Shown in pieces: positions 1 to 64,000 of a stretch of DNA of 64,000 nucleotides. The stretch is from NCBI GenBank assembly GCA_944323785.1, contig CALUTU010000002.1, positions 62,001 through 126,000 on the forward strand, read 5' to 3'. The notes below the pieces were generated by a model, which ran no database searches, was not told the origin of the DNA, and worked only from the letters and a program-made list of their open reading frames with translations. This DNA is from an uncultured Bacteroidales bacterium. Lineage in GTDB: Bacteria; Bacteroidota; Bacteroidia; Bacteroidales; UBA932. The position numbers and the translations under genes were made by a program. How positions within the stretch are numbered: position 1 is the first letter of the stretch; each line of letters opens with the position of its first letter.

Positions 1-1
1 G

Positions 2-670
2 CAGCCGGTCGTAAAGCAGGAACCGGGAAAGGATCCGATAAACACAGTCCGCAATGGTCTGGCGGCCTATTTCCGATTCAACGGCACGACCCGCAGCGAG
101 GTATCCGCTATCCAAGGAACCCCTGTCAACGGTCCTCAGTATACAGTTGACAGTCCGGACGGGACTAAGGCCATAGCTCTCAGCTCCCTCGATCTCAGCC
201 AGATATCGTTCCCCAAGCCGATGATTGCCTATCCGGCCGGCAACTACAGTATATCATTCTGGATGAAAGGATTCTCAAACGGTCACGTGTGGTCCATGGC
301 CTGCGGCGATTACAGGTACAACTACCCCAAGCTCACCATAAAGGAAGGACAGTTCTACATCAACAACCGCTTTGACTACAACGGTTCCAGCTTCACACAT
401 CCTCAACTCGACTACAACTGGCATTTCATAGCAATAGTGGTCAAGACAGAGAATAATGAGACTACAGCCGGACTTTATATCGACGGTGTACTCGTGGACT
501 CCATTTCACTTGCCGGCTCGGCCTCGCAGCCCTGTACTAAGTTCCTTCTGGGCGGAGAGAGCGAGTCTGGGGACAATGCAATCGATTTCTACATTGACAA
601 TCTGAGAGTCTACAGTTCCAGAGCACTGTCCGACGAGGAAGTGGCTCAGATATACATGTCAGAGAAATAA
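2..670 (+). CDS. LamG/concanavalin A-like domain protein, C-terminal part (5' end outside window)
   Basis: The reading frame is open from the left edge to a TAA, so only the last 222 residues are visible. They form one LamG-type jelly-roll domain: LAAYFRFNGT near the start, YSISFWMKG in the middle and the usual ending DNLRVYSSRALSDEEVAQIY. In Bacteroidota such domains end secreted or surface proteins and bind carbohydrate or protein ligands; which ligand cannot be read here. The signal peptide and any N-terminal domains lie outside the window. It is convergent with hydE, five bases apart, so the two are not co-transcribed. The domain call is secure; the role is not known. Confidence 0.82.
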   Translation, partial: QPVVKQEPGKDPINTVRNGLAAYFRFNGTTRSEVSAIQGTPVNGPQYTVDSPDGTKAIALSSLDLSQISFPKPMIAYPAGNYSISFWMKGFSNGHVWSMACGDYRYNYPKLTIKEGQFYINNRFDYNGSSFTHPQLDYNWHFIAIVVKTENNETTAGLYIDGVLVDSISLAGSASQPCTKFLLGGESESGDNAIDFYIDNLRVYSSRALSDEEVAQIYMSEK

Positions 671-675
671 GAAAG

Positions 676-1722
676 TTATCTTTTACGATAATGTCTGGAA
701 TCTCCCCATTGGCCGTAGCCGATGGGGATTTTCATTTCCCGCAGACGCTGTTCGGTTCTGGAGGACGAGATGGCGGCATCCTCTCCCACCCCGGGTTTAT
801 TCTGGTATATCTGATATTCTTCCCTTACTTCCGAAAGTGTCAGATTGGGCATGAGCACATTGGCTCCGGCCATTATAGCTCTTTCCCTGCCGTCAGGTGC
901 TATGGCCTGCATGGCAGTAGTGGCCGCGATATTGATATCCGGCATAAGCAGCCGCAGCAGGGCGACCATCCTCAATGACAGATCCAGTCTTCTCTCCAGA
1001 TCCGGAATCAGATGCCTGCAGGCGTACAGCGGCGTCTCCGAGTGCTCCAGATACGGTCCCATACCGCACATATCGATGTCCATCTCCTTGAAAAAGAGCA
1101 GGTCATCGGCCAGATTTGCTGCTGTCTGGAACGGAAGTCCTATCATAACCCCTGTGCCTACCTGATAGCCGCACTTGCGCAAGTCCTTGAGGGCCTGTAC
1201 TCTCGTCTCGTAACTATGAACTGCGTCCACAGGATGGATCTTCTCGTACAGTTCCCTGGTAGAGGACTCTATCCGCAGCAGATACCGATGAGCTCCGGCC
1301 TCAAACCACTCCCTGTACACATCTTCCGTCTGCTCTCCCAGTGACAGGGTTATGCCCAGAGGCCAGCGGCGCTTGATCTCCACCAGCAGCGAGGTTATCT
1401 TGTCTATGAATTTACGGTCAGTACGCTCCCCGCCCTGAATTACCATTGAGCCGTATCCTTGCTCAGCAGCAAAAGCCGCAGCCTCCAGCACTTCCTCAGA
1501 TGTCAGCTCATACCTGCCGGTATTCAGATTATCCCGCCTTATGCCGCAATACAGGCAGTTTTTGCGGCAGATATTGGATATCTCCACCAGACCGCGCAGA
1601 TATACATTCTCTCCCACTGTCTCTTTCTTGACCCTATATGCTTCGGAATATAGCGCGGAGGCTACTTCCGGAGAATCATCCTCCAGACAGGAGATTAAGG
1701 CCTCTCTGTCCAGATTCCTCAT
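676..1722 (-). CDS. hydE: [FeFe]-hydrogenase maturase HydE (radical SAM)
   Basis: 348 residues, normal length for HydE. The radical SAM CxxxCxxC motif is CRKNCLYC with cysteines 52, 56 and 59, followed by the family's CGIRRDN. HydE is a radical SAM enzyme that helps build the dithiomethylamine-bridged 2Fe subcluster of [FeFe]-hydrogenase, working with HydG and HydF in the cytoplasm. Its start overlaps the hydF stop by four bases (ATGA), so the two are translationally coupled, and this pairing is what separates it from BioB-like relatives. No hydG and no hydrogenase gene is visible in the window. The gene ends against a convergent LamG protein. Confidence 0.94.
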   Translation of the reverse strand: MRNLDREALISCLEDDSPEVASALYSEAYRVKKETVGENVYLRGLVEISNICRKNCLYCGIRRDNLNTGRYELTSEEVLEAAAFAAEQGYGSMVIQGGERTDRKFIDKITSLLVEIKRRWPLGITLSLGEQTEDVYREWFEAGAHRYLLRIESSTRELYEKIHPVDAVHSYETRVQALKDLRKCGYQVGTGVMIGLPFQTAANLADDLLFFKEMDIDMCGMGPYLEHSETPLYACRHLIPDLERRLDLSLRMVALLRLLMPDINIAATTAMQAIAPDGRERAIMAGANVLMPNLTLSEVREEYQIYQNKPGVGEDAAISSSRTEQRLREMKIPIGYGQWGDSRHYRKR

Positions 1723-2918
1723 AGCAGCAACGGTTTAAGGGCCCTTTCGTAGATACCTTTCATATAGGATATGGCCATACCATAATTGGACACAGGTATG
1801 CCTTTCTCTATGGCCGGCAACAGACGGGAGAAGAGCTGACGCCTGGTAATCATGCAGCCGCCGCACTGCAGCACCAGCGCATAGTCCTCTATGGGACGGC
1901 TGACCGCATCCAGACCGCCCACCACGTCGAACTCCAGCCTCTTTCCGGTGAACCTGCGCATCAGTGCCGGAATCTTCACCCTTCCGATATCGTCGCACGA
2001 GGCATGATGAGTACATGACTCCAATATCAACACCCGGTCCCCGTCATTAAGAGCACTTATCTTCGGAGTACCCTTGCAGTAATCCTCAAAACAGCCCTTG
2101 CTGCGCGCCAGAAGCATACTGAAACTGGTAAGCGGCACATTCTCCGGAACTACAGCCGCCACTTCACTGAAAGCCTGGCTGTCAGTAACTACAAGAGAGA
2201 ACTCCCTGCCGTCGCTGAACAGAGCGGCCAGTCTATCCGGTTGCACCACAGTGACTACTGCCCCGATATCCAGCAGATTGCGTATCGCATTGACCTGAGG
2301 CAGGATCAGCCTGCCGGTAGGAGCCTCGCTGTCTATGGGACACACCAGCAGGACATGCTGTCCGGGACACACAAGTCCGTCAAACATAGGCCTCTCACTG
2401 TAGCGGGATGCAGAAACACTCTTTATCATTCTTTCTGTCAACATGTGGACCTCTTCTTCCAACTCAGAAGCAGGCAGCGTAGTGGAAAATTCCACGGCCT
2501 CCGTCCGGGATATCTCCTCGACTCTGGCCTTAAGAGCATCGTCAAGCATACCCATATCGGATTTATTGTGAACCGGGATTACGGGCAGGGCATAGCGGGC
2601 AAAGAGCCGCAGCATACCCTCCTCATATTCCCCGAACGCATCTCCGGTAAAAACCAGAAGAGCCAGATCTATCTGAGCTGCGACCGACTCGCTTCTGGCG
2701 ACCCTCATCCGCCCAAGATCTCCCTCATCGTCTATACCGGCTGTATCAATCAGCACACAAGGTCCCAGTCCGAATATCTCGATCCGCTTCCGCACTGGGT
2801 CGGTAGTCGTTCCCGGAGTATCCGAGACTATCGCCACATCCTGGCCGGCAAGAGCATTGATTATAGAGGATTTTCCGACATTTCTCCTTCCGAAAATGCC
2901 AATATTCACCGTACTCAT
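1719..2918 (-). CDS. hydF: [FeFe]-hydrogenase maturation GTPase HydF
   Basis: 399 residues, the family length. Residues 1-165 are an Era-like GTPase: G1 loop GRRNVGKSS at 10-18, TPGTTTDP with the switch I threonine at 34-41, DTAG at 58-61 and NKSD at 118-121. The C-terminal cluster domain carries C302-x-H304 and C352-GG-C355, the CxH...CxxC ligands of the [4Fe-4S] cluster that holds the 2Fe precursor. HydF is the scaffold and carrier that delivers the 2Fe unit to apo-hydrogenase. It is the first gene of a hydF-hydE unit with a Bacteroidota promoter box about 24 bases upstream. It is divergent from the unknown gene at 3006. Confidence 0.95.
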   Translation of the reverse strand: MSTVNIGIFGRRNVGKSSIINALAGQDVAIVSDTPGTTTDPVRKRIEIFGLGPCVLIDTAGIDDEGDLGRMRVARSESVAAQIDLALLVFTGDAFGEYEEGMLRLFARYALPVIPVHNKSDMGMLDDALKARVEEISRTEAVEFSTTLPASELEEEVHMLTERMIKSVSASRYSERPMFDGLVCPGQHVLLVCPIDSEAPTGRLILPQVNAIRNLLDIGAVVTVVQPDRLAALFSDGREFSLVVTDSQAFSEVAAVVPENVPLTSFSMLLARSKGCFEDYCKGTPKISALNDGDRVLILESCTHHASCDDIGRVKIPALMRRFTGKRLEFDVVGGLDAVSRPIEDYALVLQCGGCMITRRQLFSRLLPAIEKGIPVSNYGMAISYMKGIYERALKPLLL

Positions 2919-2942
2919 ATAACTTTCCAGATTTCAAAATGG

Positions 2943-2950
2943 CAAAAATA
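2943..2950 (-). promoter_or_regulatory. Putative -7 box for hydF-hydE
   Basis: On the minus strand this reads TATTTTTG, matching the Bacteroidota consensus TAnnTTTG, 24 bases before the hydF start codon. Match by eye only. Confidence 0.55.
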
Positions 2951-2993
2951 TATCATTTCTCATAAATTTAAACGACTTATGAATCTTTATTGC

Positions 2994-3001
2994 TATCTTT
3001 G
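2994..3001 (+). promoter_or_regulatory. Putative -7 box, 4 nt before ATG (leaderless candidate)
   Basis: TATCTTTG matches TAnnTTTG. Only GAGG separates it from the ATG at 3006, so transcription should begin at or next to that ATG. It also argues against the in-frame ATG at 2979, which lies upstream of the box. Confidence 0.55.
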
Positions 3002-3005
3002 GAGG

Positions 3006-3548
3006 ATGAGAAATTGGTTTCTGACACGGATATTGCAGTGGAAAGCCCTTAAGAAGATAGACAATCCCCACAAGGGCAGATACATTTCCCTCAATTCAGC
3101 CAAAAGGGTCTGCTTCATAACAGACTCCTGTACTCCCGGCATATCCGAGGCCGTACAAATACTCAGGAAAGAACTAACAGGGCGCGGCATTGCATACAAC
3201 GGTATCTGCATAGATTCAGGCAAAGAACCTTTAAGCGACAAACTCCTTACCTCCGACCCTCAGATCTCCATCATCGGGCACAAAAACACAAACTGGTATG
3301 GGGTTCCACAACAGGATACCTTGTCCGAATTTATAGGACAGCCTTTTGACATACTCATCGATCTTACATCCGGCAAACGGCTCTTTCAAGCTGATTATAT
3401 AATCAAAAAAGCGTCAGCTTCGCTTATTATCGGCATAGACACATCTTCATCCGGACAATACGATATGACTGTCAGCCGTAAAGACGAAAGCACTACTGAA
3501 ACCGAACTAGTAAAGAACATTATCAAATATCTAACAACCATACACTGA
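3006..3548 (+). CDS. Uncharacterised cytoplasmic protein, possibly DUF6913 family
   Basis: About 180 residues, with no signal peptide or membrane segment. The start at 3006 is chosen because the promoter box ends at 3001; a further ATG at 2979 is in frame but would precede the box. The middle reads FDILIDLTSGKRLFQADYIIKKASASLIIGI, a beta-alpha-beta pattern seen in a Bacteroidota-only family that I recall as DUF6913; I could not verify the match. It sits 5 bases upstream of a DUF368 transporter, with a TamB-like gene following, so an envelope-related role is possible but is only inferred from position. No catalytic motif is apparent. Confidence 0.7.
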   Translation: MRNWFLTRILQWKALKKIDNPHKGRYISLNSAKRVCFITDSCTPGISEAVQILRKELTGRGIAYNGICIDSGKEPLSDKLLTSDPQISIIGHKNTNWYGVPQQDTLSEFIGQPFDILIDLTSGKRLFQADYIIKKASASLIIGIDTSSSGQYDMTVSRKDESTTETELVKNIIKYLTTIH

Positions 3549-3553
3549 CTATT

Positions 3554-4519
3554 ATGAGATCCATATCCTCATACGCGATGATTACCCTCAAAGGCATTGG
3601 CATGGGTGCCGCAGACGTGATTCCCGGAGTCTCCGGAGGCACAATAGCATTCCTGACAGGCATCTATGAAGAGTTGCTCGGTTCCATCAAATCCATCAAC
3701 ACACAGGCCTTCAAGCTGCTTTTCACAGGTAAGCTCGGACAGTTCTGGAAGCACATCAACGGCAACTTCCTGATATCATTGATACTGGGTATCGGTATCA
3801 GTTTCTTCTCACTGGCAAAGCTGATGCAATATCTGATGGCCAACGAACCGATTCCCCTGTGGTCCTTTTTCTTCGGCCTCATTATTGCTTCTGCAATACT
3901 GATACTCAAGGATATAGACCTCACCAAGATAAAGCATCTGCTGGCCCTTGCTCTAGGTACAGCAGCCGGAGCCGCCATCTGTCTGATCTCCCCTACCGAG
4001 ACACCGAATGATCTCTGGTTCATCTTCCTTTGCGGAGCCATAGCCATCTGTGCAATGATATTGCCCGGCATATCCGGCAGTTTTATCCTGCTGCTGCTGG
4101 GCAAGTACGAATACATGCTGAAGGCGCTCACCGATCTCAATATAGTGCTGATCATCACCTTTGTCATAGGTGCCGCCATAGGTATAGTCTCTTTCTCCCA
4201 TTTCCTGACATGGCTGCTGAAAAAATACCATGTAACCACTATAAGCGCACTGGCCGGCATCATGATAGGCTCACTGGTCAAAGTATGGCCGTGGCAGTTC
4301 CAGCACGACGGAGTATCCATGCCTGTCCTGCCCTTTGATGAACGCATACAGACAGGCGTGCAGAGTATGATAGAGGCCGGCAAAAGCACCGGAGACATAA
4401 CAAAATACTCTGGCCACATAGGTCTTGCGGTACTATTCGCCCTCATCGGCGTCGCATTGGTGCTCATACTTGAGCTGGCGGCGAACAGGACACGGAAAAA
4501 ACAGGAACAGGCACAATAA
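3554..4519 (+). CDS. DUF368 membrane protein, putative undecaprenyl-phosphate transporter (PopT-like)
   Basis: 321 residues with about eight to nine hydrophobic segments. The family signature GAADVIPGVSGGTIAFL lies at residues 17-33, and a second glycine-rich copy ILPGISGSFILLLLG is near residue 170, an internal repeat typical of DUF368. Members of this family were shown in other bacteria to recycle undecaprenyl phosphate across the cytoplasmic membrane for cell-wall and glycan synthesis; assignment here is by family. The gene follows the unknown protein at 3006 by five bases and precedes a TamB-like gene, suggesting one envelope operon. The C-terminus is a short basic, glutamine-rich tail. 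Confidence 0.9.
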   Translation: MRSISSYAMITLKGIGMGAADVIPGVSGGTIAFLTGIYEELLGSIKSINTQAFKLLFTGKLGQFWKHINGNFLISLILGIGISFFSLAKLMQYLMANEPIPLWSFFFGLIIASAILILKDIDLTKIKHLLALALGTAAGAAICLISPTETPNDLWFIFLCGAIAICAMILPGISGSFILLLLGKYEYMLKALTDLNIVLIITFVIGAAIGIVSFSHFLTWLLKKYHVTTISALAGIMIGSLVKVWPWQFQHDGVSMPVLPFDERIQTGVQSMIEAGKSTGDITKYSGHIGLAVLFALIGVALVLILELAANRTRKKQEQAQ

Positions 4520-4534
4520 AACAACAATTCAGCC

Positions 4535-7500
4535 ATAAGAACTGTAAGAAAAATATTAACAGGGATTCTGATCCTGATATGCGTTATCCCCTTCGCCGGT
4601 TATGTGGCCCTGCAGTTTCCCGGACTGCAGACCAGGATAGCGCAGAGGGTGGTTGCTGCTATTGAGCCGGGCATAAACGGGAAGATAGAGGTAGGACGGA
4701 TCTCCATAGTATTTTTCAACAAGGTCATGGCTTATGATATCAGTGTTACCGGAGAGCACGGTGACACACTGGCCGCATTAGCGAAACTCTCTGTTACGGT
4801 ATCTCCAGGAGAACTGCTCAAAGGCAACTTGACAGTCGAGAGACTTCTCCTGGAGGACGGATGCTTCAATTTTATTCAGGAAAGGCCGCACTATTCCAAT
4901 CTCAACCGCATATTTAACTATTCCCCCACACCGGACTCCTTGAAAAAACCGTTCCGAATGCCGGACATATCCGTAAATGAACTGACTCTCAAAAAGATGA
5001 GATTCTCTATGCTCAACCAGTATAAAGACACGATCTCCCGCACTCCCAGTACAATGAACTTCAACAACTTGTCTGTAAGCGACATAAATGCCAGATTCAA
5101 CCGAATACGGATAGAGAACAACACCATATCGTGCAGAATCAGAGACCTCAGCTGCAGGGAACAGTCCGGATACGAACTCCGCTCCATTGCCGGATACTTC
5201 TGTCTCGACTCCTGCAGAACAGCCATAGAGAATCTGCACCTGAAAGATACCTGGTCCAATATCAATGCCCGCTATCTGTCCTTCGGCTACAACAGCGGGA
5301 AAGACCTTAATGACTTCGTTAACAAAATCGTACTCGGTGCGGATTTTGACAACGCAGTTCTGAATTTCAAAAGTCTGGGATATTTCGCCAGCAGCCTTCA
5401 AGGCAACGGGACCGAATTGACAATCACCGGAGAAGTGACAGGACCTGTATGCAGATTAAGAACTGACGACCTGATGCTCACTTCCAGAGACAGCACTCTG
5501 ATTCACATAGGAGCTGATATTACAGGACTACCTGATATTGACCGCACCATATTTGACTTGGACATCAAGAGGATAAGCACTGTCTCCCCTGAACTGTCCG
5601 ATATAGTGGCGGCATTCAGTCATAAAACCAATACTATACACAAGTTTATACCGGACACCAGAATAAATCTGAACGGAAAACTGAACGGAACATTGTATGA
5701 CTTGAGTTCCAACGGGGAGATTACATCATCAGACGGTGACATAGCCTATGCTGCGAAAATTACCAGAGACAGTCTCCTCAACAGTACAGACCTGAGCACG
5801 ACCCTGAATGTCAATGGCCTCGATATAGGAAAACTGATAAACAACGGCACTTTCGGAGAAGTGGACCTGACGGCCGGACTTCATGCCTGCCTCAGACGGC
5901 ACGGTCATGGAGGCATAACGGCCAATCTTGACTCACTGCGCATCTCAAGAATGAGCATAAAGGGTTATGAGTATTCCGGCATTGCCGTCAACGGAGAAAT
6001 ACAGAACAATATGGCAAATGTCAGGATGATCAGCCACGATATGGCTTTCCCGATGATGTTCCAGAGTATCATCAATCTGGACAGCATCAACAAGCCAAAG
6101 CGAATCCAACTGTTCCTGGATGTGCCTTACGCTGACTTGAAGGCCATGAATATCGTCAACAAGGGCAGCATCTCCAACATGGGCATAACCACCGGTGCAG
6201 ACCTCCGGTTTACAGACCGCAGCATACTCGGCAACGTCCTTCTGGACAACATCAGCTACGCCAATGACAACGGACAGTACCATATAGACTCACTGTATAT
6301 CAGGTCCGCCATCCTGGAAAACCGCAACATAGTTACGGTTAAGTCGCCCATATTCAATGCAGACTACTCCGGTACAGCAACTCCTACTGCACTGCTGGAA
6401 CGGCTAAAACTGGCGATAAGAGGAGAAGCCCTGGCCGATGCCGTCAAAGTGGACACTGCCATCACAAACAACTCAGCAGGACGTTATGACTTTCACCTGA
6501 GGACGTATGACATGTCCCAGATATGCGAAATAATAATGCCTGGACTTCACATTGCGGACAGCACTACCGTAAATATGAGGCTTGACAATGACAACACCAT
6601 GGATTTCAACGCCCAGTCAGCATCCGTCTCATTCAGGACAAAATCCGGAAAAGAAGTGGCATTAAGCGACATCTCGCTGGCGTCAGACAATCTGTTCGGA
6701 AGTACTGAAGCACTCCTTTCCATAGGCAGAGTCAACTCCGGTAACATCCTGATGGACAATTTATGCCTGCATACGGATGAACGGGACAATACTCTGCATA
6801 CTACACTGTCCTTCAATAATGCTGACACCACTTACCTCAATCTGGCCGCAGGTATCAGCATGAGCCGTAACTCAAATGAGATGCTGACCACCAGGATTCT
6901 CCTCGACAGTTCCGAAATAAACATCAGAGGACACAGATGGCATATTGCCCCCGCATCCGTTCTAATATCCGACAAATACTACAACATACAGGGGCTGGAA
7001 CTTACCGGAGACACAGACCGCCTGAACATAACAGGCACTGTGTCAGAAAATCCGGAAGACAATATATCCTTGACCGTAGACAACATGGATCTGTCCGTGC
7101 TCAACTCATTCACGACTGCCGGACTGGACTTAACCGGATATCTGACCGGAAAGTTAAGCCTGTTCAACTTCTTTTCAGGCATGGGCGTATCCATGGAGAT
7201 GGCCGGCAAGAGCCTGAGTATCTTCGGAAAAGACCTCGGCGATCTCGATATACTGAGTCAGAGAGATATTTCCAGAAACCGTTTCAACATCCTGGTCAAC
7301 AACTATATCGGTAACAATAATCCGATAAACGTCAGCGGATATTACATACCAGGACGGAACTACATGAATCTTCGCCTGCTGCTGAGAGAACTGCAACTCA
7401 GTTACCTGTCCCCGGTACTGAAAGAGATTCTCAGCATAGACAGCGGCAGTGTTAGCGGAGACATCAATATATCCGGCCAGCCTGACCAGCTGGTTGTCAT

Positions 7501-9121
7501 AAGTGAGAGCTGCCGTCTGGACTCTGTAATCTTTACTCCTGCTTTTACTAAAGTTCCTTACATAGCGGATGGTCCTGTCATCTTTTCCCAAAGAGGCATA
7601 GAACTTAACAATCTTAATATTTCCGATTCGAAGGGAGCAAATGCAGTTCTTAACGGAAATATCGTTCACAACTCATTCAGGAACATATACCTTGATGCAG
7701 GATTGACTTTCAACAACCTCATGTGTCTTAACACCACTGCTCACGACAACAGTCAATTCTACGGAACAGCCTATGCATCGGGTAATGTCTCCATATCAGG
7801 ATATACAGACAATCTGCTGATAGACGCACAGGTAGCCACCAATGACAATTCCTCAGTCCATATACCTCTGTCCTCCGCGTCGTCAGCGACAACTACTGAT
7901 CTGATCTCTTATACGGACTTCCGGCTTCCGAAAGACTCCGCTGATATGGCCGACATCCAGAACAGTTCTGAAAACAAGAGCGGAAACCGCAGCAATATAG
8001 AGATAAGGGCCATGGCCAGCATTACCCAGGGCACAGAACTGATGGTGGAGATGAACAAACAGTTCGGCGGCACTTTGAAATGCACCGGAAACGGAGAACT
8101 GGAACTTACATTCAATCCGTCCAGAAATATCTTAGATCTGCGCGGTGACTACACCGTAGCGGACGGCAGCTATCACCTTACACTGTCTGCGATACAGTCC
8201 CGGGACTTTACTCTGGACGAAGGAGGAAGCATTGCTTTCAACGGAGACATCAAGAACACCAGTCTGAACGTAGGCGCGACCTATCGTACAAAAGCATCCG
8301 TCTCCACACTCATATCAGACACTACTTCCGTCGGCAACAGACGCAATGTAGACTGCGGCATCCAGTTGCAGGGCTCCCTGAGCAATCCGGAAGTGTCTTT
8401 CTCCATAGACATTCCCGACCTGGACCCCATCACAAAGGGAAGAGTCGAAAGTGCTCTGAGCACTCCGGACAAAGTCCTCAAGCAGGTCATGGCCCTGCTG
8501 ATATCCGGCAGTTTCGTACCTGACGAGCAGTCAGGCATCGTAAACAACTCCACCATACTGTATTCAAACGCCAGCGAGATTCTGTCCAACCAGTTCAACA
8601 ACATATTCCGGCAGCTGGACATTCCGCTTGACCTGGGACTCAATTACCAGCCCGGAACAGCCACCGGCGGGAAAGACATGTTCGATGTGGCTATCTCCTA
8701 TCAGGCATTCAACAACAGACTGATCATCAACGGTAATCTTGGAAACAGCGAGACATCGTCCAACTGGGCCGGCGACTTTGAGGCCGAGATCAAGGTAGAC
8801 CGACAGGGCAAGTTGCGCGTTACCCTCTTCACCCGTTCGGCCGACTCTTACTCCAATTACCTGGACAATACCCAGAGAAGCGGCTTCGGTATAACCTATC
8901 AGGACGAGTTCGACACATTCGGGGACTTTCTGAGGAACATATTCTACTCACGCAAGCGCAAGGAAGAATACGAACTGCAGCTCATGAAAGAAGCCGAAGA
9001 GGAGTTGGAAAAAGAGGCGGCGGAGGCCAATATCAGGAAAGAGAATGTCATGAAACCGAAGGAAGATCCGATGAACCTATCCGAAGAGACCGGCTACGTG
9101 GAATATCAGGCCGAGAATTAA
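4535..9121 (+). CDS. TamB/AsmA-like translocation and assembly module protein, apparent AUA start
   Basis: About 1,528 residues of repeating short beta-strands with a C-terminal DUF490/TamB domain (from FNPSRNILDLRGDYTVADGS to the end), followed by a charged Glu/Lys-rich tail. TamB-like proteins span the periplasm from an inner-membrane anchor and are thought to move lipids or barrel proteins to the outer membrane. The expected N-terminal anchor is encoded (ILTGILILICVIPFAGYV), but there is no ATG, GTG or TTG between the upstream stop at 4519 and the GTG at 4604, which would start inside the helix. The codon that fits the family is ATA at 4535, giving MRTVRKIL. Either a rare AUA start, or an ATG-to-ATA change or base error. 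It ends eleven bases from convergent mtaB. Confidence 0.86.
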   Translation: MRTVRKILTGILILICVIPFAGYVALQFPGLQTRIAQRVVAAIEPGINGKIEVGRISIVFFNKVMAYDISVTGEHGDTLAALAKLSVTVSPGELLKGNLTVERLLLEDGCFNFIQERPHYSNLNRIFNYSPTPDSLKKPFRMPDISVNELTLKKMRFSMLNQYKDTISRTPSTMNFNNLSVSDINARFNRIRIENNTISCRIRDLSCREQSGYELRSIAGYFCLDSCRTAIENLHLKDTWSNINARYLSFGYNSGKDLNDFVNKIVLGADFDNAVLNFKSLGYFASSLQGNGTELTITGEVTGPVCRLRTDDLMLTSRDSTLIHIGADITGLPDIDRTIFDLDIKRISTVSPELSDIVAAFSHKTNTIHKFIPDTRINLNGKLNGTLYDLSSNGEITSSDGDIAYAAKITRDSLLNSTDLSTTLNVNGLDIGKLINNGTFGEVDLTAGLHACLRRHGHGGITANLDSLRISRMSIKGYEYSGIAVNGEIQNNMANVRMISHDMAFPMMFQSIINLDSINKPKRIQLFLDVPYADLKAMNIVNKGSISNMGITTGADLRFTDRSILGNVLLDNISYANDNGQYHIDSLYIRSAILENRNIVTVKSPIFNADYSGTATPTALLERLKLAIRGEALADAVKVDTAITNNSAGRYDFHLRTYDMSQICEIIMPGLHIADSTTVNMRLDNDNTMDFNAQSASVSFRTKSGKEVALSDISLASDNLFGSTEALLSIGRVNSGNILMDNLCLHTDERDNTLHTTLSFNNADTTYLNLAAGISMSRNSNEMLTTRILLDSSEINIRGHRWHIAPASVLISDKYYNIQGLELTGDTDRLNITGTVSENPEDNISLTVDNMDLSVLNSFTTAGLDLTGYLTGKLSLFNFFSGMGVSMEMAGKSLSIFGKDLGDLDILSQRDISRNRFNILVNNYIGNNNPINVSGYYIPGRNYMNLRLLLRELQLSYLSPVLKEILSIDSGSVSGDINISGQPDQLVVISESCRLDSVIFTPAFTKVPYIADGPVIFSQRGIELNNLNISDSKGANAVLNGNIVHNSFRNIYLDAGLTFNNLMCLNTTAHDNSQFYGTAYASGNVSISGYTDNLLIDAQVATNDNSSVHIPLSSASSATTTDLISYTDFRLPKDSADMADIQNSSENKSGNRSNIEIRAMASITQGTELMVEMNKQFGGTLKCTGNGELELTFNPSRNILDLRGDYTVADGSYHLTLSAIQSRDFTLDEGGSIAFNGDIKNTSLNVGATYRTKASVSTLISDTTSVGNRRNVDCGIQLQGSLSNPEVSFSIDIPDLDPITKGRVESALSTPDKVLKQVMALLISGSFVPDEQSGIVNNSTILYSNASEILSNQFNNIFRQLDIPLDLGLNYQPGTATGGKDMFDVAISYQAFNNRLIINGNLGNSETSSNWAGDFEAEIKVDRQGKLRVTLFTRSADSYSNYLDNTQRSGFGITYQDEFDTFGDFLRNIFYSRKRKEEYELQLMKEAEEELEKEAAEANIRKENVMKPKEDPMNLSEETGYVEYQAEN

Positions 9122-9132
9122 ACTAAGAGAGA

Positions 9133-10395
9133 TCAGGGCAGAGTCACGCGGACTATTTTTCCTATCATGTCCTTGTCAAACGGTTCTTCCACCTTAATAT
9201 AGTTGCGGGTATAACCGAACATCTTCCCGCCCTTGGACTTGCTCTCGAACAGCACCTCCTCCTCACGTCCGCTGTTTTCCCTGCAGAAAGCCTCATAGAA
9301 TCCCGATGACATCTCCTCGAGGACCTCCACCCTATGGGTCTTGACGATTTCGGGAACCTGGTCCGGCATCACGGCGGCAGGCGTACCGGAACGTCGGGAA
9401 TAGGGAAACACATGGATAAAGGCCGGCTTTATCTCCCTCAGAAAATCACAGGTAGCCTCAAAATCTCTGTCTGTCTCTCCGGGGAAACCGACTATCACGT
9501 CTATTCCGAAGAATACATGCTCCATCCTCTCACGGATATAGGCTATCTTCTGCCTGAAAAAGTCAGTATCGTAACGACGGCCCATCCTGCGCAGCACCGC
9601 ATCGCATCCGGACTGCAGCGGAATGTGGAAATGCGGCAGGAATTTGGTACCGGAGGCTATCCAGTCCACAATCTCCGGCCTGAGCAGATTGGGCTCTATA
9701 GACGAGATACGGTAACGCTCAATTCCTTCCACATCGTTGAGCCGCTGAAGCAACCCTAGGAAACTCTCCCCTGTCCTGCGTCCGTAGTCACCGGTATTGA
9801 CACCAGTAAGCACTATCTCCCTGATACCCGCAGCGGCAATCTCCTCCGCCTGGGAGACCAGCATGTCCGACGGCAGACTGCGGCTGCATCCTCTTGCATA
9901 AGGAACAGTGCAGTAAGAGCACTTGTAGTCACAGCCGTCCTGTATCTTCAGAAAAGACCGGGTACGTTCTCCCGTGGAAAAGGCCGGATAGATTACCTGT
10001 ACGCTGTCTATGTCCGTCACGTCAGCCGCAGCCTTACCTCGTCGGCCTGACGAGAGCAGACACTCCACCTCATCCACCACAAGGCCCTTGCTTTGAGCAC
10101 CCAGCACTATATCCACTCCCTCCATTGAAGCGATATACTCCCCCTGCAGCTGTGCATAGCATCCTATCACAGCTATAATGGCCTCTGGAGAGCGGCGGTG
10201 CAGACGGCGGATAAGATTGCGGTCCTTCTTGTCACTGTGCTCCGTAACCGAACATGTATTGACGACGTAGATATCCGCCTCCTCCGTATGAGAGACCACC
10301 TCATACCCCCTGCGGGCGAACTCACGGGCCACAGTCGAGCTCTCGGCATAGTTGAGCTTGCATCCCAGCGTATGTACGGCCACCCTCATCGTCAT
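9133..10395 (-). CDS. mtaB: tRNA t6A37 C2-methylthiotransferase MtaB
   Basis: 420 residues. The N-terminal MTTase domain has cysteines 12, 48 and 79 for the auxiliary cluster; the radical SAM triad is GCDYKCSYC with C155, C159 and C162, followed by VPYARG. A C-terminal TRAM-like region is present. The start HTLGCKLNYAESS and VNTCSVTEHSD mark the MtaB subgroup rather than MiaB or RimO. The enzyme adds a methylthio group to N6-threonylcarbamoyladenosine 37 of tRNAs reading ANN codons. Its ATG at 10395 overlaps the folB stop by four bases, so it is the last gene of an rsmI-like/folB/mtaB operon. Confidence 0.93.
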   Translation of the reverse strand: MTMRVAVHTLGCKLNYAESSTVAREFARRGYEVVSHTEEADIYVVNTCSVTEHSDKKDRNLIRRLHRRSPEAIIAVIGCYAQLQGEYIASMEGVDIVLGAQSKGLVVDEVECLLSSGRRGKAAADVTDIDSVQVIYPAFSTGERTRSFLKIQDGCDYKCSYCTVPYARGCSRSLPSDMLVSQAEEIAAAGIREIVLTGVNTGDYGRRTGESFLGLLQRLNDVEGIERYRISSIEPNLLRPEIVDWIASGTKFLPHFHIPLQSGCDAVLRRMGRRYDTDFFRQKIAYIRERMEHVFFGIDVIVGFPGETDRDFEATCDFLREIKPAFIHVFPYSRRSGTPAAVMPDQVPEIVKTHRVEVLEEMSSGFYEAFCRENSGREEEVLFESKSKGGKMFGYTRNYIKVEEPFDKDMIGKIVRVTLP

Positions 10396-10742
10396 AGACT
10401 CATGGTTACTCTTGATGCACCGACCTCTCCGCCCAAAGGAGGATTGAGCTTGGATATGGACACCGTCGCACTTGTAATCTCCGGAAACATCCTTCGGAAA
10501 TGCCTGAGTATCCTGCCGGCCACATGCTCCAGCAGATTGGACGGCACGGACATCTCCTCCTTGACGATATTGTATATCAGTTGATAATTAAGGGCATCCT
10601 CAAGATCATCGCTTTCACTGGCCGCTGTCATGTCCGTCTCGGCCGCGAAATCCACTATAAAGTAATTGCCTATGGTCTTCTCCTCGGCGAAACAGCCGTG
10701 ATGGGCGAAGAATCTCATGCCGCAAAGCTCTACTTTTCCCAT
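10392..10742 (-). CDS. folB: Dihydroneopterin aldolase
   Basis: 116 residues, the usual FolB size. The opening VELCGMRFFAHHGCFAEEKT has the conserved catalytic-loop pattern with glutamate about residue 20, and ISKLNPPLGGEV near the C-terminus carries the conserved lysine. FolB splits 7,8-dihydroneopterin to 6-hydroxymethyl-dihydropterin and glycolaldehyde in folate synthesis, as a homo-octamer in the cytoplasm. It starts one base after the stop of the upstream methyltransferase gene and overlaps mtaB by four bases, so it is almost surely co-transcribed. No other folate genes are in the window. Confidence 0.92.
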   Translation of the reverse strand: MGKVELCGMRFFAHHGCFAEEKTIGNYFIVDFAAETDMTAASESDDLEDALNYQLIYNIVKEEMSVPSNLLEHVAGRILRHFRRMFPEITSATVSISKLNPPLGGEVGASRVTMSL

Positions 10743-10743
10743 A

Positions 10744-11448
10744 TTATGCTAGAATTAAAAATACTGTAGGTTTCTTTGATATAGTCAGTGGACAGCGTCT
10801 CCATTCCGCGACAGTCCTGGTACGTATGGACTGATCCGGCAAAGTGATATCGGACGCCACACAGATCCGGGTGGACGGTCCGCACACAGCGAGAATATCC
10901 TGAAAGAGCGAATCGCTCCGGTAAGGTGTCTCTATCATAATCTCTGTCTCGGAATATTTTCTGGACCTGGATTCCAGCTCCCTGAGCCTCTTACGGCGCT
11001 CCTCGCCCTTTACCGGGATATATCCTGCAAAGGCAAAGCACTGACCGTTCATACCCGAGGACATCAGGGCCATCATAAGTGAGGACGGACCGGAGAACGG
11101 TATCACCTCCACATCCGCCTTGTGCGCCAGAGCCACCAGCGCTGCACCCGGATCCGCCACGGCCGGCAGACCGGCCTCGGATATAAGCGCCATCTCACCT
11201 ACTGACTCCAGCACCTTGAAGATGCCTTCTATATCCTCCTGCGAAGAATGTTCGTTTATCTCGTAGAACGACAGCGAGTCCACCATTCCTCTGAAACCGA
11301 TACTGGACAGATACCTGCGGGCACTGCGGATATCCTCCACAGCGAAATGCCTTACATGCGCTATGCTGGAGAATACATGCGGTGGAATCACCTCCTGAGG
11401 AGGATTGTCGCCCAAAGGGGCCGGAACTAGATAAAGTCTGCTGCTCAT
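10744..11448 (-). CDS. RsmI-like SAM-dependent methyltransferase (tetrapyrrole methylase fold)
   Basis: 234 residues. Family landmarks are LYLVPAPLGDN at the N-terminus, ISEAGLPAVADPG near residue 90-102 and VIPFSGPSSLMMAL, the SAM-binding and dimer motifs of the COG0313 family. RsmI 2'-O-methylates C1402 of 16S rRNA; this shorter Bacteroidota form (about 230 against 280 residues) lacks much of the C-terminal domain, so the rRNA target is inferred, not shown. It leads the operon with folB and mtaB. A TAATTTTG box lies six bases before the start codon, predicting an essentially leaderless transcript, divergent from the hydrolase at 11490. Confidence 0.86.
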   Translation of the reverse strand: MSSRLYLVPAPLGDNPPQEVIPPHVFSSIAHVRHFAVEDIRSARRYLSSIGFRGMVDSLSFYEINEHSSQEDIEGIFKVLESVGEMALISEAGLPAVADPGAALVALAHKADVEVIPFSGPSSLMMALMSSGMNGQCFAFAGYIPVKGEERRKRLRELESRSRKYSETEIMIETPYRSDSLFQDILAVCGPSTRICVASDITLPDQSIRTRTVAEWRRCPLTISKKPTVFLILA

Positions 11449-11454
11449 AATTTA

Positions 11455-11462
11455 CAAAATTA
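11455..11462 (-). promoter_or_regulatory. Putative -7 box for rsmI-like/folB/mtaB operon
   Basis: Reads TAATTTTG on the minus strand, six bases from the start codon at 11448. It forms a back-to-back pair with the plus-strand box at 11475-11482. Confidence 0.55.
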
Positions 11463-11474
11463 CGCAAAAATCCC

Positions 11475-11482
11475 TATCTTTG
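11475..11482 (+). promoter_or_regulatory. Putative -7 box, 7 nt before ATG
   Basis: TATCTTTG, followed after seven bases by the ATG at 11490. Spacing predicts a leaderless or near-leaderless mRNA. Confidence 0.55.
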
Positions 11483-11489
11483 GGGTGCT

Positions 11490-12257
11490 ATGGCCAACAA
11501 AATAGAATTTCTGGGCACAGGTACCTCCCAGGGCGTGCCCATGATAGGATGCAACTGCGAAGTGTGCCGCTCCGACGACTTCCGCGACAAGAGACTAAGA
11601 ACCTCAGCCTACATAGAATACGAGGGGCTCAGACTGGTAATCGACGCAGGCCCTGATTTCCGGCAGCAGATGCTCCGGAGCGGGATAAAGGAACTTGACG
11701 CGGTGCTTCTCACCCACATGCACAAGGACCACACCGGCGGGCTGGATGATGTCAGGGCTTACAACTACTTCATGCACAAAGGTTTTCCCATATATGCCGA
11801 AGCCAGTGTCCAGGAATCTCTCAAAAGAGAATACGCCTATGCATTCGGAGACCACCGCTATCCCGGAGTGCCGGACTTCATCCTCCACACCATAGACGAG
11901 CATCCATTCAATATCAACGGAGTGGAGATCATCCCCGTCCGCGCCATACATTACAGGCTCCCGGTACTCGGATTCCGTTTCGGCAGACTGGGCTACCTTA
12001 CCGACGCAAACTGCATATCGGAAGAGTCCATTGAAAAGTTCAAGGGCGTGGATGTCTTCGTAATCAGTTGTATCAGAAAGGAGAAACACATCTCTCACTT
12101 TTCCCTGGACGAGGCTCTGGAAGTATGCCGGAAAGTAGGAGCAGCGCACTCTTTCCTTACGCACATCTCGCATCAGCTGGAGAAATACGAAGACCTGTGC
12201 AAAGTTCTGCCCGATGGAGTTGAGCCGGCATACGACGGTCTTTCAATCGCTTTCTAG
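11490..12257 (+). CDS. Metallo-beta-lactamase-fold hydrolase, PhnP-like
   Basis: 255 residues. The N-terminal FLGTGTSQGVPMIGC and CEVCRSDDFRDKRLRTS are typical of the PhnP/YcbJ-like branch, with a small cysteine cluster (CNCEVC) that in PhnP binds a structural zinc. The metal site is THMHKDHTGG (HxHxDH) around residue 75, with later histidines in AIHYRLPVLGFRFG and FLTHISHQL. PhnP is a cyclic phosphodiesterase; many Bacteroidota members stand alone without phosphonate genes, as here, so the substrate is unknown. The stop codon lies in an 11-base tandem duplication (TCGCTTTCTAG twice), the second copy being just downstream. Confidence 0.87.
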   Translation: MANKIEFLGTGTSQGVPMIGCNCEVCRSDDFRDKRLRTSAYIEYEGLRLVIDAGPDFRQQMLRSGIKELDAVLLTHMHKDHTGGLDDVRAYNYFMHKGFPIYAEASVQESLKREYAYAFGDHRYPGVPDFILHTIDEHPFNINGVEIIPVRAIHYRLPVLGFRFGRLGYLTDANCISEESIEKFKGVDVFVISCIRKEKHISHFSLDEALEVCRKVGAAHSFLTHISHQLEKYEDLCKVLPDGVEPAYDGLSIAF

Positions 12258-12301
12258 TCGCTTTCTAGGAGTCAGTATTTGGATATTTGATTTTTTATTC
12301 T

Positions 12302-12309
12302 TATCTTTA
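12302..12309 (+). promoter_or_regulatory. Weak -7 box upstream of MaoC-type gene
   Basis: TATCTTTA, one mismatch to TAnnTTTG at the last base, 26 bases before the ATG at 12336. Confidence 0.35.
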
Positions 12310-12335
12310 TAGGGTAAATCCTAAAACACCCTGTT

Positions 12336-12755
12336 ATGATAAGAGTACACGACACCTACGATTACAACACCATCTTCACTGAGAAGGATGCTGAAGTTTA
12401 CGCCAAGCTGACTGATGATTACAACCCTGTTCACATTGACAGGGAATTCGCAACTGGAACAGAGTTCGGAAGACCTGTTGCACAGGGAGTGCTGATTCTC
12501 TGCGCATTCGCTAAGGTTTTCGGAACCATGTGGCCGGCGGACAAGATGGCCTACTTCATCTCTCAGAATGTAACATACCTCAAGCCGGTGTACATTGACG
12601 AGCCTTATCACATCCGCTTCGAGTGTACAAACGTAGACCATAAGAGGATGATCGGCACCATAGTCGGCAAGATGAGGGACAAGGACGGCAACGATGTGGT
12701 TATTACCGAGGCGAGAATCTTCTCCAAAGAGCATTTTGCCGCTCCCATTGTATAG
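12336..12755 (+). CDS. MaoC-family (R)-specific enoyl hydratase-like protein
   Basis: 139 residues with a single hotdog fold. The hydratase-2 motif is visible as LTDDYNPVHIDREFA, with catalytic aspartate and histidine (D-x-N-P-x-H) near residues 28-33, and GRPVAQGVLILCAF follows as in the MaoC family. Such enzymes hydrate trans-2-enoyl-CoA to (R)-3-hydroxyacyl-CoA. The usual glycine before the catalytic Asp (GD) is Asp here, a mild deviation. It stands alone between a hydrolase and a strong bidirectional hairpin, so its pathway cannot be inferred from neighbours. Confidence 0.85.
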   Translation: MIRVHDTYDYNTIFTEKDAEVYAKLTDDYNPVHIDREFATGTEFGRPVAQGVLILCAFAKVFGTMWPADKMAYFISQNVTYLKPVYIDEPYHIRFECTNVDHKRMIGTIVGKMRDKDGNDVVITEARIFSKEHFAAPIV

Positions 12756-12778
12756 CATCTGTCTGTCTGACAAAACAG

Positions 12779-12812
12779 AACAGGCTGCCTTGTGACGGGC
12801 AGCCTGTTTTAT
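12779..12812. terminator. Bidirectional intrinsic terminator
   Basis: A perfect 11-bp stem (12779-12789 with 12798-12808) around an 8-base loop, followed by a T-rich run on the plus strand. It lies between the convergent MaoC-type and DUF5723 genes and can serve both. Confidence 0.85.
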
Positions 12813-12825
12813 TTATTGCTCATAC

Positions 12826-14274
12826 TCACTTTGCTGAGGCATATCTGTTATTAGAGCCTCCTAGAGAGATGGTCAGTCCGAAATGGACATCCAGTATCAA
12901 TTCTTTCTTCGGGACAGGAATGGACATAGGCAACCCTTCCAGATTCAAGGCCGAATAATTGACCGGAGTGAAGTCACTGCCGAAGAATATACCGATACCG
13001 CGTCCAGGGGTCATCGTAATCAGCCAGCCTACAGTGGAATGTGTCTTTAAAAGAGAATAAGACAGTGCGACGTCAAACCATCTTACTGGAGCATAATTCC
13101 ATGCCAAGGTAAGTTCATTTTCGGTTCTGAGACGACCGAAACGGGCCGAGTAAAGCAGACCGACATTCATTTTGTCCTTGAGGAACGAATAGTCCACACC
13201 GGCATACAGAGTGGCAGCCAGTCTTCTTACCTGATTGTTGCCGGCCGGCTGCTGTGAGAGAGAAACCAATGAAAGCAATTCATCCCCTAATGAGCCGAAT
13301 GTCTTATTAAAATCAGTATCCGGGTCTATATCATCTACTCCTTCATATACGAACTCATTCCCATCTGCCGCAAGAAGTGTCGCCTTATTCTTATTATATG
13401 CTATGAAACCAAGGTCTGTGACCGAGAGAGAGAACCTAAGACCGTCCACCGGAGTTCCTTCAGAGATAGTGTATTCTACACCGAGATCAAATGCCGCACC
13501 GAAACCGGCAACGCCTAATCCTGATGGATCAAACCGGAAATTGTTCACATGACCGTTCTCATCAAACATAGGGACAAGTCCACCTCCGAGAATAGAACCG
13601 CTGGCTATGGAATTGACCCTCCAGCTGTCTGAGCTCATACTGAGATTAAGACTGCTTATGTTGGCCTGTACATCCATCATGCTGGCAAGCAGTTTCACTT
13701 TTCCTCCGACTCTCAGGCCTTTTACCCATTTGTCCAGGCCTTGAGAGTAGCCCAATGCAACCTGACCGTACACCTGACCGGTTACTCCCAGATTCTTAAT
13801 GTCATATGTCGTATGGTCATTAGTCATTCCAAGTTTGGCAAAACGGAAAAACTCACCCGGCATAGACAAATCCACATCCGCTCTAAGATCCAACGAAAGT
13901 GTCCAAAACGAATCCTTCCACATATACCAGCCTGCGTCTATTATCTTATACTTGAAATTCACTCCCAAAGCATTGCTGTTACGGATACCGGACAGGAACT
14001 CATCCGCGCTGACCTCACTGTTCAGAAAAAGTCCGGTCTTGCCGTTTGAAAGCGGGAACAGGAAATTGGAGACACCAAGGCTACTGCCTAAATTAAGGTC
14101 CACACCGCTCAGCAATGGGAATCCGACATAACCCTGATCTGGTGCGAATGCAGCATTGAACTCATGATTCTGAGTAGAATTGCGTACAAAATAGCTGGTC
14201 CGGCTCTGAGCCATAGCACCGGATATCAATGCTGACACCGCTATCATTCCTAAAAGTACAACTATCTTTTTCAT
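12826..14274 (-). CDS. DUF5723 family outer-membrane protein
   Basis: 482 residues with a Sec signal peptide (hydrophobic residues 5-20, cleavage after SGAMA before QSRTS). The mature part is rich in alternating aromatic/glycine strands and closes with a strand-like C-terminus, as for an outer-membrane barrel. The opening AQSRTSYFVRNSTQNHEFNAAF and GYVGFPLLSGVDL match the Bacteroidota DUF5723 pattern. Function is unknown. It starts 18 bases after the stop of the lipoprotein gene, which it commonly accompanies, so the two probably act together at the outer membrane. Confidence 0.85.
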   Translation of the reverse strand: MKKIVVLLGMIAVSALISGAMAQSRTSYFVRNSTQNHEFNAAFAPDQGYVGFPLLSGVDLNLGSSLGVSNFLFPLSNGKTGLFLNSEVSADEFLSGIRNSNALGVNFKYKIIDAGWYMWKDSFWTLSLDLRADVDLSMPGEFFRFAKLGMTNDHTTYDIKNLGVTGQVYGQVALGYSQGLDKWVKGLRVGGKVKLLASMMDVQANISSLNLSMSSDSWRVNSIASGSILGGGLVPMFDENGHVNNFRFDPSGLGVAGFGAAFDLGVEYTISEGTPVDGLRFSLSVTDLGFIAYNKNKATLLAADGNEFVYEGVDDIDPDTDFNKTFGSLGDELLSLVSLSQQPAGNNQVRRLAATLYAGVDYSFLKDKMNVGLLYSARFGRLRTENELTLAWNYAPVRWFDVALSYSLLKTHSTVGWLITMTPGRGIGIFFGSDFTPVNYSALNLEGLPMSIPVPKKELILDVHFGLTISLGGSNNRYASAK

Positions 14275-14292
14275 AATTTATTCAGTCTGTGG

Positions 14293-16038
14293 TTATTTAT
14301 TAAGATCCAATGTCAGGCCACCGGGTATTCCGGCAGATATATCAGTAATCTGTATCTTGGAATTCTCAGATATCGGAAGACCAGTCCCTTCCAGAAGCTC
14401 AAACTGGAAAACCAAATATTTGATTTCTTCGGCCAACGGTGATTTCGAGACTTTTATCCTCAACTGAGATGAGACAGGATCTCCTGCTGTTCCTCCGGCA
14501 TCTATAGTCTGCTGCTGTATTTCTATATCCAAAGGCTCGTAATTGGCATTCAAGAAATACCCTGACAATCGTAAGGCCATAGGAAAAGAACTGATTACCG
14601 TTCCATTCAACATAATATCCGCCACGGAAAGAGCAGTACCGAGCTCTTCCGGCATATTGGAAAGTGTATCCCTGACAGGAACATATAGCTTCTCACCGAA
14701 TGACAGAGGCAGCACAAATCCCATTTCTACATTAAATTTATAATCCGCATTACAGTCGATAAAATGATCTTCCTTGTTATCCAGATCAGAGTATGGTCTG
14801 ACATTTATATCCAGTCTATCCGGTATACGGCTCAACAAGCTCCTTATATCTGCTTCCATCCATTGATAATCTGACGGAAGATCTGCAGGGGTCTCAGCTG
14901 ACAACCAGTAATTGGCCGTCTCCATCACACTCTCATCATCTGAAACCGGAGCATTCACAGAAAGATATATCGGCTGTATCTGGTTATCTCCACTCTCAAA
15001 CACAGAGGCCAAGTCTACATCTATTATCATAGGGATTCCTGTATTTGTCATCAGCGATACTGTAGCATATGGAGACGTAAAATCCAGATATACGTCCTTA
15101 TCCTTCAGATACTCCGGTATATCTTCCAGTAATATCTGCTCTTCTATCTCATCCAGCCTGATATCTATCTTTCCATAGAAAGAGGATGGATGCAGCATAC
15201 CGTCTGCTCCACCGAAAATGACACCGGGAGACACACTTAGAACAGCACCCTCAAACTCCTCCATCTCCGACTGCTCCACCGATATGGAAAGGTTGCTTAT
15301 CGTAAAGGTATCCTGAAACTCAAACGGATCATCCTCATCAAAATTGAGTTCTATAGACTCCATTTCCACAGGCTGAAAATCCACATCCCCGGATGATGCC
15401 ACAGCACCTTCAAATGTAATGGTCGTACCGCTGATTGCGGGAGAATCCTCGAATTTATATTTTTCGGGAACTACAATGTCAATTCTCAACCTCATAGAAG
15501 CAGGAATGCTCCTGTCCGCCTCCAGATGCATAATGGGCTGCAGATAAGTATTTTCTAAATTAACCTGAGTAATACTTATCAAACCTGCATCCTTTGCTTC
15601 CTGAAAAGAAAAAAAGTATGTGCACTCCTCACCGAAATTATCAAAATCAGCATTGATCATTCCCGGTTCTGAGCCTGCGCTTCCCGGATACACTGTAAAG
15701 TCTTTTGTATCAAACATAATGTCAAGACCTTCAACTGTCATATTCTCAACAAAATCATCTACAGCAACATTCTCCTCAAGCGTATCTGTCATCTTGAAGT
15801 AATAATTGCCATACTCATCAACTTGAATGAGATCAATAGTATCCACATTAATAAAATCACTGATACCCATGGACTTTGTGGAGCCGATAGGTATCATCAG
15901 GGAATCACCGCCTACGGTGATGGTCAGATCCAGGTCTCCTTCACCGACTTTCAGTTCAGAAGTACAGCTGACAAAAACAGCCGCTGCCGTAAAAGACATC
16001 AATACCGACAGCAATTTAAACATTGGAGCAAGTTTCAT
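14293..16038 (-). CDS. Large predicted lipoprotein, unknown function
   Basis: 581 residues beginning with a lipoprotein signal (VLMSFTAAAVFVSC, lipid-bearing Cys at about residue 25). The rest is beta-rich with several repeats of short strand pairs and no recognisable enzyme motif. It is acidic overall, and after the Cys comes TSELKVGEGDLDLTI, with no Asp-rich export signal obvious. It lies between the small HMA gene and the DUF5723 barrel, spaced 25 and 18 bases, and is likely in the same transcript. A role as periplasmic partner of the barrel is inferred from position only. Confidence 0.78.
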   Translation of the reverse strand: MKLAPMFKLLSVLMSFTAAAVFVSCTSELKVGEGDLDLTITVGGDSLMIPIGSTKSMGISDFINVDTIDLIQVDEYGNYYFKMTDTLEENVAVDDFVENMTVEGLDIMFDTKDFTVYPGSAGSEPGMINADFDNFGEECTYFFSFQEAKDAGLISITQVNLENTYLQPIMHLEADRSIPASMRLRIDIVVPEKYKFEDSPAISGTTITFEGAVASSGDVDFQPVEMESIELNFDEDDPFEFQDTFTISNLSISVEQSEMEEFEGAVLSVSPGVIFGGADGMLHPSSFYGKIDIRLDEIEEQILLEDIPEYLKDKDVYLDFTSPYATVSLMTNTGIPMIIDVDLASVFESGDNQIQPIYLSVNAPVSDDESVMETANYWLSAETPADLPSDYQWMEADIRSLLSRIPDRLDINVRPYSDLDNKEDHFIDCNADYKFNVEMGFVLPLSFGEKLYVPVRDTLSNMPEELGTALSVADIMLNGTVISSFPMALRLSGYFLNANYEPLDIEIQQQTIDAGGTAGDPVSSQLRIKVSKSPLAEEIKYLVFQFELLEGTGLPISENSKIQITDISAGIPGGLTLDLNK

Positions 16039-16063
16039 AAATTCAAGTACAGTTATCGGTTAA

Positions 16064-16276
16064 TTAATTATAAAGCTCATATTCTCCGGCCTTTTCCGAA
16101 ATAACGGACTGCAGCTCTGACTTGTCGTAGACTTTATCAGAAAATTCGAGTTCGGCCTGAGCCGGATCCAGTGTGACAGTCGCTTTTACACCAGGAAGCG
16201 ACTCAAGTGCCTTCTGGACATGCATGACACAATGCCCGCATGCCATGCCCTTTACCTCATAAACTGCTTTTACCAT
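16064..16276 (-). CDS. Heavy-metal-associated (HMA) domain protein, copper-chaperone-like
   Basis: 70 residues, one HMA domain. The metal site is GMACGHC with cysteines 13 and 16 (MxCxxC), followed by the expected ferredoxin-like pattern to the end. Such proteins bind Cu(I) or similar soft metals and pass them to P-type ATPases, but no ATPase or other metal gene lies nearby. It is the first gene ahead of the lipoprotein and DUF5723 genes, an unexpected grouping, and has its own promoter box 27 bases upstream. Confidence 0.9.
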   Translation of the reverse strand: MVKAVYEVKGMACGHCVMHVQKALESLPGVKATVTLDPAQAELEFSDKVYDKSELQSVISEKAGEYELYN

Positions 16277-16303
16277 AATATTGATAATTTTCTGTTAATT
16301 GTA

Positions 16304-16311
16304 CAAAGATA
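16304..16311 (-). promoter_or_regulatory. Putative -7 box for HMA-lipoprotein-DUF5723 unit
   Basis: TATCTTTG on the minus strand, 27 bases before the HMA start codon. No other box is apparent in the short gaps inside this run. Confidence 0.55.
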
Positions 16312-16326
16312 CACAATGTGACTTGA

Positions 16327-19323
16327 TTATCCAATCATTTCCAAAGAATTCTCATACCACAAATAACCTTTCACCGTAGAGAATCCCATAGTACTCAACA
16401 GGTTCATATATCCCAGCACCTGCCGGCGGTACTGCCCGTCCCGGGCCTTGCCGAACTTGTAGTCCACCACTATGGCCTCTTCTCCCCGGCACATGATTCT
16501 GTCAGGACGGTAATTGTCTCCTCCAGGAGCGATTATCGGGACCTCCGTCATCACCGAATACGTCCCGTCGAACCAGTGTATGTCCTCCACCGAGGCAAGC
16601 ATCCTGGACAGACGCTCACTCACGGCCGGCATGTCCTGACGGGAAAGCAGGCCGGAGTCCACCGCCGTACGCACCGCCCTGTCAAGGTCTCCGGCGACCG
16701 TCACCCTTGAGAGAATATCATGCAGGACAATGCCCATCATACGGGTGTCTCCCTCAGGGAAAAACTCTCCGGAAGGGAATGACAGACGGAGCCTTCCGCC
16801 TATCGGCACGGAGGGGAGAGAGTCCATCGTGTCATTGCCCTGTTCCCCGCCGCGCTCCTCATCATAAGACGGACGGGTCCACTCTCCGCTCTCGTAGACA
16901 TTGTCCGTCATTTCTTCCTTAAAATGACTGTACAGCAGACCCGCTACCGATGAGGTCAGTGAGCTGTCGGACGGAGTCTGGGCAAATACCAGCAGTTCCC
17001 GCTCCGCCCTGGTGAAAGCCACGTAGGCCACATTGACCGCATCCACCGCCGACAGACGCTTCTCCTCCAGGTACTCTTCCTGAAAATACGTCTGTTCCAG
17101 CTTTTTACAATACTCCAGCGGATATACTGGCAGCATGTCGAATGGCGGTCGGGAACAACTGCACCATATATACTTGGAGAAATTACCTCTGGGAGAGAGG
17201 TTCATCTGGAAGAAAGGCACTATCACCGCCTTGAATTCCAAGCCCTTGGACTTATGGACAGTAATTACCCTCAGTGAGTCCCGGCCCTCAGGCGCGGACA
17301 CGGAGCGGTCCTTGCCCTCAGTATCCCACCACTCAAGGAAACCGGTCACGTCGGAGCCTCCCGTCCCGACATATTCCAAGACACAGTCCAGAAAAGCCGT
17401 CAGAAAAGCGGGACCGCCGCAATCTCCGGCTTCACCTCCGGAGCGGAGCAGTTCCTCGCATATATTGTACAGCGACTTCTCCTGCGGTCTGCTGTCCGTC
17501 TCTTCCTGCTGCGCAGCAACCGTCCCGGCCATCTGCCTCAGCCTGTCCACGGCATGACGGACTGCAGGAGATGAGGATATCTTCAACGAATCCTCGGTCA
17601 TGATACTGAATCCTTTGGATATCAGATAGTCGGACATGGCAGCACCTTCAGCCCTGGTACGGACCAGGAAAGCTATGTCCCCCGGACGGTAACCGTTGCC
17701 GATCAACGTGCTGACCGCATCCAGAATGCCCTGCATATACAGTTCCTCCCCCATCGCCGCCGACTTTCCGTCCACAAAAGTCACGCGCACGTGGCCCGGC
17801 GGACGGACACCGCCCTGAGGTATCTCCTGGGCCGCATCGGCATATATGCCCCCGAGAAATCCGTTTTCACCCAAAGACTGGAAAAAGGCGTTGTTGAACC
17901 TCACCACCTCGGCCGAGCTCCTCCAGTTGTAGCGCAGAGTGTCCTTCCTGCATCTGTCCGCTCCCAGATCGGCCTCGATACCGCTGTCCAGCAGCTTCCA
18001 GTCCGAACCCCTCCAGCGGTAGATACTCTGCTTCACATCCCCTACGGCCATGCAGAAATGCCCCGCATCCACGCTGTCGGCTATAAGCGGACGGAAATTA
18101 CCCCACTGCATCCGGGATGTGTCCTGAAACTCGTCCAGCAGATAGTTGTCTATCCTGCAGCCCACCTTCTCATAAATAAAAGGTGTATCGCTGCCGTCTA
18201 TTATATCCGACAGGAACTTCGGGGTATCCGAGAGCAACACCAGATTGTTGCGGCGGCAGTAATCCCTCACTCCGCCTTCTATGTCACTCAGGATTCCCAT
18301 GACAGTCAGATTGCGCAGAATCTCCTGCGCGGTGAAATACTCTCTAAGACGTGCCTGCCAGTCGTCCGCTGCCATTTCCCGTACCAAGTCACGCAGACCG
18401 TCCGCATAAGCCTGCGCGATGCTGCCCGCCTTGGACTTGCCTGCCCCGGAACACCATTTTGAAGAATCCTCATCCGCCATCTTGACAAAAGAGGCCGACG
18501 GGACCTCATACCGCCTTGACCGTAATTTCTCAAAATACTTCATGAAAGAGCGGGAACCGCCCTTGAAGTCCTCAACGTCAAGTCCGTATCCGCCCATTAT
18601 GGCGAATGCCTTATCCGCCTTCGCCCTAGCCTCCTTTTGGAAGTCCCCGGTTATTTTCCGCATCCGGCTGCCGCAGCTGTCTATCTCCGCACGTCCCGGA
18701 AGTCCGCTGCCCGCACTGCGCACCGCCAGCTTATACGGTTCCTTGAACAGTTCCGACCCGAGGGCCAGCAGCTGAGGGACACTGTTCCAGTCCCGGCCGC
18801 TCTCCACCGCCTCCACCGACAGCTTTATAAGCCAGTCCAGCAGTTCCTTATTGTCGTCCAAAGAGTTCATAAGGGAATCCACAGCCATGGTGAGCACGGC
18901 ACTGTCGTTGAGCTCCACGCTGTAGGAGGCAAAATGTCCTGTCTCCAGCGCGAAAGAGCGGAGAACCTGCTGGAAGAAACGGTCTATGGTACTGATATTG
19001 AAAAGCGAATAGTCATTGAGAATCTCCGACAGCACCGCAGCCGCATGTCCGCGCACCGCCTGTTCCCTGTCGGTCTCAGGCACATTGGAGAACCGCTCCA
19101 ACCTCTTGAGATCCTTGATATAAGGAGATTTTCCACCGGAAGCCAGAGTATTCAGCTCCTTGAGGATACGCTGCTTCATCTCGCCCGTGGCCTTGTTGGT
19201 GAAAGTCACGGCAAGGATGTGCTTGTAGCGGTCCGTCCCCCCGGAAAGGAGCTCCCTTATATAGTCTCCGGTCAGTTTGTGGGTCTTGCCCGAGCCGGCC
19301 GATGCCTTCCATATTTCCAACAT
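16327..19323 (-). CDS. addA: AddA-like UvrD/Rep helicase-nuclease
   Basis: 998 residues, shorter than Firmicutes AddA (about 1,200). Walker A is KASAGSGKTHKL at residues 6-17; the DExx box is LLDEFQDTSRMQW near residue 395; helicase motif VITVHKSKGLEF lies around 690. The C-terminus is a RecB-type nuclease with VVDYKFGKARDGQYRRQ, catalytic Asp and Lys included. With AddB it forms a heterodimeric helicase-nuclease that resects double-strand breaks for RecA. It begins 12 bases after the addB-like stop and ends the gpsA-pgi-addB-addA run. Confidence 0.9.
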   Translation of the reverse strand: MLEIWKASAGSGKTHKLTGDYIRELLSGGTDRYKHILAVTFTNKATGEMKQRILKELNTLASGGKSPYIKDLKRLERFSNVPETDREQAVRGHAAAVLSEILNDYSLFNISTIDRFFQQVLRSFALETGHFASYSVELNDSAVLTMAVDSLMNSLDDNKELLDWLIKLSVEAVESGRDWNSVPQLLALGSELFKEPYKLAVRSAGSGLPGRAEIDSCGSRMRKITGDFQKEARAKADKAFAIMGGYGLDVEDFKGGSRSFMKYFEKLRSRRYEVPSASFVKMADEDSSKWCSGAGKSKAGSIAQAYADGLRDLVREMAADDWQARLREYFTAQEILRNLTVMGILSDIEGGVRDYCRRNNLVLLSDTPKFLSDIIDGSDTPFIYEKVGCRIDNYLLDEFQDTSRMQWGNFRPLIADSVDAGHFCMAVGDVKQSIYRWRGSDWKLLDSGIEADLGADRCRKDTLRYNWRSSAEVVRFNNAFFQSLGENGFLGGIYADAAQEIPQGGVRPPGHVRVTFVDGKSAAMGEELYMQGILDAVSTLIGNGYRPGDIAFLVRTRAEGAAMSDYLISKGFSIMTEDSLKISSSPAVRHAVDRLRQMAGTVAAQQEETDSRPQEKSLYNICEELLRSGGEAGDCGGPAFLTAFLDCVLEYVGTGGSDVTGFLEWWDTEGKDRSVSAPEGRDSLRVITVHKSKGLEFKAVIVPFFQMNLSPRGNFSKYIWCSCSRPPFDMLPVYPLEYCKKLEQTYFQEEYLEEKRLSAVDAVNVAYVAFTRAERELLVFAQTPSDSSLTSSVAGLLYSHFKEEMTDNVYESGEWTRPSYDEERGGEQGNDTMDSLPSVPIGGRLRLSFPSGEFFPEGDTRMMGIVLHDILSRVTVAGDLDRAVRTAVDSGLLSRQDMPAVSERLSRMLASVEDIHWFDGTYSVMTEVPIIAPGGDNYRPDRIMCRGEEAIVVDYKFGKARDGQYRRQVLGYMNLLSTMGFSTVKGYLWYENSLEMIG

Positions 19324-19335
19324 AACTTCCTGTCT

Positions 19336-22161
19336 TTATCTGTTACATTTTGCGGTAAAGGGACAATAGGCACAGGCCTTTCCGTCCTCACAGGCCGTAA
19401 ACGACACCTCCGGACTCAGGATAGTGTCCAGAAGCTCCGACAGCCTCTCCTTAAAGTGCTCATACTGCTCCTTTGTGACCTGCATCCAGGAATTTCCGCC
19501 TGAATACAGACTCCTTGTATAGTAGATTTCCAGCATGACCCTTTCAATGTCATCCTGAGCGAACAGCCTCGTCTCCTGTCTGTCCAGAATCAGCAGATAG
19601 AGCAGCAGCTGGAAGATATGCGAGCCCTGCGGATATGTGTCCGCATCGAACAGGCTGTCAATATCCTTACTAGTAAAATGAGCTCCGCCGGTCTTGTAAT
19701 CCACTATCCTGAGACTGCCGCCGGATATATCGACACGGTCGAATATACCCATGAGATTGACTCTACGGCCGCAATGTGTCTCAAACTGAGCTTTTTTAGA
19801 CTCCTCCAGCAGTCTGACAGTAATCGGAGCCCTATCCGCATCATTTTTGAGCGTCCTGGCCGCCAGGTTGGACACCAGAGCCCCGGCGATCCTGTTGCGT
19901 CCGGTTATCTCCTTAAGTCCCAGACCATTGTCCTCATCAAAGAATCCCCGTTCCATCACAGCCTTTATATGTGCCTCGTCAGCGGCGAGTTTCAGAAGAG
20001 CATCCCTGTCCACCGCATGTCCCAGGAAAGGAGCATACAGCTCATGCATCACGTAGTGGTACAGAGTTCCGAAAGCCGCGTTGTCCATCCCCTCCGATAT
20101 ATCCTCATCCTCCTTAAGACCCAGCACATACTGATAATAAAAGCGCATAGGACAGCCCAGCCACATCTGCAGGGACGAGTTCGAGAATGTCCTATGGGAA
20201 AGTTTTTCCAGCATATCAGGAGTCTTGCTGACAGGCGGCACATCCTTCAACGGGCTGCCCGTAATGCCGAATGTCACGGCAATCCGCTTTACGGGATAAT
20301 GGAAATGATACTCCATCTGCTTGATGTAACGGCTCTCCTCTCCGGCCTTAAGGCCCTCGCTGCGGCTGTCGCTGAGCAGCCACACCCTGCGTGCCCTGCA
20401 TATACTGCGGTAGAAGTGGTAAGCGGAGATGGAGTCCTGATACTCGTATGTGGGCAGTCCGAAGCCCCGGCGGAGATTGTACGGTATCATGGAAGGGGCA
20501 GTGTTCCGGGACGGGAAAATACCCTCATTGGCCGAAAGTATGATCAGGTTCTCGAAATCCAGGGCCCTGATCTCCAGCGGTCCCATAATCTGAAGTCCGT
20601 CCAGGGGCTCGCCGCTGAACGGGATGGACACGGACGACTCCACCCGGCGCAGCAGACGGAAATAGGTGTCCCTGCGTATGTCCATGCCCAGAGAGCGCAG
20701 CAGATTGAGACTGCGGCTGTACCCCATCAGGAACTCCTTGTCGATACGGTCCGCGCTTACCGCCACCTCGTCCAGTATCGCCTGAAGATAATCCGACACG
20801 GACTCCGACACCCTGATCCCGGGTACACAGGAGTCCTTGAAAATCAAAGCCAGCAGCTTATCCTCACCGGCTCCGGTCAGCATCGGGGCCGGGGGATATA
20901 TCCGGTTCTCCTTTATCAGTTCAGTCCTAAGAGCTGCGGCCCGGTCCCGGAGAGCCTCGCTGATATATGGATGGGACAGGATATTGAGCACATCGCGGAA
21001 ATAGAAGCGCACCTGACCGTCCCTGACCCTGAGCCTTTCCTGCATCGAGGCCACCGACGAGATGAACGAGGACACATTGCTGTGCGCCAACGGATAACCC
21101 ATCGTCACATTGACCGGAGCTATCTCCTCTGGAAGAGAGTTCAGCAGCGGGAACAGCAGCTGCTCGTCCGGAAGCAGCACCGCCGTGGAGAAAAGATCCA
21201 CGGTACCGGAGGACTCCGCTATCTCCTTCAGAATCCGGCCAACATACTTGGCCTGACCGGCTGCTGACGGCACAGAGACCGCCGTAATCTCAGGACGGGA
21301 CTCACACAGACCGCCGTCCTCCGGCAGAGGATAACGCGACGGATAACGGCTGACATTGTCCTCCATGAAGAGAGAGGACTTGTTGGCCCTGTCCTTTATG
21401 GCCTCTCCGTAATAATCCCAGTAGAAATCCCCCTTCCCGGCCTTGAGCAGGGTGTCGAACAGCTGCCTCTCGCATCTGTTGGGTGCATTGAGTCCCACGA
21501 AGACGATGTTGCCGTAGCCCTCCAGGATCTCCAGCAGTTCCGGATCTCCGTCCTTGAGACGCTCGGCCACAGAGCGGTAGACCATGCCCTCATACGCCTC
21601 CCCATTGGACAGGAGCCTGGAGCGGAACGAAGCGTATATGTCATACATTACGCTCCACATACTCATAAACTGCCGCTCATTTTCTCCGTTCCTGTTCCTT
21701 ATGAACACCCCCCAGAAATGCTCTATCGCCTTGCGCTGATTGTCGGACAGATAGTCATAACGGCTGTCTATCTCCTTGATGTCAGAGATGTTGGCGAAAA
21801 GCCTCCGCGCATCCACAAGATACTTGTCGATATCATCGAAGTCATTGAGTATCACTTCTCCGCGGTAGATAAACTCGTCCAGGCTCTCGGAGAACCCCTC
21901 CAGCCTGTCCTTGAACACGGTGTAAAGCCGGTGAAGCAGGGTTATCTTGTCCAGGGAACGCAGGCCGGAAAGAGCCGAGAAAAGGTCATTGATATTGGTC
22001 AGACGCGGGGAGAAAACCGCTCTGGAGACCGATTCTCCGAGGTATCTCCGAAAGAACAGGGACGAGCGGCGGTTGGGGAACACGAAAGTATACCCCCTCA
22101 GTTCGCCTCCTGTCTCAGCCAGAAAGCGCTCCGCCACACTCCTGAGAAACTCCTTTCTCAC
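19336..22161 (-). CDS. addB: AddB-like PD-(D/E)XK nuclease, inactivated-helicase subunit
   Basis: 941 residues. The N-terminus has VFPNRRSSLFFRRYL in place of a true Walker A, as in Bacteroidota AddB-like proteins. The C-terminal nuclease carries RIVDYKTGGAHF. An iron-sulfur staple is predicted from CPMRFYYQYVLGL near residue 665 and the closing C-xx-C-x5-C (CAYCPFTAKC), typical of AddB. It would recognise recombination hotspots or support resection with AddA. Its start overlaps the pgi stop by four bases, so it is translationally coupled to a glycolytic gene, with no evident functional link. Confidence 0.88.
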   Translation of the reverse strand: MRKEFLRSVAERFLAETGGELRGYTFVFPNRRSSLFFRRYLGESVSRAVFSPRLTNINDLFSALSGLRSLDKITLLHRLYTVFKDRLEGFSESLDEFIYRGEVILNDFDDIDKYLVDARRLFANISDIKEIDSRYDYLSDNQRKAIEHFWGVFIRNRNGENERQFMSMWSVMYDIYASFRSRLLSNGEAYEGMVYRSVAERLKDGDPELLEILEGYGNIVFVGLNAPNRCERQLFDTLLKAGKGDFYWDYYGEAIKDRANKSSLFMEDNVSRYPSRYPLPEDGGLCESRPEITAVSVPSAAGQAKYVGRILKEIAESSGTVDLFSTAVLLPDEQLLFPLLNSLPEEIAPVNVTMGYPLAHSNVSSFISSVASMQERLRVRDGQVRFYFRDVLNILSHPYISEALRDRAAALRTELIKENRIYPPAPMLTGAGEDKLLALIFKDSCVPGIRVSESVSDYLQAILDEVAVSADRIDKEFLMGYSRSLNLLRSLGMDIRRDTYFRLLRRVESSVSIPFSGEPLDGLQIMGPLEIRALDFENLIILSANEGIFPSRNTAPSMIPYNLRRGFGLPTYEYQDSISAYHFYRSICRARRVWLLSDSRSEGLKAGEESRYIKQMEYHFHYPVKRIAVTFGITGSPLKDVPPVSKTPDMLEKLSHRTFSNSSLQMWLGCPMRFYYQYVLGLKEDEDISEGMDNAAFGTLYHYVMHELYAPFLGHAVDRDALLKLAADEAHIKAVMERGFFDEDNGLGLKEITGRNRIAGALVSNLAARTLKNDADRAPITVRLLEESKKAQFETHCGRRVNLMGIFDRVDISGGSLRIVDYKTGGAHFTSKDIDSLFDADTYPQGSHIFQLLLYLLILDRQETRLFAQDDIERVMLEIYYTRSLYSGGNSWMQVTKEQYEHFKERLSELLDTILSPEVSFTACEDGKACAYCPFTAKCNR

Positions 22162-23459
22162 TTCAGCCGTTCCCTTATGGCCTCTGCCTGAGCCTCATAT
22201 CCGGGCTTGCCCAGAAGAGCGAACATATTCTTCTTGTAGGCCTCCACACCCGGCTGGTCGAAAGGATTGACACCAAGCATATAGGCAGATATACCGCAGG
22301 CCTTCTCAAAGAAGAAGAAAAGCTCGCCGAGACAGAACTCGTCGATACGCTCCACAGTCACCCTGCCGTTGGGCACTCCGCCGTCCTCATGAGCCAGCCT
22401 CGTACCCGTCTCGGCCATCCTGTTGCAATGCTCAAGATGCTTGCCGGAGAGGAAATTGAGTCCGTCCAGATTCTGAGGGTCATCGCATATAGTAAGTTCC
22501 CTGCCGGAATGCTCCACGGACACGACAGTCTCGAAGAGCATCCGCTCTCCTTCCTGGATATACTGCCCCATCGAGTGCAGGTCTGTGGTAAAATTGACCG
22601 AAGCCGGGAATATTCCCCTGCCCTCCTTGCCCTCGGACTCTCCGAAAAGCTGCTTCCACCACTCTCCGAAATACTGGAGCTTGGGATTGTAGCTGACCAG
22701 AATCTCCACCTTCTTACCGCTGTCGTAAAGCTCATTGCGGGCCGCGGCATAAAGCAGGGCCGGATTGTGCTCGTCTCTCTCAGAGCATATCCTCTGCATG
22801 GAGGCAGCACCCCTGAGCAATGCCCGGATATCATACCCTGCGACAGCTATGGGCAGCAGGCCAACCGGGGTCAGCACAGAGAAACGGCCTCCCACATTGT
22901 CAGGGATGACAAATGTCCTGTACCCCTCCTGGTCCGACAGACTCTTGAGCGCACCACGGGCCTTGTCGGTCACGGCCACGATTCTGGAAGCGGCCTCTTC
23001 CCTGCCGTATTTGCCCTCCATGTGCTCCTTGATAATTCTGAAAGCCACAGCAGGCTCTGTAGTAGTGCCTGACTTGGATATTACGATCACAGCCACCGAC
23101 TTGCCGCTGATATAGTCCAGCAGCTCCGCATGATATTCCTCGGAAAGATTGAAGCCGGCGAAGACCACCTCTATTCCCTTGCGGTCCATACCGAAAGAAT
23201 GCGACAGAGCCGCAATGGCTGCCTTTGCTCCGAGATAGGAGCCTCCGATGCCGATGACTACGGCCACCTCAACCCCCTTCTGCCTCCACTCGTCCGCTAT
23301 GTCACAGCATCCGTCCACTATCTGGGCCGGAGTATCGGAGGGGATATCCATCCATCCTAAGAAATCACTACCCCTTCCCTTCCTGCCTTCAAGTACATCA
23401 AAAGCCGCAAAAGCCTTCTCTACATATTCCTTGGAAGGCTTGAAATTGACATTTACCAT
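22158..23459 (-). CDS. pgi: Glucose-6-phosphate isomerase
   Basis: 433 residues, the short PGI form usual in Bacteroidota and Firmicutes. Sugar-phosphate binding is shown by GIGGSYLGAKAA (residues 70-81) and ISKSGTTTEPAV (128-139); NVGGRFSVLTPVGLLP is the PGI signature region. The enzyme interconverts glucose-6-phosphate and fructose-6-phosphate. It lies 26 bases downstream of gpsA and overlaps addB by four bases. Start chosen at the first ATG, with MVNVNFKPSKEY matching relatives. Confidence 0.95.
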   Translation of the reverse strand: MVNVNFKPSKEYVEKAFAAFDVLEGRKGRGSDFLGWMDIPSDTPAQIVDGCCDIADEWRQKGVEVAVVIGIGGSYLGAKAAIAALSHSFGMDRKGIEVVFAGFNLSEEYHAELLDYISGKSVAVIVISKSGTTTEPAVAFRIIKEHMEGKYGREEAASRIVAVTDKARGALKSLSDQEGYRTFVIPDNVGGRFSVLTPVGLLPIAVAGYDIRALLRGAASMQRICSERDEHNPALLYAAARNELYDSGKKVEILVSYNPKLQYFGEWWKQLFGESEGKEGRGIFPASVNFTTDLHSMGQYIQEGERMLFETVVSVEHSGRELTICDDPQNLDGLNFLSGKHLEHCNRMAETGTRLAHEDGGVPNGRVTVERIDEFCLGELFFFFEKACGISAYMLGVNPFDQPGVEAYKKNMFALLGKPGYEAQAEAIRERLK

Positions 23460-23485
23460 AATTCAGATATTTTTTATTGTTGAAC

Positions 23486-24511
23486 TTACATCAGACAGTC
23501 CTCCAGGCGGCGCATCACCTGGACAGGATGCTTCTTCTCGTACAGTATCGAGTACACGGCATCGGCGATAGGCATCTCTACCCCGTACTTGCCGTTGATC
23601 TCGTGGATGGCCTTGGAGGCGTACAACCCCTCGGCCACCTGGTTCATTTCCAAGAGAGCAGTCTGTACCGAATAGCCCTTGCCCAGCATACTGCCGAAGT
23701 TGCGGTTGCGCGAGAAAGGCGAATTGCAGGTCACCAGCAGGTCTCCCAGATAAGCAGAGCGGGAGGTATTCCTGCCACTGTCCGGATTCGTGGCGTTGAT
23801 GAACTCCTTCATCTCCCGGAAACAGCTGGCAATGAGCACGGCCATGAAATTGTCCCCGTAACCGATGCCGTAACAGATACCGGCTGCTACGGCATATACG
23901 TTCTTCAGGGCGGCAGCATACTCAACGCCATAGATATCCGTACAGGCTATCGTATTGACATAGTGGTTCTTGAAAAAGCCGCACAGATACTCGGCCACCT
24001 TCTGGTGCTTGGACGAGACGGTTATATAAGACAGCCTCTCCATGCCCACCTCCTCGGCGTGACACGGCCCGCTGATGACCCCTATCCTGTCAAAAGGCAC
24101 CTTATGGTCATGATGGAAATACTCCGCGACCGTCTGGTAACGGTCACCGACAAAGCCCTTGACTGCCGATATCAGCATCTTGCCGTCGTATGAGGCTGTG
24201 ACTCTGGACACCTCCTTGAGAAAATACGCCGAGGGTATGGCGAAGATCAGTATGTCCGACTCCGCCACCACATAGTCTATGTCGTTGGTCAAGGTAAAGC
24301 TGTCAGCATCCAGCTCCACCGAAGTAAGGTATTTGGAATGATGATGGTACTTCTCGATATGCTCTATGGCGTCAGTATCGCGCATATACCAGTTGAGTTT
24401 CCTGCCGTTCTCGCTCAACAGCTTGACCAGGGCCGTGGCCCAACTGCCCCCTCCTATCACCCCGAAAACGGGGTCTTCCTTCATCCTGTCGTAGATATGT
24501 CTGTGCTCCAT
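23486..24511 (-). CDS. gpsA: Glycerol-3-phosphate dehydrogenase [NAD(P)+]
   Basis: 341 residues. The dinucleotide-binding motif GVIGGGSWATAL spans residues 17-28; the catalytic lysine region is GVEYAAALKNVYAVAAG around 195-211, preceded by the ISGPCHAEE signature. GpsA reduces dihydroxyacetone phosphate to sn-glycerol-3-phosphate for phospholipid synthesis in the cytoplasm. It heads the gpsA-pgi-addB-addA run. Its promoter box lies at the very edge of the 75-bp tandem repeats, so that array occupies its upstream control region. Confidence 0.95.
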   Translation of the reverse strand: MEHRHIYDRMKEDPVFGVIGGGSWATALVKLLSENGRKLNWYMRDTDAIEHIEKYHHHSKYLTSVELDADSFTLTNDIDYVVAESDILIFAIPSAYFLKEVSRVTASYDGKMLISAVKGFVGDRYQTVAEYFHHDHKVPFDRIGVISGPCHAEEVGMERLSYITVSSKHQKVAEYLCGFFKNHYVNTIACTDIYGVEYAAALKNVYAVAAGICYGIGYGDNFMAVLIASCFREMKEFINATNPDSGRNTSRSAYLGDLLVTCNSPFSRNRNFGSMLGKGYSVQTALLEMNQVAEGLYASKAIHEINGKYGVEMPIADAVYSILYEKKHPVQVMRRLEDCLM

Positions 24512-24541
24512 GCGCGGATTGATTTATGTTACTCAGTCCTG

Positions 24542-24549
24542 CAAATATA
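24542..24549 (-). promoter_or_regulatory. Putative -7 box for gpsA operon, at the repeat edge
   Basis: TATATTTG on the minus strand, 30 bases before the gpsA start. The equivalent place in repeat copies two and three reads TATATTCG, so only copy one makes a full match. Confidence 0.5.
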
Positions 24550-24744
24550 CGCAGAAGCCGAGAGGAGAACAAATTTATTTGCTCTACCGAGGCGTGAACA
24601 GTATATGCGGCGAAGCCGAATATACGCAGAAGCCGAGAGGAGAACAAATTTATTTGCTCTACCGAGGCGTGAACAGTATATGCGGCGAAGCCGAATATAC
24701 GCAGAAGCCGAGAGGAGAACAAATTTATTTGCTCTACCGAGGCG
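24545..24744. repeat. 75-bp tandem repeat, 2.7 copies, with internal hairpins
   Basis: Units start at 24545, 24620 and 24695 (ATATACGCAG each time), exactly 75 bases apart; the third stops after about 50 bases. The copies look identical by eye. Each unit holds a near-palindrome AGAACAAATTTATTTGCTCT (one mismatch pair) and, in full copies, a perfect CGGC-GAA-GCCG hairpin. Because 75 is a multiple of three, several frames stay open across the array, but no coding signal supports them. Similar AAATTT-centred intergenic repeats are, as I recall, common in Bacteroidales. The array lies between gpsA and the gene at 24835. Confidence 0.9.
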
Positions 24745-24834
24745 CTGGAGCATATATGGACACCAGAGCACACATTACCCCTACCAATATCTTCGCCCTT
24801 CTTAAATGCTTAAATGTCGCAAAAGACTTATTAT

Positions 24835-25428
24835 ATGGCCAAAATAGGAGGATTCAATTACATAAGCCGCGAGACCGGAGAGACAAGGCCGTACAAAAGT
24901 TTCTACACCTATTCAGAAACCAGTCCACAGCCGGGGCAACAGGAATTCATGAGCGATATAGTGAATCTGTCTGCAAAAGAAGGCGCATGGATTATCACGA
25001 TGCTGGCGGCAAGCGGAGGCAACGAACCTGATTACCCGACACAGATTCATTTCTGCTACGGAGGAGCAAAGGGCGATGAGAGTTTCAATGCCCGGGATCT
25101 GCTCATCCGCGACATTTCCCTTGCCGACAAACTGATGAGATCAATTGAATCCGCACTTAACGAACAATACGGCATCAGTTGTGACCGTCAGAGATACCAC
25201 CGTTCCGACCAGCCGGGAATATTTATCCGTCACTTAAAAAACAGAGATTCTGTAAACAGCCTGTTCATCAGGGCCGCATGGAGCATTACCTGCCATGACC
25301 CTCACCGTACGGCAATCTCCAAGACCATTGCGGACGAGATTCACCGTCTTATCGAGCCGGACAAAGAGAACCTGTCCCTGACCGAATTGAAAGTAAAAGG
25401 CATCGGTCTCAACGACTACCGCCATTGA
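24835..25428 (+). CDS. Orphan hypothetical protein
   Basis: About 197 residues from the ATG at 24835 (MAKIGGFNYIS); an in-frame ATG at 24814 would add seven residues and cannot be excluded. No signal peptide, membrane segment or familiar motif. It is hydrophilic with a mixed alpha/beta look; DEIHRLIEPDKENL near the end is helical. I do not recognise the family. It sits between the 75-bp repeats and a decayed nuclease gene, which fits an accessory or recently acquired gene. Convergent with the YhcG remnant. Confidence 0.6.
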   Translation: MAKIGGFNYISRETGETRPYKSFYTYSETSPQPGQQEFMSDIVNLSAKEGAWIITMLAASGGNEPDYPTQIHFCYGGAKGDESFNARDLLIRDISLADKLMRSIESALNEQYGISCDRQRYHRSDQPGIFIRHLKNRDSVNSLFIRAAWSITCHDPHRTAISKTIADEIHRLIEPDKENLSLTELKVKGIGLNDYRH

Positions 25429-25457
25429 CCCACTTTCTTCTACATTTTTGCTGAATA

Positions 25458-25952
25458 TCAGGATTGTTTTACCTCTAATTCGTTTTCGATTTCCTCAATC
25501 GTAGGCAGACTGCCCCGGAAATCTTCCGGCAAAGCCTGTCCCAATTCATAATCGGAAATCCCTATCGGTTTCTGAATATCGCGCAAGGCATATTCAGCTT
25601 TGATGCGGTCCTTGGTCTTGCAGAGCAAAAGGCCGATAGTGCGGTTGTCACCCTCTCGGCATAGTATGTCATCCACGGCGGAGCAGTAAAAATTGAGCTT
25701 GCTGTAATCATCAAGTTTAATGGCTTCCTGCAAATAGCGGGTAGTCCAATGATTAGTAATACTTTGCACCATATACCAATACCGCGCCCGAATGTCTTTC
25801 ACCTGCTGCATCAGTATCAGATTATGCGTCCAATTCAGATGCTTCACGGGAAGGGTAAAATTATACTTGTCTAATTGCGCAATCATTGGTTGCGTAATTG
25901 GTTTTGGACTTTTGTCTTGTTGCGCAACCACTGGTTGCGTAATTGAGGACAC
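25458..25952 (-). pseudogene. YhcG/DUF1016-family nuclease remnant, internally deleted
   Basis: 164 residues from a GTG. Residues about 1-80 resemble the middle of YhcG proteins (AQLDKY...LNWTHNLILMQQVKD, like the usual PWGHNxLLLDKxKD), and residues 82-164 match the C-terminus (SKLNFYCSAVDDIL, RTIGLLLCKTKDRIKAEYALRD, LPTIEEIENEL). The DUF1016 N-terminal domain (about 100 residues) and most of the PD-(D/E)XK catalytic core, normally lying between these two parts, are missing. The segment ITQPVVAQ/ITQPMIAQ is a short internal duplication. Full members are about 340 residues, so this is very likely nonfunctional. Confidence 0.78.
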
Positions 25953-26024
25953 GGTGCCTTTTCTTCTTTCTGCTTTATTATATAAAGGTCAGACAGGGCA
26001 GATTAAAACCCCAATCTTGAGAAG

Positions 26025-27083
26025 TCAGGAGTCGGGCTGCGTTTTGTCCGTGAGGTCGGCCAGGGACAGGCCGGTGAGTTCGGAGATAGTGGCATCGGGA
26101 ATTCCAGCCTGTCTCATACCTTGGGCTATCCTGATACGTTCTTCCCTGCGTCCTTTATCCTCACCTTCTTTCAAGCCTTCTTTCAGACCTTCATTTCTGC
26201 CCTCTATTATACCTTCTTTTATACCCTCCTTTATGCCCTTTTTTATGCCTTCCTCGAGGCCTTTCTTACGGCCTTCACGAAGCCCCTTTTTCATACCTTT
26301 CTCAATACCTTCCCTAAGACCGATCTTCATACCCTCGTCCACACCGTCTATGCGGCTTGACTCCATCTCGCCGCGGCGGCGCATACGGTACAGCATCTCG
26401 TTCTCGTAGGCTATCCGCTGTTCGGGCGGAAGTGAGTCTATGCGAAGACGCTCGCGGGCCTCCTCCAGACCGCGGGCCTTCGCATCCCAAGGGATAAAAC
26501 CGGTCTTCAGAAACGCTATCCACTCATCCAAAGGAGTCACCGCGACCTTGTTGAAATCATTTACGCGGAGCACATAATACTCCGGGAAGATGTCACCGGC
26601 CTCCACGCCCGAGAACATCTTGCGCTGCCTCTCAGTCAGTTGAAGTATGTCATAGGGATTGTGAAGTCCACGGAACTCCGTCCTGCCGTGATATACATAG
26701 TCGCTGCCCTGACCCAATTCGAAATACACGATGTTGATAGAGTACACCTTCTTCACGCTGCCGTAACCCTCGCCGATACTGATGTACTCGGTCACGCTCT
26801 TGGACGTACCGTACAGCATACGGTGAAAGTAGTCGTACTCCTGCTCATTCTGCATTTCTATGATTATCAGGCGGCCGCTTGAATCCTCGGCCAGCATGTC
26901 CACCCTGTTGAACTTATCCTCCATGTCAGTCTGATTGGACTCGCTCTCCAGAAAACGGTGGATGCGGATGTCCTCATCCAAAAGCACGGAAAGAAAGCCC
27001 TCCACCACCACAAAATTGCTCTTCTGCCTCAACAGGCGTTTCATCGCCCAGTCAAACCTTATCACTTTATCTCCCGGCAACAT
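26025..27083 (-). CDS. Rpn family recombination-promoting nuclease/putative transposase (PD-(D/E)XK)
   Basis: 352 residues. The nuclease core is NRVDMLAEDSSGRLIIIEMQNE with D62, E76 and Q78, the D...ExQ signature of the Rpn/PDDEXK_2 family. Residues about 250-320 are a Lys/Glu/Gly-rich run of near repeats (GIKEGIKEGIIEG type), probably a long helix. The end, RIAQGMRQAGIPDATISELTGLSLADL, is a helix-turn-helix-like tail common in these proteins. E. coli RpnA cuts DNA and promotes RecA-independent recombination; some relatives act as defence or toxin-like nucleases. No transposon ends were seen. It lies in the accessory pocket with a broken nuclease gene. Confidence 0.88.
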   Translation of the reverse strand: MLPGDKVIRFDWAMKRLLRQKSNFVVVEGFLSVLLDEDIRIHRFLESESNQTDMEDKFNRVDMLAEDSSGRLIIIEMQNEQEYDYFHRMLYGTSKSVTEYISIGEGYGSVKKVYSINIVYFELGQGSDYVYHGRTEFRGLHNPYDILQLTERQRKMFSGVEAGDIFPEYYVLRVNDFNKVAVTPLDEWIAFLKTGFIPWDAKARGLEEARERLRIDSLPPEQRIAYENEMLYRMRRRGEMESSRIDGVDEGMKIGLREGIEKGMKKGLREGRKKGLEEGIKKGIKEGIKEGIIEGRNEGLKEGLKEGEDKGRREERIRIAQGMRQAGIPDATISELTGLSLADLTDKTQPDS

Positions 27084-27108
27084 ATCACGTCTTTTATTAT
27101 CAACGCTG

Positions 27109-27116
27109 CAAAGGTA
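27109..27116 (-). promoter_or_regulatory. Putative -7 box for Rpn nuclease gene
   Basis: TACCTTTG on the minus strand, 25 bases before the start at 27083. Confidence 0.5.
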
Positions 27117-27173
27117 AGCAGACTTTCCGAGACGGCGTTACCACTTCCGTAAAATTCGGCAATTTCCGCTGAA

Positions 27174-27644
27174 TTATCTGTCTTCTTGCGGATTGTGGGC
27201 ATCCTGGACTGCAGTGGCGGCGGCTACGGCCAGCTGGTCGCAGCGGTTGTTCATCGGGTTGTCCGCATGTCCCTTGACCCAGACGAAACGGACGCGGTGA
27301 CGGCGGTACACCTCCAGAAAGCGCATCCACAGGTCGGCGTTGAGACGTTTCTCGAACCGCTTGCGTTCCCAGCCGAAGACCCAGCCCTTGTTGACCGAGT
27401 CCACCACATACCGCGAGTCACTGTACAGGATAATCTCGGCATTGGGACGCTTGACCGCCTCCAGACCGACGATGACAGCCGTCAGTTCCATACGGTTGTT
27501 GGTGGTCTCCGCAAAGCCCCCGGACAGTTCCTTATAGTGTTCTCCGCAACGGAGTATGACTCCGTAACCGCCCGGCCCGGGATTGCCCCTGGACGAGCCG
27601 TCGGTAAATATCTCTATCGGCAATAACTTTCTCTCCGCACACAT
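27174..27644 (-). CDS. rnhA: Ribonuclease HI
   Basis: 156 residues. The catalytic carboxylates are all present: D15 in IFTDGSSRGNPGPGG, E53 in RMELTAV, D76 in YSDSRYVVDSV and D136 in NRCDQLAV, with H127 in VKGHADN. The basic handle region (GWERKRFEKRL) is present as in E. coli RNase HI. The enzyme removes RNA from RNA:DNA hybrids. It lies 11 bases downstream of pdxA and is probably co-transcribed. Start taken at the ATG giving MCAERKLL. Confidence 0.95.
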   Translation of the reverse strand: MCAERKLLPIEIFTDGSSRGNPGPGGYGVILRCGEHYKELSGGFAETTNNRMELTAVIVGLEAVKRPNAEIILYSDSRYVVDSVNKGWVFGWERKRFEKRLNADLWMRFLEVYRRHRVRFVWVKGHADNPMNNRCDQLAVAAATAVQDAHNPQEDR

Positions 27645-27655
27645 CGCTCAAGACA

Positions 27656-28738
27656 CTAGACCGGTCCTCTTACTCCTCCCTTGGAGCCGCCTTCCTGAGC
27701 CGGTGCGGACTTAAGGACATTCTCCCTCATCTGATCGTAGTTCCAGCGGTTGCGGACGATGTCTATAGCCTCGTATATCGCTGACTTCATGGGCATAGGA
27801 TTGGCCGTACCCTTTCCGGCCAGCTCGTATGCCGTACCGTGGTCCGGGGCCGTGCGCACTACCGGCAGGCCGGCGGTGAAGTTGACTCCCGTATCGAAGG
27901 CCAGAGCCTTGAACGGAATCAGTCCCTGGTCGTGGTACATGGCCAGCACTGCGTCGAAGTTGTACTGCTGATGGGTGCTGAAGAAACCGTCAGGCGAATA
28001 GGCCCCGAACGCCAGGATATTCTCCTGCCCAGCCGCCTCTATGGCCGGATTGATAATCTCTATCTCCTCGCGGCCGAGCATTCCGCCGTCTCCCGAATGA
28101 GGATTCAGACCCAGCACGGCTATCCTCGGGCGGATGATGCCGAAATCCCTCCTGAGCGAGGCGTCCATCAGACGGAGCTTGCTCAGAATCATCTCCGTGG
28201 TAAGAGCGGAAGGCACCTGAGACAGAGGCAGATGATTGGTCACCACACCCACTCTCATCTTGTCGGCAACCAGGAACATAAGACCGTCCTTGACTCCGAA
28301 CTCGTTGATAAGGAACTCGGTGTGTCCTGTAAATCCAGGGAAATGCAGGGCGACTGCCTTCTTATTAAGCGGAGCAGTGACCATCGCGTCCAGATCCCCG
28401 TTCCTGAGATCCTTCACAGCCTCCGTCAAGGCGATCAGAGCCGCATTGGCACTTTCAGGGGCGGGCTGACCGGGATCGATGCGGAAATTATCCGGCACGC
28501 AGTTGATGATATTGACCCTCTTGGGATGAAAATCCTTGGCTGTGTTGATGATATTGGTATTAAGGCTGTCCGTGTCCGGCAGCTGCTTCTTGTAGAAACC
28601 GAAGGCCCTCGACGAGCCGTATACGACAGGAACGCAGATATCAAGCAGACGGGCATCAGTCAAGGACTTGATTATGACCTCATAGCCCACTCCGTTGGTA
28701 TCTCCCTGCGTTATTCCTATTATAATTTTTCTATCCAT
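27656..28738 (-). CDS. pdxA: 4-hydroxythreonine-4-phosphate dehydrogenase
   Basis: 360 residues. Landmarks are ITQGDTNGVGYEVIIKSL at the N-terminus, GHTEFL with a metal-ligand histidine near residue 140, and MYHDQGLIPFKALAFDTGVN with RTAPDHGTAYELAGKG near 265-310, holding the remaining histidine ligands. PdxA makes 3-amino-2-oxopropyl phosphate for pyridoxal 5'-phosphate synthesis (DXP-dependent route). It precedes rnhA and is divergent from recG with back-to-back promoter boxes. No other pdx gene is in the window. Confidence 0.94.
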   Translation of the reverse strand: MDRKIIIGITQGDTNGVGYEVIIKSLTDARLLDICVPVVYGSSRAFGFYKKQLPDTDSLNTNIINTAKDFHPKRVNIINCVPDNFRIDPGQPAPESANAALIALTEAVKDLRNGDLDAMVTAPLNKKAVALHFPGFTGHTEFLINEFGVKDGLMFLVADKMRVGVVTNHLPLSQVPSALTTEMILSKLRLMDASLRRDFGIIRPRIAVLGLNPHSGDGGMLGREEIEIINPAIEAAGQENILAFGAYSPDGFFSTHQQYNFDAVLAMYHDQGLIPFKALAFDTGVNFTAGLPVVRTAPDHGTAYELAGKGTANPMPMKSAIYEAIDIVRNRWNYDQMRENVLKSAPAQEGGSKGGVRGPV

Positions 28739-28775
28739 AATTTCACATTTTTGGATTAAAATGACATTAAGGATG

Positions 28776-28783
28776 CAAAATTA
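28776..28783 (-). promoter_or_regulatory. Putative -7 box for pdxA-rnhA
   Basis: TAATTTTG on the minus strand, 37 bases before the pdxA start, three bases from the recG box on the other strand. Confidence 0.5.
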
Positions 28784-28785
28784 CT

Positions 28786-28793
28786 TAAATTTG
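28786..28793 (+). promoter_or_regulatory. Putative -7 box for recG, 4 nt before ATG
   Basis: TAAATTTG followed by CCTT and the recG ATG at 28798, so the mRNA is predicted to be leaderless. Confidence 0.55.
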
Positions 28794-28797
28794 CCTT

Positions 28798-30912
28798 ATG
28801 TCCTACATTCTTGACAGGGAAATAAAATATCTGCCCGGCATCGGGGAAAAGAGGGCCGGACTCCTGGAAAAGGAGCTCGGCATCCGCACTTTCGGAGACA
28901 TGCTCTACACCTTTCCCTTCCGGTACATTGACCGGAGCAAGGTGTACTCTATCGCAGAGATAGACTCCGCCACGGCATACATTCAGCTCCGAGGCAGGAT
29001 CGTGAGGACATCCGCTGCCGGGGAGGGCAAGGGCCGCCGCCTGATCGCCACTCTCAGGGACGAGAGCGGCACCATCGACCTGGTGTTCTTCAAGGGGGTC
29101 AAATGGATTCAGGACAAAATCTCGCCCAACAAGGAGTACATAGTCTTCGGAAAGCCTTCCCTGTTCAACGGCACCTGGAACATGGTACACCCGGAGCTGG
29201 ACCCGGTCGGGGAAAGCGGCACCTCATCCTGGCCGTCAACACTCATAGGCATCTATTCCAGCACCGACAAGCTGCGCAACAACGGCATCTCCGTCAAGGT
29301 ATTCGCCAAGCTGCAGCAGACTCTCCAGCAGAAGATCCAGGGACTCATCCGGGAGACCCTGCCCCAGGAGGTCATTGCGGCCAACAAGCTGCCGTCCCTG
29401 GCATTTGCCCTGAGCAACATACATTTTCCCAAGGATATAAGAAGCCTGGAAGCGGCCCGGTACCGTCTGAAATTCGAGGAGCTGTTCTTCCTGCAGCTGT
29501 CCCTGCTGCGGCAGAAGAACGTAAGGATGAGCGGCTCGTCCGGCATACTTTTCCGGAAAGTCGGAGAGGCATTCAACTGGTGCTACAGCCATCTGCCCTA
29601 CGAGCTGACGGGAGCTCAGAAACGGGTCATCAAGGAGATACGCCGCGATACCGTGTCCGGAAAGCAGATGAACCGCCTCCTGCAGGGAGACGTGGGCAGC
29701 GGCAAGACGATGGTGGCCATGCTCTCTGCCCTCATTGCAGTGGACAACGGCTACCAGGCCTGCATCATGGCCCCGACCGAGGTGCTGGCGGTGCAGCACT
29801 GGCGCAACTTCGAGCGCAGCCTGACCGGCTCGGGTGTCAGGGTCGCCCTGCTGACGGGCAGCACCAAGGCCAAGGAACGCAGGGAGATAGACGGGGGACT
29901 GCGGGACGGAAGCATCGACATACTCATAGGCACTCATGCCGTCATAGAGGAAAGCGTGGTCTTCCATCGCCTGGGCTTCGTGGTCATCGACGAACAGCAC
30001 CGCTTCGGCGTGGACCAGCGGGCCCGGCTCCGGCTCAAATCGACCGAGCCGCCGCATATCCTGGTCATGACCGCCACGCCCATACCGCGTACCTTAGCGA
30101 TGACCCTGTACGGAGACCTGGACGTATCCGTGCTCGACGAGCTGCCTCCGGGCCGCAAGCCGGTGCAGACCATACACGTGACCGAAGGACAGCGGTACAA
30201 GATGTACGACTTCATCAAGAAAGAGATAAAAAGCGGCAGGCAGGCCTTCATCGTCTATCCGCTTATCAAAGAGTCCGAGAAACTCGACTATCAGAACCTG
30301 GAAGAGGGTTATCAGACAGTCGTGAACTATTTCCCCGCACCGGAATTCGTGACGGCTGTCGTCCACGGCCAGCAGACCAACGAGAACAAGGCCTACGACA
30401 TGAAGCTATTCGCCGACGGCAAGGCCGACATACTGGTGGCCACATCGGTCATCGAGGTAGGCGTGGACGTACCCAACGCCTCGGTGATGGTAATCGAAAG
30501 CGCGGAGCGTTTCGGTCTGTCCCAGCTCCACCAGTTGAGAGGCAGGGTCGGACGCGGAGCCGAGAAGTCCTACTGCATCCTCATGACCGGCTACAAGCTC
30601 AGCGAGGACTCACGCAAGAGGATTGAGCTGATGTGCTCGACCGGCGACGGCTTCGAGCTGGCCGAGGCCGACCTGCGCATGAGGGGCCCTGGCGACATGG
30701 AAGGTACGCGGCAGAGCGGTCTTGCCTTCGACCTGCGGATAGCCGACCTCGGTAAGGACTCCCCTATCCTGGCCCAGGCCCGCTCAGCCGCCGCCGACAT
30801 CCTGGCCGCCGACCCCCTGCTCGAAAGCCCGTCCTCTGCCCTGCTCCGCACAGGCCTGGACCGTCTCAGGCAGGAAGGCGGCGAAGTCATTGATTATTCA
30901 ACCATAAGTTAA
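28798..30912 (+). CDS. recG: ATP-dependent DNA helicase RecG
   Basis: 704 residues. The N-terminal wedge/OB region includes YLPGIGEKRAGLLEKELGI and IQLRGRIV. Helicase motifs are GDVGSGKT (about 296-303), VIDEQHRFGVDQR (DEQH box near 396), TATPIPRTLAM, and in the second domain VATSVIEVGVDVPNA and QLRGRVGRG. RecG reverses stalled forks and branch-migrates Holliday junctions. It begins an apparent recG-mgsA-NUDIX-Sel1 unit with gaps of 5, 25 and 12 bases. A promoter box ends only four bases before its ATG. Confidence 0.96.
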   Translation: MSYILDREIKYLPGIGEKRAGLLEKELGIRTFGDMLYTFPFRYIDRSKVYSIAEIDSATAYIQLRGRIVRTSAAGEGKGRRLIATLRDESGTIDLVFFKGVKWIQDKISPNKEYIVFGKPSLFNGTWNMVHPELDPVGESGTSSWPSTLIGIYSSTDKLRNNGISVKVFAKLQQTLQQKIQGLIRETLPQEVIAANKLPSLAFALSNIHFPKDIRSLEAARYRLKFEELFFLQLSLLRQKNVRMSGSSGILFRKVGEAFNWCYSHLPYELTGAQKRVIKEIRRDTVSGKQMNRLLQGDVGSGKTMVAMLSALIAVDNGYQACIMAPTEVLAVQHWRNFERSLTGSGVRVALLTGSTKAKERREIDGGLRDGSIDILIGTHAVIEESVVFHRLGFVVIDEQHRFGVDQRARLRLKSTEPPHILVMTATPIPRTLAMTLYGDLDVSVLDELPPGRKPVQTIHVTEGQRYKMYDFIKKEIKSGRQAFIVYPLIKESEKLDYQNLEEGYQTVVNYFPAPEFVTAVVHGQQTNENKAYDMKLFADGKADILVATSVIEVGVDVPNASVMVIESAERFGLSQLHQLRGRVGRGAEKSYCILMTGYKLSEDSRKRIELMCSTGDGFELAEADLRMRGPGDMEGTRQSGLAFDLRIADLGKDSPILAQARSAAADILAADPLLESPSSALLRTGLDRLRQEGGEVIDYSTIS

Positions 30913-30917
30913 GATAT

Positions 30918-31388
30918 ATGAGAATACGCACCATTGCCCTAGTGGCACACGACAACTGCAAGAGAGATCTGATAGAGTGGGTACGCTTCAACAGAGGCAC
31001 CCTTGAAAAATACCGCCTGGTATGCACCGGCACCACCGGCCGCCTCGTACAGGAGGCCCTGGAGGAGGACGGACAGAAGGACCTGAACATCACCCGCCTG
31101 AAATCCGGACCGCTCGGAGGAGACCAGCAGCTGGGCGCACTCATAGCCGAAGAGGTCATCGACATGATAGTGTTCTTCTGGGACCCCATGCAGCCACAGC
31201 CCCACGACGTGGACGTAAAGGCCCTGCTGCGCATCTCCAACCTCTACAATGTCCCCACGGCCTACAACCGCAGCACGGCCGATTTCCTCATCTCCTCGCC
31301 CCTTTTCAAGGAGGACTACGACAGAAAGATACGCGACTACTCCGGCTACCTCAACCGGGAACTGAAAGAGGCCACATCGGGACAATAA
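30918..31388 (+). CDS. mgsA: Methylglyoxal synthase
   Basis: 156 residues. The opening IALVAHDNCKRDLIEWV has the conserved H11-D12 and K15; TGTTGRL binds phosphate; SGPLGGDQQ holds the catalytic aspartate (D69, equivalent to E. coli D71), and FFWDPMQPQPHDVDVKALLR completes the site. The enzyme turns dihydroxyacetone phosphate into methylglyoxal plus phosphate, a bypass of lower glycolysis under phosphate shortage. It follows recG by five bases. The C-terminal tail is a little different from E. coli but the length is normal. Confidence 0.95.
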   Translation: MRIRTIALVAHDNCKRDLIEWVRFNRGTLEKYRLVCTGTTGRLVQEALEEDGQKDLNITRLKSGPLGGDQQLGALIAEEVIDMIVFFWDPMQPQPHDVDVKALLRISNLYNVPTAYNRSTADFLISSPLFKEDYDRKIRDYSGYLNRELKEATSGQ

Positions 31389-31413
31389 TGTCCAAGAAAA
31401 CACACATACTATC

Positions 31414-31986
31414 ATGAATACCGACACGGACAAAAACATGGATGACAAGAGATGGACTGTGCTCGAGAGCGAGTACCTCTTCCGCCGCCCGTGGCTCACC
31501 GCCCGCCGGGACAAGGTACAGCTGCCCAACGGCAACATCAATCCCGAGTTCTACGTCCTCGAATACCCCGACTGGGTCAATGTCATCGCCGTCACCGAGG
31601 ACGGCCGTTTCATCATCGAGCGGCAGTACCGCCACGGCATCGGCTCCACCGGCTGGGAGATACCCGCCGGAGTCTGCGAGAAAGGCGAGACACCGGAGCA
31701 GGCCGCCCGCCGCGAGCTGCTTGAAGAGACCGGCTACGGTGACGGCACATGGACTCTCAGCCTTGTATCGGCACCCAACGCCAGCACCAGCAACAACCAC
31801 TGCTACAGCTTTGTAGCCACCGGAGTCCGGAAGATATCCGGCCAGCACCTGGAAGCCACAGAGGACATATCCGTCCACCTGAAGACCCGAGAGGAAGTCC
31901 TTGAGCTGATGCGCTCCGGCCAGATCCGGCAGGCCACCATGCTCAGCCCTCTCTGGAAATATTTCGCTGAGAAAACAACCTTATAA
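31414..31986 (+). CDS. NUDIX hydrolase, ADP-ribose/sugar-nucleotide pyrophosphatase type
   Basis: 190 residues. The NUDIX box is complete: G86-x5-E92-x7-R100-E101-L-L-E104-E105-x-G107 (GVCEKGETPEQAARREL and following). Flanking FYVLEYPDWVNVIAVTEDG and QYRHG resemble NudF/NudK-type enzymes that cleave ADP-ribose or GDP-mannose; the exact substrate is unknown. It lies between mgsA and a Sel1-repeat gene. Start at 31414 is the first ATG after the mgsA stop; a second ATG eight residues on is possible. Confidence 0.88.
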   Translation: MNTDTDKNMDDKRWTVLESEYLFRRPWLTARRDKVQLPNGNINPEFYVLEYPDWVNVIAVTEDGRFIIERQYRHGIGSTGWEIPAGVCEKGETPEQAARRELLEETGYGDGTWTLSLVSAPNASTSNNHCYSFVATGVRKISGQHLEATEDISVHLKTREEVLELMRSGQIRQATMLSPLWKYFAEKTTL

Positions 31987-31998
31987 AACCTCAATATC

Positions 31999-33864
31999 AT
32001 GAAAGAGATCAACTATGACGAACTGAGTTTCAAGCAACTGCTCAAATACGCCGAAAAAGGCGACGAATGGGCTCAATATCTGGTAGGACTGGAATACGCC
32101 TTCCCTGAAAATGATGAAGAAGCGGATGAGGAGGAGGCCGTCCGATGGTTCAGCAAAGCTGCGGAGGCAGGCGTGCCTGAGGCCCGCTTCAGGATGGCTG
32201 AGAGGCTGTTCACCGGCAGCGGCATTGAACAGGATCCGGAGGCGGCGTACGACCTGGCCCTGAAAGTTGCCGAAGAGGCAGACCTGCCTGAGGCGTGGGC
32301 ACTCCTGGGCTTCATGTACGGAGCGGGCGTTCCAGTAGAGGAGGATATGGACAAATGCCGGGAGTTGCTGGAGAAAGGAGCCTCCATGAGTTCCGAATAT
32401 GCTCAGTCGTTGCTGGATGAGCTCAATAACGGAACTCTTTTCGAGGATGGGGAAGATGAGGATGATTATGATGACGACTATGAGGATGATGAAGTTGAGG
32501 ATGATGAAGTTGAGGACGAAGAAGAAGAAGACGACGATGAAGAAGACGACGATGAAGAAGACGACGATGAAGAAGACGACGATGATGAAGAAGATGATGA
32601 AGATGAAGATGAAGATGATGAAGATGAAGATGAAGATGATGAGGACGATGACGAAGTAGAGTTTGGAGAGGGAGATGAGGACGACGGGGAGGAAGAAGAG
32701 GGTACTGTATATGACGGCACGGACGGTTTTCCGAAAAATGATTACATTATCGACGCGGACAGGGTCACCGCCGAAGCCCGCCGTGGCAACATCCACGCCA
32801 TCAAGACACTGGCCTGGGGCTACTACAAAGGAGTCTACGGCCTGCCTGAAAACAGGAAAGAAGGCTGGAAATGGTACGAACGCGGGGCAGATAAGAATGA
32901 CCTCTGGTGCCTCCGCGAGCTGGGCGTCCTGTACACTATTGAGGATAAAGGCCGTAAGGCGCTTAAAATCTTCGAGCAGGGCATAAAGCTGGGCAGCGGG
33001 GACTGCTGCGAGAAAGCCGGAGACCTGTATTTCTATGGGAAAGCCGGCATCTCCAAGGACTACCACAAAGCCGGCGACTACTACTGGAAAGGGCACAGCA
33101 TCGGTCATGCAGGGTGCATCGCTTCCCTGGCAGCCATGGCCTTCTATGGCAACGGAGCGGAGATAAATCTGGAGCATGCCAAATTCCTTTATCGTGATGC
33201 AGCCGGGAAAGGTCTGAAATGGGCATGGAAGATGGCCGGTCTCTCGGCTGAGCGTCAGAGACATTTTGACGAAGCCAGACAGATATACCTCGAAGGCATA
33301 GAGCACGGCAGCTGGATCTGCGCCTGCAACCTGGGACTGCTCTATTACGCCGGCAGATTCGGAGAGCAGAATATGGAACGGTGCGCCGAATACTACCGCG
33401 AGGCCATCGAGAACGAAGAGACTCAGGGATATGCCTGCATGGGAGAAGTCTTCTACGAGATGGGAGAGTACGATCAGGCACTCAGCCTGTTCAGAGAGGG
33501 TGACGATGAAGGCAATCCGGACTGCTCGGCATGGCTGGGCCGCCTGGATATAGAGCACGGCTCCGCAGGCAAAGGTGTTCAGACCCTGCGCAATGCCCTT
33601 GACAGAGGTTCATCCCTGGCCGGACTGTTCCTGGGCGACTACTACTATGGCCAAAAAAACTACTCTACTGCGCTCCAGTACTATCACAAGGCAGCCAACC
33701 GCAACGTGGGCCCTGCCCTGCTCAAGCTCGGCCGCATGTACTTCGACGGTGAGGGCACCCCGAAGAAATACACCTCCGCCCGCATTTTCCTCGAAAGGGC
33801 ATGGGAGTTCGGTCAGGACCAGGCCGAAGCCGCCATCCGCGTCCTCAAGCACTATAGATACTGA
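31999..33864 (+). CDS. Sel1-repeat protein with long Asp/Glu-rich insert
   Basis: 621 residues made of Sel1-like (TPR-type) helical repeats, for example WFSKAAEAGVPEARFRMAERL near residue 50 and LGRMYFDGEGTPKKYTSA near the end. Residues about 148-234 are an almost pure Asp/Glu tract that separates an N-terminal repeat group (1-145) from a C-terminal one (245-621). No signal peptide, so probably cytoplasmic. Sel1 proteins serve as scaffolds; the partner is unknown. The acidic tract is encoded by GAY/GAR runs including three perfect 15-base repeats at 32530-32574, a likely site of length change. Last gene of the recG run; a terminator follows. Confidence 0.88.
   Translation: MKEINYDELSFKQLLKYAEKGDEWAQYLVGLEYAFPENDEEADEEEAVRWFSKAAEAGVPEARFRMAERLFTGSGIEQDPEAAYDLALKVAEEADLPEAWALLGFMYGAGVPVEEDMDKCRELLEKGASMSSEYAQSLLDELNNGTLFEDGEDEDDYDDDYEDDEVEDDEVEDEEEEDDDEEDDDEEDDDEEDDDDEEDDEDEDEDDEDEDEDDEDDDEVEFGEGDEDDGEEEEGTVYDGTDGFPKNDYIIDADRVTAEARRGNIHAIKTLAWGYYKGVYGLPENRKEGWKWYERGADKNDLWCLRELGVLYTIEDKGRKALKIFEQGIKLGSGDCCEKAGDLYFYGKAGISKDYHKAGDYYWKGHSIGHAGCIASLAAMAFYGNGAEINLEHAKFLYRDAAGKGLKWAWKMAGLSAERQRHFDEARQIYLEGIEHGSWICACNLGLLYYAGRFGEQNMERCAEYYREAIENEETQGYACMGEVFYEMGEYDQALSLFREGDDEGNPDCSAWLGRLDIEHGSAGKGVQTLRNALDRGSSLAGLFLGDYYYGQKNYSTALQYYHKAANRNVGPALLKLGRMYFDGEGTPKKYTSARIFLERAWEFGQDQAEAAIRVLKHYRY
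32530..32574 (+). repeat. 15-bp tandem repeat in acidic tract
   Basis: Three perfect copies of GACGACGATGAAGAA (Asp-Asp-Asp-Glu-Glu) inside a larger GAN-codon run at about 32440-32700 of the Sel1 gene. In-frame copy change would alter only the length of the acidic linker. Confidence 0.85.
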
Positions 33865-33928
33865 TTGCGGAAATTATTATCCGCAAAAATACCCCGGAGC
33901 CTTGAGTTGTGAGGTGTACCAAATGTTT

Positions 33929-33955
33929 AAAGGGCCGTTCTCCGGTCCTTTTTTC
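33929..33955 (+). terminator. Intrinsic terminator after the recG-Sel1 run
   Basis: Nine-pair stem (33929-33937 with 33943-33951, one G-U pair) around a five-base loop, ending in a T run. A further hairpin TGCGGA/TCCGCA at 33867-33886 precedes it without a T run. Confidence 0.75.
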
Positions 33956-34388
33956 ATTTTCCAAGTACCGCCGCAGGTACTTCTAGGGTATGAGGCCGCC
34001 CATCCGCTTTGTGTTGAAGTGCTCACAGCCAGTCTACAGCTTTGACGACCTCAGTAGGCACCCGAGACATAACATTCCAGCCTCCCTCCACACCGACAGC
34101 GTCCCGGCTTGCATCCCGGCAGGCATCCTGCCGTTCTATTTTCCCAACCCGACCAACGTACCCCTGACTGCACAACGCATTTTTGTTCCGTCATGTGCAG
34201 CCTGGAAAAATCGTCCTTAATAATCAGCACCTTACAAAGAGTCTTGCACATTTGCCCATTTTAAAACCAGCCAAATGTGCACCTCACCCCATAAACACCT
34301 GATAATCAGCACACATTTTCAGCTCACTGCACAGCACAATACAAAATCCAGCTTCCACCAAGACTTCTACCAAAAGGCGACACAGATA
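33956..34388. other. Gene-free stretch with hairpins and short repeats
   Basis: About 430 bases with no credible gene on either strand. It contains a perfect 7-bp hairpin (AAGTACC/GGTACTT, 33963-33982), a perfect 10-bp inverted repeat (34245-34254 with 34272-34281, TGCACATTTG/CAAATGTGCA, 17-base spacer), and the direct repeat TAATCAGCAC twice, about 90 bases apart (near 34221 and 34312). Short frames here show no family resemblance. It may be a relic of a mobile element or long untranslated sequence; neither is shown. Confidence 0.5.
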
Positions 34389-35339
34389 TCACTCCTGTTC
34401 CGCCTCCTTCACGATTGTCACTGTGCAGCCATCAACCGGTTCCGAACCGTTCAGGCTGATCTCAGTGGCAGTATCCGGCATATTGCCCTGCCATACGCAC
34501 GACTGGGTGAATGTCACGGTATCACGCTTGCTGCCGTCGCCCCAGTCCAAGACAAACTCCTTGGTGTAGTTCTCATCCCGGGCGAACTCTCCGAACTTCA
34601 GATAATATCTGCCGGCATATATGCCGCTGTCATACTGATCGGTGAGCAGTCCGTGAAACGTCACCAGGATAGCTTTCGTCGCAGCATCCACGTCCAGTTC
34701 ATAGGTATTCCCCTCAAAGACAGCCGTGATGTCATTATCAGACAGATTGCCCGGGATTTCCGGATTGAGCAGGTCATTGCCCTCGGCATCCTGTACCATC
34801 ACCTCAATATCGACCGGCACGAAATCCCACACCATCACGGGCATCACTACAGAGACATATTCCGATTCCACAAACTCAGAGCCGTTAAGGCTGACATGGG
34901 TACTTTGATGAGGCTTATGATTCTTCCACCAGAAATCATGATTGAATACTATCGTATCACAATCCCTGCCGTTTCCCCAATCTATCACTATGGTGCTGTT
35001 CTCGAAAATATCGTCTCCGTTGAACTCTCCCAATCTGATACAATGCAAACCGTCCGGAGTAACCGCACTGTAAAGTCCCTTGAAGCAGGCCATATAGGCT
35101 TTCGTCTGTACCATCTCATCAAGTTTATAGGCTTGACCGTCATATACCGCGGTAATATCGCAATTGGCCAAAGTATTAGGTGCGTCAGGGTCCAGCAAAT
35201 CATTACCGGACTCATCCACGGCGCATATAGTAATCTCAAAAGGAGCGATGTCCCATATCACTCCGGGCAGAGGACCTTCACCACAACCGACAATAAGGAA
35301 ACACAACAGTAAAGACAAAGAGAAATTAACAGTTTTCAT
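34389..35339 (-). CDS. Lipoprotein with two copies of an unknown beta domain
   Basis: 316 residues from the ATG at 35339; upstream in-frame ATGs are excluded because the promoter box lies at 35366-35373. The N-terminus MKTVNFSLSLLLCFLIVGC is a lipoprotein signal with Cys at residue 19. Two homologous halves follow, each about 145 residues: VIWDIAPFEITICAVDESGNDLL and MVWDFVPVDIEVMVQDAEGNDLL begin them, and both continue with DITAVYDGQAYKL/DITAVFEGNTYEL, a D-W-GNGRDCDT/D-W-GDGSKRDT step and an ending VSLNGSE/ISLNGSE. The halves recall Ig-like or DUF5034-type surface lipoproteins, but I do not recognise the family. It stands alone. Confidence 0.78.
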   Translation of the reverse strand: MKTVNFSLSLLLCFLIVGCGEGPLPGVIWDIAPFEITICAVDESGNDLLDPDAPNTLANCDITAVYDGQAYKLDEMVQTKAYMACFKGLYSAVTPDGLHCIRLGEFNGDDIFENSTIVIDWGNGRDCDTIVFNHDFWWKNHKPHQSTHVSLNGSEFVESEYVSVVMPVMVWDFVPVDIEVMVQDAEGNDLLNPEIPGNLSDNDITAVFEGNTYELDVDAATKAILVTFHGLLTDQYDSGIYAGRYYLKFGEFARDENYTKEFVLDWGDGSKRDTVTFTQSCVWQGNMPDTATEISLNGSEPVDGCTVTIVKEAEQE

Positions 35340-35365
35340 AACAGTAAGTTTTAAAAATAATTTCT

Positions 35366-35373
35366 CAAAGATA
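35366..35373 (-). promoter_or_regulatory. Putative -7 box for two-domain lipoprotein
   Basis: TATCTTTG on the minus strand, 26 bases before the ATG at 35339; it decides the start codon. Confidence 0.55.
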
Positions 35374-35474
35374 CAATAATTTCTCCAAAGCGACATGGCT
35401 TTTCAATAGAAAATGCAGGTATTTTCTATAATCCTGTTATCCAGCACGGAATGGGCGGCTTGGCTAAATGGAGT

Positions 35475-36785
35475 CTATCGCTGTTCTGAAGCAGGTGCAG
35501 TCGGGGAAATAAGGGCTGTGGAGTAGGCGGCGGCTTTTTTCTCCAACGGCAGCGGATATGCACGGGAGGACGAGGGCATGCGGTAAAATCTCACGGTACG
35601 GGCAGCTTTCGGTTCTGACAGATGCTCCGGACTGCCTGGAGAGGAATATTCCTCGAGAGCACATCGTGACTCTGCAGGAATGGCAAACTGGACATAGCCG
35701 CCTACCGGAGGGACGGGAACATCGAGGATAGAGGCGATCTGCTCGGCTGATTTGCCGCCTGTGGAGACGACCGTCCGGCACAAGGGCATCCGGGACAGGA
35801 GGGAGCGGATGTCGGTAGGCTCGATGATTTTCAGAAAGTTGTCGGAGGCGTTGCCGCGCAAACGCTTGACCATATAGGCCGCATCGTACAGGGCAATGCC
35901 TTTCCGGCGGCAGAAATCCACCACCCTGTCATAATCAAAGCGTCTCTGCCCCGGCACTACAAAATGCTCCTTGTCACCGTAAAAGAGCAGTCCCATGATG
36001 CGCCACATGTCATTCTGGAAATTGGGGTAGAAGAACTCCATAGACCATCTCTCATGAGGAGGGGGAAATGAGCCGAGCAGGAGCACCCGCGCGTTCTCAG
36101 GCATGAACGGCTCAAGCGGATGCACCTCGAAAAGGCTGTATTCCCGCCGCATCAGCTCCGGATCACGCAACTTCTCGCGCAGTTCAGCAAGACGCACGGC
36201 ATTAGGGGAATCAGAGAACTGCAGATGCATGTAGCCTCCGTCACCGTATTTGTCCAGCAGATGTCCGTAGCTCTTTTGAAATATCTCCTCTGCTGTCATT
36301 TGAGGACAAGACGCACGGGCGTACAATATGGCTCGGGAAAATACCGTATCAAAATCTATCACTTTGTCCGCCTCCGAGACTATCCGGCCATAGATGGAGC
36401 GCGGCCAGCTTTTGTTGGACGAGCGGTGATCCTCGACGGCCTCCCGCATCACGTGTATCTGCTCCTCTGTAAACCATTGCCTAAGCCTGATATCCTCCTC
36501 CAACATCCTGCCGGACGACAGATGATGGTACTCACGTCCTTCGCACACACCTATGTCATGATACGCGGCTATGGCGTAGACCATATCAGGATTCAGCTCA
36601 TAGCGGCGGCCGCCGTCCATCTGACCGGCAGACAACTTTCGGAAAATCTCCATACTCTGGTCAATAACCGACTGTATGTGCCTGCGTGAATGGGCCTTGT
36701 CATAGCTGTCATATCTTGGCAGGACATTATCTGCCACGTACTGCTGCAACTGTGCATTTACTTCCGGAATCTCTGATTTACGCAT
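35475..36785 (-). CDS. HD-domain hydrolase fused to uracil-DNA-glycosylase-family domain
   Basis: 436 residues. Residues 1-215 are an HD phosphohydrolase: H36 in AHSRRH, H76-D77 in AAYHDIG, H120 in VEDHRSS and D140 in SEADKVID. Residues 222-418 are a UDG/TDG-like domain: VLLLGSFPPP at 234-243, FFYPNFQNDMWRI at 251-263, STGGKSAEQI at 341-350, and RMPSSSRAYPLPLEKKA at 402-418. In other Bacteroidota these are, to my knowledge, usually separate proteins. The fusion would join nucleotide or nucleic-acid hydrolysis to uracil/thymine base removal; activity is inferred. Last gene of the glnS-rmuC run, starting 30 bases after the barrel gene. Confidence 0.85.
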   Translation of the reverse strand: MRKSEIPEVNAQLQQYVADNVLPRYDSYDKAHSRRHIQSVIDQSMEIFRKLSAGQMDGGRRYELNPDMVYAIAAYHDIGVCEGREYHHLSSGRMLEEDIRLRQWFTEEQIHVMREAVEDHRSSNKSWPRSIYGRIVSEADKVIDFDTVFSRAILYARASCPQMTAEEIFQKSYGHLLDKYGDGGYMHLQFSDSPNAVRLAELREKLRDPELMRREYSLFEVHPLEPFMPENARVLLLGSFPPPHERWSMEFFYPNFQNDMWRIMGLLFYGDKEHFVVPGQRRFDYDRVVDFCRRKGIALYDAAYMVKRLRGNASDNFLKIIEPTDIRSLLSRMPLCRTVVSTGGKSAEQIASILDVPVPPVGGYVQFAIPAESRCALEEYSSPGSPEHLSEPKAARTVRFYRMPSSSRAYPLPLEKKAAAYSTALISPTAPASEQR

Positions 36786-36815
36786 ATCCTACATATTTGC
36801 GGCCGGCTCACAGCC

Positions 36816-37913
36816 TCATTCATGATGACGGCGGGGGTGACCGGTCCTGGATTTTAACGGAAACTGGAAATTGTTGAGATTGACCGTCAGCTGAACCAGC
36901 TGCTGCCATCCCCAGCCGTATCCGTCGTAATGATGCACAGACGCCACTTTCAGACTAAGGAAATCCTTGAAGTCGTAATGATATGATATCTCCAGACGGT
37001 TGTAGATACCCGAATCCGTACTGTAGAACACATCTCCGTAATATAAATTGCCACCATAGATATTACCGGCGATATCCGACTCATGATAAAAAGGCATCAG
37101 ATTGGCACCGGCATATAATGTATTGCGGACTCCAAAGCCATAATAGCCCAGCGATATCTCTCCCTGGAAGCCACCCGGCAGAGTGTAGCCCTGTTCCCTG
37201 ATCCGATCATTCTGAAATGTCTGCATCCAGCCTGCCCGCATTGTCAGGTTCATCCTTTCAGGCATAAACTCTGATACGTCAGATGCGAGATGAGGATACA
37301 GCCAGATATTGTCCACCACACCTCCGACCGTATTGCTACCGGCATAATGGGTCATCATGAAACTATAGGACAGATTGAGCCACGTGGTACCGAACCGTCC
37401 ATAGGAATATACCGAAAACTGCTCCCTGGTTTCCTCATCCACGCAGCCTATCCAATCCACGACACCTTCTACTCTCCACCATTTTCCGGCATAGCTCAAC
37501 AATACTCCCTCCAGACTGCCGTCAAAAAAATACCGCTCGTCAAAGAACGCCTCCGGGTAATAGCCCCTCATACGTTTTCTGGGAAATGCTCCCGCATTGA
37601 CTTTAAAGCGTTCTCCGTCATACTGATAGTACAGCAGGTAATCGAACATAAGGGCCGGTGCCGACTTTCCGAAATACCGGGTGGCATCCACGCCTGCATA
37701 TACGGCATGTCCATCACCGAAGCCCAAGCCCACTTTCGGCGAGAGCATCGCCCCGAAAATAGTACCGGACGGGGAGGTCGTCAAAGACGCATATTCCCGG
37801 TTGTCAAAACCGAATTTCAGATCCACGTCCCATAGAAACTGCTGTCCGATAAGTTCTTTCGGCATCAAAAGAGCGGTGACGGCCAATAATACAGATATAA
37901 TTATCCGATGCAT
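36816..37913 (-). CDS. Predicted outer-membrane beta-barrel protein
   Basis: About 365 residues from the ATG at 37913 (MHRIIISVLLAVTALLM, a signal peptide with likely cleavage before QQFLWDV); a longer frame to 37943 would overlap the upstream gene. The mature part is a series of amphipathic strands rich in Tyr, Gly and Phe (LMFDYLLYYQYDGERF, ISLGYYGFGVRNTLYAGANL), consistent with a barrel of 14 or so strands, ending NLNNFQFPLKSRTG. No family recognised. It lies four bases after an LPP20-like lipoprotein and may work with it. Confidence 0.75.
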   Translation of the reverse strand: MHRIIISVLLAVTALLMPKELIGQQFLWDVDLKFGFDNREYASLTTSPSGTIFGAMLSPKVGLGFGDGHAVYAGVDATRYFGKSAPALMFDYLLYYQYDGERFKVNAGAFPRKRMRGYYPEAFFDERYFFDGSLEGVLLSYAGKWWRVEGVVDWIGCVDEETREQFSVYSYGRFGTTWLNLSYSFMMTHYAGSNTVGGVVDNIWLYPHLASDVSEFMPERMNLTMRAGWMQTFQNDRIREQGYTLPGGFQGEISLGYYGFGVRNTLYAGANLMPFYHESDIAGNIYGGNLYYGDVFYSTDSGIYNRLEISYHYDFKDFLSLKVASVHHYDGYGWGWQQLVQLTVNLNNFQFPLKSRTGHPRRHHE

Positions 37914-37917
37914 ATCA

Positions 37918-38343
37918 TCAATTATTGTCCATTTTTGCCTCAATCAGTACCCAGACAGTAAACACGCCGGTCTTCTTGTCGTGGAAAACGCGCCTGTCCA
38001 CCAAAGCAGCATCTGCAACAGGTGTCTGAACCGTTGTTCTCTGCACCTTACTGCCGTCCTCACGCTCATAATCAGCTGTATCAGCCGGTGACAGTTTTTC
38101 GGCCAGCACTGTAAGAGCATTCATGCGGGCTATCTGAGTGGCCATCTCCACCGATGACGATTTCCCGGTACCTTCAGCCCGTATCATTCCCTGCCGTTTG
38201 GAACGCAGATCCTCCACTGTAAAAGGAGATTCTGCCCCTGTCCCTGATGTTTCAGACTTCTTCTGCCTGTTACCGCAGGACACTGCCAACACCGCACACA
38301 GTACGCTCACGGCAACTATACAGATAATGACAACACTTTTCAT
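37918..38343 (-). CDS. LPP20-like lipoprotein
   Basis: 141 residues. Lipoprotein signal IVAVSVLCAVLAVSC with Cys at residue 23. The core GMIRAEGTGKSSSVEMATQIARMNALTVLAEKL matches the G-x-G-x-S...A...A-x-x-N-A-x-x-x-LA pattern of the LPP20 family, and the end GVFTVWVLIEAK fits its last strand. LPP20-family proteins are envelope lipoproteins of uncertain role. It starts two bases after the rmuC stop and is followed by a barrel gene, so an outer-membrane role is plausible. Confidence 0.8.
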   Translation of the reverse strand: MKSVVIICIVAVSVLCAVLAVSCGNRQKKSETSGTGAESPFTVEDLRSKRQGMIRAEGTGKSSSVEMATQIARMNALTVLAEKLSPADTADYEREDGSKVQRTTVQTPVADAALVDRRVFHDKKTGVFTVWVLIEAKMDNN

Positions 38344-38345
38344 AC

Positions 38346-39653
38346 CTATTGATTGTCTTTATTTACATTATTCTCCGCATCAGAGTCATCCTCAATGCTT
38401 TCACCAAGAAGAGCAGCATGGAAGGAAGCCTTTACCTGCACCCCTTTTTTCTCCAGTTTTCTGGCCGTCGACACTACTGAGACCCTTCCGGAAAGCACCT
38501 TACGGGCCTCATCGAACTTAGCCGCAGCCTTGTCCAGAACAGTCCCCACGTCATCAAAGGTATTGGCGAACTTCCCTACCCTGTCCAGCAGCTCAGAAGC
38601 CAGACGCATCACCTCCTCCGTATTCTTCTGCTGATTTACTCTCACCCATGTGTTCTCTATGATCTTCAGCATGGCGAAAAGGTTGGACTCTCCGGAAATG
38701 ATTATACCCTTGTCAAAAGCCTTGTGCCAGTCCTCACGGAAATTCTGGTAATACAGTTGGAATGCACCCTCGTTCGGTACGAACATCACCACATAGTCCA
38801 GCGAATCACGGCCGGTCTGACGTATATATTGACTGTAGTTCTTGGCTGACAGTTCCTTGACATGAGCTTCCACACTCCTGCGATGGGACGCGAGCGCTGC
38901 ATTACGACCTGCATCGTCCGCAGAGTTGCCGTACTCAAGATATCCGTCCAAAGAGACCTTGGAATCTATGACCACTGCCTTGTTTTCAGGCAGGTACAAG
39001 ACCACATCCGGCACCAGCCTGCGTCCTTCGCCATCAGACAGGACAGTCCTGCCGTCCACATCCCTGATTGTCTCCTGCAGGATAAAATCCTCTCCCTCTC
39101 GGAGTCCCATTCCCTCGAGAAGGTTGAGCAGCACGACCTCACCCCAATTACCCACCGCCTTGTTATTGGAGCGCAGAGCCGTAGCCAGATTGTCAGCCTG
39201 CTTGCCGACAGCAGCCGTCTGTTCCATCATCGAGCGGATCTGCTGCTCAATAGACGCGCTGTTCTTCAATGACTTCTCCTTGGACTCCTCCACGGCGCGG
39301 CGGAATTCCTCCATCTTCCTGCCCAAAGGGTCCAGAATATTCTTTATCTGCTCGGAATTGGCGGCGGACAGGTCGACGGACTTCTCTTTCAGAATGGCTG
39401 AGGCCGAATCCTTGAAAGTCAGCACCATCTTCTGAAGTTTCTCGTCATACTCGCGGCGCATGGCCTCGATTTCCGCCTTACGGGCCTCCTTCTGCTCAGC
39501 CAGACTATCTTCAAGCATCTGAGTCCTGGCCTGAGCCACTTTCAGATCTGCCTCAGCCAGAGCAGCATCCCGTTTACGGGCAGAGGCCTGGATAGTCCAA
39601 GCCCCCACCGCTCCTATTAACAGTCCTATGACCGCTGACAACACCCAGAGCAT
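38346..39653 (-). CDS. rmuC: DNA recombination protein RmuC
   Basis: 435 residues: an N-terminal membrane anchor (VLSAVIGLLIGAVGAWTI), a long coiled coil to about residue 170, then the RmuC domain (NWGEVVLLNLLEGMGLREGEDFILQ, VVIDSKVSLDGYLEY, and YVVMFVPNEGAF), which has a PD-(D/E)XK-like core including VIDSK. RmuC limits rearrangements at inverted repeats and has been linked to defence against foreign DNA. It begins 14 bases after glnS. Confidence 0.93.
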   Translation of the reverse strand: MLWVLSAVIGLLIGAVGAWTIQASARKRDAALAEADLKVAQARTQMLEDSLAEQKEARKAEIEAMRREYDEKLQKMVLTFKDSASAILKEKSVDLSAANSEQIKNILDPLGRKMEEFRRAVEESKEKSLKNSASIEQQIRSMMEQTAAVGKQADNLATALRSNNKAVGNWGEVVLLNLLEGMGLREGEDFILQETIRDVDGRTVLSDGEGRRLVPDVVLYLPENKAVVIDSKVSLDGYLEYGNSADDAGRNAALASHRRSVEAHVKELSAKNYSQYIRQTGRDSLDYVVMFVPNEGAFQLYYQNFREDWHKAFDKGIIISGESNLFAMLKIIENTWVRVNQQKNTEEVMRLASELLDRVGKFANTFDDVGTVLDKAAAKFDEARKVLSGRVSVVSTARKLEKKGVQVKASFHAALLGESIEDDSDAENNVNKDNQ

Positions 39654-39667
39654 ATTGTCCTATATGC

Positions 39668-41374
39668 TTAGAAACTGCTCTTGAGTCCCGTAGCACGGTT
39701 GAATACCGGCAGCTCCGGTGTCGAGTCCTTGTCCTTGATATAGTAGCCGTTGCGCTCAAACTGCACGGCGATACCTGAAGCGTCTTCCAAAAGGCCCGGC
39801 TCGGCGAGAGCGTCCACCTCCTTGAGCGAGTCCGGATTGAGATATGCCTTGTAGTCCTTGCCCTCCGGTATGCCGCTCATGTCGGCCTCGGTGAAGAGCC
39901 GGTCGTAGAGCCTCAGGCGCACCTTCTCGCACTGAGTGGCGTTGACCCAGTGAATCGTACCCTTGACCGAGCGCCATGTGCCGCTGCCGGGCTTGGTCGT
40001 CGGATCGTAGGTGCAGCGGATCTCGGTGATATTGCCCTCCGCGTCCTTGACCACCTCCTCGCACTTTATGATGTAGGAGTATTTCAGGCGCACCTCCCCG
40101 CCGGGACGCAGACGGAAGAACTTCTTGGGAGGCTCTTCCATGAAATCAGCCCTCTCGATATAGAGCTCGCGGCCGAAGAGGATAGTCCTCTGCCCAGCCT
40201 CGGGATCCTCGGGGTTCTTAGGGGCAATGCAGTATTCGGTCCGGCCGGTCTCCGTCTCGGTGGCCGCACTGCACTCGCCGTCATTCCAGTTGGTAATGAC
40301 TAACTTGACGGGGTCGGTGACTACCATATAGCGGTTGGAGCGCTTGTTCAGGTCCTCGCGCAGGCACCACTCCAGGAGCGAGAGGTCGATAAGGTTGTCC
40401 CTTTTGGCCACGCCCACCTTCTCGGCGAAATTGCGGATACTCTCGGGGGTATAGCCCCTGCGGCGGATACCGCAGATGGTCGGCATGCGGGGGTCGTCCC
40501 AGCCGCTGACAAAGCCGTTGCGCACTAGTTCCAGGAGCTTGCGCTTGCTCATGACGGTATAGGTGAGGTTCAGGCGGGCGAACTCATACTGATGCGAGGG
40601 GAAAATGCCCAGCTGCTCGATGAACCAGTCGTAGAGGGGACGGTGTACGTCGAACTCCAGGGTGCATATCGAATGGGTGATGTGCTCTATCGAGTCGCAC
40701 TGCCCGTGGGCATAGTCGTACATCGGGTAGATGCACCACTTGTCTCCGGTACGGTGGTGGTGTGCATGGATGATGCGGTACATCAGAGGGTCGCGGAACA
40801 TCATGTTGGGATGGGCCATGTCTATCTTGGCCCTGAGCACCTTGGATCCGTCGGGAAACTCCCCGTTCTTCATCCGCTCGAACAGGTCCAGGTTCTCCTC
40901 CACGCTGCGGTTGCGCCACGGGCTATCCGTTCCAGGCTGCTGCACCGTGCCGCGGTTCTGCCGGATCTCCTCCTGGGTCTGGTCGTCCACGTAGGCCAGT
41001 CCCTTCTTTATCAGCACCACGGCCCAGTCATATAGCTGCTGGAAATAGTCGGAGGCGTAGTATTCACCGGCCCAGTCGAAGCCGAGCCACTTGATGTCCT
41101 CCTTGATGGAGTCCACGTACTCGGTGTCCTCCTTCACGGGGTTGGTGTCATCGAAGCGGAGATTGGTACGTCCGCCGTACTTACGGGCCAGGCCGAAATT
41201 GAGGCAGATGCTCTTGGCATGGCCTATATGCAGATAACCGTTCGGCTCCGGCGGAAAGCGGGTCATCACCGACTCCACCTTGCCCGAAGCCAGGTCATTC
41301 TCAATAATCTCTTCGAGGAAATTCTTCTGCACGGTCTCTTCCGCCGCGCTCTGCTGCTTGTTCAAGTCTTCCAT
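39668..41374 (-). CDS. glnS: Glutaminyl-tRNA synthetase
   Basis: 568 residues from the ATG at 41374 (MEDLNKQQSA); the longer frame to 41401 runs into the promoter box and is rejected. Class I motifs are TRFPPEPNGYLHIGHAKS and VMSKRKLLELV. The catalytic domain, GlnRS acceptor contacts (FDDTNPVKED) and two C-terminal anticodon barrels are present. GlnRS charges tRNA-Gln directly, so this organism need not use the GatCAB route for Gln. It heads a run with rmuC, the LPP20-like lipoprotein, the barrel and the HD-UDG fusion. Confidence 0.96.
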   Translation of the reverse strand: MEDLNKQQSAAEETVQKNFLEEIIENDLASGKVESVMTRFPPEPNGYLHIGHAKSICLNFGLARKYGGRTNLRFDDTNPVKEDTEYVDSIKEDIKWLGFDWAGEYYASDYFQQLYDWAVVLIKKGLAYVDDQTQEEIRQNRGTVQQPGTDSPWRNRSVEENLDLFERMKNGEFPDGSKVLRAKIDMAHPNMMFRDPLMYRIIHAHHHRTGDKWCIYPMYDYAHGQCDSIEHITHSICTLEFDVHRPLYDWFIEQLGIFPSHQYEFARLNLTYTVMSKRKLLELVRNGFVSGWDDPRMPTICGIRRRGYTPESIRNFAEKVGVAKRDNLIDLSLLEWCLREDLNKRSNRYMVVTDPVKLVITNWNDGECSAATETETGRTEYCIAPKNPEDPEAGQRTILFGRELYIERADFMEEPPKKFFRLRPGGEVRLKYSYIIKCEEVVKDAEGNITEIRCTYDPTTKPGSGTWRSVKGTIHWVNATQCEKVRLRLYDRLFTEADMSGIPEGKDYKAYLNPDSLKEVDALAEPGLLEDASGIAVQFERNGYYIKDKDSTPELPVFNRATGLKSSF

Positions 41375-41398
41375 CTTCTCTGCGTATTTTACAACATA

Positions 41399-41406
41399 CA
41401 AAGATA
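41399..41406 (-). promoter_or_regulatory. Putative -7 box for glnS run
   Basis: TATCTTTG on the minus strand, 24 bases before the chosen glnS start. Confidence 0.6.
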
Positions 41407-41455
41407 AAAAGTTCTCAGTAAACCCGCAGATTTTTTTGTTTTTGTTTTTATTGTT

Positions 41456-41463
41456 TAACTTTG
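41456..41463 (+). promoter_or_regulatory. Putative -7 box of propeller gene 1, duplicated leader
   Basis: TAACTTTG preceded by a T-rich TTTTTG-type run. The leader up to the ATG at 41490 closely resembles the one before the small secreted protein at 42758, sharing TTTAACTTTG, TTAAAACT and TCATG in the same order and spacing. Confidence 0.6.
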
Positions 41464-41573
41464 GAGTAAAACTTTAAAACTGACTCATCATGAGACATTG
41501 CTCTGGAGACAACAAAAGAGAAAACTCCGACTGGCTAATTGAAAATCCCATTGCCAGACCCGAAAACAAACCC

Positions 41574-42644
41574 ATGATCCACTCTTCGACATGCATTACT
41601 CTGATGGCTTTGCTACTTGTCCTGTCATGCGGCAGGCAAGTAGAAGATATATCTGACTCTGTTCCCACGGTCACACTCTCCTCACTGGTAAAAGACACAG
41701 CCAGGCTGTTGATTCCGGAACGTGAGCTTGACTTCCCCGTATCCGCTTTGCAAATATCCGTGTGGAAAGACAGTGTCTCTGTCGTACGCAACGGTGTGAG
41801 TCGAGACAATATGTTTCTGGAGTTCCGTACGCTATACGGCAACAAGCATATCAAGAGCCTCTTCCACGCAGGTAACGGACCTGATGAAATGCTGAGTTTC
41901 AACTTTGACTACCAAAGCGATTCTGTCGTGGCAAGGGATTTCATGAGAAACAACATAGCCATAATACCCATTGACTCGGTCGTCTTTAATCCAGATTATA
42001 GAGTCAGACTTAAAAAAGCTGATATCAACACCCAATATCTCTGGCCTTTCAAAGGCGGCTTACTAGCTGTAAACCCTTTCTGCTTCCGAAATGATGAGAT
42101 AGGTGTCAATAATGACGGATTCAGATTCATTCAAACTGACAGCAGCTACACCTACAAAGAGGAAAAGGAGTACGAATACAGGACTTTCAATGTTATATGT
42201 ATGAGATTTATCATCTCGTATGATAACGACCGCATAGCTGTGTACAACTCCAGTGAGTCTGAAGTTGAAATATACGACACCGAACTGAACCTGCTGAAAA
42301 TAATCAAAGGTCCTGAAATGCCGCACGGCATAAAGTATTACATAAACAAATACAACTACGTATCGTATTATGGAGAAGTGCCACAGGCATACTTCTGGGC
42401 ATGCTCCAATAATAATCACTTCTATCTGGCTTACAACGGAGACTTCACCTCCGGCAATGAGAAGACTATATACGATCTGAGCTCTTGGGTCTTCAAGTTC
42501 GACTGGGACGGCAACTTCGTGGACTCGTACTACGTGGACCACTTCATCAGCTCCATGTCCCTCAGCGAGGACGGACAGTCCATGTACATCTTCGGAGTAA
42601 ACCGCGACGGGGAGAACGTCTTCTACAGAGCCAGGCTGACATAA
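41574..42644 (+). CDS. 6-bladed beta-propeller lipoprotein 1 (BF3164-like)
   Basis: 356 residues from the ATG at 41574, which begins a lipoprotein signal (MALLLVLSC, Cys near residue 19) and matches the 354-residue length of the second propeller. An in-frame ATG at 41490 would add 28 polar residues before the signal. The body has propeller-type repeats: GNGPDEML, LYGNKHIKSLF, RIAVYNSSESEVEIYD and WVFKFDWDGNFVDSYYVD. Members of this Bacteroidota family are outer-surface or periplasmic lipoproteins of unknown ligand. The last 168 bases are about 89% identical to the end of the second propeller gene, far above the rest. It begins a cassette with a small exported protein, a second propeller and a CxxC lipoprotein. 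Confidence 0.85.
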   Translation: MIHSSTCITLMALLLVLSCGRQVEDISDSVPTVTLSSLVKDTARLLIPERELDFPVSALQISVWKDSVSVVRNGVSRDNMFLEFRTLYGNKHIKSLFHAGNGPDEMLSFNFDYQSDSVVARDFMRNNIAIIPIDSVVFNPDYRVRLKKADINTQYLWPFKGGLLAVNPFCFRNDEIGVNNDGFRFIQTDSSYTYKEEKEYEYRTFNVICMRFIISYDNDRIAVYNSSESEVEIYDTELNLLKIIKGPEMPHGIKYYINKYNYVSYYGEVPQAYFWACSNNNHFYLAYNGDFTSGNEKTIYDLSSWVFKFDWDGNFVDSYYVDHFISSMSLSEDGQSMYIFGVNRDGENVFYRARLT

Positions 42645-42690
42645 CGGGCATGACGTATCCCGTGTTTATTTTTTACGAAATGCGCATATT

Positions 42691-42720
42691 TTTTTGTTTT
42701 TGTTTTTGTTTTTGTTTTTG
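42691..42720 (+). repeat. (TTTTTG)5 hexanucleotide repeat in promoter
   Basis: Five perfect TTTTTG units immediately before the TAACTTTG box at 42723. A TTTG at 42699-42702 sits 20 bases from the box, as expected for a Bacteroidota -33 element, so the repeat supplies the upstream promoter element. Confidence 0.9.
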
Positions 42721-42722
42721 TT

Positions 42723-42730
42723 TAACTTTG
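42723..42730 (+). promoter_or_regulatory. Putative -7 box of small exported protein
   Basis: TAACTTTG directly after the hexanucleotide repeat, 27 bases before the ATG at 42758. Best-supported promoter of the cassette because both -33 and -7 elements are present. Confidence 0.65.
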
Positions 42731-42757
42731 AAGCGTAACATTAAAACTAACTCTATC

Positions 42758-43072
42758 ATGAAAACTAAACTCAACAAAAAATCCTTGGCAGCCGCTATCG
42801 CCGCCATCGTCCTCTCCTCCGGCGCTTTCCTGGGCATCTCGTTATCAATCTCACAAAAAGCAAATGCTCAGTATGCTAGTCTTTGTGACCTTTCTTATGA
42901 AAACGGACCTATGGTTATGTCTTGCACCGAGTCCAATACCCAAGACTGCGAGGTTAGACTTATCCTTATCTCACCCACTCATGATACCACCGCCGTTCTC
43001 AAATTCCGTTGCAACGGAGAGACTGTAAAAAGCGAGAACGACCATCTAATCTTCAACCCTATCGCACATTAA
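42758..43072 (+). CDS. Small exported four-cysteine protein, NVEALA-like position
   Basis: 104 residues. A clear Sec signal peptide (KKSLAAAIAAIVLSSGAFLG, likely cut after KANA) leaves a mature part of about 70 residues with four cysteines (LCDL, MSCT, DCEV, RCNG), suited to two disulfides. Size, signal and placement next to propeller lipoproteins resemble the Bacteroidota NVEALA peptides, but the NVEALA motif itself is absent (KANAQYASLCDL stands there), so family membership is uncertain. It has its own promoter and lies six bases before propeller 2. The longer in-frame reading back to 42485 overlaps propeller 1 and is not used. Confidence 0.78.
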   Translation: MKTKLNKKSLAAAIAAIVLSSGAFLGISLSISQKANAQYASLCDLSYENGPMVMSCTESNTQDCEVRLILISPTHDTTAVLKFRCNGETVKSENDHLIFNPIAH

Positions 43073-43078
43073 CCTTTT

Positions 43079-44143
43079 ATGAGGACAGTACTTATATTCA
43101 GTATTATATATGCATCATTCATGGTATCCTGCAAGACAAGGACTATGGACGATGCATATGATATTATCCTCAATGACAAAGTCAAAGATACGGCGACAGT
43201 ACTGACAGCCGGAAATGTCAACTTCATCCCTCCCGTATCCGCCATAGCCGTGCATATATACGATGACAGCATTGCCGTAGTTCACAATACTAACAAAGCG
43301 CATAGGAAGCATGTGGAGTTGTACAATATCCATGACAACACACTGATTAAAGAACTGATAGCACAAGGCAATGGCCCTGGAGAAATGGTTTCTGCCCTGA
43401 GCCGCTACAACAATGACACTCTTGTAATATGGGATTTCATGAAATGTAACATTGCAACTATCCCCATTAAATCTGCTATTTCAGACACTGCCTATAATCC
43501 CACTCTGCGATCTTTCTCATTGACACCAAAATGCATGTGGCCTTATAAAGGGAGACTGATGGCTATTAATCCAAACTGCTTCAGGTACGACAAACTGGGA
43601 ATCAATAACGACGGGCCAAGACTTATTATAAGTGACAGCAATTATGTGTACAAGGAAAGCAGAAAGTACGATATCCAGACTGTAAACGCCGTATACACGG
43701 ATTTTTTCATATCTTGGAAAAACAACAGGATTATTGTATTCGATACATCAGAACCAAGAATCGAAATTTTCGACACTAATCTCAATCTACAGAAAACTAT
43801 TTATGGTCCGGAACTTCCGGACGAAATCAGATACTCCACATATGAGAACTTCGGCACTTATGTCGCTGCTGAAGGAAAAAGCCCGGAATCTTACCATACA
43901 TTCTGTACCGATGAAGACTTTTTCTACTTGGCATACAATGGAGATTTTTTCTCACGCGACAAGACTATGTATGATCTGAGCACCTGGATTTTCAAGTTCG
44001 ACTGGGACGGCAACTTCGTGGACTCGTATTACGTGGACCATTTCATCCACTCCATGTCCCTCAGCGGGGACGGGCAGTCAATGTACATCTTCGGTGTAAA
44101 CCGAGACGGCGAGAACGTATTCTACAAAACCAGACTGACATAA
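43079..44143 (+). CDS. 6-bladed beta-propeller lipoprotein 2 (BF3164-like)
   Basis: 354 residues, with lipoprotein signal IFSIIYASFMVSC (Cys at 18). It is a paralogue of the protein at 41574: shared landmarks are QGNGPGEMV, MAINPNCFRYDKLGINNDG, RIEIFDTNLNL and the almost identical end WIFKFDWDGNFVDSYYVD to ENVFYKTRLT. The middle differs widely, as expected if each recognises a different partner. It follows the small exported protein by six bases and precedes the CxxC lipoprotein by five, so the three are almost surely one transcript. Confidence 0.87.
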   Translation: MRTVLIFSIIYASFMVSCKTRTMDDAYDIILNDKVKDTATVLTAGNVNFIPPVSAIAVHIYDDSIAVVHNTNKAHRKHVELYNIHDNTLIKELIAQGNGPGEMVSALSRYNNDTLVIWDFMKCNIATIPIKSAISDTAYNPTLRSFSLTPKCMWPYKGRLMAINPNCFRYDKLGINNDGPRLIISDSNYVYKESRKYDIQTVNAVYTDFFISWKNNRIIVFDTSEPRIEIFDTNLNLQKTIYGPELPDEIRYSTYENFGTYVAAEGKSPESYHTFCTDEDFFYLAYNGDFFSRDKTMYDLSTWIFKFDWDGNFVDSYYVDHFIHSMSLSGDGQSMYIFGVNRDGENVFYKTRLT

Positions 44144-44148
44144 AGACA

Positions 44149-44745
44149 ATGATTATGAGATTCCGCATTTTCACATTAATACTTTTCATATCAATGACTG
44201 TTGCTTCATGCGGTAATAGGAATAACAATCAAGGCAGCAACTCAAATACCAGTACCGACTCCGACACCGGCATATCCCCGTCCGTCATTGAAAGTACAGG
44301 CATAGATTCATCCAAGATCCGCAGACTGGAAGCTTTCACCAACATCGACCTTGAGAAGGCGTATGCATCCTCTCTGGAAGACGGCAATTCTTTTCCTGAC
44401 TTCTCATCAGCATTCACGCTGAGCCCTGAAGATGATATTGCACTGATTCTGTTCATAACCAGTCCGGACTGTTCGGCCTGCATCGCCTCTACCCTGGATT
44501 TCCTGAGCACCAACAGCCGCTCCAATACATGTCCTACCATTCTCTTTTTCAAGGAAGGCAACCGGGATATATATGAGTTCTACAAAGAGCAGTATACCCA
44601 GCAACTTGATTCCACTACCCGGCATTACATCAACCATACCTTTGTCATAAGTGTAGGATATTCCGAAGAAGCCAACAACGCTCCGGACGGGGCATATCTG
44701 CTCTACCGCAACCGGGTCATCAACTATATGCCCTGGTCATTGTAG
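44149..44745 (+). CDS. Thioredoxin-like lipoprotein with CxxC
   Basis: 198 residues. Signal ILFISMTVASC with lipid Cys near residue 21, then a Ser/Asn/Asp linker. A thioredoxin-like region follows from about residue 95: ALILFITSPDCSACIAS, with a C-S-A-C active site after a beta strand, and PTILFFKEGNRDIYEFY. The cis-proline loop is not clear, so fold assignment is tentative. An envelope thiol enzyme beside a secreted four-cysteine protein suggests disulfide handling of that protein. Last gene of the cassette, convergent with yicC eight bases away. Confidence 0.78.
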   Translation: MIMRFRIFTLILFISMTVASCGNRNNNQGSNSNTSTDSDTGISPSVIESTGIDSSKIRRLEAFTNIDLEKAYASSLEDGNSFPDFSSAFTLSPEDDIALILFITSPDCSACIASTLDFLSTNSRSNTCPTILFFKEGNRDIYEFYKEQYTQQLDSTTRHYINHTFVISVGYSEEANNAPDGAYLLYRNRVINYMPWSL

Positions 44746-44753
44746 GGTCTTGC

Positions 44754-45638
44754 CTACAGAACGTTCAGGACCTGTTCCTTGATCTTCTCAAGCTCGTCCT
44801 TCATCCGCACCACGCACTTCTGCATCCCGGCATGGTTGGACTTGGAGCCGAGGGTATTGATCTCACGGCCCATCTCCTGGGCGATGAATCCCAGTTTCTT
44901 GCCCGGACACTCCTCCACGTCCATCGTATCGCGGAAATACCGGCAGTGCTGCCTCAGCCGCACTTTCTCCTCATTGACATCCAGTTTCTCCAGGTAAAAT
45001 ATCATCTCCTGCTCCAGGCGGTCACGGTCAGGTGACAGGGACAGTTCCTCCATCCTGGAGAGTATTCTCTGACGGATGAGCGGTACCCTCTCGGTCTCAA
45101 AGACCTCGGCCTCTGACAAGATGCGCTCAATATTGTCCACGCGGGTCTGCAGGTCAGCCCTGAGCACCGCCCCCTCACGGGCCCGGAAGGCAATCAAGGC
45201 ATCCACAGCCTCCTCAAGGGCCTTGCCCAAAGCCATTGTCTCCTCCTCAGTCATGTCGTCCTTGTCGGCAGACACGACATCCGGCATACGGAGCACGGAC
45301 GACACCAAGACAGACGCCATGTAGTCCTCCCGACAGTCCAGCTCAAGGGACGAGACGATCTCGGACATCTGGCGGAAATAATCCCTGAACACATCCCCGT
45401 CTATCCTGCGGGCCTCAGAACCCGAGACAGCCTCCGAAGTCAGAAAGACATCTATATTGCCCCTCACCAGACGGCGGGTAAGGTATTGCCTGTATTCCAG
45501 TTCCTTATCCTTGGGCAGAAATGAGGACTTGAGCGAGATGTCGCTGCCCTTGCCATTGAGCGAGCGTATCTCCACAGTATATTTCTTGTTGCCGGACGTA
45601 ACTTCGGACTTGCCGTATCCGGTCATGGACAGCATCAT
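44754..45638 (-). CDS. yicC: YicC family endoribonuclease
   Basis: 294 residues. N-terminus LSMTGYGKSEV and C-terminus CPGKKLGFIAQEMGREINTLGSKSN, both hallmarks of YicC, with an acidic metal-site region between. YicC proteins are metal-dependent endoribonucleases; in E. coli YicC acts on small RNAs such as RyhB. It is the last gene of the long yajC-yicC run, eight bases after the DUF6340 gene. The start may be either of two adjacent ATGs. Confidence 0.93.
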   Translation of the reverse strand: MMLSMTGYGKSEVTSGNKKYTVEIRSLNGKGSDISLKSSFLPKDKELEYRQYLTRRLVRGNIDVFLTSEAVSGSEARRIDGDVFRDYFRQMSEIVSSLELDCREDYMASVLVSSVLRMPDVVSADKDDMTEEETMALGKALEEAVDALIAFRAREGAVLRADLQTRVDNIERILSEAEVFETERVPLIRQRILSRMEELSLSPDRDRLEQEMIFYLEKLDVNEEKVRLRQHCRYFRDTMDVEECPGKKLGFIAQEMGREINTLGSKSNHAGMQKCVVRMKDELEKIKEQVLNVL

Positions 45639-45646
45639 AATCGATC

Positions 45647-46534
45647 TTATCTATTATAGTTAAACAATCTTTCCGAACGGGTCTTCCACTCCTCCGCCAT
45701 ATCATTCATAGCCAGCATCTCACAGGCTACCGATATGTTGTATGCCGCACAGGCGGCCTTTTTCGTATCCGGACTGGCAGCTTCCTCCAGCCATATATTC
45801 ATGGCCTTCTCCCACTCGAAGAGATAAGCCAGCCGGCAGGCCTCGGTCCACTGCGCGTTGTCGTACACATACAGAGACACATTCACCGTCTCCCAGCGGG
45901 GAGTAAGTCCGCCGGCCATCGTCACACCGATGGTCCTGAAATATTCATCCAGCTCACTGTTGACTTTCTCTATAGCCTTCAGGTCCGCTATCTCCGACTC
46001 GGCCATAAGCGTCCATTCAAAGACATCCGACTCGCTGAGATCGGCCACGGGCGGCAGCGAATCCACATTGAATACCTGTACCTTTACCGAATAAGGCAGA
46101 CGCACCTGGGTCTGCTTCAGGAACTGGCTCTGGACATACGCCTGTTCCTGAACATGCTCTACCGAGAACTCTCCGACAGAAAGAGAGTCGGCGACTATCA
46201 GGAAATCCACACCTGTCAGAGCATGGACATACTGTTTCTGAGCACTGTCCCTGAAATCCACATCTCCGGCTTTCATGACAAACACCGGCACCGAGCCGGA
46301 ATCCAGTCCCAGATCCACTTCCAGTCCCTCGGCCATGCCGCATACCAGAGCGGACATAAGTGTGGAATCCGCACTGCCGTCCTGAAGAACAGCCATGACC
46401 CCGGGCAACGCGCCGGCGAAATCCACGTTTGTATCAGACTGAACTCTCTTCTCGACGGGCAGCGTGTAGGTCAACGGTCCGCACGACACGACGGCCAGCA
46501 TCGGAAGAAGGATTGAAAACACCCATTTTCTCAT
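45647..46534 (-). CDS. DUF6340 family lipoprotein
   Basis: 295 residues. Lipoprotein signal ILLPMLAVVSC (Cys at 18), then VDFLIVADSLSV near residue 115 and LFEWEKAMNIWLEEAASPDTKKAACAAYNISVACEMLAMNDMAEEW, a TPR-like helical end. This layout matches a Bacteroidota lipoprotein family that I recall as DUF6340. Role unknown. It sits 18 bases after rimO and 8 before yicC. Confidence 0.8.
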   Translation of the reverse strand: MRKWVFSILLPMLAVVSCGPLTYTLPVEKRVQSDTNVDFAGALPGVMAVLQDGSADSTLMSALVCGMAEGLEVDLGLDSGSVPVFVMKAGDVDFRDSAQKQYVHALTGVDFLIVADSLSVGEFSVEHVQEQAYVQSQFLKQTQVRLPYSVKVQVFNVDSLPPVADLSESDVFEWTLMAESEIADLKAIEKVNSELDEYFRTIGVTMAGGLTPRWETVNVSLYVYDNAQWTEACRLAYLFEWEKAMNIWLEEAASPDTKKAACAAYNISVACEMLAMNDMAEEWKTRSERLFNYNR

Positions 46535-46552
46535 ATCTCACAGATTTGAATA

Positions 46553-47875
46553 TCACTTTATCAGTTCTCCGCTGAGATCGTACTCGTCAGCCCCCGTAAT
46601 CCGGACATCCACAAAAGTTCCCGGAGCCGGGCACTCACCGGCACACTGCACTATCACCTCTCCGTCCACCTCCGGACTCTCCCGGGATGTCCTGCCGGTG
46701 AAAGTTCCGTCCTCAGCCGAGACAGAGTCCACCAGCACCCTCTCCACGCTTCCGATACGGCTTTCATTGTACCTCAGCGAGATATCCGCCTGCAGTTCCA
46801 TCAGTTCATCCAGTCTCTCCTGCTTGACGGACTCCGGTACCGAATCCTTCAAATTCTGTGCCCCCCAGGTGCCCTCCTCCTCGGAATAGGCGAAAGCACC
46901 TAACCGTTCGAAGCGGTACTCCTGTACAAATGACAGCAGATCCTCGAACTCTTTCTCACCTTCGCCCGGATGTCCCACCATCATAGTAGTCCTGAGCACG
47001 ATGCCGGGGACTTCCTTTCGGAACTTCTCCACCAGGGCACGGGTCTGCCTGCCGTCTATGGAGCGGCGCATGGCCCTGAGCACCGGGTCCGCCGAATGTT
47101 GGAGAGGTATATCCAGATACTTGCACATCTTTGGGGAAGATGCCATAATTTCCAGCACATCCTGAGGGAATGCCGCCGGATAGGCATACAGCAGTCTGAT
47201 CCATTCTATCCCGGGAATATCATTGAGACCGGTCAGGAGACGACCCAATCGCCTCTGTCCGTACAAGTCAAGACCATAGAAGGTAGTGTCCTGAGCGATG
47301 ACTATCAGCTCCTTCACTCCACTGTCCGCAAGCGAGCGGGCCTCGTCCAGCAGCTTCTCCTCCGGCACAGAGACATGAGGGCCACGGATGCCGGGAATAG
47401 CGCAGTAGGAGCAGTGACGGTCACAACCCTCGGATATCTTAAGATAGGCATAATGCCCTGGAGTGGTGAGATACCGCCTGGTCTCCAGAGCAGGATCCTT
47501 CCTCACCGACAGTTCCCGCAGCAGAGGTTCGATGGAGAATGCCCCGAAAAAGCCGTCCACCTCGGGTATCTCAGCCGGAAGCTCGTCCCGGTATCTCTCC
47601 GACAGACAGCCCATCACATAGAGCTTGCGGATGACTCCGCGCTTCTTGGCGTCCACCGCCTCCAGTATGGCCTGCACCGACTCCTCCTTGGCATCCAGAA
47701 TAAAGCCGCAGGTGTTGATAATCAGAATATCCACATCTGCGTCCTCCAACGGCACCTCCTCAGGAGACACCTCATATCCGGCTGCGGAAAGCTGTTTGAG
47801 AAGATGCTCGGAGTCCACACGGTTCTTCGAGCATCCCATAGTCACTACCCGGACTCTTTTTCCGCCGGTACACAT
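46553..47875 (-). CDS. rimO: Ribosomal protein S12 methylthiotransferase RimO
   Basis: 440 residues. MTTase cysteines C15 (VTMGCSKNRVDSE), C56 (NTCGFI) and C90; radical SAM triad GCDRHCSYC with C151, C155 and C158, followed by AIPGIRGPH. GCSKN and the TRAM-type end mark RimO. It adds a methylthio group to Asp of ribosomal protein uS12 and is the second methylthiotransferase in the window besides MtaB. Three bases after the DUF5606 gene. Confidence 0.95.
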   Translation of the reverse strand: MCTGGKRVRVVTMGCSKNRVDSEHLLKQLSAAGYEVSPEEVPLEDADVDILIINTCGFILDAKEESVQAILEAVDAKKRGVIRKLYVMGCLSERYRDELPAEIPEVDGFFGAFSIEPLLRELSVRKDPALETRRYLTTPGHYAYLKISEGCDRHCSYCAIPGIRGPHVSVPEEKLLDEARSLADSGVKELIVIAQDTTFYGLDLYGQRRLGRLLTGLNDIPGIEWIRLLYAYPAAFPQDVLEIMASSPKMCKYLDIPLQHSADPVLRAMRRSIDGRQTRALVEKFRKEVPGIVLRTTMMVGHPGEGEKEFEDLLSFVQEYRFERLGAFAYSEEEGTWGAQNLKDSVPESVKQERLDELMELQADISLRYNESRIGSVERVLVDSVSAEDGTFTGRTSRESPEVDGEVIVQCAGECPAPGTFVDVRITGADEYDLSGELIK

Positions 47876-47878
47876 AGG

Positions 47879-48331
47879 CTATTTCTCCTCCTTGGGTTCC
47901 TCTCCGCCCTCAGCCTGCTGTCCTTCTTCCTCAGCGGGCTCCTCAAAATCCAGAGAGGCGTATTTCTTCAGGAGATTGTACCACGTGACCACTTTCTTCA
48001 TGTGCGACACATAGAAACGGTCGGCATCGTATCCGGGCAGAGCCTTGTCGAAGAACTCCTTGATGACCTTGGGATCAGACTTGGCATCCGGAGCATCGGC
48101 CTCACCGAGCACTTCCTTCATCTTCAGAAGTACGTCCTTCAGGGGTGTCTCTCCGTCCTCAGTATAGATGGAGATATCGGAAAGGGATGATACCTTGGCG
48201 TGAGGGCCGAACACACTGCGGCGGCCCGTAAGCATGGACTCGGCGATCATACCGTTCCTGGCCTGTGACACATAGGTAAACAGGCCCTGTTCGCCTGTAA
48301 TTGCCAGTATTTTCTGCAAATCTGTTTTCAT
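47879..48331 (-). CDS. DUF5606 family protein
   Basis: 150 residues from the ATG at 48331 (MKTDLQKILAITG); an in-frame ATG six codons upstream is less likely, as relatives begin at this point. The N-terminal half GLFTYVSQARNGMIAESMLTGRR and KVSSLSDISIYTEDGETPL resemble the Bacteroidota DUF5606 family, a small beta-barrel; the C-terminus is a Glu-rich tail. Function unknown. Its position between coaE and rimO hints at a translation or RNA role but does not prove it. Confidence 0.85.
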   Translation of the reverse strand: MKTDLQKILAITGEQGLFTYVSQARNGMIAESMLTGRRSVFGPHAKVSSLSDISIYTEDGETPLKDVLLKMKEVLGEADAPDAKSDPKVIKEFFDKALPGYDADRFYVSHMKKVVTWYNLLKKYASLDFEEPAEEEGQQAEGGEEPKEEK

Positions 48332-48365
48332 GTCTTTAATCTTTAACAATATACATTAACTGTTG

Positions 48366-48947
48366 TTATTTCATATCAATATACACGCCCTCCACCTGAG
48401 GCAGGAGCGGATGTCTGAAATCGGAGACTATCACGTAATCTGAAGCCGCCATCCTGCGCTCATCGCTCCACTGATTGGACATCCGGGCCAGAACCTGCTC
48501 CCTGGACATGCCGGAGCGGGCCATTACCCGTCCGATCCTTATCTCTTCCGGGCACAGGACCGTCAGCACTTTATCAGCCACACCCGCAAGGGCCGGTTTC
48601 TCCAGATAGATGGCGGATTCCATGATGACAAAGGAAGCATCAGCCACTCTCTCTTTCCAGGCCCTGAAATCCGCAATGACTTCCGGAAACACCAGTGCCT
48701 CCACCTTCTCCAGCAGACATCTGTCCGAGAATATCCTGCCGGCCATATACTGCCTGTCCAGACGGCCGTCCTTGACAAGGCCAGGTCCCAGAAGAGCCTG
48801 CAGAGCACCGAGCAGTCCGCGGTCCTCGTCGTAAAGCCGCTTGGTCCTCAAGTCCGCGTCATAGACCGGAATCCCAAGAGCGGCGAACATCCGTACCACG
48901 TAGCTCTTGCCGCTGCCTATACCGCCTGTCACTACAAGAGTCCTCAT
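48366..48947 (-). CDS. coaE: Dephospho-CoA kinase
   Basis: 193 residues. P-loop VTGGIGSGKSYVVRMF at residues 5-20 and DADLRTKRLYDED just after, both typical of CoaE; the LID-region arginines and MSREQVLARMSNQWSDERRMAASDYVI are present. CoaE phosphorylates dephospho-CoA, the last step of coenzyme A synthesis. Its start overlaps the ybbR stop by four bases. Confidence 0.94.
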   Translation of the reverse strand: MRTLVVTGGIGSGKSYVVRMFAALGIPVYDADLRTKRLYDEDRGLLGALQALLGPGLVKDGRLDRQYMAGRIFSDRCLLEKVEALVFPEVIADFRAWKERVADASFVIMESAIYLEKPALAGVADKVLTVLCPEEIRIGRVMARSGMSREQVLARMSNQWSDERRMAASDYVIVSDFRHPLLPQVEGVYIDMK

Positions 48948-49945
48948 AGTTCAGTCCCGTCACTGCCCCGATCCAACAATATGCAGTCCACGTATCTGGG
49001 GGCAATCTCCCACGACATTACACCTTCAGGCCTGGACACCAGCCCGGGTACCATCTCTGAGTCTATGGTCCTGACGAAATCGGCGTAATCCACCGCCAGT
49101 ACAAAATCCTCAGGAGTATAACGGAGTGAGCTGAACGTCCTTCTGAACGTAAGCGTGACAGTCGATGGAAGGACTATCAGATCCTTGTCGTCAGGCACTC
49201 CGGTAACCGTAACTGGCACCATCAAGGACTCCTCAATATAGCGCACCACATCCATGGAATAATACACAGTGTTCTCGGAATACGTAATACGGCGCACCGG
49301 CACGATGCCGCAAAGCCCCTGAATGGGGCCGTCAACACCTTTCTCATATATGGTCTCCGTAAATACCGAGTCAACGGTCTCCAGCAGCCGCGCGTCGCCA
49401 TATATGTCCACACTGTCAGGACGAAGCACTATACCGCCCACCGACATATACTGAGGCTCGAACGATATTGAGGAGTTGGGCACCACCGGCACCCTCTTAC
49501 TGGCTATCCTCGGGAAAATGAAATCAAGTGAGTCCGTGACTATAAACTCCAGGTCCACGTTTCCGCCCAGCGCCTCGACTATGTTGCTCTTTATAGCCTC
49601 GCTGAGCACATAGAACCCATCCCCGTCACGATGCTTCAGATTGTCCTGGGGCACTGAGATCTGCAGCGTCTTGCGCCTGCCTATCCTCTGCTTTAGTATA
49701 TAGTAACCGTCAGACTTTCCCCTGACGATAAGGACATCCTGGGAAACAGAGCTGCGCGCCCTGCCCTGGAGCGTGGAGTTGAGTTCCACGTTGTACTCCA
49801 GAAAAACGGAATACTGCAGCGACAGACTGTGTATCAGCCACACGATAAAAGCCAGAAGGAGAGAAAGGAGCAGCATCAGCCACTCTTTCCTGTCCTTCCA
49901 TCCGCTTTCTTTCTCACCGCCTGATATCCCGTTTTCCAAGGCCAT
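48944..49945 (-). CDS. YbbR-like domain protein
   Basis: 333 residues with one N-terminal membrane helix (LMLLLSLLLAFIVWLIHSL, about residues 24-42) and an external beta region with YbbR-type repeats (KRVPVVPNSSI, VDIYGDARLLETVDSV, VMVPVTVTGVPDD-like). In other phyla YbbR/CdaR regulates c-di-AMP cyclase; no cyclase gene is adjacent here. In Bacteroidota it is regularly next to coaE and yajC as here. It follows yajC by 12 bases and overlaps coaE by four. Confidence 0.85.
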   Translation of the reverse strand: MALENGISGGEKESGWKDRKEWLMLLLSLLLAFIVWLIHSLSLQYSVFLEYNVELNSTLQGRARSSVSQDVLIVRGKSDGYYILKQRIGRRKTLQISVPQDNLKHRDGDGFYVLSEAIKSNIVEALGGNVDLEFIVTDSLDFIFPRIASKRVPVVPNSSISFEPQYMSVGGIVLRPDSVDIYGDARLLETVDSVFTETIYEKGVDGPIQGLCGIVPVRRITYSENTVYYSMDVVRYIEESLMVPVTVTGVPDDKDLIVLPSTVTLTFRRTFSSLRYTPEDFVLAVDYADFVRTIDSEMVPGLVSRPEGVMSWEIAPRYVDCILLDRGSDGTEL

Positions 49946-49957
49946 CTTCTGACAGGA

Positions 49958-50293
49958 CTATTTGTTCTGAGCGTCAGTTATATCCTTCACCACAGAAGTC
50001 TTGTCAACACGTAGCTTGACGTTGTTGTCCACCTCCACAAGAAGGAAAGTGTCCTTCACCTCGGCTATCGTACCGTAGATACCGCCCACTGTAACGATCT
50101 TGTCGCCCTTCTTCAGGGATTCTCTCCACTTGACTATCTCCTTCTGCTTTTTCTGCTGAGGTCTCACCATGAAGAAATACATCACCACGATGATGAGAAC
50201 CATCATTATTACAAACGAATACTGCTGCCAGAAAGAGCCCTGCTGAGCGGCAGGCTGGGCCTGCGTCTGAAGTAAAAATGTGATAAGATTCAT
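49958..50293 (-). CDS. yajC: Preprotein translocase subunit YajC
   Basis: 111 residues with one membrane helix (SFVIMMVLIIVVMYFFMV) followed by RPQQKKQKEIVKWRESLKKGDKIVTVGGIYGTI, the YajC signature. YajC associates with SecDF at the Sec translocon. It heads yajC-ybbR-coaE and has its own promoter box between it and nusB, 33 bases upstream. Confidence 0.94.
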   Translation of the reverse strand: MNLITFLLQTQAQPAAQQGSFWQQYSFVIMMVLIIVVMYFFMVRPQQKKQKEIVKWRESLKKGDKIVTVGGIYGTIAEVKDTFLLVEVDNNVKLRVDKTSVVKDITDAQNK

Positions 50294-50326
50294 TTTCTTG
50301 TCGCTAATTTAAATTGAAATATGAAA

Positions 50327-50334
50327 CAAATATA
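50327..50334 (-). promoter_or_regulatory. Putative -7 box for yajC run
   Basis: TATATTTG on the minus strand in the 51-base gap after nusB, 33 bases before the yajC start. Confidence 0.55.
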
Positions 50335-50344
50335 GTAAGAATTT

Positions 50345-51295
50345 CTAACTTTCTATGAGACCGCGGCCCGTCTTTACGATTTCTCCCGTATCCACCATCT
50401 TGCGCAGAATCCTGTCCAGAAGGCCGTTGACAAAGACGCGGCTGTTGGCGGTACTGTAGAACTTGGAGATATCCACGTACTCGTTAATCGTGACTTTCAG
50501 GGGGATGTTGGAGAACCGCACAGCCTCGGCCACTCCCTGCACTATGAGCGTAAGGTCAGTGATGACCACCCGGTCGGGATCCCAATTGCTGGTATTGGCC
50601 ACCACGATGTCCATATACTTGTGATAGCCCGTCACTGCTGCCCTGAGCAGCTCATAGGCGAACTCCCGGTCGTCATCCTTCAGGAATACATCCGGGAACG
50701 GCATCTCCCCGCGCTTTTTCAACGTCTCAAGATTGCGTACTATCACTCCGAGCACATAGCCGAGATCGTCTATCCAGAAAAGCGACATGTCCTCCAGGAA
50801 CGACTCCAGCTCCTCATTGTCCTCAAAGAGCTCCGGGTCGGAGAATATCCTGACAAACAGGTCACAGTCCTCCGCCATCGACCGCGTCTCCGAGGCCATG
50901 TACTCCTTGAAATAGTCCTTCTCTGACAAGGCCGTCAGTATCTTCCTTATCACCAAGGCCAGATCCTCAGTCCACACGAGTCCGTGATCCTCGCAGTATT
51001 TCGTGAAACGCTCATTCTGCCTGAGCCAGGCCGATACTTGGTTGTCAGCGAACTTACGGTTGGGGTTGCGTTCCTCGGGAGTGGGATTGAACTTCTTGAG
51101 GCCGGTCTGAATCCTGGCCTCAGCGGCATTGCCAAGAGCGACCGCCGCATTGAGTATAAAATAATAAAGGTGCAGTGTCTTATCGCACGAATACTTGAGA
51201 GCCTTCTCGGCTTCTACCAGAGAATCAGAGCCGGAAGCTACCATACTGTAAAGAACTTTAAAGACTTTTATCCTTATCAGACGACGGTTTATCAT
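50345..51295 (-). CDS. nusB: Transcription antitermination factor NusB, long Bacteroidota form
   Basis: 316 residues, about twice the E. coli length; the extra part is an N-terminal and central helical extension common in Bacteroidota. The opening MINRRLIRIKVFKVLYSMV and the C-terminal half with DLTLIVQGVAEAVRFSNIPLKVTINEYVDISKFYST correspond to the NusB core that binds NusE and boxA RNA. It has its own promoter and lies upstream of yajC, divergent from the PUR-family gene. Confidence 0.9.
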   Translation of the reverse strand: MINRRLIRIKVFKVLYSMVASGSDSLVEAEKALKYSCDKTLHLYYFILNAAVALGNAAEARIQTGLKKFNPTPEERNPNRKFADNQVSAWLRQNERFTKYCEDHGLVWTEDLALVIRKILTALSEKDYFKEYMASETRSMAEDCDLFVRIFSDPELFEDNEELESFLEDMSLFWIDDLGYVLGVIVRNLETLKKRGEMPFPDVFLKDDDREFAYELLRAAVTGYHKYMDIVVANTSNWDPDRVVITDLTLIVQGVAEAVRFSNIPLKVTINEYVDISKFYSTANSRVFVNGLLDRILRKMVDTGEIVKTGRGLIES

Positions 51296-51317
51296 ACATT
51301 ATTTTTAAAACATTTTG

Positions 51318-51325
51318 CAAATATA
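51318..51325 (-). promoter_or_regulatory. Putative -7 box for nusB
   Basis: TATATTTG on the minus strand, 22 bases before the nusB start. Confidence 0.55.
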
Positions 51326-51347
51326 ACTTGAACATGAGAAAAAACTC

Positions 51348-51355
51348 TATATTTG
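51348..51355 (+). promoter_or_regulatory. Putative -7 box for PUR-family gene
   Basis: TATATTTG, 27 bases before the ATG at 51383; a divergent pair with the nusB box. Confidence 0.6.
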
Positions 51356-51382
51356 TAACAAATTTTGTAAAATTTAATAAAA

Positions 51383-51751
51383 ATGTATTCAGAGGATATT
51401 GATAACTCAGCTGCCATGGAGCGCAGCGGCGACGATGTGTACTCGAAGCCTGTCCGCGCTGGAAAAAGGACATACTTTTTCGACGTAAAAGCCACCAAGG
51501 GCAATGATTACTATCTCACTATCACCGAGAGCAAGAGAAGGATCGAAAAGGACGGACGCTTCGCATACGACAAACATAAGATTTTCCTGTACAAGGAAGA
51601 CTTCGAGAAGTTCTCACAGGGACTTGAGGAGGTCATAGCCTACATCAAGGAAAGATGCCCTGTCGTGGAGCGCACGGAGGAGGACAGACACATTCCCAGA
51701 GAAAGAGAGGAGGGTGATCAGTTCTCGGATGTGAATTTCGAGGAGCTTTAG
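51383..51751 (+). CDS. PUR family DNA/RNA-binding protein (DUF3276)
   Basis: 122 residues. YSKPVRAGKRTYFFDVKATKGNDYYLTITESKR forms the PUR-repeat strands and helix, and FEKFSQGLEEVIAYIKE the following helix. The Borrelia homologue (BpuR) and related PUR-repeat proteins bind single-stranded nucleic acid and regulate expression. The C-terminus is acidic (EREEGDQFSDVNFEEL). It is single-gene, divergent from nusB and convergent with an SDR gene nine bases away. Confidence 0.92.
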   Translation: MYSEDIDNSAAMERSGDDVYSKPVRAGKRTYFFDVKATKGNDYYLTITESKRRIEKDGRFAYDKHKIFLYKEDFEKFSQGLEEVIAYIKERCPVVERTEEDRHIPREREEGDQFSDVNFEEL

Positions 51752-51759
51752 TCCCGGCA

Positions 51760-52512
51760 CTAGAACATGTCCTGGTAAGGCCTGAAAAAGCGGCCTCCCC
51801 AGTTCCACAGCGGAGACGGAACAAGACGCATCAGCAGGCCCAGCGCGGCCCAGCGTCCGTCTATCACCGCTGTTTTTTTCTTGCGTCTTATCGCACGTAC
51901 TATCTTAGCGGCGGCATCTTCCCTGCGTATAGTCATGGGGAAATGCCGCCCGTGTATGAAATCCGTATCCACAAAGCCCGGCTTGATGACTGTGAACCCT
52001 ATATCGGCTTTCCGGATTACGGCCAACTGCCTGAGAGCCTTCGTATAAAAAGCATCGAACTCCTTGGTGGCCGAGTATGCCGGACACACTCCCAGCGGCA
52101 GTATGGAAGCCACGGACGAGAGCACGGCCAGGTGCCCCTTAAGTCCGTTTCCGGCCCAGTAGTTGAACAGCCACGCGGCGCAGCGGACAAATCCTTCCGC
52201 ATTGACTTCCACCTGCTCCAGCTCCAGAGACGGTTCCAGAGCCGTATTGGTATGCCCGAAACCGGACGAATACAGGCAGATATCCACTCCGCCCATCTCC
52301 TCCACGAGAGCGGCCAGCTGAGCGGCGGCATCCCCGGACGACACGTCGAATGTCCTTGTAAAGGCCCTGCCTGCAGGTGCCGCCGAGGCAAACTCCTCCA
52401 GCAAGGCAGTACGCCTGCCGGTAACTCCTACCCTATGCCCCTGGGCCAGATATATCTCCGCCACTGCCCGGCCTATACCCGATGTGGCTCCTATGACTAT
52501 CACATTCATCAT
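51760..52512 (-). CDS. Short-chain dehydrogenase/reductase
   Basis: 250 residues. Cofactor motif VIGATSGIGRAVAE (TGxxxGIG type) near residue 5, the NAG-equivalent region LYSSGFGH, and the catalytic Y-x-x-x-K as YSATKEF near residue 149. It resembles the YqeQ/DltE-like SDRs of Bacteroidota with an extended C-terminus (MRLVPSPLWNW). Substrate unknown. Own promoter box 18 bases upstream; start at either of two adjacent ATGs. Confidence 0.88.
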   Translation of the reverse strand: MMNVIVIGATSGIGRAVAEIYLAQGHRVGVTGRRTALLEEFASAAPAGRAFTRTFDVSSGDAAAQLAALVEEMGGVDICLYSSGFGHTNTALEPSLELEQVEVNAEGFVRCAAWLFNYWAGNGLKGHLAVLSSVASILPLGVCPAYSATKEFDAFYTKALRQLAVIRKADIGFTVIKPGFVDTDFIHGRHFPMTIRREDAAAKIVRAIRRKKKTAVIDGRWAALGLLMRLVPSPLWNWGGRFFRPYQDMF

Positions 52513-52529
52513 TGCATTGATTTTATACG

Positions 52530-52537
52530 CAAATTTA
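52530..52537 (-). promoter_or_regulatory. Putative -7 box for SDR gene
   Basis: TAAATTTG on the minus strand, 17 bases before the SDR start. Confidence 0.5.
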
Positions 52538-52561
52538 AACCATTTATCCCATATCTGTAAA

Positions 52562-52590
52562 GAAAAAGGCCATCGGCGGACCGATGACCT
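52562..52590 (-). terminator. Intrinsic terminator after the M16 pair
   Basis: On the minus strand a nine-pair stem (52568-52576 with 52581-52589, one G-U pair) with a four-base loop is followed by a T run. It lies just past the stop of the 52619 gene. Confidence 0.75.
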
Positions 52591-52618
52591 CGTTCTTTAT
52601 CCGTTCTATGAGATGAGA

Positions 52619-54694
52619 CTAGAGCTTCTTGGCTTTGAGTTTGGAGTTGATCTTGACATTTACGACCTTGGCTTCCATCTCACCCATCTGAGGTACGACC
52701 ATCTTCATTACCGAAGGATACTTGACACCATATTTGGTCGTCATGTACTCTACATAATAGGTCTCGGCTGACTGGTCCATAGCTGACTCTACAGTCTTTA
52801 CCTTGGCTCCGGTCTCAACATCATAATAATCCACAGTCACACCGCCGGCAGCATCTGTACTCTTTACCTTATAGGCATCGCGTCCATCCACAGCCTCGAT
52901 ACCTGTAAGCTCATAGCCGTCAGTGCCGAGCATCTCAGGGTAAGGATACAGGTCACTCTCGCTGACCAAGGTTGCAATCTGAGCCGGATCAGTCAGTTCC
53001 TGAGTTCCGCCCATAGGAGAGCCCACTGTCAGAGTACCGTTCACAAGCTTTATAGATGACATCACCTGACCGCCCATAGACTGTGTCTGCGAGAAAGCCT
53101 TCTCGGCAGGAATCATCTTAACGGTATTGGAAATGGTCATCCCCTGAACAGTCATGTCTGTCTGCACGGTTATGTCCTTGATGCCCTCGATAAGCTCACG
53201 GCCTCCGAGATAGTTGAAATAGTTGTCGAACACGGTCTGAACAGTCACGTCGGCTGCAATCTCCTTGTGCTCGATGGGCTTGCCCTCGAAGTCTAGCTCT
53301 ACTACCACTCCGTCAGAGTCATACTGGGCCAGAGCGGGAAGCACTGAAGGATCACCCACGCAGAACCAGTACATGTTGTCGGGGTTGAAGTACTTTGCTA
53401 TAACCCTCTGTACATCCTCCATGGTCACTGCATCCAGTCTCTGAAGATATGTGGAGTAGTAATCCGAAGGGAAACCGTATCTCTCTATCATGTACGCATA
53501 CTCGGCGATATTGTCGGAAGACTCCAGTGAGCGGGAGAATGAACCGGCATAGAGAGTCTTGAACTTCTCGACATCAGCCTCGGTATAGTCTCCGTCCAGC
53601 ATATTCTGAAGTTCCTTGCGCATCTCTACAAAAGAACTGTCGGTAGCATTGCCGTTCACATCAGCAAAAGCGTAGAATGAAGCGGAAATGGGATCAGATC
53701 CCACGCTCGAATAAGCACCGTAAGTATAGCCCTTAGTCTCACGGAGGTTCTTCATCAGCTTAGCAGCAAAGTCACCGCCGCCGTAGATCCCGTTGGCTAC
53801 TGAAAGGGCAAGGGCATCTTCCGAACCGGGCTTAAGATCTATGGGGGCCATCATACGGATAGTGGACTGAACGGCTCCGTCCTTAGGCGAGAACACCACC
53901 TCTATACCTTCGGGATGATTGACATCGGGATCATCAAAGGTGATAACCTCGCCCTTTTCCCAATTCGCCAGATATTTCTCACACAGAGCTTCCGCCTGCT
54001 CCAAAGTCATATCACCGGTAATCACCAGTATCGCGCTGTTGGGGATGATGTACTTGTCATAGTACTCCCGGCAGTCATCGACAGTGATGGCGTCTACCGT
54101 GGCCTCGGTCATGATATCGCTGTAAGCATGTCCCTGGGGATATACGGTAGCTGTCTGGATATTGCTGATGATCGCTGAAGGAGAGCTCTTGGACATCTGC
54201 AGACCTCCGATAGCCTGGTCCTTGATCTTGTCCAGCTCATCCTGAGGGAATGTAGGGTTGTAGAGCACATCAGAGAGGATGTCCATCATCTGGTCAGTAT
54301 ACTTGGACAGGGATGTGAAACCGATAAAGCCTGAGCTGGTGCCGAAAGACGCTCCGAGGAAATCCACCTCGCTGTTGATCTGCTCGGCTGTGCGGTTTGC
54401 AGTACCTTTCTTCCACAACTGACCGAAGAAAGAAGACTTTCCGGCCTTTTCTCCCTCTACAAACGGATCCACGATAAATCTGATACCGAAAGACACGATA
54501 GGACGTTCGTGGTCCTCTACGAGGATCACACGGAGACCGTTGTCCATAATGAATTTCTCAAAGTCTCCGAACTCCACAACAGGAGCGGGACCCGGTTCGG
54601 GAGCCTTGGTTCTGTCTATCTGGGCGCTCAGAGGGAATACCGACATCAGAGCCGCCAGCAATACGATTGAGATTATATTTTTCATATTATTCAT
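52619..54694 (-). CDS. M16-family peptidase, non-catalytic subunit with LolA-like C-terminal domain
   Basis: 691 residues. Signal peptide IISIVLLAALMSVFPLSAQ. Residues about 35-465 are two M16 domains, but the zinc motif HxxEH is missing; the place reads SSFFGQLWKKGTANRTAEQ. The R/Y region of the second half (KGYTYGAYSSVG) is kept. Residues 490-691 are an extra beta-rich domain (YDVETGAKVKTVES, YPSVMKMVVPQMGEMEAKVVNVKIN) like outer-membrane lipoprotein-sorting proteins. It pairs with the catalytic gene 23 bases upstream, as in bacterial heterodimeric M16B peptidases, exported to the periplasm. Confidence 0.9.
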   Translation of the reverse strand: MNNMKNIISIVLLAALMSVFPLSAQIDRTKAPEPGPAPVVEFGDFEKFIMDNGLRVILVEDHERPIVSFGIRFIVDPFVEGEKAGKSSFFGQLWKKGTANRTAEQINSEVDFLGASFGTSSGFIGFTSLSKYTDQMMDILSDVLYNPTFPQDELDKIKDQAIGGLQMSKSSPSAIISNIQTATVYPQGHAYSDIMTEATVDAITVDDCREYYDKYIIPNSAILVITGDMTLEQAEALCEKYLANWEKGEVITFDDPDVNHPEGIEVVFSPKDGAVQSTIRMMAPIDLKPGSEDALALSVANGIYGGGDFAAKLMKNLRETKGYTYGAYSSVGSDPISASFYAFADVNGNATDSSFVEMRKELQNMLDGDYTEADVEKFKTLYAGSFSRSLESSDNIAEYAYMIERYGFPSDYYSTYLQRLDAVTMEDVQRVIAKYFNPDNMYWFCVGDPSVLPALAQYDSDGVVVELDFEGKPIEHKEIAADVTVQTVFDNYFNYLGGRELIEGIKDITVQTDMTVQGMTISNTVKMIPAEKAFSQTQSMGGQVMSSIKLVNGTLTVGSPMGGTQELTDPAQIATLVSESDLYPYPEMLGTDGYELTGIEAVDGRDAYKVKSTDAAGGVTVDYYDVETGAKVKTVESAMDQSAETYYVEYMTTKYGVKYPSVMKMVVPQMGEMEAKVVNVKINSKLKAKKL

Positions 54695-54717
54695 TTCTTA
54701 AATGGTTGTGAAAGTGA

Positions 54718-56034
54718 TTAGTTCTGTTTGGGAAGATAGTAGATGGATATCTTCTGGACGGGATCGATATACTTCTTGGCGATCTCGATAACCTGCTCCT
54801 TGGTGAACTTGCTGTAGTTCTCCAGAGTCCTGTTCACAAAATCGGTGTCCTTGAAATAGGTGTAGGCTGTAGCAAGGCTTTCGGCCACCTCGTCAATGGT
54901 AGAATTGGCAGAAGCCGCCGACATCTCCACCATGTTCATCACTTTCTGGAACTCCTCGTCGGATATACCGTTCTCCAGCAGATCGTATACAACCGCGTCA
55001 ACCTCAGGCTCAAGCACAGAGAGGTCCACATTGTTGGGCACCGCCTGTATCATGAATACGCCCGGATGTTCGAAAGGCATAGCACTGCCGTATGTAGCGA
55101 GACTGATCTGCTTCTGATCCACGAGCTGCGACTGGAAACGGGAAGAATTGCCGGCAGAGAGGATTGAGCTGAATATATCCATCGCAAAATAATCATCGGT
55201 ACCGTATGCAGGCGAGGGATAAACTTCGAAGAGCATAGGCATCTGGATGTTGTCATATACAGTATCCTTGACGGGGGCTGTTCTCCTGGGCTCCATATTG
55301 GGATCCGGACGGCGGATATCCATAGTGCCCGCAGGTATGTCGGCAAAATAGTCGTTTACCCATTTCTTGGCCTGGTCCTTGTCGAAATCACCGCAGATAA
55401 CCAGAACGGCATTGTTGGGCACGTAGAACATATCGTGGAAATTCTTGAAATCCTGGATGGAGGCGTTGCGCACATGCTCCTCGGATCCGAGAACGTCATG
55501 ATTGTAAGGGTGTACCTTGAACGAGTTGGTCAGGATCTTTGTAAATGCAGTACCGTAAGGCTGGTTGTCGCGGGTCTGTCCCATCTCCTGACATACCACA
55601 TCCTTCTGGGTATTCACGCCGATCTCCTCAATATTGGGGTGCAGCATCCTCTCGGATTCGAGCCAAAGACCGAGCTCCAAATAATTGGAGGGGAGTTTCT
55701 CGAAATAATAGGTACGGTCGTTGCTGGTGTTGGCGTTGAGCGATCCGCCGGCATCCGACACATATCTGTCATAAGTGTGACGGGGAATATTCTCGGTACC
55801 CTCGAACATAAGATGCTCGAAGAAGTGGGCAAAACCGGTAAGATGCGGTTCCTCATTTTTAGAGCCCACGTGATACATCACGGAAACTACGACATTGGGA
55901 GTCTTGTGGTTCTGAGACAGAATCACATGAAGACCGTTGTCAAGGTCGTACTCCTCGAACTGGATATTCTGCGCCGATGCGGCCACTGGCAGAAGTACTG
56001 CCGACAGAATAAGGATTAAAAGGTTCTTCTTCAT
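54718..56034 (-). CDS. M16-family zinc peptidase, catalytic subunit
   Basis: 438 residues with signal peptide (LLILILSAVLLPVAASA). The inverted zinc motif HFFEH is at residues 70-74 (H70, E73, H74), with the third ligand glutamate in the LWLESERM stretch, as in pitrilysin/MPP-beta enzymes. It would cleave peptides inside a chamber formed with the 52619 subunit. Both are exported. The gene lies only 17 bases after the wbpD-like stop, so it may be read from the amino-sugar operon. No own promoter box was seen. Confidence 0.92.
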   Translation of the reverse strand: MKKNLLILILSAVLLPVAASAQNIQFEEYDLDNGLHVILSQNHKTPNVVVSVMYHVGSKNEEPHLTGFAHFFEHLMFEGTENIPRHTYDRYVSDAGGSLNANTSNDRTYYFEKLPSNYLELGLWLESERMLHPNIEEIGVNTQKDVVCQEMGQTRDNQPYGTAFTKILTNSFKVHPYNHDVLGSEEHVRNASIQDFKNFHDMFYVPNNAVLVICGDFDKDQAKKWVNDYFADIPAGTMDIRRPDPNMEPRRTAPVKDTVYDNIQMPMLFEVYPSPAYGTDDYFAMDIFSSILSAGNSSRFQSQLVDQKQISLATYGSAMPFEHPGVFMIQAVPNNVDLSVLEPEVDAVVYDLLENGISDEEFQKVMNMVEMSAASANSTIDEVAESLATAYTYFKDTDFVNRTLENYSKFTKEQVIEIAKKYIDPVQKISIYYLPKQN

Positions 56035-56051
56035 ACTTTGTTTGTTGTTGA

Positions 56052-56645
56052 TTAATTATTGTGTTCTATTAGTGTTACTTTTCCGTCTTTTAAAAGATAT
56101 TTCTCGCCTGTTCCAGGACATACGGCCGTGCCGTCCTGACCGAACTCCAGACGATAACCGGCCCTGCTCATCCATCCCGTCTGCCTGGCAGGATTGCCCA
56201 CCACCAGGGCATAGTCAGGCACATCCTTGGTTATCACCGCACCGGCTCCGATAAAAGCCCACTCTCCGATGTCGTGACCGCAGACCACCGTAGCATTGGC
56301 ACCTATCGTAGCTCCCCTCCCCACTCTGGTAGCGGCATATTCACCCCGGCGGCACACAGCACTGCGGGGATTGACCACATTGGTAAACACACAGGAAGGT
56401 CCTAGGAACACCTCATCCTCACACGTAACTCCCGTATAGACAGAGACATTGTTCTGTACCTTCACATTGTTTCCCAGCACTACTCCAGGAGATATCACCA
56501 CATTCTGACCTATATTACAGTCCCGACCGAGGACAGCACCGGTCATAATATGGGAAAAGTGCCATATACGTGTCCCTTCCCCTATGCTGCATCCGTCATC
56601 TATGACAGCCGTCTCATGTGCGAAATATCCTCGTTCCATAGTCAT
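56052..56645 (-). CDS. wbpD: WbpD-like UDP-sugar N-acetyltransferase
   Basis: 197 residues from the ATG at 56645 (MTMERGYFAH); the longer frame overlaps wbpE. Left-handed beta-helix hexapeptide repeats fill the protein (IGEGTRIWHFSHI, IGQNVVISPGVVLGNNV), and NPRSAVCRRGEYAATRVG with VVGNPARQTGWMS is characteristic of WbpD/WlbB. WbpD acetylates the 3-amino group of UDP-GlcNAc3NA to give UDP-2,3-diacetamido-glucuronate. It is third in wbpB-wbpE-wbpD, four bases after wbpE. Function is by family and context. Confidence 0.87.
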   Translation of the reverse strand: MTMERGYFAHETAVIDDGCSIGEGTRIWHFSHIMTGAVLGRDCNIGQNVVISPGVVLGNNVKVQNNVSVYTGVTCEDEVFLGPSCVFTNVVNPRSAVCRRGEYAATRVGRGATIGANATVVCGHDIGEWAFIGAGAVITKDVPDYALVVGNPARQTGWMSRAGYRLEFGQDGTAVCPGTGEKYLLKDGKVTLIEHNN

Positions 56646-56649
56646 CCGT

Positions 56650-57795
56650 TTATCTTTTGAAAAACCCGGCCACAGCCTCTGCAATCCGTTCCTGAACCTC
56701 TACTGTCAGTTCCGTATGCATCGGCAGGGACAACACGGAGTCAGCCAGAGACTCCGCAATTTTCAGGCCAGTCCCGTCACAAGCATACGCTTTCTGACGA
56801 TGCAACGGCAGCGGGTAATATATCATGGACGGTATTCCATTGGATGCCAGATACTCTTTCAAGGCATCCCGCCTACCGTCCTTAACCTTGACCGTATACT
56901 GATGGTAGACGTGCGTGGTGTAAGAAGCCTCCACCGGCAGCTCTATGCCGTCCACTCCACGGAGCAGGGCATTGTATCTGTGCGCGGCAGTCCGTCTGGC
57001 CCTGCTGTATTCATCCAGATGCCGCAGCTTGACCTCCAGCACAGCGGCCTGCAGAGTATCAAGACGGGAATTGCAGCCGATGACATCGTGATGATACTTC
57101 ACGCGCTGACCGTGGTTGGCCGTCATGCGGATGCGCTCCGCCAGAGCATCATCGTCCGTAAAAAGAGCACCTCCGTCTCCGTAACAGCCCAGATTCTTCG
57201 AAGGGAAAAATGAAGTGCAGCCGATGTGCCCCAGAGTACCGGTATGCCTGCTGCGGCCGTCAGGATAAGTGTAGACGGCTCCGAGGGACTGGGCATTGTC
57301 CTCGACAACATAAAGGCCATGGGCTGCCGCAAAGTCCAGTATCGGAGCCATGTCGCAGCTCTGTCCGAAGAGATGGACGGGGATGATGGCCCGTGTCCTG
57401 GGAGTAATGGCCTCCTCTATAAATCGTATATCTGTATTAAAGGTATCGCGGTCCACATCCACCATAACCGGTCTGAGACCCAACAACGCTATCACCTCGG
57501 CCGAGGCCACATAGGTGAATGCAGGAACGATGACCTCGTCGCCTGGTTTCAATCCAAGGGCCATAAGAGCTATCTGGAGGGCATCCGTGCCGTTGCCGCA
57601 GGGGATGACATGCCTGACTCCGGTGTATTGTGCCAGGGCCAAGGCGAAGCGGCCGACTGCCGGACCGTTGATGAACGCCGAACTGTCGATGACCTCCGCT
57701 ATAGCAGCGTCGATCTCCGCCTTGATCCTCATATACTGACCGTGAAGGTCTACCATCTGAATCTTCTGCTGTTCCTGCATTGCGTCCTCCTTCAT
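56650..57795 (-). CDS. wbpE: WbpE-like DegT/DnrJ/EryC1 aminotransferase
   Basis: About 381 residues from the ATG at 57795, one base after the wbpB stop; a second ATG five codons on is possible. PLP-enzyme motifs are IPCGNGTDALQIALMALGLKPGDEV, YVVEDNAQSLGAVY and FPSKNLGCYGDGGA, the last with the PLP lysine. WbpE transfers an amino group from glutamate to the 3-keto UDP-GlcNAc uronate made by WbpB. The gene order wbpB-wbpE-wbpD supports this over other sugar aminotransferases. Confidence 0.9.
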   Translation of the reverse strand: MKEDAMQEQQKIQMVDLHGQYMRIKAEIDAAIAEVIDSSAFINGPAVGRFALALAQYTGVRHVIPCGNGTDALQIALMALGLKPGDEVIVPAFTYVASAEVIALLGLRPVMVDVDRDTFNTDIRFIEEAITPRTRAIIPVHLFGQSCDMAPILDFAAAHGLYVVEDNAQSLGAVYTYPDGRSRHTGTLGHIGCTSFFPSKNLGCYGDGGALFTDDDALAERIRMTANHGQRVKYHHDVIGCNSRLDTLQAAVLEVKLRHLDEYSRARRTAAHRYNALLRGVDGIELPVEASYTTHVYHQYTVKVKDGRRDALKEYLASNGIPSMIYYPLPLHRQKAYACDGTGLKIAESLADSVLSLPMHTELTVEVQERIAEAVAGFFKR

Positions 57796-57796
57796 T

Positions 57797-58768
57797 TTAC
57801 CAGCCGAAGGGATGAGGTGCCAGGGGCAGTTTCGCAAGGGGATGGTAATCGCCCTTGAGACCGACTGGCACGGCCGTGCGTATCTGACTGACTATCTCGA
57901 TGCAAGGACGGGCCTCGCTGATACGGAAACCCTCGCCAGCCAGTATCTTCTCATAACTGCGCGTATGCAGCTCAGTGAATCCGGCACTGAACTCGAACTC
58001 ATCCCCGTCGATCATGATCGTGCGGTAGGTGCGCTTCTCGCCCTGAACAGCATTCTCCGGCAGATTATCCGCGTTGATGCTCAGGAAGTAGCGCACGCGG
58101 GCCTTCTTAAGGCCTAGGTAGCCGGCCACCCGGTCGTGGCTCTTGACGTGCACGATGTTCTCGCTCACGGGGCCGAATATCCACTGGAGCATATCGTAGA
58201 AATGCACGCCGATGTTCGTGGCCACTCCCCCACTCTTGTGCTCGTCGCCCTTCCACGAGGCGTAGTACCAGTTGCCGCGGGAGGTGATGTAGGTCAGATC
58301 CACGTCATAGACCTTGTCCGCCGGACCCTCGTCTATCTTCTTCTTCAAAGCCACTATCGAGTCGTGCAGACGGAGCTGTAAGATGTTGTAGGCCTTGTGA
58401 CCGGTCTCCTGCTCTATCTTCATGATAGCGTCGATGTTGTGAGGGTTAAGTACCGCAGGCTTCTCGCAGATGACATCCGCCCCGAGCCTTAGGCCGTAAC
58501 GCATGTGTGCGTCGTGCAGATAGTTCGGGGTGCAGACCGAGAGCATCTCTATCTGCCTGTCCGTACCTTTAAGTTTCGAGCAGTGACGGTCAAAGAGCTC
58601 CTGTTCAGTAAAAAAAGCAGCATCGGGGAAGAAACTGTCCATGATCCCGACACTGTCGAAGCGGTCGTAAGCCGCCTGTAAGATATTTCCCGTATCCTTT
58701 ATCGCCCTGAGATGCCGCGGGGCGATATAGCCTCCGACCCCTATCAGAGCAAAATTCTTTCCTGGCAT
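57797..58768 (-). CDS. wbpB: WbpB-like Gfo/Idh/MocA oxidoreductase
   Basis: 323 residues. Rossmann motif ALIGVGGYIAPRHLRAIKDTG, then SVCTPNYLHDAHMRYGL and the catalytic EKPAVLNPHN (EKP lysine near residue 103). WYYASWKGDEHKSGGVATNIGVHFYDMLQWIFG matches UDP-N-acetyl-2-amino-2-deoxyglucuronate dehydrogenases (WbpB/WlbA), which oxidise C3 of UDP-GlcNAcA with bound NAD. First gene of the amino-sugar unit, with a promoter box 28 bases upstream. The UDP-GlcNAc 6-dehydrogenase (WbpA) that should supply its substrate is not in the window. Confidence 0.9.
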   Translation of the reverse strand: MPGKNFALIGVGGYIAPRHLRAIKDTGNILQAAYDRFDSVGIMDSFFPDAAFFTEQELFDRHCSKLKGTDRQIEMLSVCTPNYLHDAHMRYGLRLGADVICEKPAVLNPHNIDAIMKIEQETGHKAYNILQLRLHDSIVALKKKIDEGPADKVYDVDLTYITSRGNWYYASWKGDEHKSGGVATNIGVHFYDMLQWIFGPVSENIVHVKSHDRVAGYLGLKKARVRYFLSINADNLPENAVQGEKRTYRTIMIDGDEFEFSAGFTELHTRSYEKILAGEGFRISEARPCIEIVSQIRTAVPVGLKGDYHPLAKLPLAPHPFGW

Positions 58769-58795
58769 TCTCTGTTTTTTAGTTCAACTAATTTA

Positions 58796-58803
58796 CAAAT
58801 ATA
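58796..58803 (-). promoter_or_regulatory. Putative -7 box for wbpB-wbpE-wbpD
   Basis: TATATTTG on the minus strand, 27 bases before the wbpB start. An 11-base direct repeat (ATTACTTGGAC, 58838-58859) lies upstream and may be an operator-like element. Confidence 0.55.
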
Positions 58804-58888
58804 GGAATAAGTCAAGAGCAATGCAAATTTACTTGTCATTACTTGGACATTACTTGGACGCAAATACGACATCCGCCGTTTCGACCGG

Positions 58889-60202
58889 TCAGTCTCTATG
58901 AAAAATATCCCGTGTATATACTTTTGCCTTGACATCATCGAGACAGGGATCGTAGCGGTTGGCTATAATTGCATTAGAACGCCGCTTGAACTCAACGAGG
59001 TTATTGACAATCTTACTTCCGAAAAAAGTAGAGCCCTCCTCAAGAGTAGGCTCATAGATAATCAGCACAGCCCCTTTGGCCTTGATTCGCTTCATCACAC
59101 CCTGTATAGAACTCTGACGGAAGTTATCACTGCCTGTTTTCATCGTAAGCCTGTACACTCCTATGACAGTCTCGTGCTCCCTGGATGGATCCCAACAGCT
59201 GTCATACTCGTGAGCTCCGGCCATTTTAAGCACCTGGCCTGCTATAAAGTCCTTGCGAGTGCGATTACTTTCCACAATGGCCGTCATCATGTTTTGAGGA
59301 ACATCACCGTAATTGGCCAACAGCTGCTTGGTATCCTTGGGAAGGCAGTAGCCTCCGTAGCCGAATGACGGATTGTTATAATGCGTGCCTATACGGGGAT
59401 CAAGACCAACTCCCTGGATGATGGACGCAGAGTCCAGCCCCTTGACCTCAGCGTATGTATCCAGTTCATTGAAGTAACTTACCCTAAGTGCAAGATAAGT
59501 ATTGGCAAAAAGTTTGACTGCCTCAGCATCCTTAATTCCCATGTACAGCGTCGGAATATCCTTTTTGATAGCACCTTCCTGCAGTAAAGCCGCGAACTCA
59601 TGCGCCGCATTCTCTAGAAAAGGAATATCAGCGATAGCGGATATTGCGTCATTTTCTTCCGCAAACTCTTTATTATCAATCAAATTAGGCACACCTATGA
59701 TAATACGGCTAGGATAGAGATTGTCGTAAAGCGCTTTACTCTCGCGCAGAAACTCGGGAGCAAAGAGCAAGTTGAGTTTCTTAAGCCCCTGCTTCCAGTA
59801 CTTTACGTAAAGACTTCGGCAATAACCCACCGGAACAGTGGACTTGATAACCATCACTGCTTCAGGATTGACCTCCAGCACCAGGTTTATGACATCCTCC
59901 ACATGGCTGGTGTCAAAATGATTCTTAACAGGGTCGTAATTGGTAGGAGCCGCAATAATCACAAAGTCCGCTTCTCGGTAGGCGCTACGTCCGTCAATCG
60001 TAGCGGTGAGATCAAGAGGCTTCTCCGCCAGATACCTCTCGATGTAATCATCCTGGACAGGAGACCGTCTGTCAGCCAGCATCGCCACTTTCTCGGGTAC
60101 GACATCAACGGCAGTGACATGGTGGTGCTGAGACAACAGCGTAGCGATGCTCAGACCAACGTAACCTGTACCTGCCACAGCAATTCTATAGTCTTTCATC
60201 AT
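58889..60202 (-). CDS. ugd: UDP-glucose 6-dehydrogenase
   Basis: 437 residues. NAD motif [17 protein letters not shown] at 9-25, VIKSTVPVG at 118-126, [17 protein letters not shown] at 232-248 and the catalytic cysteine C286 in [16 protein letters not shown]. It is strikingly like E. coli Ugd throughout ([35 protein letters not shown]), so UDP-glucose rather than UDP-GlcNAc is the likely substrate. Product UDP-glucuronate feeds surface polysaccharide. A Bacteroidota-type insertion lies at 170-200. Separate promoter; 120 bases from wbpB. Confidence 0.93.
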
Positions 60203-60277
60203 TATCGTGCTTTAATTTTCAATATCAACATTTTAGTCGTTACGGCCCACAGCCCGTTTGTCATTTAAATTCTTTTG

Positions 60278-60285
60278 CAAAGGTA
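60278..60285 (-). promoter_or_regulatory. Putative -7 box for ugd
   Basis: TACCTTTG on the minus strand, 75 bases before the ugd start. Confidence 0.45.
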
Positions 60286-60398
60286 AATCATTAAAAGCGA
60301 ACATAAAACCACTTTCTTCAAAATCTACAGAGCCTGGACCTTCCGCCCGGCAGTCATTCAACTCCGATGGCTTTTTATCTTCCAATTCTGATTTTGAC

Positions 60399-60406
60399 TA
60401 TCTTTG
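60399..60406 (+). promoter_or_regulatory. Putative -7 box for the DUF4384-like gene
   Basis: TATCTTTG, 28 bases before the ATG at 60435. It rules out the longer in-frame reading that begins at 60258. Confidence 0.6.
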
Positions 60407-60434
60407 CATTATTGTCATTAAACAGTTTTCAACG

Positions 60435-61229
60435 ATGAAACGGATTATATGTATAGTAACCTCACTACTATTGATCATCCCTGCATACTCTGGATACGCT
60501 CAGAACAAAAGAGTACGCAATATAACCGGCCGCTGCGAAATAACCCGAGACATATCTCTGTCGCAAGCTGAACAAAAGGCTTTGGAAGATGCCAAGATCA
60601 ATGCCATGCGTAAAGCAGGCGTATCTGAAAGACTCTGGTCCGTAACAGGTCTGATCAATGAGGACGACGGCAGCGAGTTCAATCAAGTTCTCTCGCGTAT
60701 GACCACATTGGAGATGAATGGCCTGATCACTGTCAGGGATGCAGTTTATTCTGAGGAGACAATTGACGGCAGAAGATATGCCGTCGCCACAATAGACGCT
60801 GACATCAAGATTATTGATACCGATGTTGATCTCACTTTTCAGATAGAAATTAACGGCATCAAGGGAATATATGAAAATGGCGATGTCATGACGTTTACAG
60901 CCAACATATACGGACACGATGCATATCTGAAGATATTCTGGTTCGATGACAACGGTGGTTCGATTATATATCCCAGCGAACTTGACAGAAACATGCTTTT
61001 CAAGAAAGACGTAGAATACACATTCCCTGTCCACTCAGGCATAGAATATATTATGGAGAAACTGGACAATACCCGCAAAGTGGAGACAGTCAATTTTATA
61101 GCCATTGCCACAAAACGCGATATTCCATTTTTAGAAGACAACATCACTTTCGACTCTGTAGTCAAGTGGCTCTATTCCATCCCTGCAGATGAAAGAGCAG
61201 CCGCCCGCGAGGTAATTGCCATACAATAA
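60435..61229 (+). CDS. Exported DUF4384-like protein
   Basis: 264 residues from the ATG at 60435. Signal peptide IICIVTSLLLIIPAYSGYAQ. Residues 35-130 (LSQAEQKALEDAKINAMRKAGVSERLW) resemble the N-terminal domain of LPP20/FlgT-type envelope proteins; residues 140-235 (GDVMTFTANIYGHDAYLKIFWFDDNGG and the F-P-V-HSGIEY step) look like DUF4384, a small beta domain. Periplasmic or surface location is likely; function unknown. It stands alone between ugd and recQ, and ends 17 bases before the convergent recQ stop. Confidence 0.78.
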   Translation: MKRIICIVTSLLLIIPAYSGYAQNKRVRNITGRCEITRDISLSQAEQKALEDAKINAMRKAGVSERLWSVTGLINEDDGSEFNQVLSRMTTLEMNGLITVRDAVYSEETIDGRRYAVATIDADIKIIDTDVDLTFQIEINGIKGIYENGDVMTFTANIYGHDAYLKIFWFDDNGGSIIYPSELDRNMLFKKDVEYTFPVHSGIEYIMEKLDNTRKVETVNFIAIATKRDIPFLEDNITFDSVVKWLYSIPADERAAAREVIAIQ

Positions 61230-61246
61230 AAAAAGGCCAGATATAA

Positions 61247-62980
61247 TTACAACACAAGAGACGTCTCGCCGGGAGCGCAGAGGTCGCAGATGCCGCAGGG
61301 TCTGCACTGCTCCTGTCCGAAATACGCGGACAGGCGGCGGCTGCGGCAGGCTGACTGGGCAGCCGACCGGTCGCTTACCGGCGAGATGTACCGGTACATG
61401 GCATCCAGCCTTTCCTTGAACATGGCTTTGCGCCGCCCGTAAACCGTCTCCGACAGATAAAGGTTGTCCGGGGTAAGCCTTTCACCCGCAAAACATATCA
61501 GCGGAGAACGCACCTTGGGGATATATCTGAGCACTCCGCTGCGGGAGAGCTGGAGGAGCTTCTGCTTCACTGCCCTTGACGAGTTCATCGTCACCTTGCC
61601 CACATATTCTTCGTCTATCGCCACCAGATGCGAGAAGAGTCCCGGGTATATCCGCATAATGGCCTTTATGAATGTATCCAGGGACGGGTCCGACAGCTGC
61701 ACGCGGTACAGGTCGTCCCTGTTGACTATGAACATGATCCGCGTGGGATTGTCTATTTCCTCTGTCAAAGTCCAGTATCCCGATATCTCAATATACTTTA
61801 TGGCATTATAGGCCATGGCAGCGTTGAGACGATACCGCCTTACGAACTCCAGCAGATTGAACTTGCATACGGCCCCGGCCCCGTCCTCATAGGCAATGCC
61901 CAGGAACTTGAACACCTTCTGATATATGTCAGCGATATAGTCCAGACCGGGAAAACTGCTCTGGTATATGGCCTCCAGACGCTTGATGTCCGACTTGTTC
62001 CACAGCAGCACGGCCCATGAGCGCAGACCGTCCCTACCGGCACGTCCGGCCTCCTGATAATACGACTCCACTGCCTCGGGCAGGTCAAAATGACAGACAA
62101 AGCGCACGTCCGGCTTGTCTATCCCCATACCGAACGCGTTGGTAGCCGCGATGATCCTCAGGTCTCCCCTCTTCCATCTCTCCTGAACGTCGTTGCGCTC
62201 CTCCTTGCTCAGGCCCGCATGATAGAAGCCGGCATCCACTCCCTGCGACACCAGAAACGAGGCAATGTCCCTGGCCGCCTTTCTCTCCCGCACATATACG
62301 ATACCCGTTCCGGACACCGCATTGCAGAGCGAGAGCAGGGCACCGAACTTATTCTCGGTATTGCGCACGACATACGACAGGTTGGGGCGTTCAAACCCGG
62401 AACAGATGATATTGTCCTTCCTGAAGCCGAGCTTCTCCTCGATATCCTTCGCAACATCCGGAGTAGCCGTAGCCGTAAGTGCTATCACAGGCACATCTGG
62501 AAGCAGCTCCCTGACATTCGATATCAGCAGGTAGTCCGGCCTGAAATCGTAGCCCCACTGGGAGATGCAGTGCGCCTCGTCCACTACCAGAAAGCAGACC
62601 TGCATCTTCTGCACCCTGGTCCGGAACAGGTCGGTTCGCAATCTCTCCGGCGACAGATACAGGAACTTGTAGTCTCCGTACACGGCGTTGTCCAGCGCGA
62701 TGTCTATCTCCCTGCGGGTCATGCCCGAATGTACTGCCATGGCCTTGATACCCCTGGCCCTGAGATTCTGCACCTGGTCCTTGATCAGCGATATGAGCGG
62801 CGACACCACCACCGCCAGTCCCTCCCTCATCATAGTAGGTACCTGGAAGCAGAGTGACTTGCCTCCGCCGGTAGGCAGGATGGCCAGGACATCCTCTCCC
62901 GCCAGTGCAGAGGAGATTATCTCCTCCTGTTTTGGGCGGAAAGAAGTGTACCCCCAATATTTTTGCAAGATTTCTTTCAC
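61247..62980 (-). CDS. recQ: ATP-dependent DNA helicase RecQ, GTG start
   Basis: 577 residues from the GTG at 62980, giving (V/M)KEILQKYWGYTSFRPKQEEII, the normal RecQ beginning. A longer frame to the ATG at 63067 adds 29 residues unlike any RecQ and crosses a promoter box. Motifs: LPTGGGKSLCFQVP (Walker A), VVDEAHCISQWGYDFRPDY (DEAH), TATATPDVAKDI and QEAGRAGRDG. The zinc-site cysteines lie at the C-terminus (CRPCGICDLCAPG). RecQ unwinds DNA at forks and breaks. The HRDC domain is absent or reduced. Divergent from pckA. Confidence 0.93.
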   Translation of the reverse strand: MKEILQKYWGYTSFRPKQEEIISSALAGEDVLAILPTGGGKSLCFQVPTMMREGLAVVVSPLISLIKDQVQNLRARGIKAMAVHSGMTRREIDIALDNAVYGDYKFLYLSPERLRTDLFRTRVQKMQVCFLVVDEAHCISQWGYDFRPDYLLISNVRELLPDVPVIALTATATPDVAKDIEEKLGFRKDNIICSGFERPNLSYVVRNTENKFGALLSLCNAVSGTGIVYVRERKAARDIASFLVSQGVDAGFYHAGLSKEERNDVQERWKRGDLRIIAATNAFGMGIDKPDVRFVCHFDLPEAVESYYQEAGRAGRDGLRSWAVLLWNKSDIKRLEAIYQSSFPGLDYIADIYQKVFKFLGIAYEDGAGAVCKFNLLEFVRRYRLNAAMAYNAIKYIEISGYWTLTEEIDNPTRIMFIVNRDDLYRVQLSDPSLDTFIKAIMRIYPGLFSHLVAIDEEYVGKVTMNSSRAVKQKLLQLSRSGVLRYIPKVRSPLICFAGERLTPDNLYLSETVYGRRKAMFKERLDAMYRYISPVSDRSAAQSACRSRRLSAYFGQEQCRPCGICDLCAPGETSLVL

Positions 62981-62984
62981 AATC

Positions 62985-62992
62985 ACAAATAT
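62985..62992 (-). promoter_or_regulatory. Putative -7 box for recQ, 4 nt before GTG
   Basis: TATATTTG on the minus strand, four bases before the GTG at 62980; leaderless candidate. Confidence 0.5.
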
Positions 62993-63082
62993 ATTAAATA
63001 TTTTTGGCAAAAATTTTGCAGGAGAGGGAGCGACATTGAAATATTTTACAAGATTAGTATTTATCAATTAATTCTATAGACA

Positions 63083-64000
<918 letters not shown>

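Follow-up and report, generated by a model that had tools for sequence, protein, structure and literature searches.

A site-polymorphic cassette of propeller lipoproteins, a hypervariable four-cysteine exported protein and a probably thioredoxin-like CxxC lipoprotein in an uncultured Bacteroidales bacterium

NVEALA-type proteins (PF14055) and the propeller proteins (PF15869) that neighbour them are named in databases, and we know of no tested function for them. The word NVEALA occurs in none of 5.39 million open-access full texts, a body to which few subscription journals and preprints belong, and among the papers listed no title or abstract opening deals with a module composed of a small exported protein, a propeller and a CxxC protein. 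Bacteroidetocins and other double-glycine peptides are exported by C39 transporters (PMC10352776). Here we describe a cassette whose best reading is a peptide system that varies horizontally: a CxxC lipoprotein would mature the peptide, and a propeller would be its cognate partner.

The cassette occupies positions 41490-44745 of the window (the whole 64,000-nucleotide stretch analysed) and comprises four intact genes on the forward strand, each with an export signal; gene starts and signals were judged by eye. The sequence-only reading had described four adjacent exported products, including a 104-residue secreted protein with four cysteines and a last protein carrying CSAC, in an A/T-richer region with the last three genes spaced by 5-6 bases, and the open reading frames and measurements bear this out. 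Propeller 1 (41490-42644, with a likelier start at 41574, signal MIHSSTCITLMALLLVLSC and lipobox LSC) scores 38.5 bits against PF15869 and propeller 2 (43079-44143, lipobox VSC) 49.2 bits, both above the cut-off of 29.2 bits; the two are 49% identical. Between them lies the gene for the 104-aa small exported protein (42758-43072), marked by a contrast between leader and mature part, and the last gene (44149-44745) encodes a probably thioredoxin-like lipoprotein with CSAC at residues 108-111. Propeller 1 is separated from the small gene by 113 bases containing a promoter-like sequence of their own; the following gaps measure 6 bases (small gene to propeller 2) and 5 bases (propeller 2 to the CxxC gene). 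GC content is 43.5% (0.435) across 41421-44745 versus 52.0% (0.520) in the remainder of the window, a value equally poor in 0.3% of stretches of the same length, with one stretch from about 13 kb coming close. None of the four genes encodes an exporter, a regulator or an S26 signal peptidase, and none of the four proteins has an NCBIfam match near cut-off.

The leader of the small protein spans residues 1-37 and ends in SISQKANA, with the putative cleavage between KANA and Q placed by eye; the NVEALA motif is lacking, as had been noted from the sequence. The cysteines lie at residues 43, 56, 64 and 85 (C-x(12)-C-x(7)-C-x(20)-C), and an even number of cysteines is found in 31 of 39 mature peptides of a hand-picked set. 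The median net charge of the mature peptides is -1, and this neutral to acidic character sets them apart from membrane-lytic peptides. No Pfam family matches the small protein, and its single-sequence model (mean pLDDT 45) merely suggests two hairpins.

Two promoter-like regions, each made of a TTTTTG tract and a -7 box, were located on the forward strand. The one serving the small-propeller 2-CxxC unit (42691-42729) contains 5.5 copies of TTTTTG (42691-42723) and the box TAACTTTG at 42722-42729, with TTTG 20 nt upstream of it; the one ahead of propeller 1 (41433-41462) contains 2.8 copies (41433-41449) and the same box at 41455-41462, and includes a 56-nt copy of the former at 79% identity. 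Three consecutive copies of TTTTTG were found at the cassette site alone, in the available sequence of the genome under study as across 19 genomes of the genus, and the length of the tract in the cassette promoter varies. A scan for sigma-70 promoters and terminators, a promoter type that is also unsuitable here, gave about as many matches as shuffled sequences, and no tRNA was found near the site. The 3' ends of the propeller genes share a 195-nt direct repeat (42459-42653 and 43958-44152, forward strand, 87% identical), the result of duplication or gene conversion. Propeller 1 has a promoter-like region of its own and may be an orphan that remained after a partial duplication; a designed pair of propellers is therefore not supported. 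Two further candidate features were discarded: cysteine C276 of the propellers as a mixed-disulfide site, since it is conserved in lone propellers of the genus too and is therefore not linked to the small protein, and the first 28 codons of propeller 1 as a relic of a lost small gene, to which they bear no likeness by eye.

The gene set was found to recur: the trio of small protein, propeller and CxxC protein stands beside glnS in congeners, and a divergent form exists in other orders, so that the cassette is more than a chance assembly. It is present at the glnS site in 5 of 18 genomes of the genus. Between the window and its congeners, the flanking genes are well conserved (glnS, encoding GlnRS, 97-98%; rmuC, 78-80%), as against 49% for the CxxC protein and 43% for propeller 2 (58% to G062); within the small protein, identity falls from 70-73% in the leader to 19-32% in the mature peptide. 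The mature peptide is hypervariable behind a conserved leader, a contrast that is new here; like the anatomy, recurrence and site polymorphism of the cassette, it is established by computation. The window-type small protein was encountered in the genus only (4 of 199 genomes of the family; 1 of 247 of the order, namely the one under study). A second cluster in the same genome (L139) carries tandem small-propeller pairs, as does L169, with leaders alike and mature parts divergent. Cognate co-evolution within the L139 array was considered and rejected, as the identities of small proteins and propellers do not run parallel in its three pairs.

A peptide pheromone would likewise accord with a hypervariable mature part and with neutral to acidic peptides: the product would be a self-signal, the propeller a periplasmic receptor subunit, and a histidine kinase/response regulator (HK/RR) pair or a TPR-type membrane regulator would read the signal. 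HK and RR genes indeed adjoin 3 of 10 NVEALA loci (L130-L132), and a TPR-type regulator with a DUF3244-like gene occurs in 3 of 34 genus-level loci and in L139, although the TPR-HTH name was given by eye and Pfam yielded just a sub-threshold DUF6377. However, a regulator is absent from the four window genes, was not seen beside the glnS-site orthologues and is missing at most loci (among PF15869 loci, HK in 1/35 and RR in 0/35), which makes this explanation unlikely. We regard as similarly improbable a bacteriocin-like toxin with the propeller as its immunity protein, in which case orphan propellers (propeller 1 and many lone ones) would confer immunity against neighbours. The tandem pairs of L139 and L169 fit such a scheme, as do exporter-like genes, which we take to be of RND type near the propeller loci (within 4 genes at 7/35 PF15869 loci) and of C39-ABC/HlyD type near L103; the peptides, however, are not cationic and have no double-glycine leader, and PADLOC, an anti-phage library and hence a weak test, matched 0/4 window proteins at E up to 0.01.

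The linkage of the genes was assessed around loci found by the PF15869 family alone (47 propellers and 125 other genes). A small exported cysteine-containing gene lies directly upstream of 18/47 propellers versus 15/125 other genes. Under length and distance rules that were widened on the same data, a thioredoxin-like CxxC gene lies within three genes of 8/18 propellers with a small gene, 0/29 without and 12/125 other genes; under the narrower first rule there was no enrichment around PF15869 propellers (3/47 versus 10/125). Of the eight positives, two are doubtful (L162, and L169 at 4193), and a single locus, L169, accounts for three. The linkage test in genus-level regions gave 6/9 versus 3/29. 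At NVEALA-selected loci, a propeller occurs within two genes in 10/12 cases and a CxxC gene within three genes in 8/12; there, CxxC genes near small-gene propellers (6/12) are no commoner than near other long genes (21/45). A single 511-aa frame in L066 fuses a propeller to a CSMC domain. In that genome the place of the small gene holds just a 43-aa ORF without cysteines. S26 genes, assigned by a Pfam run on representatives, lie within four genes of a propeller at 5/34 genus-level, 3/10 NVEALA and 2/35 PF15869 loci, so that some larger relatives have a signal peptidase of their own; in L132, MauE accompanies S26 and CxxC genes. That the CxxC and small proteins are unrelated neighbours, with propeller and lipoproteins serving envelope nutrient or stress functions, would suit the 29/47 propellers lacking a small neighbour (and any CxxC neighbour), the GLPGLI (11/34) and barrel genes (13/34) flanking genus-level propellers and the narrower rule, but is less likely still given the recurrent trio, the fusion gene and the even cysteine counts.

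The CSAC lipoprotein is probably thioredoxin-like, as had been proposed. The CxxC is retained in 9/9 similarity matches spanning the domain (E below 1e-3), and 7 of the first 8 matches in a PDB profile search are named as thiol-disulfide or thioredoxin proteins, the best with a weak E of 2e-4. In a modest model (mean pLDDT 65), CSAC (108-111) sits at the N-terminus of a helix (109-122) following a β-strand (97-103), in thioredoxin-type element order; the best Foldseek matches are mostly thioredoxin-like at E 0.02 or worse and TM about 0.3. No Pfam family, thioredoxin included, comes near cut-off, and the one PHROGs match (E 0.004, unknown function) falls on the signal region. Residue P179, a candidate for the cis-proline facing the CxxC, is shared with the two nearest relatives and missing from most rows of alignment A2; conservation of the proline loop does not extend to all aligned sequences. 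The invariance of CxxC in A2 was dropped as evidence, because its 24 rows were picked for CxxC. This protein may plausibly have a thiol role on the small protein.

The explanation that we favour, albeit tentatively, is a secreted, disulfide-bonded, strain-variable peptide with a cognate lipoprotein partner, and we infer each of its four biochemical steps. The 104-aa precursor would be exported by Sec and cleaved after KANA, as its sequence suggests. The thioredoxin-like lipoprotein with CSAC may then pair its four cysteines or proofread their pairing, as the gene linkage, the propeller-CxxC fusion and the excess of even cysteine counts suggest. The mature peptide would be bound by propeller 2 in the periplasm or at the outer membrane, the propeller being partner, receptor or immunity protein, as the repeated one-to-one pairing of small genes and propellers suggests. 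Finally, the peptide may pass from cell to cell, either signalling or competing in a strain-specific manner, in keeping with a mature part that is hypervariable while its leader is conserved, presence or absence at one site, the variable-length promoter repeat, and the exporters and two-component systems beside some relatives. Against this explanation count the narrower-rule result, the even spread of CxxC genes at NVEALA loci, the cysteine-free ORF in the fusion genome, the missing Pfam family and poor fold E values of the CxxC protein, the charge of the peptides, the lack of exporter, regulator and S26 genes in the cassette, and the many propellers that have no small neighbour. In Bacteroidota surface lipoproteins, the export signal is formed by acidic residues that follow the lipidated cysteine at positions +2 to +5. 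No such signal is present in the three window lipoproteins (GRQVED, KTRTMD, GNRNNN), and two acidic residues at these positions occur in 6/91 lipobox-bearing propellers by simple count; the surface system envisaged in the sequence-only reading is not supported.

The recurrent trio, the fusion gene, the contrast between leader and mature part and the polymorphism of the site make it possible to test the hypothesis that gut Bacteroidota possess a diversified system of secreted peptides, equipped with a folding enzyme and a partner protein of its own. Such a system, if real, would let cells of a dominant gut phylum interact by a new route. Broader, and rather doubtful, is the idea that an uncharacterised class of disulfide peptides, hypervariable in sequence, extends across the phylum Bacteroidota. 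Each peptide would have a cognate propeller lipoprotein and often a dedicated thiol enzyme, signal peptidase, exporter or regulator; the sets would move between strains as cassettes (in this genus under a slippage-prone TTTTTG promoter) and serve strain-specific signalling or competition.

Among known systems, bacteroidetocins (PMC10352776) are, like the window peptide, small Bacteroidales peptides, and the L103 relative adjoins a C39-ABC/HlyD-type pair; the window peptide differs in its Sec-type leader without GG and, by eye, in the lack of a transporter among the four genes. The CxxC protein resembles TlpA/ResA/Etrx-type oxidoreductases in its lipid anchor, the CxxC at a helix start after a strand and the thioredoxin-type order, but differs in having no Pfam thioredoxin match and no proline loop conserved throughout the alignment. 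Compared with NVEALA proteins, the window small protein has neither a PF14055 match nor the motif, showing an A-x-A signal-peptidase-like end instead, and the 11 members of A1, searched with E up to 10, matched 8 families without PF14055; an hhalign comparison of window-type with NVEALA-type small proteins gave a probability of 30% (E 6e-4) over 31 columns. The NVEALA/PF15869 loci nevertheless share the layout of the cassette, with a small exported cysteine-containing protein adjoining a propeller and a CxxC protein nearby, and the window small gene precedes the PF15869 propeller 2 by 6 bases, as in the NVEALA context.

The genes lying next to glnS in the window most likely constitute a secreted-peptide cassette. 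The stretch has a G+C content of 43.5%, versus 52.0% for the remainder of the window, and is flanked by two minus-strand genes, which we take to be glutaminyl-tRNA synthetase (glnS; 39668-41374, with what is presumably rmuC beyond it) and yicC (44754-45638). It holds four intact genes with export signals recognized by eye: propeller 1 (starting at 41490, or at 41574 as judged from the signal sequence, and ending at 42644), a small protein of 104 aa with cysteines at positions 43, 56, 64 and 85 (42758-43072), propeller 2 (43079-44143) and a CSAC lipoprotein (44149-44745). Both propellers exceed the Pfam cut-off of PF15869, a family of TolB-like six-bladed propellers; Pfam gives no match for the small protein and, for the CxxC protein, none near any cut-off.

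The combination of a small exported Cys protein, a propeller and a thioredoxin-like CxxC protein recurs in other genomes. Family searches (199 genomes each, that of the window included) detected propeller 2 in 37, the small protein in 4 and the CxxC protein in 20 genomes, some of the weaker CxxC matches spanning the signal region only. An earlier linkage test gave an odds ratio of 10 for a mixed set of loci, which had been partly selected by the CxxC protein and included false positives, such as a CTGC-bearing signal peptidase. For a test independent of the CxxC protein, loci were found via PF15869 in genomes of the order and the phylum (again including our own), 13/119 and 24/296 of which, respectively, yielded a match. 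Outside our genome this amounted to 31 places in the order and 47 in the phylum, of which 18 and 22, respectively, fall within the regions taken, mostly chosen as best-ranked; the 13 omitted order places comprise 11 within regions already obtained for NVEALA matches or locus L143 and two others. A propeller was detected in 35 of the resulting 36 regions. A small exported protein carrying two or more cysteines occurred within two genes upstream of 18/47 propellers, as opposed to 15/125 other long genes (p 3e-4), and a thioredoxin-like CxxC protein was encoded within three genes of 8/18 propellers with such a small gene versus 0/29 without (p 1e-4; 12/125 for other genes). These p-values are exploratory, since the wider rules were set after a narrower rule had revealed no enrichment (CxxC near 3/47 propellers and 10/125 other genes). 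Two of the eight positives are doubtful, namely L162, with a questionable small gene, and the propeller at 4193 of L169, where the CxxC protein counted is a six-Cys small protein; L169, a locus from outside the order, supplies three of the eight. Among 35 regions from the propeller 2 search (34 from the same genus, several of them orthologous between genomes, and L071 from another genus of the family), a CxxC protein was found near 6/9 propellers with a small gene versus 3/29; two of these nine small ORFs, in L071 and L081, are probably spurious, with no CxxC protein nearby in either case. Of twelve regions selected by NVEALA (PF14055), which cover 17 of 20 NVEALA places, 10 contain a propeller within two genes and 8 a CxxC protein within three, but in this set CxxC is not more frequent beside propellers that have a small gene (6/12) than beside other long genes (21/45).

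The small protein combines a conserved leader with a highly variable mature part. Compared with G109, G075 and G151, three congeneric genomes with the cassette at the same site, its leader is 73, 70 and 70% identical and its mature part 27, 19 and 32% (the G075 protein is interrupted by a contig end), with glnS at 97-98% and rmuC at 78-80% in the same genomes; propeller 2 shares 43% identity with its counterpart in G109 and 58% with that in G062, and the CxxC protein 49% with a congener. Among four small proteins in another locus of our own genome (L139; G000:C1:97000-115000), identity is 53-84% for the leaders and 24-42% for the mature parts, and in L169 nearly one leader precedes dissimilar Cys-rich tails (one of these proteins has 8 Cys), three of the genes preceding propellers. 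The number of cysteines is even in 31 of 39 mature parts, from hand-picked proteins and by a simple counting rule that misses some Cys, which would be consistent with disulfides in the mature peptides. The same 39 have a median net charge of -1 (+2 or more in 3, -2 or less in 18), and this distribution argues against membrane-lytic peptides.

CxxC is kept in all nine other family-search matches that extend over the domain with E below 1e-3 (CSAC, CSMC, CSFC and CSVC twice each, CSSC once); in our 24-row alignment its invariance is by construction, since the rows were selected for CxxC. The first eight PDB matches of the alignment profile include seven that carry a thiol-disulfide or thioredoxin name, the eighth being an uncharacterised protein (E values of 2e-4 for 4fyb, 6e-4 for 3eur and 3e-3 for 4hqs). 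A three-sequence model (mean pLDDT 65) displays the thioredoxin-type order of elements with CSAC at a helix start, and its Foldseek matches are mostly thioredoxin-like but weak (best E 0.02). The 287-aa CxxC protein of L127 has a weak score, far below cut-off, to the thiol-disulfide oxidoreductase StoA. In G062, propeller and CSMC domain form a single 511-aa frame (L066:4970-6505), with a 43-aa ORF devoid of Cys upstream in the place of the small gene; the fusion links propeller and CxxC protein but is not an example with a Cys substrate.

The glnS site is polymorphic within the genus. The locus was obtained in 18 of 19 genomes: the cassette lies beside glnS in five (G000, that of the window, G075, G062, G151 and G109, counting cases where the contig ends after the first cassette gene), yicC follows directly in six (G087, G046, G141, G098, G005 and G173) and a different gene or sequence in another six (G197, G167, G131, G159, G179 and G120). 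G098 has no cassette at this site, yet carries a related propeller-CxxC pair elsewhere, and in G191 a promoter remnant with a TTTTTG tract is followed by other DNA, the cassette being absent. (TTTTTG)3 occurs in 4/19 genomes, always adjoining glnS.

Similar promoter-like sequences (79% identity over 56 nt) precede propeller 1 and the small protein, both with a -7 box, TAACTTTG, 27-28 nt upstream of the start codon; the sigma-ABfr consensus, according to PMC7366714, is TAnnTTTG at -7 plus TTTG near -33. At their 3' ends the two propeller genes share 87% identity over 195 nt, compared with 49% for the whole proteins; from this and the paired promoter-like regions, propeller 1 looks like an orphan left by partial duplication. 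In the four congeneric genomes having the cassette at this site, the glnS-side promoter precedes the small gene or its 43-aa counterpart, never a propeller. TTTTTG is present in 5.5 copies at 42691-42723 and in 2.8 upstream of propeller 1, with 5 perfect units in the window and in G109, 3 in G151, 2 in G062 and 2 plus a variant in G075. In the window, as in G109 and G075, a TTTG is located 20 nt upstream of the -7 box; it is missing at this distance in G151, in G062 and before propeller 1 (17 and 11 nt). The number of copies could accordingly set the presence or absence of the upstream box.

Genes within four of a propeller were assigned by similarity to representatives. An S26 signal peptidase accompanies 5/34 genus-level, 3/10 NVEALA and 2/35 PF15869 loci; GLPGLI (11/34), a CarboxypepD-reg barrel (13/34) and a TPR-type regulator with a DUF3244-like gene (3/34) occur at genus level, HK and RR in 3/10 NVEALA loci and an RND-type pump in 7/35 PF15869 loci. 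Pfam backs the names S26, Porph_ging/GLPGLI, CarboxypepD_reg, HK, RR, Wzy_C and MauE, with DUF3244 just below cut-off and DUF6377 (the TPR regulator) and transglutaminase well below; TolC, MFP, RND, MacB, HlyD and C39-ABC are names of our own assumption. In L132 an NVEALA protein and a propeller are accompanied by S26, MauE and a CxxC protein; in L103 propellers, a six-Cys small protein and a CSSC lipoprotein are flanked by a C39-ABC/HlyD-type pair on one side and by TolC/MFP/RND-type genes on the other. L139 is a second, larger array, its gene names being in part presumed, with a TPR-type regulator, a DUF3244-like gene, several propellers, the four small Cys proteins, whose leaders are of NANAEAL type, and two CGSC-type lipoprotein genes, one of them truncated, followed by TolC/MFP/RND-type genes. 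Genes resembling, by eye, a presumed Rpn/PD-(D/E)XK-like gene of the window (26025-27083; product with a Lys/Glu/Gly-rich low-complexity tail) lie close to propellers in L069, L070 and L140. Elsewhere in the window, a perfect 75-bp tandem repeat (24544-24744; 2.7 copies) adjoins a gene that we read as glycerol-3-phosphate dehydrogenase, and a presumed SEL1-like repeat protein (31999-33864) has a long low-complexity stretch rich in Asp/Glu.

In the mechanism that we propose for the secreted-peptide cassette, the small protein would be exported by Sec and cleaved after KANA, the CSAC lipoprotein would form or proofread its disulfides (a thiol idea of the sequence-only reading that survives), the cognate propeller would bind the peptide, and the peptide would act between cells, in either signalling or competition. 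What the analysis shows is the gene linkage, the variability and the polymorphism of the site; chemistry, binding and purpose are deduced from these. The accompanying claim that the lipoproteins are located at the surface is not supported, since they lack the acidic lipoprotein export signal; among 91 propellers, 6 have two acidic residues between +2 and +5.

The word NVEALA occurs in none of 5.39 million open papers searched in full text, and BF3164 appears as a single table entry (PMC1887533). BT0664, a '6-bladed beta-propeller' gene of B. thetaiotaomicron, stands at -4.2 in an iron-stimulon table, probably not significant given the 0.353 in the next column (PMC10434189). PMC10352776, a survey of Bacteroidales RiPP clusters and GG-leader peptides, does not contain the word 'propeller' in its text. 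A profile of 11 window-type small proteins matched our own genome only among 247 order genomes, and by Pfam the window-type protein is not a member of PF14055; its resemblance to proteins of the NVEALA type is no more than suggestive.
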